Below are positions 1-37,593 of a stretch of 37,593 nucleotides of DNA, one piece after another; position 1 is the stretch's first letter; each line of letters starts with the position of its first letter. Source of the stretch: Oligoflexales bacterium (GTDB lineage: Bacteria > Bdellovibrionota_B > Oligoflexia > Oligoflexales > JAGOVF01); NCBI GenBank assembly GCA_018060885.1, contig JAGOVF010000018.1:1-37593 (forward strand), written 5' to 3'. The notes beneath the pieces are model-generated. The model saw only the letters and a program-made list of their open reading frames with translations. It did no database searches and had not been told where the DNA came from. Made by a program: the position numbers and the translations under genes.

Positions 1-1
1 T

Positions 2-64
2 TGCACAACTCTTTTAGGACTTTTTTATTTTCATACCACACATCTTAATAGGGAGCTCCATTGA
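2..64 (+). CDS. C-terminal end of an upstream gene, possibly mreD (partial)
   Basis: One frame is open from the window edge to a TGA at 62-64 and encodes a hydrophobic tail that includes LLGLFYF. The TGA overlaps the TTG start of mrdA at 61-63 (TTGA), the kind of overlap seen in coupled genes. In many Gram-negative bacteria mreD, a small membrane protein of the elongasome, lies directly before mrdA. That order and the hydrophobic tail are the only basis for the mreD suggestion. Another frame is also open until 48, so this call is tentative. Confidence 0.4.
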   Translation, partial: CTTLLGLFYFHTTHLNRELH

Positions 65-1977
65 GTGGTATACGGCCCCATAGGAAACTTATAATTCCAG
101 AAAGGCGTTTTGCTTGGGCGCAGGGCATAATCCTACTTTGCTTTTTTGCACTCGGTACCCGCCTCTGGTACATACAAATCTTTCGCTCAGAGTATTTCAA
201 AAACGCTTCTTTATATAATTATATTAGAAAAATCGAAATCCCTGCTGCGCGTGGACTCATCTATGATCGAAACGGCCAACTTTTACTTGGGAATCGCATA
301 TCTGCTTCGCTCATCGTTATTCCGCAATTTATTCAAAATCGGGATCAGCTCTTTGAAGATTTATCACGCCTTTTAAATACACCTGTAGACCACTTTCACA
401 CAGCTTTTAAACGCAACCAAGGCCAACCGATATTTTTACCAATTATATTGAAACGCGATCTATCACCTCAAGATATTGCAAAGGTTCAATCGAACCTTCT
501 GCTTTTACCGGGGGTTGATGTACAGTCTCTGCCGGTTAGAGATTATCGATTGCAAGGGTTTGCGCATTTGTTTGGATACTTAACAGAAATTGATGCGAAA
601 CAATTAGCTGAAAAAAATTCAGCCAAAGGCAAAGAAGACTATTGGCCGGGCGACTTAATTGGACGCCATGGTATCGAAGAAAAATTAGAAAAAAGTTTGC
701 GCGGCAAACGCGGGCATAACTATTTGCAAGTCGATGCCCTAGGACGTCAGACACATTCAGAGGCACTCTCTGAAGTCAGTTTTAAAAACAAACAAGCCCT
801 ACCTGGGCATGACGTCAGCTTAACTATAGATCTTGAACTACAAACTGCAGCTCACGATGCATTTAAGGGGAAAAATGGCGCCGTCGTCGTTTTAGACCCT
901 AGATCCGGCGAAGTCATGGCCGTCGTGAGTGAACCTCAGTTCGATCTCGATATTTTTCAGAAGGGAATGAATCACCGAACTTGGCAAAATCTCATATCAA
1001 ATCCCAATAAGCCCCTGCTCGATAAATCTACCGGTGGGCTCTATCCACCCGGAAGCATTTATAAAGCTCTTGTAGCTCTTGCGGCACTCGAAGAAAAAAT
1101 CATCAATGAAAAAAGTAAATTTTACTGTAATGGGCAGTTCAAATTAGGCTCGCAAAGTTTTCATTGTCATCAAAGAAGTGGCCATGGATTGGTTGATCTG
1201 CACGATGCATTAAAATTTTCGTGTGATATTTATTTTTACAATGTTGGTCTAGAACTAAAAGTCGATAAGCTTGCAAAATATGCTAAAGAGTTCGGCTTAG
1301 AAACAAAATTAGGCCTCGATCTCAACATGGAAAAAGTTGGCTTAGTCCCAACCAGTTCCTGGAAGAAAAAGACTTATAATTTGCCCTGGTCTCCCGGAGA
1401 GATGCTACCTGTTGTGATTGGCCAAGGATTCAATACGATGAGCCCCCTTCATATGGCCACACTCTATGCTGCCATTTCAAATGGTGGTTTTATATGGCAG
1501 CCTTATATTGTGAAATCGATCATCGATCACACCGGACGCTTAGTAAAAGAATTTGAGAAAAAATTAATCAAAAAAACCAGTATGGTAAGTCCTGAAAATT
1601 TTGCAATTGTTCGCAAAGCCCTCGCCAGTGTGGTAAGGGACCCAAATGGCACGGGCCATCGATCCTATGTTGAGGGTCATGAAATTGCAGGAAAAACTGG
1701 TACAGTGCAAATTGTCAATCTTGGGAAGTTTAAAAGCCATGAAGACGTAAGTAGCCTTTGGCGAGAACATGCTATTTTTGCTGCCTTTAGCCCGGTTGAA
1801 AACGCAGAAATTGTGGTCTTAGTTATGAGTGAACATGATAAAGCAGGAGGGGGTGGAAAGGCCGCTGCACCTGTCGCACAAAAAATATTTGCCAAGTACT
1901 ATGAATTGAAACAAAGTCGCGCGAAAAAACAAATTCAACAAGTCAAAAATCTCACAATAAGGAAAAGCAGCCATTAG
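61..1977 (+). CDS. mrdA: Penicillin-binding protein 2 (peptidoglycan D,D-transpeptidase)
   Basis: This is the class B PBP of the elongasome, which cross-links peptidoglycan on the periplasmic side during side-wall growth. The 638-residue protein has one N-terminal TM segment (about residues 19-38), a pedestal/dimerisation domain and a C-terminal transpeptidase domain. All three active-site motifs are visible: SxxK at S332-K335 within PPGSIYK, the S-C-D triad at 387-389, and KTG at 545-547. The length is normal for PBP2. The start is TTG at 61, preceded by a GGGAG ribosome-binding site, and it overlaps the stop of the preceding frame. rodA follows with overlapping stop and start signals, so the two are almost certainly co-translated. 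PBP2 and RodA act as a pair, RodA polymerising glycan and PBP2 cross-linking it. Confidence 0.95.
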   Translation: MSGIRPHRKLIIPERRFAWAQGIILLCFFALGTRLWYIQIFRSEYFKNASLYNYIRKIEIPAARGLIYDRNGQLLLGNRISASLIVIPQFIQNRDQLFEDLSRLLNTPVDHFHTAFKRNQGQPIFLPIILKRDLSPQDIAKVQSNLLLLPGVDVQSLPVRDYRLQGFAHLFGYLTEIDAKQLAEKNSAKGKEDYWPGDLIGRHGIEEKLEKSLRGKRGHNYLQVDALGRQTHSEALSEVSFKNKQALPGHDVSLTIDLELQTAAHDAFKGKNGAVVVLDPRSGEVMAVVSEPQFDLDIFQKGMNHRTWQNLISNPNKPLLDKSTGGLYPPGSIYKALVALAALEEKIINEKSKFYCNGQFKLGSQSFHCHQRSGHGLVDLHDALKFSCDIYFYNVGLELKVDKLAKYAKEFGLETKLGLDLNMEKVGLVPTSSWKKKTYNLPWSPGEMLPVVIGQGFNTMSPLHMATLYAAISNGGFIWQPYIVKSIIDHTGRLVKEFEKKLIKKTSMVSPENFAIVRKALASVVRDPNGTGHRSYVEGHEIAGKTGTVQIVNLGKFKSHEDVSSLWREHAIFAAFSPVENAEIVVLVMSEHDKAGGGGKAAAPVAQKIFAKYYELKQSRAKKQIQQVKNLTIRKSSH

Positions 1978-3115
1978 TAGTTTTTACCACAAAAACTTTG
2001 CACCTAATCCACAGTATAAAGGTTTAAATCTTGTACCTTGGTTGATTGGCCTTTGGGTAGTTTTGACCTTAATAGGATTAGTCAATCTCTACTCCGCAAC
2101 TTTAGGCCAGGAAATTTTTTTCTCTCAATTGCGACACACAGTAATTGGCGCAATTTTTCTTATGTTAGTTGCATTTGCGATACCTATAGGATTTTTTAAT
2201 CATAAGGCTTACAGCATTTTTGCCTTCGTACTTTGCATGTTGTTTTTAGTCATTTTTATAGGAGACGATGCTGGCGGATCACAGCGGTGGATAAAAATCG
2301 CCGGCTTTCGTTGGCAACCTTCTGAGTTTGCCAAAATGTCCGTCGCTCTCTTAGTAGCTCGATATATTTATTTACATCAAAATGTAAGACCTTATACCTT
2401 AAAAAATCTTTTACCTTTGTTAGCTATACTAGGCCTACTTTTTTTCGCAATATTTATACAACCTGATTTAGGAACCGCCGGCGCCTGTTTAATTATTGCG
2501 ACTTGCCAAATTGCATTTTTACGACTCGATATAAAAAGCTTAAGCATCGCCTCGATCATAGGACTAGTGACTGTTATAAATATTTGGATTTTTGGACTAA
2601 GACCTTACCAAAAACTGCGCGTTCTGAATCTTTTTAATCCCGACCACGACCCTACAGGTTCTGGCTATAATGCGCTGCAATCTCTAATCACCATCGGTAG
2701 TGGCGGTTTGTGGGGAAAAGGCTATCTTCAAGGGACACAAACGCACCTAAAATTTTTACCGGCTCGCCATACGGATTTCATTTTCTCCGTATTTGCAGAA
2801 GAACATGGCTTTTTGTCGTCATTGCTATTCCTAATACTTATTGCTGCATATATTTATATTGCTTTGGAGATTGCTCGATATGCGAAAAATGTATTTTCGA
2901 TGCTTGCTGCAATTGGGGTTGCTGGAATACTTTTTAGTGAAACTTTGATCAATATCGCCATGGTTTTAGGAGCTTTTCCGGTCGTTGGCATTCCCCTGCC
3001 ATTTTTCTCTTATGGTGGCTCATCCTTGTTATTGATTGCAGGCTGCACCGGTATTTTAATTGCTGTGGATCGAGAAAGCAAAGGTAAACGAGCTTTCTTT
3101 AATGTTATAAAATAG
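1973..3115 (+). CDS. rodA: RodA, SEDS-family peptidoglycan glycosyltransferase
   Basis: RodA polymerises lipid II into glycan strands in the elongasome, in complex with PBP2. The protein is very hydrophobic with about ten TM segments. SEDS signatures are present: WQPSEFAKM, QPDLGTAG, the loop ARHTDFIFSV and the C-terminal PLPFFSYGGSS. The first canonical start in this frame is TTG at 2042, but it has no ribosome-binding site and would begin inside the first TM helix. The frame is open back to 1961. An ATT at 1973 lies 9 nt after AAGGA and overlaps the mrdA stop (ATTAG). Starting there adds 23 residues (380 in total) and gives the short cytoplasmic N-terminus normal for RodA. The ATT start is an inference; the identity of the protein is secure. 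Confidence 0.93.
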   Translation: MSSFYHKNFAPNPQYKGLNLVPWLIGLWVVLTLIGLVNLYSATLGQEIFFSQLRHTVIGAIFLMLVAFAIPIGFFNHKAYSIFAFVLCMLFLVIFIGDDAGGSQRWIKIAGFRWQPSEFAKMSVALLVARYIYLHQNVRPYTLKNLLPLLAILGLLFFAIFIQPDLGTAGACLIIATCQIAFLRLDIKSLSIASIIGLVTVINIWIFGLRPYQKLRVLNLFNPDHDPTGSGYNALQSLITIGSGGLWGKGYLQGTQTHLKFLPARHTDFIFSVFAEEHGFLSSLLFLILIAAYIYIALEIARYAKNVFSMLAAIGVAGILFSETLINIAMVLGAFPVVGIPLPFFSYGGSSLLLIAGCTGILIAVDRESKGKRAFFNVIK

Positions 3116-3130
3116 AAAAGGTGCTTATAA

Positions 3131-4150
3131 ATGAGTTCTTCTCTTTCATCTTCTCAAACGCTAGAGAGTATTTACCATAGACTTCGAAATGCAGATCAAA
3201 ACACTTTTCTAAAACATTGCGAAAAAGAAGCACCTGAAGTTCTAATGAAAAGCTCGAAGAAAAATGGGCTTCGTTACTACCGAGGAAAAGTTAGAGAGCT
3301 CTTTAGCAATCGTAAAAAAGTATATATCTGGCATTCAGATCGCCTCAGTGCTTTTGATCGCCACATTTGCTGTGTGCCGTACAAAGGTCTAATCCTAAAT
3401 GAGATCAATTGTTTTTGGCTCAAAAAATCTGCTGATATTATGGCTACACACTTTCTAGATAAACCGCACAGCCGGGTTCTTCTCGCAGTGAAAACTCAAC
3501 CCATTAAAATAGAGGTTGTTGTGCGCGCTTATTTGGCTGGCAGCATGTTAAGAGATTACTTAAAAGGACAGCGGCAATTTTCCGATCAGTTGTTGCCAGA
3601 TGGACTTAAAGCCTACTGTAAACTGCCCTCGCCCATCGTCACTCCTACAACAAAGGCAGAGGTCTACCAGCATGATGCGCCAATTAGTCCAAGCGAAATT
3701 ATACGCCAAGGATTTTGTACGGAAGATCAGTGGCAGCAAATCACAACAAAAAGTTTAGAGCTTTTCACTTTAGGGCAGAAAGTTTTTGCTGAACACGCGT
3801 GGCTATTAGTCGACACAAAATATGAATTTGGGATGACTCAGTCTGGAGAGTTGCTGCTTATTGACGAAATACATACCCCCGATTCAAGTCGACTCTGGGC
3901 TGAAACGAGCTACCTTGAATGTATTAGCTCTGGATTGGCCCCTGAAATGTTTGATAAAGAAAATATTCGCAGATTTCTCGCTTCAAAAGGATTTATAGGC
4001 GAAGGCGATATTCCGCTCATACCAAATAATCTCATTCTCGACTTAGCTGAAACATATCTCAAAGTCGCTGAAACTTTATTAGGAAAAAAACTATCTATAG
4101 TAAATAATGAAGTTCCGTTTAGTTTCGAAACGCTTGCGCCAATCTACTGA
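3131..4150 (+). CDS. purC: Phosphoribosylaminoimidazole-succinocarboxamide synthase (SAICAR synthetase)
   Basis: PurC joins aspartate to CAIR using ATP, a step of de novo purine synthesis in the cytoplasm. Recognisable family blocks are the N-terminal RGKVRELF, VVRAYLAGSMLRDY around residue 135, and LLIDEIHTPDSSR in the C-terminal half, which is the classic PurC signature. At 339 residues it is longer than the about 240-residue E. coli enzyme and closer to the longer, roughly 300-residue type. The ATG at 3131 follows AAAGGTG at good spacing and lies 15 nt after rodA, so it may be co-transcribed with the elongasome genes although the functions are unrelated. Its 3' end overlaps the convergent gene at 4119 by 32 bp. 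Confidence 0.95.
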   Translation: MSSSLSSSQTLESIYHRLRNADQNTFLKHCEKEAPEVLMKSSKKNGLRYYRGKVRELFSNRKKVYIWHSDRLSAFDRHICCVPYKGLILNEINCFWLKKSADIMATHFLDKPHSRVLLAVKTQPIKIEVVVRAYLAGSMLRDYLKGQRQFSDQLLPDGLKAYCKLPSPIVTPTTKAEVYQHDAPISPSEIIRQGFCTEDQWQQITTKSLELFTLGQKVFAEHAWLLVDTKYEFGMTQSGELLLIDEIHTPDSSRLWAETSYLECISSGLAPEMFDKENIRRFLASKGFIGEGDIPLIPNNLILDLAETYLKVAETLLGKKLSIVNNEVPFSFETLAPIY

Positions 4151-6341
4151 GTTCCGATAAATAAGGCTTTGCAGCTGCGGGAGCAATTTCATGAGCCCTC
4201 GCAAAAGAATTAGCCGCTGCGTTAAAATTATTCTGCTCGTATAACAACAGACCTACTCTAAACCACCAATCGACCATGACAGATAAATGAACATCTGTAT
4301 CGATATCGGTATTAAATATTGAATCTATTTGACTATCACTACTAAACTTTAGATCGCCTTTTATTAATAGTAAATACTGTAGAAAGAAAGGCAGCTTTGC
4401 ATTTTTATCTAAGTGTCTGTCACTTTGTAACGGCGCTTTCGCTAGATTGTTACCAGCATAGCGTAGCCATAAATCCGCGTTTTCTATATTTTGATTATCC
4501 AATTGCTTGCGGAAATGCACACTATACATGAGTCTAGCTCCCCAAAAAGATTTTTGGGCTTCTTCATCCAAAGCACCTAAAACTCGGGTTTTAGCCTCCC
4601 TCAGCCCACAATGAGCGTAGATGTCATGTAAGAGCAATTTCGCATAAACATCATCGAGGTTTTTGGGCGGCCATTGTATGGTTTTTTCTAAGTCGCTTGA
4701 TATTGCAAGACAAGACTCGAAGTCAATATTCGCTTGCAAGGACTGACGAAATCTTATTCTTACATCATTGACTAAGTCGGTTTTGATATTTGGATCAATC
4801 GCTCTTTGCCAGTTTGTAAACTCAAATTTAGCATCCCAATGTATGGGCTGTCTTAATCGAAGAGACCAATCAGCTTCCGAAACTGCAAGATCTACCCTAC
4901 TGTGTGGGCATACATCACCAAATACGCCTTTTGAATGATAGAGAGTGTTGGCATAGGCACTTAAATTCCCGTCGAAAACATTCTTATTTAAATAGCTTTT
5001 CCACTCAATCAGGTTTTCTTCTAAAGATATTTTCGTCACATCAATTAAACTTTCACCACTATAAATTGCGAGTAAAGCTTCGGGGCCAAATTTCATTATC
5101 AAATAGCTTAAAAAAGATTCTGCGAGTGAGTATGACTGAGCTCCAGCTTCTAACCAAAAGCCAAAGCCGAAAAGCCGAGACAAGTCTTTTTCTGGTTCTT
5201 TTTTTAATATCGCGTGGGCCGATTCATGAACCCCAACGTATCTCATTCTTGGCGCTAAAACATTTGCCAGTCCTTCTGTTATGGACATATTCGGATGGAA
5301 GCCCAAGCCACCAAATGCAAATTCGGCGCTCAATGCATGCACCAACTCATGACGAAGACTGCTATGAGGCAAAGTCTCTAAGTTAATGTGGATAGTCGGC
5401 GTAAACACATCTGCGACATCAGTGCCACCACCACCAAACCAAAGCTTTTTGCTGCGAGCGTCGGGGTAGACATAAATACCAATTGAAGCATGATTTTTAA
5501 TGTTGAGGCTCTGACGCAATTCATGAATATGGAACTCTGCTTCTTGAGCGAGTTTGTGATAATCGCTTTTTTTAGCTTCATCACCCGAATAGAACAAAGT
5601 GAAACCTTCGCCCTCTATTTTTGCTTTTAAGCGAGACTGTAGAAGAGTTTGTCCAACACCTAAGCTTGAAAAGAATTGAAATGCGATATTGATTAGGATT
5701 AAGACGAAAAAAAGAAGCGCTATAGACTTGATCGTGAGTTCTTTCTTTTTAGTTACTATAAAAAGTAAAAGTGCCGCGTACAGAAAATAAATACAACGCG
5801 CTGCTACAATTTCTGTATCTACCTCTATTAAATAGTCATAAATAGGTCCGTGTAAAAAGCCGTAAAAAAGACCATTAATACGTTTTTGTGGAAAAACATA
5901 GATCAGTGCAAGTAGACTGATAAAAACAAAGAGGTTTAATACAAGGTGAATTAAAACTATCTTTTTAAAGCTGCTAGTTTTTTGAAGTTTAGCTTGATAA
6001 TAAGTAGTCAGAAACAAAGCCAGTAACCATGCCGTTGGGACTAGCAAAATATACCAAAACAGAAATCCAGTTTGGCTGCAATGACAGGCATCAAAAAAGA
6101 ATGCTGCTATAGAAGGCAGAGCCAGGAGGATGAGGCCAAAGAAGAACCAACACAAGTTTTTTGCCGCAAGAGAGCCTGAATTTCTCCGCAAGATATAAGC
6201 ATCAATTGGCGGAAAAAAAAGAATAAGCACATAGGACAGAATAAGGCTGTATTCGTACTCAAAATTTCTAGAAACTTGGAAGCTTAACGGTGCACAAGCA
6301 CAAAAAATGATGAGTAAAACGCGGCAAATAATATTCCACAT
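4119..6341 (-). CDS. Multi-TM protein with a gluzincin-like HExxH peptidase domain
   Basis: I do not recognise a named family for this 740-residue protein. Residues 1 to about 230 form seven or more TM helices. A soluble region follows with HELVH at 331-335 and a second motif, ITEGLANVL, whose E356 lies 21 residues after the second histidine. This HExxH...E layout is that of gluzincin (MA clan) metallopeptidases, so H331, H335 and E356 are the likely zinc ligands and E332 the catalytic residue. The C-terminal 300 residues are helical and end in a TPR-like repeat (NNFNAAANSFARAHEIAP). The topology suggests a membrane-anchored peptidase, perhaps acting on envelope proteins; the substrate is unknown. 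It starts 15 nt after the upstream small gene, so the two probably form an operon. Its 3' end overlaps purC by 32 bp. Confidence 0.85.
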   Translation of the reverse strand: MWNIICRVLLIIFCACAPLSFQVSRNFEYEYSLILSYVLILFFPPIDAYILRRNSGSLAAKNLCWFFFGLILLALPSIAAFFFDACHCSQTGFLFWYILLVPTAWLLALFLTTYYQAKLQKTSSFKKIVLIHLVLNLFVFISLLALIYVFPQKRINGLFYGFLHGPIYDYLIEVDTEIVAARCIYFLYAALLLFIVTKKKELTIKSIALLFFVLILINIAFQFFSSLGVGQTLLQSRLKAKIEGEGFTLFYSGDEAKKSDYHKLAQEAEFHIHELRQSLNIKNHASIGIYVYPDARSKKLWFGGGGTDVADVFTPTIHINLETLPHSSLRHELVHALSAEFAFGGLGFHPNMSITEGLANVLAPRMRYVGVHESAHAILKKEPEKDLSRLFGFGFWLEAGAQSYSLAESFLSYLIMKFGPEALLAIYSGESLIDVTKISLEENLIEWKSYLNKNVFDGNLSAYANTLYHSKGVFGDVCPHSRVDLAVSEADWSLRLRQPIHWDAKFEFTNWQRAIDPNIKTDLVNDVRIRFRQSLQANIDFESCLAISSDLEKTIQWPPKNLDDVYAKLLLHDIYAHCGLREAKTRVLGALDEEAQKSFWGARLMYSVHFRKQLDNQNIENADLWLRYAGNNLAKAPLQSDRHLDKNAKLPFFLQYLLLIKGDLKFSSDSQIDSIFNTDIDTDVHLSVMVDWWFRVGLLLYEQNNFNAAANSFARAHEIAPAAAKPYLSELSRLAQAFRN

Positions 6342-6356
6342 TAAGTATTCAAATTT

Positions 6357-6806
6357 CTATAGGTTTCTAAAAAAATTCCACTGCCGCGATCCATGGCGGC
6401 AGACGGCGAGTATCTGGCTTTGTTTGTTTTTAACGATGCTACGAAATTTTTTATTTTCTTGTAGATAGGTTGCACTGTGTTTAGTTTCTATATCCACAAG
6501 AGCCTGCCTAAAATAGCGTAGCAAGTGCGCGACGCGCACGGAGAAGGAACAATTGATTGCCGAATTTCCATCTAAAGAAAGGCTGCTCATTGCCGCGAAA
6601 TCTAATAAAACTTCTTGGAGATCACCGCTATATAAAACATCGGCAAATACCTGAAGCTGATTAATTTTTTGACTAATGATATTTGCAGTTTCGTCTTTGT
6701 AGACACTGGCCTGATAATACAGAAGCTGATGTTGAATATCATTTAAGGTTTCGTGACAGAGATCAAAAACTTCGAGCATGACATCATAACTTTGGAATTG
6801 CCCCAT
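6357..6806 (-). CDS. Small helical protein of unknown function
   Basis: This 149-residue protein has no motif I recognise. It is predicted to be mostly alpha-helical (runs such as LEVFDLCHETLNDIQHQLL and VAHLLRYFRQALVDIE), with no signal peptide or TM segment, so it is probably cytoplasmic. The open frame extends upstream to 6863, but the ATG at 6806 is preceded by a strong GAGGAG site at good spacing, so I chose that start. The stop lies 15 nt before the membrane peptidase-like gene, which suggests co-transcription and possibly a related role. Confidence 0.75.
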   Translation of the reverse strand: MGQFQSYDVMLEVFDLCHETLNDIQHQLLYYQASVYKDETANIISQKINQLQVFADVLYSGDLQEVLLDFAAMSSLSLDGNSAINCSFSVRVAHLLRYFRQALVDIETKHSATYLQENKKFRSIVKNKQSQILAVCRHGSRQWNFFRNL

Positions 6807-7021
6807 GGTTTCTTCTCCTCTGCCTTTGAAAATCGAAACTCTTTTTGGTGAAAATTTCTGCAAAATTTATGTTCTTCTTCTTTTCATCATAACAAACCCC
6901 ACCCAAGCACTGTCAAACCATAGGCCAACTTCATTTTTGGCATAAGCATGGCTACTAGGAAAAAATTGCCTCAAATCCAATGATTATGGATAAAGAATAA
7001 AAGGGATGGTATAGCTTATCT

Positions 7022-7894
7022 ATGGACTATGAATTGCTTGATAGCGGTGATGGCAAAAAGTTTGAAAAGGTTGGGGACTATTACCTCATTCGACCTGCCG
7101 CGGGAGCCGTCTGGCAGAAGAGCCTGCCAGAAAGTGCCTGGCAAAAAGCGGATAGTGAGTTCGACCGTCTTTCTAGCCGCGACGGTCTCTGGAAAAAACT
7201 CAAAAGACCCTTACCAGATGAGTGGATTATCTCTTTAAACAAGCAAAAGCTTTTGATCAAACCCACCGATTTCGGGCACTTAGGTCTGTTTGCTGAACAA
7301 CAAGAAAATTGGCAGAGCATTACTGATTTGGTTAAAAAACACCTCACGAGTCGAAGCGACTGCCAGGTCTTAAATCTGTTTGCCTATACTGGGGGTTCGA
7401 CCATTGCAGCATTGAAAGGCGGCGCTTCGCTTGTGCATTTAGATGCTTCGAAAACTTCCGTAGAGTGGGCAAAACAAAATGTCCAGCTCAATGAACTCCA
7501 GGACCACCCCATACGCTACATAGTCGATGACGCTACTAAGTTTGTGCTGCGTGAAGCAAAACGCGAAAAATTCTACCATGGTATTATTCTCGATCCACCT
7601 TCTTATGGGCGCGGTAATAAGGGCCAAATTTGGAAAATAGAAGACGATCTCTGTAATCTACTTGGTCATATCAAAGCCATTCTTGCCAAGGATTTTTCAT
7701 TTGTACTTTTAAGTGCACATTCTCAAGGTTATTCTCCTATTGCATTAAAAAACCTCTTGATACAAAAATTTGGTAGGTCTGAGAAGTATCAATATGAATG
7801 TGGCGAAATGCTTATTAAATCAAAACGCGAAAGTGAAGAACTAGGATATCCTCTACCAAGCGGTGCCTATTGCTTTCTAACTCAGAAAAATTAA
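7022..7894 (+). CDS. Class I SAM-dependent methyltransferase, RlmI/RlmK-like
   Basis: This predicted cytosolic methyltransferase of 290 residues has a short N-terminal beta region (YYLIRPAAGAVW) followed by a Rossmann fold. The SAM-binding motif I is VLNLFAYTGGSTIAAL near residue 120, the acidic end of strand 2 is VHLDASK, and motif IV is ILDPPSYGRG near residue 190. DPPSY-type motifs are typical of the RlmI/RlmK group that methylates 23S rRNA; the exact target base cannot be read from sequence. The N-terminal PUA domain of RlmI is not evident. The next gene, a SpoU-type RNA methyltransferase, begins 6 nt later, so the pair looks like an RNA-modification operon. Confidence 0.88.
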   Translation: MDYELLDSGDGKKFEKVGDYYLIRPAAGAVWQKSLPESAWQKADSEFDRLSSRDGLWKKLKRPLPDEWIISLNKQKLLIKPTDFGHLGLFAEQQENWQSITDLVKKHLTSRSDCQVLNLFAYTGGSTIAALKGGASLVHLDASKTSVEWAKQNVQLNELQDHPIRYIVDDATKFVLREAKREKFYHGIILDPPSYGRGNKGQIWKIEDDLCNLLGHIKAILAKDFSFVLLSAHSQGYSPIALKNLLIQKFGRSEKYQYECGEMLIKSKRESEELGYPLPSGAYCFLTQKN

Positions 7895-7900
7895 TTCACG

Positions 7901-8725
7901 ATGATTTACGAATCTATTAGCAGTCCACAAAATGAAAAAATTAAGTCAATAGTACGATTGCGTGAAAACAGTCGCGAACGCAGAAAACAAAGGCTTTTTG
8001 TCGTGGAAGGGCTTAGAGAAATAAATATCGCCTTAAATAACGGCTACCTGATTGAAGAATTTTATTTCCAGCATGAAAGTGTATTTTTAGACTATAAATC
8101 CAAACTTGCCAAACAATGCAAATGTTATTTAGTTCATGAAAATCTTAGCAAAAAAATAGCGGTCCGCGAGGATACTTTCGCAGGCATCGCAGTCTTTGCA
8201 GAAAAAGAAGCGATCAATCTTTCTACACTCAAGCTGCTGTCGGAAGATTGTACGTTAATACTAGAAGGCGTCGAAAAACCTGGAAATATTGGCGCAGTCT
8301 TTCGCACTGCGAATGCCTTAGGCATACAAAGAATAATACTATTAAAAGATCACTTCGATTTTTATAACCCAAACACAATCAGAAGCAGTTTAGGAGCTGT
8401 CTTTAGCACTCCGCATCTATCTTGCACTATTGATGAGTTACGCGCTTTCAAAAGCCAAAATAATCTTCAACTCTTTGCCACATTTTTATCTAAAAAAAGC
8501 CAGGCGCTTAATAAAATAAGCTTTCCAGCTCAAGTCCTAGTTGCTTTTGGATCAGAAGCGCAGGGGCTTAGTCCTGAAATCGAAGCACTTGCCGATCAAT
8601 TTATTATTATTCCGCAGTTAGGGGAAGTGGACTCGCTAAATATTGCAAATTCAGCTGCAATTATAATGTGGGAGCTACGTCGTAATAATTTAGATCGAGA
8701 TCAGTTCAAAACTAATCTTTCTTAA
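7901..8725 (+). CDS. TrmH/SpoU-family RNA 2'-O-methyltransferase
   Basis: The 274-residue protein has the two-part layout of the family. The N-terminal substrate-binding domain contains RRKQRLFVVEGLREI. The C-terminal SPOUT catalytic domain carries the three family motifs: motif 1 around EKPGNIGAVFRTANALG (the asparagine and arginine of NxGxxxRT are present), motif 2 around FGSEAQGLS, and motif 3 at VDSLNIANSAAIIMWE. Such enzymes methylate the 2'-OH of ribose in rRNA or tRNA using SAM bound in a trefoil knot. It most resembles the 23S rRNA-modifying RlmB/TsnR branch, but the target is not certain. It follows the class I methyltransferase by 6 nt. Its end overlaps the convergent HTTM gene by 14 bp. 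Confidence 0.92.
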   Translation: MIYESISSPQNEKIKSIVRLRENSRERRKQRLFVVEGLREINIALNNGYLIEEFYFQHESVFLDYKSKLAKQCKCYLVHENLSKKIAVREDTFAGIAVFAEKEAINLSTLKLLSEDCTLILEGVEKPGNIGAVFRTANALGIQRIILLKDHFDFYNPNTIRSSLGAVFSTPHLSCTIDELRAFKSQNNLQLFATFLSKKSQALNKISFPAQVLVAFGSEAQGLSPEIEALADQFIIIPQLGEVDSLNIANSAAIIMWELRRNNLDRDQFKTNLS

Positions 8726-10490
8726 AACAGTCATGACTCCATAATTTAACTGCCTCAGGTGGCCCCTCAACATAATCCATATGAGTATATTCTTTCATAA
8801 AAGTTATTTGGTGGGTTAACAGCTCTTTTTCGTAGCTGTGTTTCGCATTCCAATTTCGACAGAAATAGCGTCCCAAATAGATTCGTTTATTTGAATGAGA
8901 CTTTCGCCACACATTCATCAGATATTTTCTCCAACGCTGATTGGGATAGGTATCGGCAACAGATACTGGCTTTTCCTGACTTGGTGCGCCCAACTCCCAA
9001 GTAAACGTGTTTATTTCAGTACCATCACGCAATTGGCCAGAAAAAACATACCAACCATCATCTCGCATAGGATAAGGAGCAAACATGTCCCACTTTTGAT
9101 CCATGCGCAAAGTCCAGATTAAGGATTTTAAACGCGTTGGAATCTGGATATTCACGTTTGGAAAATCACTCATATTCCAAGCGATCACCAAAGCGAGTAA
9201 AAATATACAAAACAGATGATTAAAGATTGAGGTTCTTGGATCAATATCTTTGAAGGGTAGGAATTTTTTACTATATTGGCTTAAAAAACCCCTTCGATCC
9301 GCCACTAGTCTATAGGAAAAATTGGATAAATAGATCAGGGCCTTATTACTAAAAAAATATTTAATCCAAACGAAAGGAGCAAAGTGGCTTAGAAACACCA
9401 AAAAAGCTTCACCTTGAAAATAGTTAAGTCCACGAGCATCCTTAAAGACCCAAGATCTATTTTTTAGCATCAATTCTTCAATGTTTTTATCTCTCTGCGC
9501 AATGGCTATATTTCCTGCTTCCAAAAAGAAAAATTCTTTTATGATCAAAACCATTTTTTCACAAAATAAACAGCCGTTGTCATAGAATATAATTAGATTT
9601 TTCTTTGAAATTTTTTCCGCAAAGTAGTCCCAGAACTTAGAGGGAATAAACACAAAAAAACTAACCGCATCTATATAGGGAAAAAGCCCAAGTTCCATTA
9701 AGGCTCCAAAGCTTAAGTGCATAACCAGAAACATAAGCACTGCAAATAAGCGAATGGCCCAAAAAGGCACTAGTAATAAAAATCCTCCAATAGCTTCCCA
9801 ACCAAAGACAGCAAAAGTTAAAGGCTTTAACAAACCTTCAAACTGTCGCACCCAAACACCAAGAGGCGTGACGAATTGATCGATCATCAAAGTTAAATAA
9901 GTGGCAGTCCCATCTGGATAATACTCTTTGCCATTCTTTAAAATGGCTGTTGACCAATAAACTATACAAACTTGCAATAGCAAAGCGACCGTTGCTCCGC
10001 TTATGATTAAATTCGGACTCATGTAAGTATTTTTTTTACTTTCCGTATTGAAAGAAAGCGCATGGTCAATCGAATATCGTGAGCCAAGGGGCAAGAACAT
10101 CGCCCAGAACATCAAACAACGCAGCAAAATATCGCCTCCCTGAAGCACGATAGGATTGCGATTTTGCAGCGACACATTCAAAACCCAACACAGAATCATG
10201 ACCCAGCGTGTTTTATAACCAAGAAGTAGTGCAACTGCGAGCATTGCATTGACGACAAAGAGACAGGTCGCCCACTCAAAGGTTCCGTTGGTAAAATACA
10301 GAGAAAAATACGAAAGATTCGAAAAATTCTCGATTAAGGGCCCACGCGGCAAAACCCCAAAGTCCGTATAGTGTGCAATAAGATCACTGGAGCGGTTAAT
10401 TAAATCACTAAGCACCAAAATCGCGAGCCCAATGCGAAAGAGGGCAAGCGATCTTAGGTCAATTCCGAAAGTTTTTTTTATCAGGTCCAT
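8712..10490 (-). CDS. HTTM-domain membrane protein fused to a DCC thiol-oxidoreductase-like domain
   Basis: Residues 1 to about 290 form a multi-TM HTTM domain, related to the membrane part of vitamin K-dependent gamma-carboxylase. Typical features are the start IDLRSLALFRIGLAILVLSD and the block NPIVLQGGDILLR. A DCC (DUF393) domain follows: IIFYDNGCLFCEK, with C307 and C310 as the CxxC pair and the preceding YD of the family. DCC proteins are thioredoxin-like, so a membrane thiol-disulfide role is plausible. The last 170 residues contain one more TM segment and a soluble tail with a MDQKWDMFAPYP block. The 592-residue protein is predicted to sit in the inner membrane. Its substrate is unknown; true gamma-carboxylase activity is not implied. 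Confidence 0.85.
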   Translation of the reverse strand: MDLIKKTFGIDLRSLALFRIGLAILVLSDLINRSSDLIAHYTDFGVLPRGPLIENFSNLSYFSLYFTNGTFEWATCLFVVNAMLAVALLLGYKTRWVMILCWVLNVSLQNRNPIVLQGGDILLRCLMFWAMFLPLGSRYSIDHALSFNTESKKNTYMSPNLIISGATVALLLQVCIVYWSTAILKNGKEYYPDGTATYLTLMIDQFVTPLGVWVRQFEGLLKPLTFAVFGWEAIGGFLLLVPFWAIRLFAVLMFLVMHLSFGALMELGLFPYIDAVSFFVFIPSKFWDYFAEKISKKNLIIFYDNGCLFCEKMVLIIKEFFFLEAGNIAIAQRDKNIEELMLKNRSWVFKDARGLNYFQGEAFLVFLSHFAPFVWIKYFFSNKALIYLSNFSYRLVADRRGFLSQYSKKFLPFKDIDPRTSIFNHLFCIFLLALVIAWNMSDFPNVNIQIPTRLKSLIWTLRMDQKWDMFAPYPMRDDGWYVFSGQLRDGTEINTFTWELGAPSQEKPVSVADTYPNQRWRKYLMNVWRKSHSNKRIYLGRYFCRNWNAKHSYEKELLTHQITFMKEYTHMDYVEGPPEAVKLWSHDCFKKD

Positions 10491-10630
10491 AGTTTCTTAA
10501 CCCTAAAATATTGCTACTAAAATTTTAACATAACTCTGACGCCAGTCCAATTTATGCGACACATAACTTGCGAGATTCTAAAACTCTGTATAAATGAGCA
10601 GTATCTCGTTTTGATAGGAAATTTTAATTT

Positions 10631-11701
10631 ATGATAAAATTTGTGAGAAAAATCCAGGTTGCTATGAACATTGGTATCGTAACAACTACAATTTTCTATA
10701 ACTTAGCTTTTACTGAGGTAGCCTTTAGTGAGTATGAATTTAAAGAACTACAAAATTCTCAGGTGCATGCCGCAAAGTCTTGTGTCAGCGGTCCTCACTA
10801 TGGCACATATCTCGGCTATAATCCTTTGTCGATCACTTTCAACCCAGATATATGCCACACCGAATATAAGTATGTTTATTATAAACCCTGCGACAGCGGA
10901 CCAGCACCACTCTATGTATTCTTGACTGGCACGGCCGGAGATTGGGAAAGTCAATGGATCCAAAAAGAGCTGCTCGTTGTTATGGCAAAAAAAGGATTTA
11001 TTGCCGCTTCGGTAGAATATTCTTTTGATATTTTTTTCTCATGCCAAAATCTCAAGAAAAAATCTTCTTGTCTTTTTGAATCTAAAAAACCCGAAAGTTT
11101 TAAAAGCCGAATACAAAAAGCCGAATACAATCGACTAAAAGAAAATTCTACAGTCTTACATGGACACAGCCAAGGCTCATTTATTGCTAACCTTGCAGGA
11201 CAAGAATTTAAAGAAATTCAAGGTCTTTTGTTAACAGGCACGGGAGTGCGTTTTGGAGCCGCGCTCACTACTCATCCAACTCTTATCACCAGCTATGCTT
11301 TTAATTTATCTTCATGCCTAACTTACAATTCACAACAACTATCGAATAAAAATATTCTGGCAATTACAGGAATTGACGATGAGTTTTTTTACGAAAAAAA
11401 AGTCTGTGATTTAGGTTCTGGAGCAATTCAAACAAACTTAGAAACAGTTACAGGGCGAGCCTGCGCACCAGGAAGCTATCGTTGTCTAGACTCTGAAAAA
11501 AGCGGCTGGATTATAGTTGGTAGTGACGAAGTCGATGAGGGCATTGCTCACCATCGCTACTTTCTCCAAGGAGTCAACAAAGCCTGTCCTATAGTTTTGA
11601 AATCTCCCAAAGAGTCTAAGCCTAGTGAGACTTGGTTTGATAATAGCAACGATTGGTCACGAGATAATACTTTGGATTGGCTAAGCAGGAAAATAGAATA
11701 A
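10631..11701 (+). CDS. Secreted alpha/beta-hydrolase, Cys-rich
   Basis: A basic N-terminus (MIKFVRKIQ) and hydrophobic stretch suggest export. The mature part contains the nucleophile elbow G178-H-S-Q-G182, so S180 is the probable nucleophile. It follows an oxyanion-type region, YVFLTGTAGDWES. Candidate acid and base residues are D249/D250 in GIDDEFF and H307/H308 in GIAHHRYF, in the right order and spacing for the fold. About ten cysteines are scattered through the protein, which fits disulfides in the periplasm or outside the cell. Esterase, lipase or feruloyl-esterase-like activity is possible but cannot be assigned. The gene stands alone and is divergent from the HTTM gene across 140 bp. 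Confidence 0.8.
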   Translation: MIKFVRKIQVAMNIGIVTTTIFYNLAFTEVAFSEYEFKELQNSQVHAAKSCVSGPHYGTYLGYNPLSITFNPDICHTEYKYVYYKPCDSGPAPLYVFLTGTAGDWESQWIQKELLVVMAKKGFIAASVEYSFDIFFSCQNLKKKSSCLFESKKPESFKSRIQKAEYNRLKENSTVLHGHSQGSFIANLAGQEFKEIQGLLLTGTGVRFGAALTTHPTLITSYAFNLSSCLTYNSQQLSNKNILAITGIDDEFFYEKKVCDLGSGAIQTNLETVTGRACAPGSYRCLDSEKSGWIIVGSDEVDEGIAHHRYFLQGVNKACPIVLKSPKESKPSETWFDNSNDWSRDNTLDWLSRKIE

Positions 11702-11727
11702 ATCAAATATATAATCTATCAAAATGG

Positions 11728-12576
11728 CTAGTACCGAACGAAGGTCTTTTCGAAATATTCAAACCTTTTTTCAGCTTTAGATTTTAACTCGCCCAGGATT
11801 AAAAATTTAAAACTGTCGGCGAAATCTTCACTGGGTCCAATATACGCATAGGTCGTTGGTGGCAATTCTCCTTGCTGGTCAGCAATAATCTCTTGCCATG
11901 ATCTTTTTTGTGTCCGTCGGCAATCAAAGCGGAGAAAACAAAGCTTAGGGTTCAAACCGACATCTTTGAACATTTTATCTCCAAGTCCACCACCCCACAC
12001 TGCTGCTCCACCAGGTTTTAAGAAGCTATATTTCACATTCTTATTATCGACAACATGTCCCAATTCATGCAAAAATTCGGGCGGAGAAATGACGTTATTT
12101 ACAAATACCGTTCCATTGATAACATGATTGTAGTTGCCAATGCCTTTGAAAATTTTATTAACCTTCGATAGGGTTATGTGCGAAATTTTTATTTGACGCG
12201 TGCTTTTTCGCAAAAGCGCCACTGAAGTCTCGTTCAGTTGTTTTTCGTAACTATCTAGAAAATAACCGGCTGCCAGAAAAGTTTTAAAATAGTTTAATTC
12301 CCAAGAAAATCTTCTATCTAGTTGCCAAGACCAGTGATCATTTAAGAAGTCACTCACTGCTTCTACGCAAGGCAAGGTTGAAGGACAAAGCTCGCTAAGT
12401 TTTGCATCTGCTTTTATTTCAATACTCTCGGCATCAACGACATGAAGTTCATTGAGATTAAGTAAGTTATTCTCTTCAAACGATCCAGAGCCACAGGCGC
12501 CCAGCGCATAGGATAAAAAAAACAAAAAATGTAGACGCCTTAAAGCGTTTAGATACTTTTTCATCATCAGGGACAT
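11728..12576 (-). CDS. Lipoprotein with HELGH zinc-metallopeptidase motif
   Basis: A signal peptide ends in a lipobox (SYALGAC), so the protein is probably a lipoprotein. The 282-residue protein contains F-L-HELGH (H170, E171, H174), a canonical zinc-binding HExxH, and later SEDFADSF, where E250 is a plausible third ligand. Several lethal-factor-like and related secreted peptidases share this HExxH plus [E]DFA[D/E]SF arrangement. It is therefore a likely extracytoplasmic metallopeptidase; the substrate is unknown. It begins 44 nt after the end of ccoG on the same strand and could be read through from the oxidase operon, though no function links them. Methionines at 1, 4 and 5 leave the exact start open. 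Confidence 0.78.
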   Translation of the reverse strand: MSLMMKKYLNALRRLHFLFFLSYALGACGSGSFEENNLLNLNELHVVDAESIEIKADAKLSELCPSTLPCVEAVSDFLNDHWSWQLDRRFSWELNYFKTFLAAGYFLDSYEKQLNETSVALLRKSTRQIKISHITLSKVNKIFKGIGNYNHVINGTVFVNNVISPPEFLHELGHVVDNKNVKYSFLKPGGAAVWGGGLGDKMFKDVGLNPKLCFLRFDCRRTQKRSWQEIIADQQGELPPTTYAYIGPSEDFADSFKFLILGELKSKAEKRFEYFEKTFVRY

Positions 12577-12620
12577 CTCAAAATCAGCGTTGATAGTCCA
12601 GATAAAAGCAATTTAATTAA

Positions 12621-13988
12621 TTATTTTGGGTAAATAAGCGGCAAGATGATATTTTTTTCTTGCCCTTCTACGCGCAGCTCAGCCTGATGTCCTTTGAAAT
12701 CAAGCGGCAGCACGATAATTACCGGAGTTTGCAGCTCCTCAAAAGGCTGTACTGCTACGTTACAACGAGGACAAATAAGATTGGCACCTTCAGGGCTGAT
12801 GATTTGAAGCTCCAGAGTCTTCGCTTCCGAAGTGTGGTTCAAAATGCGCAAATCAAAAACATTAGCAATGCGGCCATTGTCGAATTGGCTATAAGCTGCG
12901 CCTTTTTGTCTGAGAAAAATTGTTTCCAAATCCGGACGATTGGCAATTCTATAAGCTCCCACAGAAAGCACTAAGGTCATCGCAGCCAAATAAAAAAGCA
13001 CTCTTATTCGTCGCCAAAAAGGTACAAATTTGCCTTCAAGTGACCACTCCGTATCTAATCTGACTAAACCCTTTGGACGCTCTAAATTCTGCATAACGGA
13101 ATCACAAGCATCTGCGCAGCGCCCGCATTGAATACATTCGAGTTGCAAACCATTTCTAATATCTATCCCGGTAGGGCACACTCGCACACAGAGACCACAA
13201 TCTATGCACGCGCCTTTGTCTTTGCCCTTTCCACGAGGTTCACCGCGATTTTGATCATATAAAAATCCTGGAGAGCCTTTGTCTAACAAAGCAGCTTGAA
13301 AGCGCGCGTAGGGACACAAAAAAGAACAAAATTGCTCCCGGAACCAGGCCAAATCAAAGTAGATCAACAAAGAGAAACCTACAACAAAAGTAAAAGCAAA
13401 GGGATGATCTTGCGGTGGAGATACCATCCAATGCAAAACTTCAAGCGGATCGATGAAAAATCCTAAAAAAGCATTTGCCAGGCTTAAACTTAGAGTGAAA
13501 AAAGTAAGGTGCTTAAGCACTTTTTTGGCGATGCGAAGCGGTGACAACTCAACTTGATCTTGGCGCAACCTTGTCAACGCCTTTCCCTCGATCAATTCCT
13601 CTATCGGCCTGATAAACCACTCGATAAATACCGTCTGCGGGCAGGCATAGGAGCACCAAATGCGACCACGCAATGTCGTAGCCAAAAACAATACTAACGC
13701 CAAGGAAACAAAAATAAAAAAGAGATAATGAGCTTCTGAAAGATGAAAGACATAACCAAAAATAAAGGCTTTATTTTCCAGAACTCCAAGCCTAAGGATC
13801 GGGCGACCGGAGATTTGTATCCAAGGCACGACTAAATAAATCAACATGAGAATATAAGCAACGATTTGCCGGCGGCGCGCAATAGGGCCAGGACGACGAT
13901 CTGGGTAAATCCAACGACGAAATCCCTCCTTGCTTATAGTAGGGGGGCGCTTTTTTTCGAATTCTTTTTGTAATAACTCTTCTGAAAT
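12621..13988 (-). CDS. ccoG: CcoG/FixG, cbb3 oxidase accessory ferredoxin-type protein
   Basis: CcoG is a membrane iron-sulfur protein that reduces copper for delivery to cbb3 oxidase. The N-terminal RRWIYPDRRPGPIARRRQ, the TM helices, the block RIWCSYACPQTVFIEW and the second CPYARFQAAL segment are diagnostic. Two 4Fe-4S ferredoxin motifs follow (CIDCGLCVRVCP and CIQCGRCADACD), then a C-terminal periplasmic Ig-like domain. The open frame runs back to 14147 inside ccoP, but that part is not CcoG-like. The best-placed start is an ATT at 13988, 8 nt after AGAGGA and just past the ccoP stop, giving 455 residues. The alternative GTG at 14024 has a weaker ribosome-binding site. The start is inferred; the identity is secure. 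Confidence 0.93.
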   Translation of the reverse strand: MSEELLQKEFEKKRPPTISKEGFRRWIYPDRRPGPIARRRQIVAYILMLIYLVVPWIQISGRPILRLGVLENKAFIFGYVFHLSEAHYLFFIFVSLALVLFLATTLRGRIWCSYACPQTVFIEWFIRPIEELIEGKALTRLRQDQVELSPLRIAKKVLKHLTFFTLSLSLANAFLGFFIDPLEVLHWMVSPPQDHPFAFTFVVGFSLLIYFDLAWFREQFCSFLCPYARFQAALLDKGSPGFLYDQNRGEPRGKGKDKGACIDCGLCVRVCPTGIDIRNGLQLECIQCGRCADACDSVMQNLERPKGLVRLDTEWSLEGKFVPFWRRIRVLFYLAAMTLVLSVGAYRIANRPDLETIFLRQKGAAYSQFDNGRIANVFDLRILNHTSEAKTLELQIISPEGANLICPRCNVAVQPFEELQTPVIIVLPLDFKGHQAELRVEGQEKNIILPLIYPK

Positions 13989-13992
13989 TTTC

Positions 13993-14673
13993 CTATTCCT
14001 CTGTATTAGGAGTCTTCTCCGCACCCGACTCTTCTTCTGTAGCCGGAGCTTCAACAGCTGAGCTCGAACTCTCAACAGCACTTGCCGCCAATTTACCTTG
14101 TGGAGACTTCGCCTGAGCTGGAGTCTTGCCATGTAATGAAATAACAAACGCAGCTAGTTGTTCGACTTTCTGCTGACCTAGAACCGCACCCCAAGCTGGC
14201 ATGCCCTTTTCTAGCACACCTCCGTTTATAACTTTGGTAATTTCTTCAGGGCTATGTCCATGTATATAATAATCATCGGTTAAATTCGGCCCTATCGTTC
14301 CTCCGCCATCAGCTGCGTGACAAGCCGCACAATTCGCCGCATAGAGAGCAGCTCCACTTTCGATGTAGCTCGCAGAGGATAGACGTTGCGCCAGGTCACC
14401 TGTTGCACCACTTGATGCCGCAGACTGCGCCTGCATTTCAGTCAACTCTCCTTTAGCGCTTTCTAACTTTGCGATGAGACTTTCACCACCAAAAAAATGC
14501 AATCTAACGGCATAGATGACACCTATTACGATGGTAAACCAAAAAAGGCCTACCCACCATCGTGGCAGCGGATTATCGTATTCTTGGATGCCATCAGATT
14601 CATGAACTCTTATTTCATTAAAACGCCAATCTTTTTTACCTGATTTAATGTCATTTTTTTGATCTTCTTCCAT
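13993..14673 (-). CDS. ccoP: CcoP-like cbb3 oxidase subunit III with a single heme c
   Basis: CcoP passes electrons from soluble cytochromes to CcoO in the cbb3 oxidase. The 226-residue protein has a cytoplasmic N-terminus containing the family motif HESDGIQEYDNPLPRWW, a TM helix (about 41-58), a linker and one cytochrome c domain. Its heme site is C115-A-A-C118-H119, with M158 the likely axial ligand. Classical CcoP has two CxxCH sites and about 300 residues, so this is a short, monoheme form. The last 40 residues are low complexity and rich in Ala, Ser and Glu. The ATG follows AGGGGAG at good spacing. It lies between ccoQ and ccoG in the operon. Confidence 0.92.
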   Translation of the reverse strand: MEEDQKNDIKSGKKDWRFNEIRVHESDGIQEYDNPLPRWWVGLFWFTIVIGVIYAVRLHFFGGESLIAKLESAKGELTEMQAQSAASSGATGDLAQRLSSASYIESGAALYAANCAACHAADGGGTIGPNLTDDYYIHGHSPEEITKVINGGVLEKGMPAWGAVLGQQKVEQLAAFVISLHGKTPAQAKSPQGKLAASAVESSSSAVEAPATEEESGAEKTPNTEE

Positions 14674-14744
14674 GGAATCTCCCCTAGAGATAAGAATAAG
14701 CTGTTTCTACTTCGTTATGTAGTAGGCTTTTTAAAAAAAATTCC

Positions 14745-14912
14745 TCAATCATCTAAAGCTAAATGACTTTGACGCTCATAATATTTTTTTTGAGTTGGCC
14801 AATAAGTCCAAGCTACAATAATCAGTAGGAGACTAAAAAAAATCACCAGTCCAATACTCGGCCAAATGGCTAAATCTGTATCGTTAAAAACAGTCCTAAT
14901 TAAGGAAAACAT
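14745..14912 (-). CDS. ccoQ: CcoQ/FixQ-like small cbb3 oxidase subunit
   Basis: This 55-residue ORF has a single TM helix (about residues 16-36, WPSIGLVIFFSLLLIIVAW) followed by TYWPTQKKYYER, which resembles the W/Y-rich tail of CcoQ. CcoQ is a small helix thought to stabilise the association of CcoP with the core oxidase. The position between ccoNO and ccoP is the expected one. The ATG at 14912 is preceded by GGAGAGG, and it begins 23 nt after the ccoNO stop. The ORF is too short for a strong sequence match, so the call rests on size, topology and gene order. Confidence 0.85.
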   Translation of the reverse strand: MFSLIRTVFNDTDLAIWPSIGLVIFFSLLLIIVAWTYWPTQKKYYERQSHLALDD

Positions 14913-14935
14913 AATCCTCTCCCAAAATTACTTTT

Positions 14936-17068
14936 TCAGTTGCGCTTCAATTCTTCTGGGTCTGCACTTTTTATATCAACACCCAAACGTTGGATATAAG
15001 CTATCATCGCAACCAGCTCACTGCTGGTGTCTATTGAAATACCATCTTTTGCCAAGCTGCGCTGAACAATCTCAGCTTGATTAAGATAGTAGAATCGCGC
15101 ATTTTCAATCTGCTCATTAGCATAAGGCACCCCAAGTCTTTTCATCACGGTCAACTTATCGTCAATCAATTCAAGATCTACTGTATTTGTTAAGAGCCAA
15201 GGATATGGCGGCATTAACGAACCAGGGGAAGTCGAGCGCGGATCTAACATGTGATTATAATGCCAAAGATCTGGATATTTGCCTCCGACTCGATGTAGGT
15301 CTGGCCCCGATCTCTTCGATCCCCATTGAAAGGGATGATCGTAAACAAACTCTCCGGCATAAGAACGTGTGCCATAGCGCTGCACTTCTGAGATATGAGT
15401 CCGAACCAGCTGCGAATGACAATTGTAACAGCCCTCTCGCAAATATAAATCTCTACCCTCTAGTTCCAGTGGTGTGTAAGGCTTTACGGCCGTGATGGTC
15501 GGAACGTTTGATTCAACAACAAATGTAGGAATAAGTTCGACTATTCCACCTATTAAAATAGAAACCAAAATCAGTGCCGTAAACACGAAAGCTTTGCTTT
15601 CGAGAGCTTCATGCATAGTCGTAGCTTTAGGCTCTCGTTCAGGAACAAAAGTGACGACTTCGTCTTTTGTTTGCGCTGTTTTTGAAGTGGCGGTTTTGTA
15701 AACGTTATAGAAACAAATGATCATTCCAGCCAGATACATCAAACCGCCGATGAATCTCACCCAAAATAGCCATTTGATCGACAAGATAGTTTCTAAGAAA
15801 TTCGGGTACTTTAACAAGCCTTCAGGAGTCTCACTAAACCACATCAATCCCTGAGTGACACCTGCGGCCCACATGGAAGTGACATAGAGAACTAAGCCGA
15901 CTGTCGACCACCAAAAATGCGCATTTGCTAATTTTTCACTATAAAGAGTCGTATTCCACAAGCGCGGAACTATATAATAAGTTACCGCAAAAATCATGCC
16001 TCCGACCCAACCCAAAGCACCTGAATGCACGTGTGCAATAGTCCAATCGTTGAAGTGAGAAATTAAATTTATGGCTTTTATTGATAATAAAGGCCCTTCT
16101 AAAGTCGACATGGCATAAAAAGTCATCGCCACAACAAAGAATTTTACAACTACGTCATTGCGTACACGACTCCAAGCACCTCTTATGGTTAAAAGTCCGT
16201 TAAGCATGCCGCCCCAAGACGGTGCTATGAGCGCCAAGCTAAATACCATACCGACTGTTTGCGCCCATTCAGGCAATGCGGAGTAGAGCAAATGATGTGG
16301 GCCAGTCCAAATATAAAGGAAAATAAGCGACCAAAAGTGAATGATAGAAAGTCGGTAAGAATAAATCGGCTCTTTAACCGCCTTGGGAATAAAATAGTAC
16401 ATCATACCGAGAAAAGGCGTCGTTAAAAAGAATCCAACAGCGTTGTGACCATACCACCACTGCACGAGTGCATCTTGTACACCGGCATAAATCGAATAAC
16501 TTTTAAACCAGGTCAAAGGCAGGGAGAGAGAATTGACAATATGCAAAACAGCAATTGTCACGATAGAAGCCAGGTAAAACCAAATTGCAACATACATGTG
16601 CTGAACACGACGTATTGCTAGCGTAGCAAATACGTTAATAGCCATAGCAACCCAAACTACCGCGATGGCTATATCTATGGGCCATTCAAGTTCGGCATAT
16701 TCTTTTCCTTGAGTAAATCCGAGAGGCAAAGAAATTGCTGCGGCAACTATTATGAGCTGCCAACCCCAGAAGTGAAATGCGCTTAATTTATCTGACCACA
16801 TCCGTGTTTTTAACAAGCGCTGCAATGAATAATAGAGAGCGGCAAAAAAAGCATTTCCAGCGAAGGCAAATATAACAGCATTGGTATGGAGAGGTCGAAG
16901 TCGACCGAAAGTCAGCCAACTTGTATTCATATTTGCTGGCCACCAAGCTAACTGCAAGGCTGCAATAACGCCGACAAGCATGCCGACAATGCCGAAAATC
17001 AAAGTCGCCCACAAAAACATCCTAGCGATCCGATCGTCATATTGGATCTCAATCGTCTTAGCATTCAT
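14936..17068 (-). CDS. ccoNO: Fused CcoN-CcoO, cbb3-type cytochrome oxidase subunits I and II
   Basis: This 710-residue protein is the catalytic heme-copper subunit joined to the monoheme cytochrome c subunit. Residues 1 to about 460 are CcoN. Visible metal ligands are H61 (low-spin heme), H208 in WWYGHNAVGF (CuB), H258 and H259 in TGPHHLLY (CuB), and H346 and H348 in AHVHSGALGW (heme ligands). A short linker (about 465-490) leads to a CcoO-like helix and a heme c site C547-Y-N-C550-H551. The CcoO blocks SGPDLHRVGGKYPD and SLMPPYPWL follow, with M619 the probable heme ligand. In most proteobacteria the two subunits are separate genes. The ATG overlaps the ccoS stop by 4 nt (ATGA). It reduces oxygen to water at the inner membrane and pumps protons. 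Confidence 0.96.
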   Translation of the reverse strand: MNAKTIEIQYDDRIARMFLWATLIFGIVGMLVGVIAALQLAWWPANMNTSWLTFGRLRPLHTNAVIFAFAGNAFFAALYYSLQRLLKTRMWSDKLSAFHFWGWQLIIVAAAISLPLGFTQGKEYAELEWPIDIAIAVVWVAMAINVFATLAIRRVQHMYVAIWFYLASIVTIAVLHIVNSLSLPLTWFKSYSIYAGVQDALVQWWYGHNAVGFFLTTPFLGMMYYFIPKAVKEPIYSYRLSIIHFWSLIFLYIWTGPHHLLYSALPEWAQTVGMVFSLALIAPSWGGMLNGLLTIRGAWSRVRNDVVVKFFVVAMTFYAMSTLEGPLLSIKAINLISHFNDWTIAHVHSGALGWVGGMIFAVTYYIVPRLWNTTLYSEKLANAHFWWSTVGLVLYVTSMWAAGVTQGLMWFSETPEGLLKYPNFLETILSIKWLFWVRFIGGLMYLAGMIICFYNVYKTATSKTAQTKDEVVTFVPEREPKATTMHEALESKAFVFTALILVSILIGGIVELIPTFVVESNVPTITAVKPYTPLELEGRDLYLREGCYNCHSQLVRTHISEVQRYGTRSYAGEFVYDHPFQWGSKRSGPDLHRVGGKYPDLWHYNHMLDPRSTSPGSLMPPYPWLLTNTVDLELIDDKLTVMKRLGVPYANEQIENARFYYLNQAEIVQRSLAKDGISIDTSSELVAMIAYIQRLGVDIKSADPEELKRN

Positions 17069-17259
17069 GCGTTTAAACTCTCCTTTTCCTTTGTATTTAA
17101 ATTATTATGTTTAGGTTGGCCTTTATCATCAAAAACAAGAAGCTCGGGAGGCGTCGCTAAGTCCTGGTATTGTCCGTTTCTAATCGCCCAAATAAAAGCA
17201 AAGAGACCAATCGTCGCTAAGATTAAACTGATGGGTAGCAATACATAGACTATCTGCAA
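17065..17259 (-). CDS. ccoS: CcoS, cbb3 oxidase assembly protein
   Basis: CcoS is a small membrane protein needed for insertion of heme and copper into cbb3 oxidase. The 64-residue protein has one TM helix (about 4-26) and then the family block FAFIWAIRNGQYQDLATP with GQYDDL-type sequence. It starts with TTG at 17259, 8 nt after AAGG, and ends in a 4-nt overlap with ccoNO. It lies 22 nt downstream of ccoI. The order ccoI-ccoS-ccoN is common, which supports one operon. Confidence 0.92.
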   Translation of the reverse strand: MQIVYVLLPISLILATIGLFAFIWAIRNGQYQDLATPPELLVFDDKGQPKHNNLNTKEKESLNA

Positions 17260-17281
17260 AAAATAAACCTTATTTTAAATC

Positions 17282-19780
17282 CTAGACTTCCATAACCTCA
17301 GTTTCATTTATTTTCATTTTAATATTTTGAGTTTTGTTCATAGAAGATCCAACATCAATTTTCCATTTTGTTGTAATCAAAATCACCGCAAGCGAACTCA
17401 AGGGCATAAACAAGGCCGCTAGGTATGGCGACATAAAACCCAGCGCTGATAAAGTAATCCCAATTGTATTATATGTACACGCAAAAAAGAAAGCCGTTAT
17501 GATTTTAAATTTTGCTCTTTTGGCAATTTTGAACGCGAGAGGTAGACTGCTTACTCCATCCCTATATAAATAGACATCAGAAAAATTGCGTGGCACAGAT
17601 GCCGCACCACGCACGGCTATACCAAGATCAGCTTCTCCGAAAGCCAAACTGTCATTAAAGCCATTTCCCACCATTGCTGTTGTTGGCGCAAATATTTTCA
17701 AAATGCTATCAACTCTATTCGCTCGAGCTGTGTCACGAATGATACTTGCCTTTTCTTGGGGTTTTTTCTCGGCGGCAATTTGTGCTTTTGTAAAGCCGTT
17801 GCGTTCACCAAATCGCTGTGTCTTTTCATATTGATCGCCACTCACAAGCTGCACTTCATAGCCTTCTTGTTTTAATCGACTAAGCAAGTCAGGCGCAACA
17901 TCGAGATCGTGATCACCAAGAACGAAAGAGTAGACAACTTTTTGGTCAACACTCAAAAAAGTGTCCGCTACTTCAGTATTTTTTACCCCATTAAATATAT
18001 AGTCTGCTGAGCCAATGCGAAAATAATGATTTTTATAATCAAAATCAATTCCGCTACCGAGCTTTTCTTTAAAGTTGCCTATGGGTTCGATGACTCTCTT
18101 TTCATGTTTTTGAAAAAATTCATCACTGGCCCATCGGCTCAGCGCTCTTGCGTGGTGATGATTAGAATACGTTTCCAACTGCGCCAGAGCTTCAGCTATA
18201 ACTGTATCATTTGCATTCTGTTCTAGTTTTTTAGCGAATAGTACACTTACAAAACCGTCGGTCAAAGTACCTGTTTTGTCGAAGAATATTCTTTTAACTT
18301 TGCTTAATTTTTCCATCGCCCGGTGGGAACGGATAGCGATCCCATGCGACAAAGCCGTGGAACATGCGAAGCTCATGGTAAGAGGAACCGCAACACCGAA
18401 AGCACAGGGGCAAGTTATTAACAAAATCGCAACGGTTCTATTAATGGCTTCCGATGGCGACTGCGGCCACACAGTTAATAATGTTGCGACTACAGCAAAC
18501 AAGACAACTATAAAAAAAGCACTCGCCAAAGTATCTGATGCATTCACATAGAGCCCTCTCGAAACTAGCATCTTTTGTATAGTTTGTTCAGTTTTAAACA
18601 TAACGCTCTCGGTTCCAGATTCGAGAGCCTCTAACTCCAAACGAGCATTTAAGTTTCTTGCACCAGCCTCTATAATACCACCTTGGGAGATTAATTTTGG
18701 CTCAGCTTCGCCGGTAGTTTGTTCATAGTCTAACTCACCTTGTCCTGCAATCACTCGACAACGCAAGGGGATGATCTCTCCCGGCAAACTAAGGCAGCCT
18801 TGTTTCGGTAGGAGACTGGAAAGAGGGATCATTTTACCCTCTATGGAACGGACATATTCAAGCGATATATCCCATCTTTGACGCACTTTGCTTTCGACGC
18901 GCTTCAGCATCGATTTTTGCCACAAACGAGCTGCCAACAGCAGGGAAACCACGCTGGCTATCGAGTCAAAATAAATATCTCCAGCTTGAAGGAAGGTATT
19001 ATAGAGGGAATACAAAAAGACTATAAACAAAGCTAAAATTATTGGCTGATCGATGGACAAAGACTTTTGTTTTATGCTGCGCCAAGCTGTTTGGTAGAAA
19101 AATTGGGCGGGATAAAGCATCACAATAGTGCATAGTCCTGCCGCGATATAGCGAAATACGTTCCATAAAACAAAATCATTATAAAGATCTTTGCCCGCGG
19201 AGTATTCTGGTACGGAAACCAACATAATATTCATCATGCAAAAAAAACTGACGCCTAGTTTTATCAGCTCTCCATAACTAGATTTATCTTTTATATCACG
19301 GCGGTCGATTTGCACCTCAAAGCCGAGGTTTTGAATCAATTTTATCCGACTGCTGAGCTTTTCTTTAGTAGCATTCCAATAGATACTAGCTTGGCCAGAA
19401 CTTAAGTTTATTTCAATTTCACCAAAGTTATTTTTTTCAAAAGCTTTCTGGATAAGCCAGACACAGGCGTAACAAGACAGAGGGCTGATCAATATCTCTG
19501 CACGCATAGCAGAATCCGCCGTTGTATGACAAAAAAGCTTCTGAAATTCTTCTTGATCATAAATACCAAGAAGGTCTTCTGCAAAGGTTGCAGCTGGTGT
19601 GATGTTTTGACTGGAAAGCAACTCATAAAAATCTGTCAAACCAAGTTGCTCAATATATTTTTTTGCAGCGGCGCAACCTTTGCAGCAATAGCCACTCGAC
19701 TTTTGCCAAGATGAAAGAGTAGTATTGCAGTGTAGACAACGATCTACTTTGGAAGCTTTTGAACTATTAATCGACTGCAT
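17282..19780 (-). CDS. ccoI: CcoI/FixI-type copper-transporting P1B ATPase
   Basis: CcoI exports copper for assembly of cbb3 oxidase. The N-terminus has a Cys-rich metal-binding region (C15/C18, C32/C33/C36) followed by an HMA-like domain with C103-Y-A-C106. Further on are the TM copper site C457-P-C459, the phosphorylated aspartate D501 in DKTGTLTDG and an actuator TGEAE motif. At 832 residues its length is normal. Two departures are visible: the hinge motif reads GNGFND (N706 to D710) where most P-type ATPases have GDGxND, and the usual SEHPLA-type HP motif reads SNHHHARAL. Both could be features of this CcoI branch. It heads the oxidase operon, and its start lies only 46 nt from the divergent TauE-like gene. 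Confidence 0.94.
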   Translation of the reverse strand: MQSINSSKASKVDRCLHCNTTLSSWQKSSGYCCKGCAAAKKYIEQLGLTDFYELLSSQNITPAATFAEDLLGIYDQEEFQKLFCHTTADSAMRAEILISPLSCYACVWLIQKAFEKNNFGEIEINLSSGQASIYWNATKEKLSSRIKLIQNLGFEVQIDRRDIKDKSSYGELIKLGVSFFCMMNIMLVSVPEYSAGKDLYNDFVLWNVFRYIAAGLCTIVMLYPAQFFYQTAWRSIKQKSLSIDQPIILALFIVFLYSLYNTFLQAGDIYFDSIASVVSLLLAARLWQKSMLKRVESKVRQRWDISLEYVRSIEGKMIPLSSLLPKQGCLSLPGEIIPLRCRVIAGQGELDYEQTTGEAEPKLISQGGIIEAGARNLNARLELEALESGTESVMFKTEQTIQKMLVSRGLYVNASDTLASAFFIVVLFAVVATLLTVWPQSPSEAINRTVAILLITCPCAFGVAVPLTMSFACSTALSHGIAIRSHRAMEKLSKVKRIFFDKTGTLTDGFVSVLFAKKLEQNANDTVIAEALAQLETYSNHHHARALSRWASDEFFQKHEKRVIEPIGNFKEKLGSGIDFDYKNHYFRIGSADYIFNGVKNTEVADTFLSVDQKVVYSFVLGDHDLDVAPDLLSRLKQEGYEVQLVSGDQYEKTQRFGERNGFTKAQIAAEKKPQEKASIIRDTARANRVDSILKIFAPTTAMVGNGFNDSLAFGEADLGIAVRGAASVPRNFSDVYLYRDGVSSLPLAFKIAKRAKFKIITAFFFACTYNTIGITLSALGFMSPYLAALFMPLSSLAVILITTKWKIDVGSSMNKTQNIKMKINETEVMEV

Positions 19781-19826
19781 TTTTTATGCTCTGCTTATAT
19801 TTTATAAGTTTTAAAGGCTTTAGATT

Positions 19827-20570
19827 TTGGAACATCAACATCATATTCATTCCCTTATGTCCGCCAATCCTTTTGCACTTTTAGGATTTATATCGCTATT
19901 AGGTTTTAGTTTTTTTAGCTCACTCCATTGTACCTTAATGTGCGGCCCAATTGTTTGTGCCAAACTTGGTGTAAATAGTCACTTTAAAAGCCTCCAGATC
20001 TGGATTTATAATGCCGCTCGGGTCGGAAGTTACAGCATTTTTGGTTACATTCTCGGAGCTGTTGGGGATGGAATTAGTCTTATGTCGGCAGATTTGAGTC
20101 AGGCTTTGGCTTGGCTCGTCTTTGTTTTTTTGTGTTGGGGAGCCTTAATTAAAATCGCAAACTTATTTCACACCGGCTTTTTAAATAGGGTTTTGAATTC
20201 TGCAGAAGGGCTACTTTGGCCGCCTCAATTGCAAGTAAAGATTCTGAAATTTCTGAGTCCTAAATCGCTTCATAAATTAAAATCTGAAAACACCCAAAGT
20301 TTTATCCTAGGTCTGATCACAGTTTTTCTCCCTTGTATGACGCTGACTCCTGCGCTTGGTATGGCTCTAATGAGTGGCTCTGCCACCTTCGGCGGTCTTT
20401 TTATGTTTGCTTTTGCATTGGGAACTCTGCCTGCAATGATTTTGACACCGACGCTCGCTGGGGCAGTTCTACGCAAAGCTCCTCTAAAATTGGCTACAGC
20501 CTTAAGCCTACTTTTTTATATTTTAGCTCTCATATTTACTTTCTTAAGAGCTTTCGAAATTCAGCATTGA
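19827..20570 (+). CDS. TauE/SafE-DsbD-like membrane protein associated with cbb3 oxidase
   Basis: This 247-residue inner-membrane protein has six or so TM helices. Near the N-terminus it carries FSSLHCTLMCGPIVCA, a His-Cys...Met-Cys-Gly motif typical of the PF13386-type (sulfite exporter TauE/SafE, DsbD transmembrane) proteins that often neighbour ccoI and other copper genes. A role in copper handling or oxidase maturation is an inference from position and from that motif. The start is TTG at 19827, 9 nt after AAAGG. It is divergent from ccoI across 46 bp, so the two probably share a regulatory region. A hairpin follows its stop. Confidence 0.85.
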   Translation: MEHQHHIHSLMSANPFALLGFISLLGFSFFSSLHCTLMCGPIVCAKLGVNSHFKSLQIWIYNAARVGSYSIFGYILGAVGDGISLMSADLSQALAWLVFVFLCWGALIKIANLFHTGFLNRVLNSAEGLLWPPQLQVKILKFLSPKSLHKLKSENTQSFILGLITVFLPCMTLTPALGMALMSGSATFGGLFMFAFALGTLPAMILTPTLAGAVLRKAPLKLATALSLLFYILALIFTFLRAFEIQH

Positions 20571-20586
20571 CTGCCAAAATTGGCAG
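20571..20586 (+). terminator. Hairpin after the TauE-like gene, possible weak terminator
   Basis: A perfect inverted repeat, CTGCCA-AAAT-TGGCAG, begins at the base after the stop codon. It can form a 6-bp stem with a 4-nt loop. Only a poor T-run follows (GATTTCGTT), so termination here would be weak or Rho-assisted. Confidence 0.4.
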
Positions 20587-20743
20587 GATTTCGTTCTCCA
20601 CTAAAATCGATAACAAACTAAAATTATTTATTTTTTTTAATTTCTACAAAGGTCAAGTTCTTGGCATAGCCTTTGCTAATTCCCTATCAGCTGCATCAAT
20701 TCACGCAGCACTTTTTTTTCGCAATTTGCAAACAGGAGTATTT

Positions 20744-21655
20744 ATGAAAAGGTTTGTTACTGGTAAGAAAATATCTGCTTTTATGATTCTTGGTTTTATT
20801 ATCGGAAATACAGCTCTTGCTGAAAGCTTATTTATCGAGCGCCCACCAAAAATTACCGATTGGGAAGATGTTCTAGATTCGTATTACCAGCTTATCAATG
20901 ATTCAATTCCAACAGATCAAGGCTACACGATTGCTGCAAATAAAGATCAGGCAGATTTTGTATTGGTTCCAAAGGCTCTTCCCGTAGGTGAAAGTTTAGT
21001 TCTGACTTTAAGTAAATTCCAAAAAGGCAACAAGGTTGCGAGCGAAAAAGTAAAATTAGGCAAAGTAGAAGAGCTAGATTTTATGACCGAGAGACTTGTT
21101 TCCGCCGTATTAAAGGGGGTTAGTGTCGACAAAGAGCTTACTGTCGGTAATATTTCTACGAGCGAAAAGGATAAGCTGAAAGATCGCCGCCTATCACGCG
21201 GTCGCTGGTTAGTGGGCTTTGGTCCAGCTGTCGGTTTTAATTTGAAAAACGAAGATGCGATGTTTCATTATACTGTGGGATATTCCTGGGAACTCGAACA
21301 AAGCATCATAAAGCTGCATGTGACTGGCACGGATGGTGTTAATGATGATGAAGGCTATTTAGGAGGAGTTGGCATTTCTTATGGCCACTTGTTCAGTAAG
21401 GCCGATACCGCACAAATCCTCAGTACTGATCTTATTTGGGGAGGCGCTGCAGTCACAAAAGGAGACGCTGCAATTAATGGCTTTGAAGAAACCGCGAAAA
21501 AAAGTGGATTCACTCTCGGTGTCGGATATGGCGTCATGATGTTTCGCACTTCAGATATTGCACTTGAAACTTCTCTGGTTGCGCAGCAGTTTCTTGGCGC
21601 CATCGAAGGCAAGTCTCCCACCACAGTGGGAGCGCGTGTAACTGTACTTTGGTAA
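20744..21655 (+). CDS. Secreted protein with a C-terminal outer-membrane-like beta region
   Basis: This 303-residue protein of unknown function has a clear signal peptide (ISAFMILGFIIGNTALA, cleavage near residue 26). The N-terminal half contains ADFVLVPKAL followed by SLVLTLSKFQKG and EELDFMTERLVSAVLKG, a pattern seen in periplasmic domains that report a parameter of envelope state. The C-terminal half is glycine-rich with alternating hydrophobic and polar residues and ends in VTVLW, a typical C-terminal signature of beta-barrel proteins. The frame is open far upstream, but the ATG at 20744 has AGGAG at the right distance and starts the signal peptide. It converges with the downstream beta-propeller gene (15-bp gap). 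Confidence 0.75.
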   Translation: MKRFVTGKKISAFMILGFIIGNTALAESLFIERPPKITDWEDVLDSYYQLINDSIPTDQGYTIAANKDQADFVLVPKALPVGESLVLTLSKFQKGNKVASEKVKLGKVEELDFMTERLVSAVLKGVSVDKELTVGNISTSEKDKLKDRRLSRGRWLVGFGPAVGFNLKNEDAMFHYTVGYSWELEQSIIKLHVTGTDGVNDDEGYLGGVGISYGHLFSKADTAQILSTDLIWGGAAVTKGDAAINGFEETAKKSGFTLGVGYGVMMFRTSDIALETSLVAQQFLGAIEGKSPTTVGARVTVLW

Positions 21656-21670
21656 TACTTTATGAATCTG

Positions 21671-22891
21671 CTATTCGAGTTCGAAGATAGCTAAAGGGCC
21701 ATCTCCAACTCGAGTAGCACTCAGTGCTTTTAAAGAATCTTTTTCAAGCACTAGCAAACAATCAGAATTAAATTCACTTACAAAAAGATATTCGTTCATG
21801 AGCAAAAGATCCGAGATATAACTAAAATCAGCCGCTTTAAAATCATTACAACGGTTCTCCTGTAAATTGACCCGTCGAAGAATGTTTAAATCTCTCAAGC
21901 TCAACTCCATCACTTCCGCTTTCGATGAGTCGCCTACATAGGCTCGATTTGCAGCAACATCAATGACCATTCTCGTCGGCGCACCTTTAGTGTCAGCGCT
22001 GCCAATTAATTTTTCTGTCTTTGGATCAAATACATCGATATTTCCGTTATCCGCCCAACTACCGGAATTCAGCACATACATTTTTTCCTCAAGAGGACTT
22101 GAAGTCTCAACCACAATTTTTGCGCTATTGTAGCCTGTTGCGGATAAAATAGATTTTACCTGAAGACCTTTTTGGTCAATCACAACAAGCTGGCCGAGGC
22201 CAGCGGGCGTCCAATTGGCGGTTAAATTAGCAACAGCGACGAATATTTTGCCATTGCTGGCTGCTAGTCCCGCAGGTTTTGGTAAAGCTGCCTCTCCACT
22301 ATCATTGTGGTAATTTAAACCCCGCAAATTGATCGTAGCCAGAATTCTTTGCTCTCCAGTTTCTAATTGCAATTTTGGGCGAAAAACCAACACTTGATCA
22401 GTATTAAATAAAGTCACAAAAGCTAAGTTTGCATTTATAATCACAAGCTCCATTGGATTGCTGCCGTTACCAACATCCATTACTTTTTGCAAAACCATGT
22501 TTTTAGAAAACACAAAAATTTGATGGCTTAAAGAGCACACCACATAAATCAATTCTTCAAATCTGGTAATCTGATTCGGCGACTGACAACTCACACTAGA
22601 GGAACCAAGCTTATCATGACCTTTTAGTTCCAGCGCTGCATCCCGCCAACTTAAGCTGCTAAAATCTTCTGATAGACTATTGATGGTGACGATTCGAGAA
22701 GGCTTTGGAAGCTCTTCATCTTCTGCTAAAATTTTAAGCGGATCCTTGGGTTCTGGACTAGGTTTAGAATCTTTATCTTTTCCACAAGCTAGAAAAAAAT
22801 TGGCCGCCAAAATTGCCGTTAGGCAAGCTTTAAGACCATAGCTCCCAATGACTCTGTTTATTTTAATTCCTGTAAACTTAAATACCTGCAT
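21671..22891 (-). CDS. Beta-propeller lipoprotein, BtuG-like candidate
   Basis: The 406-residue protein has a signal peptide with lipobox FLAC and lipidated C36. The mature part is built of repeated beta-blade sequences of the YncE/NHL kind (for example KIFVAVANL, KMYVLNSGSW and RAYVGDSSK). It starts 9 nt after btuB and has its own AGGAG site, so it lies in the same riboswitch-controlled unit. In Bacteroides, BtuG is a surface lipoprotein propeller that binds B12 very tightly and hands it to BtuB. Shared fold, lipidation, gene order and riboswitch control make a BtuG-like role attractive here. Sequence homology to BtuG cannot be judged from this window, so the functional call is an inference. 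Confidence 0.8.
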   Translation of the reverse strand: MQVFKFTGIKINRVIGSYGLKACLTAILAANFFLACGKDKDSKPSPEPKDPLKILAEDEELPKPSRIVTINSLSEDFSSLSWRDAALELKGHDKLGSSSVSCQSPNQITRFEELIYVVCSLSHQIFVFSKNMVLQKVMDVGNGSNPMELVIINANLAFVTLFNTDQVLVFRPKLQLETGEQRILATINLRGLNYHNDSGEAALPKPAGLAASNGKIFVAVANLTANWTPAGLGQLVVIDQKGLQVKSILSATGYNSAKIVVETSSPLEEKMYVLNSGSWADNGNIDVFDPKTEKLIGSADTKGAPTRMVIDVAANRAYVGDSSKAEVMELSLRDLNILRRVNLQENRCNDFKAADFSYISDLLLMNEYLFVSEFNSDCLLVLEKDSLKALSATRVGDGPLAIFELE

Positions 22892-22900
22892 TTGAAACTC

Positions 22901-24802
22901 CTATATAAATGTTTTATCTAAAGACACATAATAACTGCGATTAGGTAAGGCATATCCACGCAAATCCTCGTTTTGTTCATTAAGAGCATTTTTTACATCT
23001 AAATTTAGACCTAAATTTTCTCGTATTTTAAATCGTCCGCCGACATCAAGCTGTTTACTATCGGCAAGCGCCTCGGTATTGGCTCGATTAACATAGCGGT
23101 CGCGCGCGAACATCTGCGAAATATAAAAAGCGGTGCTTGGATTTACCTGATAATCAAGGGCAACTGTACCGAAAAACTGTGCCTGTCCCGGAATTTTTTT
23201 GCCGAAGTACTCACTGTGTGGATCTGAGTCTTCGTTGTTCTGCAATGTTAAATTAAGCGCTGAAGAAAACTTATCTGCCCACTTAGTATGAAAGGAAGTC
23301 TCTACACCTTCTGCTCTGGCTCTAGAAAAATTGAACGGCTTATATTGGAATCCAGATACAGAGACATATTCGATTAAATTTTTTGAATCATAACGAAAGT
23401 AATTTACGCCTAATTTTACTTTGTTGTCGATTAACTCGAATCCAAAATCAAATCCACGATTTTTTTCAGGATTTAAATTCGAATTGCCAACAACGGAACC
23501 TTGCTGTGTGTAAAGTTCAACAAAACTTGGATAGCGAAAGCCTTCGACGTAATTTGATTTTAAAAATAAATTTGAAAGCAATTCATAATTTATTGAAAGA
23601 CCTTGAGAGCTTTGACTCGTTTCATGGCTCGCAGTTACGAGCGACATATTCGTTGTTAAGGTGCAATTATTAATAAAATTCCAATTAAATCCGAGACTGA
23701 AGCTTGCTGTGTCTCTGGAATGCCCTTCTTCTGCAAAAGAAAATGTCTCCTGCGCAAATAAAATTCGCCAATGTGGAACAATATTATTTTTTTCAAAAAA
23801 ATTTAAATAAAGCTGGCTATTAATTTCGACGCCACCACTTTTAGATTCTTGTTCTTGATGAAGCTTGAAGCCATTAATTTCGCCTGCCGGGTCATCAAGT
23901 ACTTGAAGGATATCTGCTGCATAGATTCCAACTTTAAGCTCGTTTTTTAAAAGCCGCAAATCACCGCTTAAAAAATCTGCACGCAAAGCTCTGTTTTGTT
24001 GGCGGACAGAGTAAAGCCGGTGACCTACCCTGCCAGGCACGCCGCGATCTGTTGTAGAGTAGACAATATTTGCCGTGCCAAATGGATGGCTTGCAGCTGC
24101 GTTAAGCGCGTAATTTTCTGAATCATTGTTCTGCAAAGTAAATTTATTTTGATATTGTGCAGAATCAAATAATTCCTTCTCAGCTTTATTTCGTACTACA
24201 TACTTTCCACTTTCACTTTCATAGAGACTGCTAAGACTCAGCTTAAAAGTTTTAGCTTTTCGAGAAAAGCGTCCTGCAATATTTTTTTTTCCGAAAGAAC
24301 CCACACCCATTTTCAAATTATTTATTGGTAGGCCGACCTTGTCTTCAAGTAGAGGATTGGTAATAATATTAATGACACCACCCATGGCAGAATTGCCATA
24401 AACGCTAGACATCGCCCCACGACTTACATAAATTCTAGATATCGACTCTTTTGGAATCAGCAAAAGATCTTGCAAAGAGCTACCGGCACTTTCGAATGGA
24501 AGCCCATTAACAAGGATTTTTATTTGTTGGCCTGTGAATCCTCGTACATTTATTTTATCTTGCTGTAAGCTGTTGCTCCTTTGAATGTAGAGCCCCAGTG
24601 TCGCTTCTAAGACGTCCAAAACATCGCGAAATCGTGTGTTTTGAATCTCTTCTTCTTCAATAACATCAGTATGACTACCTAAGGGCACTTCTTGAGGCAG
24701 CTGAACTGCAGAAACGATAATTGTTTCAGCTTGAAGCGTCGGTCTACAAAGAATTAAAATGGATATTAAATAAAATACGCCCACATGCGGATGACTAAAC
24801 AC
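22901..24802 (-). CDS. btuB: TonB-dependent outer-membrane receptor, probable vitamin B12 transporter BtuB
   Basis: The 633-residue protein has a signal peptide (cleavage after residue 25) and a TonB-box-like ETIIVSA at 26-32. A plug domain follows with NVRGFTGQQIKILVNGLP and the YVSRGAMSSVYGNSAMGGVINI block, and then a beta-barrel with aromatic-ended strands. The specificity call rests mainly on the cobalamin riboswitch directly upstream. The start is GTG at 24802, 6 nt after AAGGGGA, about 25 nt past the aptamer, so the riboswitch may act on translation. It is followed 9 nt later by the propeller lipoprotein. The receptor imports cobalamin across the outer membrane using energy from TonB. 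Confidence 0.9.
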   Translation of the reverse strand: MFSHPHVGVFYLISILILCRPTLQAETIIVSAVQLPQEVPLGSHTDVIEEEEIQNTRFRDVLDVLEATLGLYIQRSNSLQQDKINVRGFTGQQIKILVNGLPFESAGSSLQDLLLIPKESISRIYVSRGAMSSVYGNSAMGGVINIITNPLLEDKVGLPINNLKMGVGSFGKKNIAGRFSRKAKTFKLSLSSLYESESGKYVVRNKAEKELFDSAQYQNKFTLQNNDSENYALNAAASHPFGTANIVYSTTDRGVPGRVGHRLYSVRQQNRALRADFLSGDLRLLKNELKVGIYAADILQVLDDPAGEINGFKLHQEQESKSGGVEINSQLYLNFFEKNNIVPHWRILFAQETFSFAEEGHSRDTASFSLGFNWNFINNCTLTTNMSLVTASHETSQSSQGLSINYELLSNLFLKSNYVEGFRYPSFVELYTQQGSVVGNSNLNPEKNRGFDFGFELIDNKVKLGVNYFRYDSKNLIEYVSVSGFQYKPFNFSRARAEGVETSFHTKWADKFSSALNLTLQNNEDSDPHSEYFGKKIPGQAQFFGTVALDYQVNPSTAFYISQMFARDRYVNRANTEALADSKQLDVGGRFKIRENLGLNLDVKNALNEQNEDLRGYALPNRSYYVSLDKTFI

Positions 24803-24827
24803 CAGATTCCCCTTGCTCGAGAGTTAC

Positions 24828-24934
24828 AGCTAGATTGGCAGTCGGACTTGTAGAAGATGAGATCTGAACTCAAATTTTACTTACCGTTGCGGCACAGTGT
24901 CGGACTTTCACCGATCTTCCCCAGAACTAGCTAG
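24828..24934 (-). promoter_or_regulatory. Cobalamin riboswitch aptamer
   Basis: Reading the minus strand, the hallmark blocks appear in order: GGGGAAG, GGTGAAAGTCC, GTGCCGCAACGGTAAG, and the B12-box-like ACTGCCAATC. The ends can pair (AGCTAG at 24927-24932 with CTAGCT at 24828-24833) to make P1. At about 107 nt it is shorter than the longest cobalamin riboswitches. It ends about 25 nt before the GTG of btuB and close to its AAGGGGA site. Binding of cobalamin would therefore be expected to lower btuB and propeller expression, most simply by blocking translation. No terminator hairpin with a T-run is visible in the expression platform. Confidence 0.92.
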
Positions 24935-24950
24935 ATGAGTCGTTACTTTT

Positions 24951-25000
24951 TATTATTTCGCAATTTTTCGCAATTTTTCGCGATTTTTCGCAAAATTTCT
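24951..25000. repeat. Tandem 10-bp repeat (CAATTTTTCG type)
   Basis: Two exact copies of CAATTTTTCG (24961-24980) are followed by a one-base variant (CGATTTTTCG) and a decayed copy (CAAAATTTCT), and preceded by a partial TTATTTCG. The array lies between the 3' end of tRNA-Val and the cobalamin riboswitch, both on the minus strand. It has no hairpin of terminator type. Confidence 0.7.
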
Positions 25001-25014
25001 CAAATAATTGCAAA

Positions 25015-25091
25015 TGGTGGGGATACTCTGATTCGAACAGAGGACCTTCCGCTTGTAAGGCGGACGCTCTAACCAGCTGAGCTATACCCCC
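25015..25091 (-). tRNA. tRNA-Val (anticodon TAC)
   Basis: The minus strand from 25091 to 25015 folds as a standard cloverleaf of 77 nt. The acceptor arm pairs GGGGGTA with TATCCCC (one G-T pair). The anticodon arm has stem CCGC/GCGG and loop CTTACAA with anticodon TAC. The T arm is CTCTG-TTCGAATCAGAG with the invariant TTCGAAT. The 3' CCA is encoded in the DNA. The D arm contains GCTCAGCTGGTTAGAGC. TAC reads the valine codons GTA and GTG. Confidence 0.96.
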
Positions 25092-25166
25092 AATAACACC
25101 GATTTTTTTATAAACAGCAATACGCAAGGGCCATCTTGCTCTTTACCAAGAAAAAACTAGGGGGCG

Positions 25167-25195
25167 AATATTGCAAATTAAATAGAGATTGTCAA
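25167..25195 (-). promoter_or_regulatory. Promoter of the tRNA-Val transcript
   Basis: On the minus strand a perfect TTGACA (25195-25190) is followed by a 17-nt spacer and AATATT (25172-25167), with TG one base upstream as in extended -10 promoters. The next bases are CGCCCCC, a GC-rich discriminator typical of stringently controlled stable-RNA promoters. The transcription start would be near 25160, about 70 nt before the tRNA. Confidence 0.75.
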
Positions 25196-25219
25196 CGCAG
25201 TGATTAAAATGTTGTTTAT

Positions 25220-26332
25220 CTAGCCTGCATCTTGAAAGCGTTTTAGAGGCTCATTGTCATCTTCTTGGTCTTCGGTGTTTTTTTCTTCTTCATGTTGGGT
25301 ACCTAACTCTTCAGCATGCAGCGAAGCGTCAACAAAATCGGATGCATCGTGGGCACTTTCAAATTTTGATACTTGAACATCAGTCTTGCGTAACGGAAAG
25401 ACATTGTCAGAATGAGCCGAGCCTGACTTTTCATCATTATCAGAATCTTGTTGCGTTGACGGTGCGGCACTTCTTTCATAGACCTGGCTTTTAAATGGAG
25501 GAACTTCTGGTAGCTCAGAAACTTCGCTATAACGACTTTTTAATTTAAGCTCATCTGGCTCATCTAATTGAACACTCTTAATCATTTTTGCTTCTCGTTC
25601 GAAAGTTGCATAGCGCCGCTGCGCTTTTTGGCGCAAACCCAAATTGACCAATAGACCTACCAAAATTAATCCAAGCAGCGGAAATATAAATTTGAATGCT
25701 GTGTCGTAGCGTCCCGGGGATGGCGAGTCTAGTTCTATGCTAGTCATACTTTTCCACGCAGTGTCCAATAACTCAGTGCGTTGACTGCCAAAGAAATTCT
25801 CAGCTAAATCTGTATAGACCAGTTGATAATGACGTGTTTGAGAAGACACCAATATTTGTGCTTGCATCAAGTTGACGTTATTTAGCTCAAATTCGACATA
25901 GAACATCAATGCCGGGCGATCCATTTTAGTGCTTACTTTGTAATCATCCAAGAAGCGAAAGTGTTTTAGTTCTGGGTAGCGCGAACGCACCGTTTCTTCT
26001 AACCAGGCTTTATGCTTATTTGCACCATCTTCGTCTATGTAGGCAGGTTCGTTAAATGTATAAACTTGAATCGATTTTAAGAACTGATCACCCTGTGAAG
26101 TTTTATCTTTTTTAGCTGGGTGCATGAGCAAACTCATGCCATAGGGCTTACGACTTACAATCCAGTTCTTCGGTGGGACTATTGAAAAACCTTTTTCCAA
26201 AACTTCAATTTTATCACCTTTGAAATTTTCGATGATCTGATTATATTTTATCGGTGTCGCAGAACCACTGTGATATAATAAAAATCCAAATGCCATTACA
26301 AAAGATAAATTTTCCCACACTTTAATTTTCAT
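25220..26332 (-). CDS. Single-pass membrane protein with a DUF1795-like periplasmic domain and an acidic tail
   Basis: The 370-residue protein has a signal peptide or TM anchor at the start, then an extracytoplasmic domain beginning FSIVPPKNWIVSRK, reminiscent of the PsbP/DUF1795 family, and a TM helix at about 212-233. The following 135-residue cytoplasmic tail is charged and low complexity, ending in a run of Glu and Asp. This arrangement suggests a sensor or scaffold that links the periplasm to a cytoplasmic partner through the disordered tail; the partner is unknown. It lies 54 nt downstream of a TPR gene on the same strand, so the two may be co-expressed. Confidence 0.75.
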   Translation of the reverse strand: MKIKVWENLSFVMAFGFLLYHSGSATPIKYNQIIENFKGDKIEVLEKGFSIVPPKNWIVSRKPYGMSLLMHPAKKDKTSQGDQFLKSIQVYTFNEPAYIDEDGANKHKAWLEETVRSRYPELKHFRFLDDYKVSTKMDRPALMFYVEFELNNVNLMQAQILVSSQTRHYQLVYTDLAENFFGSQRTELLDTAWKSMTSIELDSPSPGRYDTAFKFIFPLLGLILVGLLVNLGLRQKAQRRYATFEREAKMIKSVQLDEPDELKLKSRYSEVSELPEVPPFKSQVYERSAAPSTQQDSDNDEKSGSAHSDNVFPLRKTDVQVSKFESAHDASDFVDASLHAEELGTQHEEEKNTEDQEDDNEPLKRFQDAG

Positions 26333-26386
26333 TTTGCAATGGCCCTTTCAGCACTTTTCAAAACATACTTTATATTAAATAATAAA

Positions 26387-27730
26387 TTAGCTACACATTC
26401 TTATTGCCGCAACACGTTCGGTAATTTGTGTATCCACTTCGTACCCTTCTTTAACATATTCTTCTATATACTGACTCAGAACTTCTAAAGCGGCCGTATC
26501 TAATTGAAATAAATTTTCAATTAGTTTTGGATTTGTTTTTCCCATCTGATGTTGAGCGCCACTGCGTTGTTCCTTACGCTTATCTTGGCGCATATCGATT
26601 TCTATTGCTGGCTGCACTCGCCCAATTGTTAAGAGCCTTGTTCTAAAGCCATACATTGGATGCCATTCCGGCGCACTATTTACGGAAAATACTGCTACGA
26701 TTTTAGTATTTCGCTCTGTCTTGTTAATTGCAAAAACTAAATCGCCTGCCAAAACCTCTTTTCCGAGTGAATAATAGTATTCGCTTTCCTTTAGCTCATT
26801 TTCCATCAACTCAAAGTACTGAGCTGAATTCAAAGTCAATAACCAGGCACTTGCTTCTCGCACGCTTGTAACATTTGTTATTTCGTTTAGGGCGAGCTTA
26901 TTATTTGTGGGAGCCATCATAAAATCTCCTTCATAGGGATCGGTTTTCTTTATTTGCTCGGCAGCTTTATTATAGGATTTTTGCGCAAGTTCTCGATCAT
27001 TTAACTTGTCAAGACAGTAGGACTTAAAAAGCATAAAACTAGCATTTTTCGGATAGCCTCGTAGCAGGCGCTCAGAAAAATTCAGTGCCGATACAAAATC
27101 TGAGGCTTCGAAAGCAAGATGAAAACTAAAAAGATTGATAATTGGCGTTCCATCATACAATTTCGCCAAATAGCTTAGAAGTTCATTTAAACTAGAATAG
27201 TCGCGATCTTTTAAGCGCAGACGAGCTTGCCCAATAAAATAAAAGTAATCTAGGGGATAGCTATTTTGTGCGCCATTTTCTGCAACTGTTTCAAATGTGC
27301 TTAAACGCAAAGCAATTTCTCTACCCAACTCTCGGCAATAACTGTTTTCTGGAAATTTTTGACAAACCATATTGGCAAATTGAGCTGCGTCTAAATTATT
27401 AAGCTCTAAATTACACAGTGCAGATAGGGCCAAATAATCAATACGCCGTGGCATCTCTTTTACAGCTTCAAATAAGCCATGCAAATGCTGCGCAAGTATA
27501 CTTATTGAATCTAAATCAGAGCTTTCAGCTAACACTTCAAACCACAATCGATAGAGCTGAGGTGCAAAATCGTGATTTTCATAGTCGCGAAGGAGACCGC
27601 TAAGCTGAGTGACACAAAGTTCATAGTCCTCCTGCCAATAAATTTGCAAAACGTGTAAATAATCTTTGAAAGGCGCACTTGCTTTTATTTTTATCAGCTG
27701 AAGATCATCACTCATTAAATCGCGATTCAT
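26387..27730 (-). CDS. TPR-containing protein with a conserved C-terminal region
   Basis: The 447-residue protein has no signal peptide and is helical with TPR-like helix pairs (for example FVSALNFSERLLRGYPKNASFMLFKSYCLDKLNDRELAQKSYNKA). The C-terminal third is different: it contains beta-rich DLVFAINKTERNTKIVAVFSV and WHPMYGFRTRLLTIGR. I do not recognise it; the N-terminal helices are reminiscent of ImpE-type proteins but the match is weak. The frame extends to a GTG at 27763, but the ATG at 27730 has GAGGGG upstream and I prefer it. It is followed by the acidic-tail membrane protein, which could be a partner. Confidence 0.7.
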   Translation of the reverse strand: MNRDLMSDDLQLIKIKASAPFKDYLHVLQIYWQEDYELCVTQLSGLLRDYENHDFAPQLYRLWFEVLAESSDLDSISILAQHLHGLFEAVKEMPRRIDYLALSALCNLELNNLDAAQFANMVCQKFPENSYCRELGREIALRLSTFETVAENGAQNSYPLDYFYFIGQARLRLKDRDYSSLNELLSYLAKLYDGTPIINLFSFHLAFEASDFVSALNFSERLLRGYPKNASFMLFKSYCLDKLNDRELAQKSYNKAAEQIKKTDPYEGDFMMAPTNNKLALNEITNVTSVREASAWLLTLNSAQYFELMENELKESEYYYSLGKEVLAGDLVFAINKTERNTKIVAVFSVNSAPEWHPMYGFRTRLLTIGRVQPAIEIDMRQDKRKEQRSGAQHQMGKTNPKLIENLFQLDTAALEVLSQYIEEYVKEGYEVDTQITERVAAIRMCS

Positions 27731-27852
27731 AAAGACAGCCCCTCTAAACAATAGACCAATCACAATCTCGACTTTGATCGGATTAATTTAAAGAGAGCTT
27801 GAAAAGGATGGGCGCTTGCAAGAAAAATAGGATAAAAAAACGCCAAAAAGTC

Positions 27853-27883
27853 AAAAAAAAACCCCCGCATAGAACTGCAGGGG
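27853..27883 (-). terminator. Rho-independent terminator
   Basis: On the minus strand a GC-rich hairpin (CCCC plus GCA pairing with TGC plus GGGG, one bulged T, loop of 6) is followed directly by nine T residues. It lies about 100 nt past the stop of the small Cys-rich gene at 27982 and would end that transcript before the TPR gene at 27730. Confidence 0.85.
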
Positions 27884-27910
27884 AAGAGTTATACTATTAA
27901 GATTTCCGGT

Positions 27911-27980
27911 GGATCCTTCCTCGCTGCGCGAGTCAGGATGACACGTTCGCGAGTCAGGATGACACGTTCGCGTTCGCGAT
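27911..27980. repeat. REP-like palindrome with a 21-bp tandem duplication
   Basis: The stretch 27913-27939 folds as an interrupted palindrome: ATCCT, TC, CTCGC, loop TGC, GCGAG, TC, AGGAT. The right half then overlaps a tandem repeat, GCGAGTCAGGATGACACGTTC, present twice in exact copies (27928-27948 and 27949-27969) and followed by a further CGTTCGCG. Sequences of this kind occur in many copies in bacterial genomes as extragenic palindromes. Here it sits between the stop of the small gene and its terminator, so it will be in the 3' UTR. Confidence 0.8.
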
Positions 27981-27981
27981 C

Positions 27982-28350
27982 TCAGGAAGCTATACGAGAA
28001 AACTCTACCTGGAGATTTATGATAGCTGGATTTGGTTTTACTAAGCGGATTTCATCGGCTCTTTCAATGAGAATATTTCTTAGCTCGTCATAACATGCTT
28101 GGCATATCGGCTTACAAACTGCATCTGTGGAAATTTCTTGCCATTCAAGCAGGGCTGACCAGGCTGCTATACTAATTTCTCTTGTTTTTGCTTTACAATC
28201 ATCAGATCCACAATGATTACAATACTGCGTCACTATAGCCGAAGGTAGTTTTGTTTTGTTCGCTTGCGGATCTACCTCAACAGCTCCTGCTGTCCGGCCT
28301 TTATGTAAGGATTTATTAGATTTAGAATTCACTCGCGATACCTGCTGCAT
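27982..28350 (-). CDS. Small protein with two Cys clusters
   Basis: The 122-residue protein contains CNHCGSDDC and later CKPICQACYDELR, two cysteine clusters about 40 residues apart that could hold a zinc ion. The rest is helical and there is no signal peptide. I do not know the family. The start is set at the ATG at 28350, which has AGGAG five bases upstream; an in-frame TTG at 28368 is less likely. A lone perfect DnaA box lies about 40 bp upstream. A terminator follows at 27853-27883. Confidence 0.68.
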   Translation of the reverse strand: MQQVSRVNSKSNKSLHKGRTAGAVEVDPQANKTKLPSAIVTQYCNHCGSDDCKAKTREISIAAWSALLEWQEISTDAVCKPICQACYDELRNILIERADEIRLVKPNPAIINLQVEFSRIAS

Positions 28351-28676
28351 GCATACTCCTGTAATCAACTACCGCACATTAAAAGCAATTATCCACACAA
28401 TTCTCAAGAATCTAAAACCAGCACCCCTATTGATCTGCCGCTTTCGAAAAAGAATTTCCTTCAACAGAAATTCGCGTAAGGATTCCGAAAATCTTGAGAT
28501 CGTTTTTTAAAAAATTGCTTTTCTAAATTGTCTGCTGTTTTGCCTAAATTTTCCAAATTGCCTCGATCTTGTCAATCTCAAAATCTTGGAATTCAAAAAA
28601 ATATTTTTGGTTAAATAGCAAAGACGCTCATTTACCATAGAAGTTTTAGAGTGCAAAGAGCAAAAAGCAAATTTGT
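28351..28676. other. Intergenic region with a DnaA box
   Basis: This stretch of about 326 bp separates the Cys-cluster gene from the 3' end of the large TPR gene; both are on the minus strand. It must hold the promoter of the Cys-cluster gene. A perfect TTATCCACA is at 28389-28397, about 40 bp upstream of that gene's start. The rest is AT-rich with A and T runs, including TTTTTTAAAAAATTG near 28502-28516. I found no RNA gene, no repeat and no credible ORF in it. Confidence 0.6.
28389..28397 (+). promoter_or_regulatory. Single DnaA box (TTATCCACA)
   Basis: A perfect consensus DnaA box lies in the intergenic region upstream of the Cys-cluster gene. It stands alone, so it is more likely a DnaA-responsive promoter element or chance than an origin. 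Confidence 0.4.
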
Positions 28677-30986
28677 TTAATTTGCTTTTAAATAGTCCTC
28701 TTGGCGAAAATAATAACGATGAATGTCTTGTTTAATATGATGGATCTTAATGTTCGAGCTTTGAACCGTCAGAAGCGGCTTCCAGTGGGCTTTTGCTTTG
28801 TGCTCGCGCCCCTCACGATAGTCTAATAGGCCCTTTAAATAGGCCCCCTCTATGTGGCTAGCTGGAATCTTTTCCAAAAACTTTCTAGCCGAGCGGACAT
28901 TGCCTAATTTTAAATACGCATGCGCCATTGAAGTGTAAGTCTCAGCCGGAGCTAAGGCCCCCAGCTCTAAGGCGAGATTGCCATATTCCAGCGCCTTACT
29001 AAAATCATGCGAACCCCAGTTATAACAATCGGCGATTTCCTGATAACACTCGCCCAACTGCTTTTTAGATACGTTTGGGTGACTACTGGCTTGTTTAAAC
29101 CACATAAGAGCGACTTCGTGCTGCCAAAAGTTTTTTGCCAAGCTTCCAAGACCAATGTAGATGTCAGGAGTGTCAAAATTTGTATTTATCAATCGAAGTA
29201 AATCATATTGACCCTGTTCTAAATTATAGTCACAAGCACTAGCTAATAACTTTCGAAAATGTCTACCTTCGCCCTCAGAGTAAAGGAAACGAATTTTTCT
29301 TCGCAAATACACAAAATCAAAAAAGTGCAATGACTGATAAATTTCTGTCATCTTATCAAATTTGTCCCAATCCTCTGTTGTTGCATTTATATTTTTTTCT
29401 ACTTTTTCTAGCGCAAGGTCTACCAAGTACTCGGTGCCTTTTTTTACCGTCATTTCAAAGAAACAATGAAATTTTTTAATAAGATAATTAAGATCCCATG
29501 GATCTTGGAGAAGAAGTCGATTTACAACAGTCAATGCTTTGTCGATTTGATTCAATCCCAAAAGTAATTCGATATTCAGCTGATCTAATTGCTTTCGGCT
29601 ATTTTCATCTAAGGTTTTTCTGTTGAGTAAATCCTGCAATTGTTCATTTGCTTTAGCGTATTGCTGCGAGCGAACAAGATAGTCCGTGTAGGCAAGAATT
29701 GAATCTTTACCTTGAGGATCTAGGTTGAGCATTTTATCTATATGAAATTTTTCTTTTTCTTGATTGCTCAGGCCGCTATAAATAGCAGCTAAATGCATAT
29801 GAACTTCAGCATCATTGGCAAAACGCGCTTGCAAATTGTGCAATAAAGCTAAAAGCTCAACTTTATCGCCATTATTTTCTAATAAATTTTGCAGCCTATC
29901 CTTTGCCTGTAGATACTCTTCAACATCAACACCTGCGATGCGTAAACGTGACACAAGTAAACAAAATCTTATCGCACTATGATCCGGAGAAGTTGAAAAA
30001 GCTTCTGAAAAAAGTCTTTCGGAAATTTTCAATTTGCCAAATGCTAAAAGGTGACTGCCAATCTTTTGAACTAAATCTGCACTGACATTACTATTTGATA
30101 ATATGCGAGCATAGAGTTCTTCAACCAACTTTGTCTCATCGGTGTATTCTTCAAATAATTTTGCCAAGAAAAAGTAAACTCCCTCAGCAATTCCATGTGC
30201 CGTTAGAGCTTTATAGGCCTGTTCTTTGGCGGAATCGTAGCTATCTTGAGCTTTGTGAAGCTCTTTAGCCAAGCTATAGATTCTTGCCAACGCCAATTGT
30301 TCGAAAACCTTTATCTCTACAGGACATTCACTTTTATTTTCTAACCACCATTGTTTCAGGCTGGTGACAGCTTTTTCCGCTAGTTTATACTTTTCTTTTG
30401 CAACAAATTCTTTTGTCAATTTGCGATGTGTTTCAAAGTTTCCATAGACATTATAAGGAGCAGCATTTTCAAACATGAAGAAGTGGCTATCGCCTTGCTT
30501 TTGATTTCCTTGTTGGTAGAAAATTTGGCTTAAACCAAAATAACTCGGATAAAACTCCGCATCTATTTTTAAAGCCTGTTCATAGTTAAAAGCTGCGCGA
30601 TCTAATTGGCCGCTCGATTCTAAGGCAATCGCTATGCCGTAATAACAAATAATATTGTTCGGTGAAGATTTCAATAAACGCTGATAACTCGCAATACTAT
30701 CAAAAGAACTCATTTTTTCAGAAAATTGCTTGCATAGTATAGATAAGGAAGCAAAAAGCGTCGCAAATTCACCCTCTGGTTCCTGTTCGTAATATTCGTT
30801 ATATTCTTCAGTGAGAATTTCTATCTTGTTTAATTTTAAAGCTAGTTCAACACGTCTAATATGAACTGCAGGATTTTGGCACTCTTCTGCAAGTATTGCG
30901 AGCTGCTGCTCAGCCAACTCATACTGTTGCACAAATATGAGCTTGTTGATTTCTTCAAAGCGTTTTTTTTGGTATTTATCCATCAT
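28677..30986 (-). CDS. Large TPR protein
   Basis: The 769-residue protein is almost entirely TPR-like helix pairs with several recognisable units (for example NPAVHIRRVELALKLNKIE, AAFNYEQALKIDAEFYPSYFGLSQIF and KALEYGNLALELGALAPAETYTSMAHAYLKLGNVRSARKFLEKIP). There is no signal peptide or TM segment, so it should be cytoplasmic. TPR proteins are scaffolds for protein complexes; the partner cannot be inferred here. The two Met codons at the start (ATGATG) leave the first residue uncertain. The gene is divergent from the EF-hand lipoprotein across about 200 bp, which must contain both promoters. Confidence 0.8.
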   Translation of the reverse strand: MMDKYQKKRFEEINKLIFVQQYELAEQQLAILAEECQNPAVHIRRVELALKLNKIEILTEEYNEYYEQEPEGEFATLFASLSILCKQFSEKMSSFDSIASYQRLLKSSPNNIICYYGIAIALESSGQLDRAAFNYEQALKIDAEFYPSYFGLSQIFYQQGNQKQGDSHFFMFENAAPYNVYGNFETHRKLTKEFVAKEKYKLAEKAVTSLKQWWLENKSECPVEIKVFEQLALARIYSLAKELHKAQDSYDSAKEQAYKALTAHGIAEGVYFFLAKLFEEYTDETKLVEELYARILSNSNVSADLVQKIGSHLLAFGKLKISERLFSEAFSTSPDHSAIRFCLLVSRLRIAGVDVEEYLQAKDRLQNLLENNGDKVELLALLHNLQARFANDAEVHMHLAAIYSGLSNQEKEKFHIDKMLNLDPQGKDSILAYTDYLVRSQQYAKANEQLQDLLNRKTLDENSRKQLDQLNIELLLGLNQIDKALTVVNRLLLQDPWDLNYLIKKFHCFFEMTVKKGTEYLVDLALEKVEKNINATTEDWDKFDKMTEIYQSLHFFDFVYLRRKIRFLYSEGEGRHFRKLLASACDYNLEQGQYDLLRLINTNFDTPDIYIGLGSLAKNFWQHEVALMWFKQASSHPNVSKKQLGECYQEIADCYNWGSHDFSKALEYGNLALELGALAPAETYTSMAHAYLKLGNVRSARKFLEKIPASHIEGAYLKGLLDYREGREHKAKAHWKPLLTVQSSNIKIHHIKQDIHRYYFRQEDYLKAN

Positions 30987-31188
30987 ATCGATTCTTTGCT
31001 TGTAGGTTATGATTTCAAAACAAACTACGACCCATTAAAAGAATCGACATTAAAAACTAATTATTAAGAAATATTTACAAAGAGTCCTTAAAGCGCTAGC
31101 CTTGATCTTCTGTAGATATCGATAATGTCTTGCTAATTTTTAGAAAACTGCTACGAAATTTAACCTTTTTCATCTTTAGGAGTTGCTT

Positions 31189-31467
31189 ATGTTTTTACGA
31201 TGTTCTGGTTTTCTTATGGTTTTAGTTCTCACGCTTAGTGGTGCATGTACACATCATGGACACTCACAACACGGGAGTAAGTGGAAAGAAATGGATACAG
31301 ATAAAAATGGCAAAGTTACAAAAGAGGAATTTCTCAAACTTCATGATTCTTATTTCGCAAAACACGACCTCGACAACGACGGAGTTGTAACTGAAGAAGA
31401 GATTAAATCCTGCCATGAAGGCAAAATGAAAAAAGCTTCTGAATCCTCAGAAGCTAAATCAAAATAG
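31189..31467 (+). CDS. EF-hand lipoprotein
   Basis: The 92-residue protein has a signal peptide ending in LSGAC (lipidated C20). It is followed by a short His-rich linker (THHGHSQH) and two complete EF-hand calcium loops: DTDKNGKVTKEE (36-47) and DLDNDGVVTEEE (60-71). Asp, Asn, Thr and Glu occupy the liganding positions in both loops. It should therefore be a small, calcium-binding lipoprotein in the envelope. AGGAG lies six bases before the ATG at 31189. The function is unknown; the His-rich linker could also bind metal. Confidence 0.82.
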   Translation: MFLRCSGFLMVLVLTLSGACTHHGHSQHGSKWKEMDTDKNGKVTKEEFLKLHDSYFAKHDLDNDGVVTEEEIKSCHEGKMKKASESSEAKSK

Positions 31468-31498
31468 TGACGCTTATTTTGTAAGTACTGTTATCGAC

Positions 31499-32674
31499 TT
31501 AGTAGGCCGGCAGTCCCGTGATTTGCTGGCCTATAACTAAAAGATGAACGTCGTTTGTGCCTTCATAGGTAGATACCGTCTCTAAATTGCACATGTGACG
31601 CATACTCACATATTCATCCATAATGCCATTGCCACCGAGAATATCGCGCGTTGTCCGCGCTGTATCAAGAGCCAAGGCGACATTGTTTTGTTTGCCTAGG
31701 CTAACTTGTGCAAAATGCAATGCTCCAGCATCTTTGAGTTGGCCAAGGCGCATTGCTAAAAGTTGGCCATTAGTAATTTGTGCACATATTTTTGCGAGCT
31801 TAACCTGAATCAACTGCTTTGCTGCCAATGGCTTTTCAAACAAAATTCGATCTTTTACATAAACTCTCGCTTCTTCAAAACAAGCTTCAGCTGCACCTAA
31901 TGCACCCCAGGCTATGCCATATCGCGCTTGCGTTAGGCAACTTAGTGCGGATTTCAAGCCATCTGACTTTGGCAACACAGCATCTAATGGTAGCTCGACG
32001 TTTTCAAAATACAATTCAGATGTTACTGAGGCCCGTAAAGAGAGCTTGCCTTGCATCTTTACGGCCTTAAAGCCCTTGCTATTAGTCGGAACGACAAAAC
32101 CACGAATGCCTTCGGCAGTCTTCGCCCACACCACTGCTACTTGTGCTAAATTGCCATTGGTAATCCACATTTTCGAACCATTGAGGATCCACTTATCGCC
32201 AAATTTTTCTGCTTTTGTTTTCATATTAGCTGGATCTGACCCACCATATTCTTCTGTTAAGCCAAAACAGCCAACCGCAGCACCTGAGCCAAGTTTCGGC
32301 AGCCAATTTTGTTTTTGTTCTTCACTGCCAAAAGCATGTATCGGATACATAACCAGCGCACCTTGCACTGATGCAAAGCTTCTTAAACCTGAATCACAGC
32401 GCTCTAATTCACGCATAATTAAACCATAACTCACATTATCTAATCCCGGCAGGCCATAACCTTTAAGCTGGCTACCAAGCAGTCCAAGCTCACCCAAGCG
32501 CGGTATTATTTGCGTCGGAAAAGTTTCTGAGCGATAAGCTTCTTTAATAAGCGGTTCTACTTCTTGCGCAACAAAACTTCTGACGGTCTTTGCGATGAGA
32601 CGCTGTTCATCGCTCAACATATCTTCAAAATTTAAATAGTCTAAAACTGATTCAATGCTCGGAGCAGTTTTCAT
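31499..32674 (-). CDS. gcdH: Acyl-CoA dehydrogenase, glutaryl-CoA dehydrogenase type
   Basis: The 391-residue enzyme fits the acyl-CoA dehydrogenase fold throughout. GcdH-type features are DSGLRSFASVQGALVMYPI (with the substrate-binding arginine), CFGLTEEYGGSDPANM, KMWITNG, and LETVSTYEGTNDVH near the end with the catalytic base E371. GcdH oxidises and decarboxylates glutaryl-CoA to crotonyl-CoA in lysine and tryptophan breakdown, with FAD as cofactor. No other genes of that pathway are adjacent, so its context adds nothing. AAGGTG precedes the ATG. It converges with the EF-hand gene. Confidence 0.9.
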   Translation of the reverse strand: MKTAPSIESVLDYLNFEDMLSDEQRLIAKTVRSFVAQEVEPLIKEAYRSETFPTQIIPRLGELGLLGSQLKGYGLPGLDNVSYGLIMRELERCDSGLRSFASVQGALVMYPIHAFGSEEQKQNWLPKLGSGAAVGCFGLTEEYGGSDPANMKTKAEKFGDKWILNGSKMWITNGNLAQVAVVWAKTAEGIRGFVVPTNSKGFKAVKMQGKLSLRASVTSELYFENVELPLDAVLPKSDGLKSALSCLTQARYGIAWGALGAAEACFEEARVYVKDRILFEKPLAAKQLIQVKLAKICAQITNGQLLAMRLGQLKDAGALHFAQVSLGKQNNVALALDTARTTRDILGGNGIMDEYVSMRHMCNLETVSTYEGTNDVHLLVIGQQITGLPAY

Positions 32675-32721
32675 GGGTTCACCTTTTTTCGAACATGGAC
32701 AGAATTTAATAATTCAACAAA

Positions 32722-33453
32722 TCAATTCTTATGACTCCAAATAAAAATAGAAACATAAATAAAGACAAGAGCTGATTTTATCTGAAGTTCACTCGGAATA
32801 ATACCCAGATGCAATTCATTAAAAAGTTGAAATAAATGAATAAAAATAAACAGTGAAATTAATAATAACAAGCTCTCTTGACGAAAAGCTGCATAAATGC
32901 GGCGACGCCATGAAGGCCTATATTTAGAAGCAACCACATTTTGTAATGTCAATTGCGAGTTATTTATAATCTCTGAATTATTCGGTACAAATCCTTGTGG
33001 CCAGCCAGGCAGCAGAGCCGCGACTTGGCGTTGATAGGCTTTGTAATCAAATTTGACTTCAATAACTCTCATCCTGTCTATGCTCGGTAGCATAACCAAC
33101 ATGTATGTAATAAATAGCAATGTTGTGAATACAAAAAGATATAAACTCTGCGACTGCAATAATAAGCCTACTAAAACACAAGCAAGCCCTAAATAACGAG
33201 GGTGCCTAAGGAATCTGTAAATTCCATCATAGCCGGTGTTGCCAAAAGTCGACAAGCGACTTTGCAGAGAAAGCAATAACCCGCATAGAATAAAACAAAC
33301 GCCAAGGAGCGATGGTTTTTTTATAAAATCAGAAAGCAGAAAAACTAACAAAACCAACGAGACATCCAGCCAATTTTTGCTTTTTTCAGACTGTGTCTGA
33401 GAAGAAATTTGATTTTGTAAAGATTTTTTAACTTTTTTTAAAAGAGCAGCCAT
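32722..33453 (-). CDS. ICMT/PEMT-like membrane methyltransferase family protein
   Basis: The 243-residue protein has several TM helices and the family motif GIYRFLRHPRYLGLACVLVG. This is followed by a TM segment and then RMRVIEVKFDYKAYQRQVAALLPGWP, which resembles the E...YxxY...V.P block of the isoprenylcysteine/phospholipid methyltransferase family. In that family the RHPxYxG and the following E-containing segment bind SAM. The substrate of bacterial members is often unknown. A further helical C-terminal part (about 60 residues) with two TM segments is not part of the core. It is 47 nt upstream of gcdH on the same strand but shares no evident pathway. Confidence 0.78.
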   Translation of the reverse strand: MAALLKKVKKSLQNQISSQTQSEKSKNWLDVSLVLLVFLLSDFIKKPSLLGVCFILCGLLLSLQSRLSTFGNTGYDGIYRFLRHPRYLGLACVLVGLLLQSQSLYLFVFTTLLFITYMLVMLPSIDRMRVIEVKFDYKAYQRQVAALLPGWPQGFVPNNSEIINNSQLTLQNVVASKYRPSWRRRIYAAFRQESLLLLISLFIFIHLFQLFNELHLGIIPSELQIKSALVFIYVSIFIWSHKN

Positions 33454-33525
33454 TTAATTATGGTCGCATCTTCTAACTTATTGGTAAAGGTGTTAACAAA
33501 ACAATTTTTCAAGGCGCCAACTGCC

Positions 33526-34448
33526 TCAGAAATCCCTAATCTCCATAGAGAAAAAATTCTCTGGGTTTAAAATATACCCGTAACTTCCTAGACGGTAATA
33601 TTCACTAGCGGTTGGAAAATTATATTCGAAAATGCTTTGTTTACCCCCGTAGTTTCCTAAATATCCAGCAGGTGGACAGCCATTTGAAACTCGGCACTTG
33701 TCGGACTGCAAGCCGCGGAGAAAAAACTCATGATCATACATCACAAAATGTGCATGAGGTTGACCGCCCCCTAGACTGTTATTAAGAAAACCAAGCACTT
33801 CCCCTTGCTTCACTGATTTGCCTAAATACAAGCCGCGCGCCATATCGACATGCGTTGATACAGAATAAACATATTCTGAGAAATTTGGACCCACAGCTGT
33901 ATGCAAACGATGGCGAATAACTACGACATCTATATAATCTCCAACTTTGGTAGCAATAAGAGCAATCTCACCATCGGCAATCGCCTGAACAGGCGTTCCA
34001 GGGCCACGTCGAGTAAATACATCCAAACCTAAATGGCCACCTGCGAGACCAGTCTCGCCACAGCGCCACACTTTTATAATATATCCATCTGCTATGGGTT
34101 TAATAAATGAGCTGACAGCCACTAGCTCTTTCCCTGGTGCATTTAAAGGGCCACCTGGACTCGATGGCGTTGCGTCAACTGGCTCTTCCAAGCATCGCTT
34201 ATAAGCTTTGGATTCACGTCATCTTGTACTTGATCGCCTTTTTTGCCGCCTCTAAATTCGTAAACGGCTCCCTCAGATACCTTTGCGATAGTGGTGGACT
34301 GTCTGCGTGGTTCTTCTCTAACATTTAGGCGTGAACCAGCGGTATTAGTAATCATGACTTTTAGGCAACGGGCATATGATTTTTTCTCACAATTAAGACC
34401 AAAAAAAAGTACATAGCAAAAAACGAGAGTTGCTTTAATTTTATGCAT
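33526..34448 (-). pseudogene. Broken tandem copy of the SH3b-M23 peptidase gene
   Basis: This copy aligns over its length with the intact gene just upstream (34490-35512). The first part (34448-34143) encodes the signal peptide and start of the SH3b domain, ending in NPKLISDAW and then a frameshifted tail. The second part (34191-33526) encodes the M23 domain in another frame and keeps HLGLD and HAHF, the zinc ligands. Relative to the intact copy, about 130 nt are missing between the codons for DAW and EPVDA, removing 44 residues and shifting the frame. The M23 part is still free of stops and differs from the intact gene at many sites, so the duplication is not very recent. It could still be made from an internal TTG at 34191, but without a signal peptide. 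Confidence 0.88.
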
Positions 34449-34489
34449 CAATAGTTCCTAAAGCAGTGCTGCTATTTTTGAAACTTAAA

Positions 34490-35512
34490 TCAATATAATT
34501 TGATGTCGATTGAGAAAAAGTTCTCTGGATTGAGTACGTAGCCGAAACTACCGTAACGATGAAATTCCGTGCTTGCTCCGAAGTTATTTCCTGAATATCC
34601 TCGCGGCGGGCAGCCATTTGAAACTCGACAAGCTGGAGACTGTAAGCCACGCAAAAAATACTCATGATCATACATCACAAAATGGGTGTGCGGCTGGCCT
34701 CCACTCAATCGATTATTGATAGTACCAAGTTCTTCGCCTTGTTTGACCGACTTACCCAAATACAAGCCCCGCGCCATATTAACGTGAGTCGCAGCTGAGT
34801 AAATATATTCTGAGAAGTTTGGCCCAACGGCCGTTTCAACTCGGTGCCGAACCACCACAACATCGATATAATCACCGACACCTGTCGTTATTAAAGCTAT
34901 CTCGCCATCGGCTATCGCGCGAACAGGTGTTCCAGAACCGCGCTTAGTAAAGACATCTAAACCTAAATGTCCGCCTTCTGCACCAGTTTCGCCAAAGCGC
35001 CACCCAGAGATTATGTAGCCATCTTCGATTGGTTTTATAAAATGACTAACAGCAACTAATTTCTTCCCAGGTGCATTTAATGGTCCACCAGGACTAGATG
35101 GCGTTGCGTCAACTGGTTCGACAATGACTGCTGGCGGAACTTCTTCAACGGGAGGAGTTAAGAGAACCCCATCTTTTTCATTTTCAGAGCACTTAGTGTA
35201 AATAGCCGATACAAAGCCCTCTTTCTGCACTTCAGGAACGAAGATCTTCGCCCAAGCATCGCTGATTAGCTTTGGATTAACATCATCTTGTACTTGATCA
35301 CCTTTTTTGCCGCCTCTAAATTCGTAAATCGCACCCTCTGAAACCTTTGCGACTGTGGCGGACTGTCTACGTGGCTCTTCTCTAACATTTAAGCGTGATC
35401 CCGCGGTATTTGTGATCATTACTTTTAAACAGCGGGCATATGACTTTTTCTCGCAATTTAATCCAAAAAAAAGCACGCAGGAAATAACGAGCGTTACTAT
35501 GATCTTATTCAT
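34490..35512 (-). CDS. Secreted SH3b-M23 metallopeptidase (probable peptidoglycan hydrolase)
   Basis: The 340-residue protein has a signal peptide (cleavage probably after A26 in KSYARC). It is followed by a bacterial SH3-like domain (NTAGSRLNVREEPRRQSATVAKVSEG to about residue 107), a Pro-rich linker and a C-terminal M23/LytM domain. Zinc ligands H182 and D186 lie in GGHLGLD, with H243 (ATHV) and H275/H277 in QPHTHF also present. M23 enzymes are usually endopeptidases that cut peptidoglycan cross-links, and the SH3b domain may hold it on the wall. The start is ATG at 35512 with AAGGGA seven bases before; the open frame to 35554 is ignored. The broken copy follows 41 nt downstream. Confidence 0.88.
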   Translation of the reverse strand: MNKIIVTLVISCVLFFGLNCEKKSYARCLKVMITNTAGSRLNVREEPRRQSATVAKVSEGAIYEFRGGKKGDQVQDDVNPKLISDAWAKIFVPEVQKEGFVSAIYTKCSENEKDGVLLTPPVEEVPPAVIVEPVDATPSSPGGPLNAPGKKLVAVSHFIKPIEDGYIISGWRFGETGAEGGHLGLDVFTKRGSGTPVRAIADGEIALITTGVGDYIDVVVVRHRVETAVGPNFSEYIYSAATHVNMARGLYLGKSVKQGEELGTINNRLSGGQPHTHFVMYDHEYFLRGLQSPACRVSNGCPPRGYSGNNFGASTEFHRYGSFGYVLNPENFFSIDIKLY

Positions 35513-35847
35513 TTGTAGTCCCTTACACGGTTCGACTTTCTCTTTAGCTCTCAAGCTAGCTCTCTAGATCTCTAGATCGCTTGTTCGCTAAACAACACAA
35601 CAAGAGTTTTTCGTTCAAGACCATCCTAGTCTTTGGCTTTTTTTTGATGCTAATTCATAGCAAACAAGTTTTTATTGCTGCCTTGTTAGCAAAAAATTTA
35701 AAAAAAGAAAACAGTTTTGGTTCAAGTCGTTAAAAATTTGACGAATATTTTTCGCAGCTTCAGATATTTTATCTAAAGTTAATTATCAAAACTCCGAAAG
35801 CATACTTTGAAGTGCTGGATTAATTACTATTTTTGGGAACGCAATTT
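35513..35847. other. Intergenic region between divergent M23 and STAS genes
   Basis: About 335 bp lie between the divergent starts and must contain promoters for both genes. Notable items are the short repeated CTCTAGAT pair at about 35561-35576, and a small hairpin, AAGAC with GTCTT and a 7-nt loop (35617-35633), followed by a run of eight T on the plus strand. No plus-strand gene precedes that hairpin. I see no credible ORF or tRNA here. Confidence 0.55.
35617..35645 (+). terminator. Orphan terminator-like hairpin
   Basis: AAGAC (35617-35621) pairs with GTCTT (35629-35633) around a 7-nt loop, and TGGC plus eight T follow. On the plus strand this looks like a short intrinsic terminator, yet no annotated plus-strand gene lies upstream. 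It may end a small RNA, or it may be chance. Confidence 0.35.
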
Positions 35848-36327
35848 ATGCCGCTGAACATGCAAATCAAAACTCAAGGTGAGTGGGAGCTTGCTGTATT
35901 TTCAGGGCCAATTAACGAAGATTCTGAATTAATATTAGGAAATTTTGCTGATCAACTTGGTAAAAATGTCATTTTAAACTTAAAAGATATTACTTCCGTT
36001 AATAGTTGTGGAGTAAGAGCATGGATAAATTTCATAAGAAACATTGAAGGTGGCCGTCAATTAATATTTTCTGAATGTAGCCCAGAAATAGTTTCTCAAA
36101 TCAATATGATTCCTAGTTTCAAAGGCAACGCTAAAATTGATTCGGTGTTTGCGAACTTTCGCTGCGAGAGCTGTGGCACTGAAAAAATGATTTTATACAA
36201 ATCTGGCAGTAATATGCCTGCAACTTCTGACAGCGTACTCGCAGCTGAAAAATGCGCAAGTTGCGGCAGCGAAATGGAAATGGATGAAATGCCAGAAGAA
36301 TTCTTTAGTTTTCTAGACGCTGCATAA
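35848..36327 (+). CDS. STAS-domain protein with a C-terminal zinc ribbon
   Basis: The first 100 residues form a STAS domain as found in anti-sigma-factor antagonists, including NVILNLKDITSVNSCGVRAW. S53 sits where SpoIIAA-like proteins are phosphorylated, but the usual DSSG is NSCG here. The C-terminal part holds two CxxC pairs (C106/C109 and C136/C139) in CESCG and CASCG, a zinc-ribbon pattern. The 159-residue protein is cytoplasmic. The ATG at 35848 is chosen over the upstream TTG at 35833 because GGGA lies nine bases before it. The GGDEF gene begins 14 nt after its stop, so the two probably form an operon and may act in one pathway. Confidence 0.82.
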   Translation: MPLNMQIKTQGEWELAVFSGPINEDSELILGNFADQLGKNVILNLKDITSVNSCGVRAWINFIRNIEGGRQLIFSECSPEIVSQINMIPSFKGNAKIDSVFANFRCESCGTEKMILYKSGSNMPATSDSVLAAEKCASCGSEMEMDEMPEEFFSFLDAA

Positions 36328-36341
36328 GGAAACACCAGTAA

Positions 36342-37343
36342 ATGCAGCCATCCAATCATCAGAAAAATTCAAATTCTTACGATGATCTAGTGCAAACATT
36401 CTCTCAGCATGAATCTTTTTGCAAATCGATAATTGATGGATATTTATTACTTGACAACAATTCAAAACCACTTAAATGTAACGCCTTATTCAGCCAAATA
36501 CTGAATATTAAAACCAAACTTATTCTAAAATCTGATAAGCTCTCTGACATTTTGGTATTTATACATAAAGGCATTGAATTATCTTTTAAAGATCTCTTAG
36601 ATAGCAAAGAAAATAAGTTTGAAGAAATTGTTGGAATTTGCAAAGACGGCCCAGAAAAGGGTACCCGATTTAATTTAATACTGGGAATTCATCGCTTTTT
36701 GGATTCAGATGATTGTCCCATTGGAGCATTGCTCATTATTCGTAATATCACTGCAGAAATTGGCCTAAAATCAAAGTACAAAAATCGAGCCAAAGAATCT
36801 ATTACTGATGCATTGACACAGTTGTACAATCGCAACTACCTTGAAGAATTTCTCCAAAAACAAGTCAATCTCTATAAAGAAAAAATCAAGGCCAATTCCG
36901 TCGATGAATCTTTCTGTATCGCAGTCATTGATATAGATTTTTTTAAAAAAATTAATGATGTCTATGGTCACCAAGCCGGCGACTACGCGCTCAAAATTCT
37001 CGCCACGCTCATGACTAAAACATTTCGAAAAGATGATGTTATCTGTCGCTTCGGGGGAGAAGAATTTATTATTGTTTTTAGCAAAACGACTGTTCAAGGC
37101 GCTAAAGTCGCCCTAGAAAAGTTACGTAAACTTTGCGAAGAGACCGCATTGACTTTCGAAACACATAACTTCAAAATGACCGTCAGCTCTGGAGTTTCAG
37201 AATATCTTCCTGGCGAAAGTATCGATGAGACCATTGCCCGTGCAGACGCTGCACTCTATAGCTCAAAAGAACATGGACGCAATAGGGTTACGGTGTATCA
37301 ACCTCAGCATTCAGATTTAGATGAGAGTTCGCAGGCTGTTTAG
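36342..37343 (+). CDS. Diguanylate cyclase with a PAS-like sensory domain
   Basis: The 333-residue protein begins with a PAS-like region (about 20-140, IIDGYLLLDNNSKPLKCNAL), then a GGDEF domain. The active site reads G238-G-E-E-F242, the form associated with cyclase activity. The inhibitory I-site RxxD (R229-K-D-D232) lies five residues before it, so product inhibition is likely. DIDFFKKINDVYGHQAGD and the downstream RADAALYSSKEHGRNRV are conserved. There is no TM segment, so it is cytoplasmic and senses an internal signal. It follows the STAS protein by 14 nt. It makes cyclic di-GMP from two GTP. Confidence 0.93.
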   Translation: MQPSNHQKNSNSYDDLVQTFSQHESFCKSIIDGYLLLDNNSKPLKCNALFSQILNIKTKLILKSDKLSDILVFIHKGIELSFKDLLDSKENKFEEIVGICKDGPEKGTRFNLILGIHRFLDSDDCPIGALLIIRNITAEIGLKSKYKNRAKESITDALTQLYNRNYLEEFLQKQVNLYKEKIKANSVDESFCIAVIDIDFFKKINDVYGHQAGDYALKILATLMTKTFRKDDVICRFGGEEFIIVFSKTTVQGAKVALEKLRKLCEETALTFETHNFKMTVSSGVSEYLPGESIDETIARADAALYSSKEHGRNRVTVYQPQHSDLDESSQAV

Positions 37344-37385
37344 ATTGAGGCGCTCTCGTGCAGTCATCTGATAAGCGATTTTCTT

Positions 37386-37529
37386 TTTAGTTTGTAGCTG
37401 GGTGTATCTGCCCTGCCAGAGGACCGCTCAATTTTTAAGCCATCCATGGCAAAATTTTCGCTACGGGTTCGGGCATCCCGCCCTCACCAGTTCCTCTGGC
37501 AGGGCAGATACACCCAGCTACAAACTAAA
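37386..37529. repeat. 38-bp perfect inverted repeat around a 68-bp spacer
   Basis: The left arm is 37386-37423 and the right arm 37492-37529. They are exact reverse complements over all 38 bases, and the next base on either side does not match. The spacer is 37424-37491. The arms include TGTAGCTGGGTGTATCTG on the left and its complement on the right. The element begins about 40 bp after the GGDEF stop. It has no transposase and no obvious target-site duplication in view. It could be a non-autonomous mobile element, a strong RNA hairpin, or a recombination site. Confidence 0.85.
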
Positions 37530-37593
37530 CAGACTGTCAGTTCTGGATGACATCACCAATCACCGCGAAATTCCCCTTGAACATATCTTATAG
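37402..37593 (+). CDS. Weak 63-residue ORF running through the inverted repeat
   Basis: A GTG-started frame is open from 37402 to a TAG at the very end of the window. The first 42 codons lie within the inverted repeat and are not protein-like. The last part reads SVLDDITNHREIPLEHIL, which could be the end of a real or decayed gene. There is no ribosome-binding site and no recognised family. I list it only because it is the sole ORF at this end. Confidence 0.2.
   Translation: MYLPCQRTAQFLSHPWQNFRYGFGHPALTSSSGRADTPSYKLNRLSVLDDITNHREIPLEHIL

Follow-up and report, generated by a model that had tools for sequence, protein, structure and literature searches.

Between positions 24932 and 21671 of the window (the whole 37,593-nucleotide stretch of Oligoflexales DNA that was analysed), the minus strand was found to carry, in this order, a cobalamin riboswitch, probably of AdoCbl-II type, a TonB receptor of BtuB type and a lipoprotein beta-propeller. 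We consider with high confidence that these elements form an AdoCbl-controlled corrinoid uptake unit. By analogy, the balance leans modestly towards a propeller that supplies BtuB with captured corrinoid, in the manner of Bacteroides BtuG. A convergent BtuG analogue is proposed more tentatively, as a serious possibility: outside Bacteroidota, a YncE-like propeller would have acquired its lipid anchor independently and teamed up with an E. coli-type BtuB to trap corrinoid at the cell surface.

Riboswitch leader and gene layout

The leader aptamer (24828..24932, minus strand) matched the full-length RF01689 AdoCbl-II model (positions 1-81 of 81) in a local scan, with 35.7 bits and an E-value of 1.1e-6. 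Over the whole 3.6 Mb genome, this leader ahead of btuB was the sole RF01689 match (E=1.4e-6), which bears out the cobalamin riboswitch of the initial annotation, though the score lies 0.8 bit below the Rfam gathering score of 36.5, so that a default Rfam scan misses the aptamer. Matches to RF00174 fell on the same aptamer only (23.7 bits), and GGTGAAAGTCC and GCCGCAACGGTA, stretches typical of cobalamin aptamers, were found within it. The minimum-free-energy fold of the leader was uninformative (z=1.64), as is to be expected when pseudoknots matter. The link from aptamer to start codon (24803..24827, minus strand) carries an SD-like AAGGGG just 5' of the receptor start, a GTG at 24802; no terminator-like site was found in this link, which, judging from its sequence, is a candidate expression platform of translational type.

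An RNA scan placed a tRNA-Val(TAC) just ahead of the aptamer (25015..25091, minus strand), at a distance of about 83 nt, and it may share a transcript with the riboswitch leader. Short near-repeats of GCGAAAAATT lie between the two (24955-25000, minus strand) and could belong to a terminator or promoter region. The receptor gene (22901..24802, minus strand) and the propeller gene (21671..22891, minus strand) are separated by 9 nt from stop to start, as annotated initially. Downstream of the propeller, a convergent ORF ends at 21655, and the btuB-propeller unit therefore consists of two genes. Its GC and GC3 values equal those of neighbouring genes, indicating a native base composition. Elsewhere in the window, a 710-aa ORF (14936-17068, minus strand) encodes a fused CcoN-CcoO (cbb3 oxidase catalytic subunit COX1 and FixO/CcoO), and a TwoAYGGAY RNA, a cis-regulatory candidate scoring 47.5 bits (cut-off 43), was found at 37387-37528 (minus strand) near a GGDEF protein gene on the opposite strand (36342-37343).

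The receptor and the lipidated propeller

The 633-aa receptor displays a signal peptide, a TonB-box-like ETIIVSA that aligned with DTLVVTA of E. coli BtuB, and Pfam Plug (PF07715, 2.7e-20) and TonB_dep_Rec barrel (PF00593, 3.5e-25) domains, both above cut-off. The top NCBIfam model was TIGR01779 (TonB-B12, 4.9e-39), at 134 bits for a cut-off of 599.7, and haemin receptor models followed at no great distance. E. coli BtuB entries ranked first in a single-sequence PDB search, while a two-member profile gave 4.9e-30 for E. coli BtuB versus 2.1e-14 for Bacteroides BtuB1. The best PDB match, the TIGR01779 score below cut-off and the TonB box together point to a divergent, E. coli-like BtuB, and the BtuB-type receptor claimed at the outset is thus retained. 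Plug, barrel, TonB box and overall length are those of E. coli BtuB (PDB 1nqe), but identity to the latter is 24% and no propeller accompanies btuB in E. coli. An AF2 model of the receptor obtained from a two-row alignment reached a pLDDT of 26 and was left out of the evidence. In view of the riboswitch and of the needs of the host, the receptor would import corrinoids.

The 406-aa propeller starts with a signal peptide in which the lipid-bearing Cys36 follows a hydrophobic segment; its lipobox (FFLA-C) is somewhat degenerate, that of its relative from a second genome being clean (LLSA-C). A linker of about 65 residues separates Cys36 from the propeller. All five mature cysteines are conserved in this relative, and the conservation of Cys102, Cys119, Cys348 and Cys378, besides the lipid one, makes two disulfides likely (Cys102/119 and Cys348/378). 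No Pfam family was reached, and NCBIfam yielded weak YncE-type matches alone (NF052280, 20.6 bits for a cut-off of 400). Searched against the PDB, a short propeller fragment found no match, whereas a two-member profile retrieved an archaeal YVTN propeller (7.5e-7), YncE (2e-5) and the Lp49 propeller antigen of Leptospira (PDB 3bws, 1.3e-3). The BtuG chains came at E-values of 2.3-2.9 in the same search. The family comparison proposed in the initial annotation accordingly came out in favour of YncE and against BtuG, and, as sequence homology failed, the protein should not be named BtuG.

Structure prediction, suggested at the same time, was performed with AF2 on a thin alignment (pTM 0.71) and gave confident blades over residues ~100-396. 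Six four-stranded blades were confident and a seventh would take in low-confidence N-terminal residues. In a Foldseek search of the PDB, YncE ranked first (1.4e-12), BtuG1 with cyanocobalamin fourth (8.1e-12) and Lp49 eighth, and eleven BtuG-type chains were among the top 50. YncE and BtuG thus ranked together at the top, but many unrelated propellers with seven or eight blades (WD40, NirN, AztD) followed so closely that the fold alone does not discriminate. Residues conserved between the two relatives showed no significant clustering on a single loop face (p=0.15). The lipidated propeller of the initial annotation is supported as a lipoprotein of the YncE/BtuG fold.

Recurrence of the pair and corrinoid need of the host

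Analysis of 58 searchable genomes of the phylum retrieved the receptor profile in two of them and the propeller profile in the same two. Were both independent, the chance of this exact co-occurrence would be 1 in 1653, kinship being ignored. The pairing of BtuB and propeller is therefore not an accident of one genome. The two carriers belong to different families of the same order, and each protein is 31-34% identical between them, a similar degree of divergence for both. In the second genome, whose record reads 'Deltaproteobacteria bacterium isolate bog_1112', 59 bp remain between btuB and the end of contig C61, and the propeller lies on contig C342, from 182 bp onwards. These contig ends share a 16-bp exact overlap within a dispersed repeat, of which several copies were found in C342. 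Direct as well as inverted copies of the repeat, ATCCCTCACTGCGTTCGGGAT, separate btuB from the propeller (L009 1-120 and L008 3330-3345). On the simplest reading, the gene order would here too be btuB then propeller, the assembly having been broken by the repeat. One contig also carries an mmdA/propionyl-CoA carboxylase-like gene and the other a methylmalonate-semialdehyde dehydrogenase; both flanks belong to propionyl-CoA metabolism, which leads to a B12 enzyme, in agreement with adjacency as well as with B12. No riboswitch was recognisable at this btuB copy. A wider search for the propeller family among genome contigs with a single protein, viral contigs and plasmids brought nothing new, its sole match (PLEQ01000509.1) being evidently contig C342, and only two genomes are known to carry the family.

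The genome of the window encodes MetH, methylmalonyl-CoA mutase (MCM) and IcmF, as well as a three-gene ABC importer of BtuFCD/siderophore type located elsewhere from the unit. Searches that were positive in control genomes found neither a MetE-type synthase nor CobS in this genome, and both absences are likely, not certain, as the assembly is 93.5% complete. With B12 enzymes present and MetE and CobS not found, corrinoid scavenging is probably essential to this host. The BtuFCD-like genes (L020 2284-5107, plus strand) lie head to head with GldA/GldF-like ABC transporter genes (L020 517-2294, minus strand). A CarH-like MerR regulator with B12-binding domains, below the NCBIfam cut-off, was also observed (L025 1419-2327, minus strand) and is possibly a B12-based light sensor.

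Role and origin of the propeller

BtuG has been found only in Bacteroidetes, a restriction explained by the competitive gut (Wexler et al. 2018, PMC6143338), and the lid mechanism of BtuB-BtuG has been defined by Abellon-Ruiz et al. (PMC10404256). The literature searched, which covered few subscription journals, described no BtuB-propeller lipoprotein pair outside Bacteroidetes. Like the Bacteroides pair (PDB 8blw, 8bmx, 3dsm), the present unit combines a B12-type TonB receptor with a lipid-anchored protein of propeller fold under a corrinoid riboswitch, in a B12-dependent and apparently scavenging host. However, its propeller has no significant sequence relation to BtuG and has two likely disulfides, its BtuB is nearer the E. 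coli type, and no Bacteroidota-type lipoprotein export signal was recognised. The 'extreme affinity' of BtuG2 is not transferable to this propeller.

A BtuG-like capture is favoured by the riboswitch, by the exclusive co-occurrence of both genes, by lipidation and by the fold. At low cellular adenosylcobalamin, the leader, presumably repressive otherwise, would permit expression of receptor and propeller. The latter, lipid-anchored on the outer membrane beside BtuB, would face the surface in complex with the receptor, bind corrinoid and deliver it as BtuG does in Bacteroides. Import by BtuB would draw on TonB energy, and the BtuFCD-like importer would finish uptake, so that MetH, methylmalonyl-CoA mutase and IcmF are supplied. 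The equivalent two-part B12 capture suggested in the initial annotation is thus supported in part, by the riboswitch/BtuB/lipoprotein-propeller unit in a genome outside Bacteroidota, by its recurrence in exactly one other family of the phylum and by the corrinoid need of the host.

In proteobacteria, the default orientation of lipoproteins is towards the periplasm. This inward default, together with the missing lipobox of YncE, makes a periplasm-facing role the main rival, although we regard it as unlikely. The propeller would then be an outer-membrane lipoprotein that takes corrinoid from BtuB, aids its hand-over to a BtuF-like binding protein, or acts next to the receptor, as may be the case for YncE and PqqU. 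Among bacterial envelope propellers, YncE (PDB 3vgz) is indeed its closest significant solved relative and, as in the present unit, the E. coli YncE gene adjoins a TonB receptor gene, pqqU (PqqU/YncD). Yet that gene is divergently transcribed from pqqU, it is not under a riboswitch and the partner takes PQQ. No known signal for lipoprotein surface export was identified in the propeller, and a SLAM search, in which controls had no match either, was uninformative on this point. Likely disulfides suit periplasm and surface equally. On the other hand, the E. coli BtuB-BtuF hand-over needs no such protein, and the long linker between lipid and propeller, as well as the 1:1 gene pairing, recall surface capture lipoproteins.

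An accessory or structural lipoprotein that travels with the receptor and serves its assembly, stability or gating, binding no B12, appears rather improbable. Such a role would agree with the lack of a Pfam family and of a significant focus of conservation on one loop face, but control by a B12 riboswitch and a fold similar to B12-binding lipoproteins speak against it.

Acquisition of a true BtuG from Bacteroidota, along with its btuB, is very improbable: fold and pairing are the same, but BtuG chains scored worse than YncE, the receptor resembles E. coli BtuB more than Bacteroides BtuB1, and GC and GC3 equal those of neighbouring genes. Just as hard to sustain is a receptor for a cobalt chelate or a PQQ-like or haem-like compound, with a riboswitch that merely senses B12 status, a reading that could build on the low TIGR01779 score and the nearby haemin models but conflicts with E. 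coli BtuB as best solved match and with a genome that needs corrinoid and holds just one weak match (6.8e-6) to another receptor of BtuB kind.

As to origin, inheritance, transfer and convergence from a YncE-like protein had all been considered initially. A propeller nearer YncE and archaeal YVTN proteins, a receptor nearer E. coli BtuB and a native composition favour a pair put together independently of Bacteroides BtuG; the propeller would be a YncE-like protein recruited independently, rather than a BtuG orthologue. Direct transfer from Bacteroidota was rejected on the profile E-values for BtuG and YncE, the PDB ranking of the receptor and the native GC and GC3, and an ancient transfer retains a small residual probability.

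BtuG was described as exclusive to Bacteroidetes and tied to the competitive gut (PMC6143338). In the present unit, BtuB would be paired for a second time with a lipoprotein propeller, of apparently unrelated origin and in another phylum, with one case coming from a bog metagenome. If this reading is true, capture of B12 by propellers would be a repeated solution to corrinoid scarcity, evolved more than once, and the protein described here would be an independent one for asking what makes a propeller bind B12.
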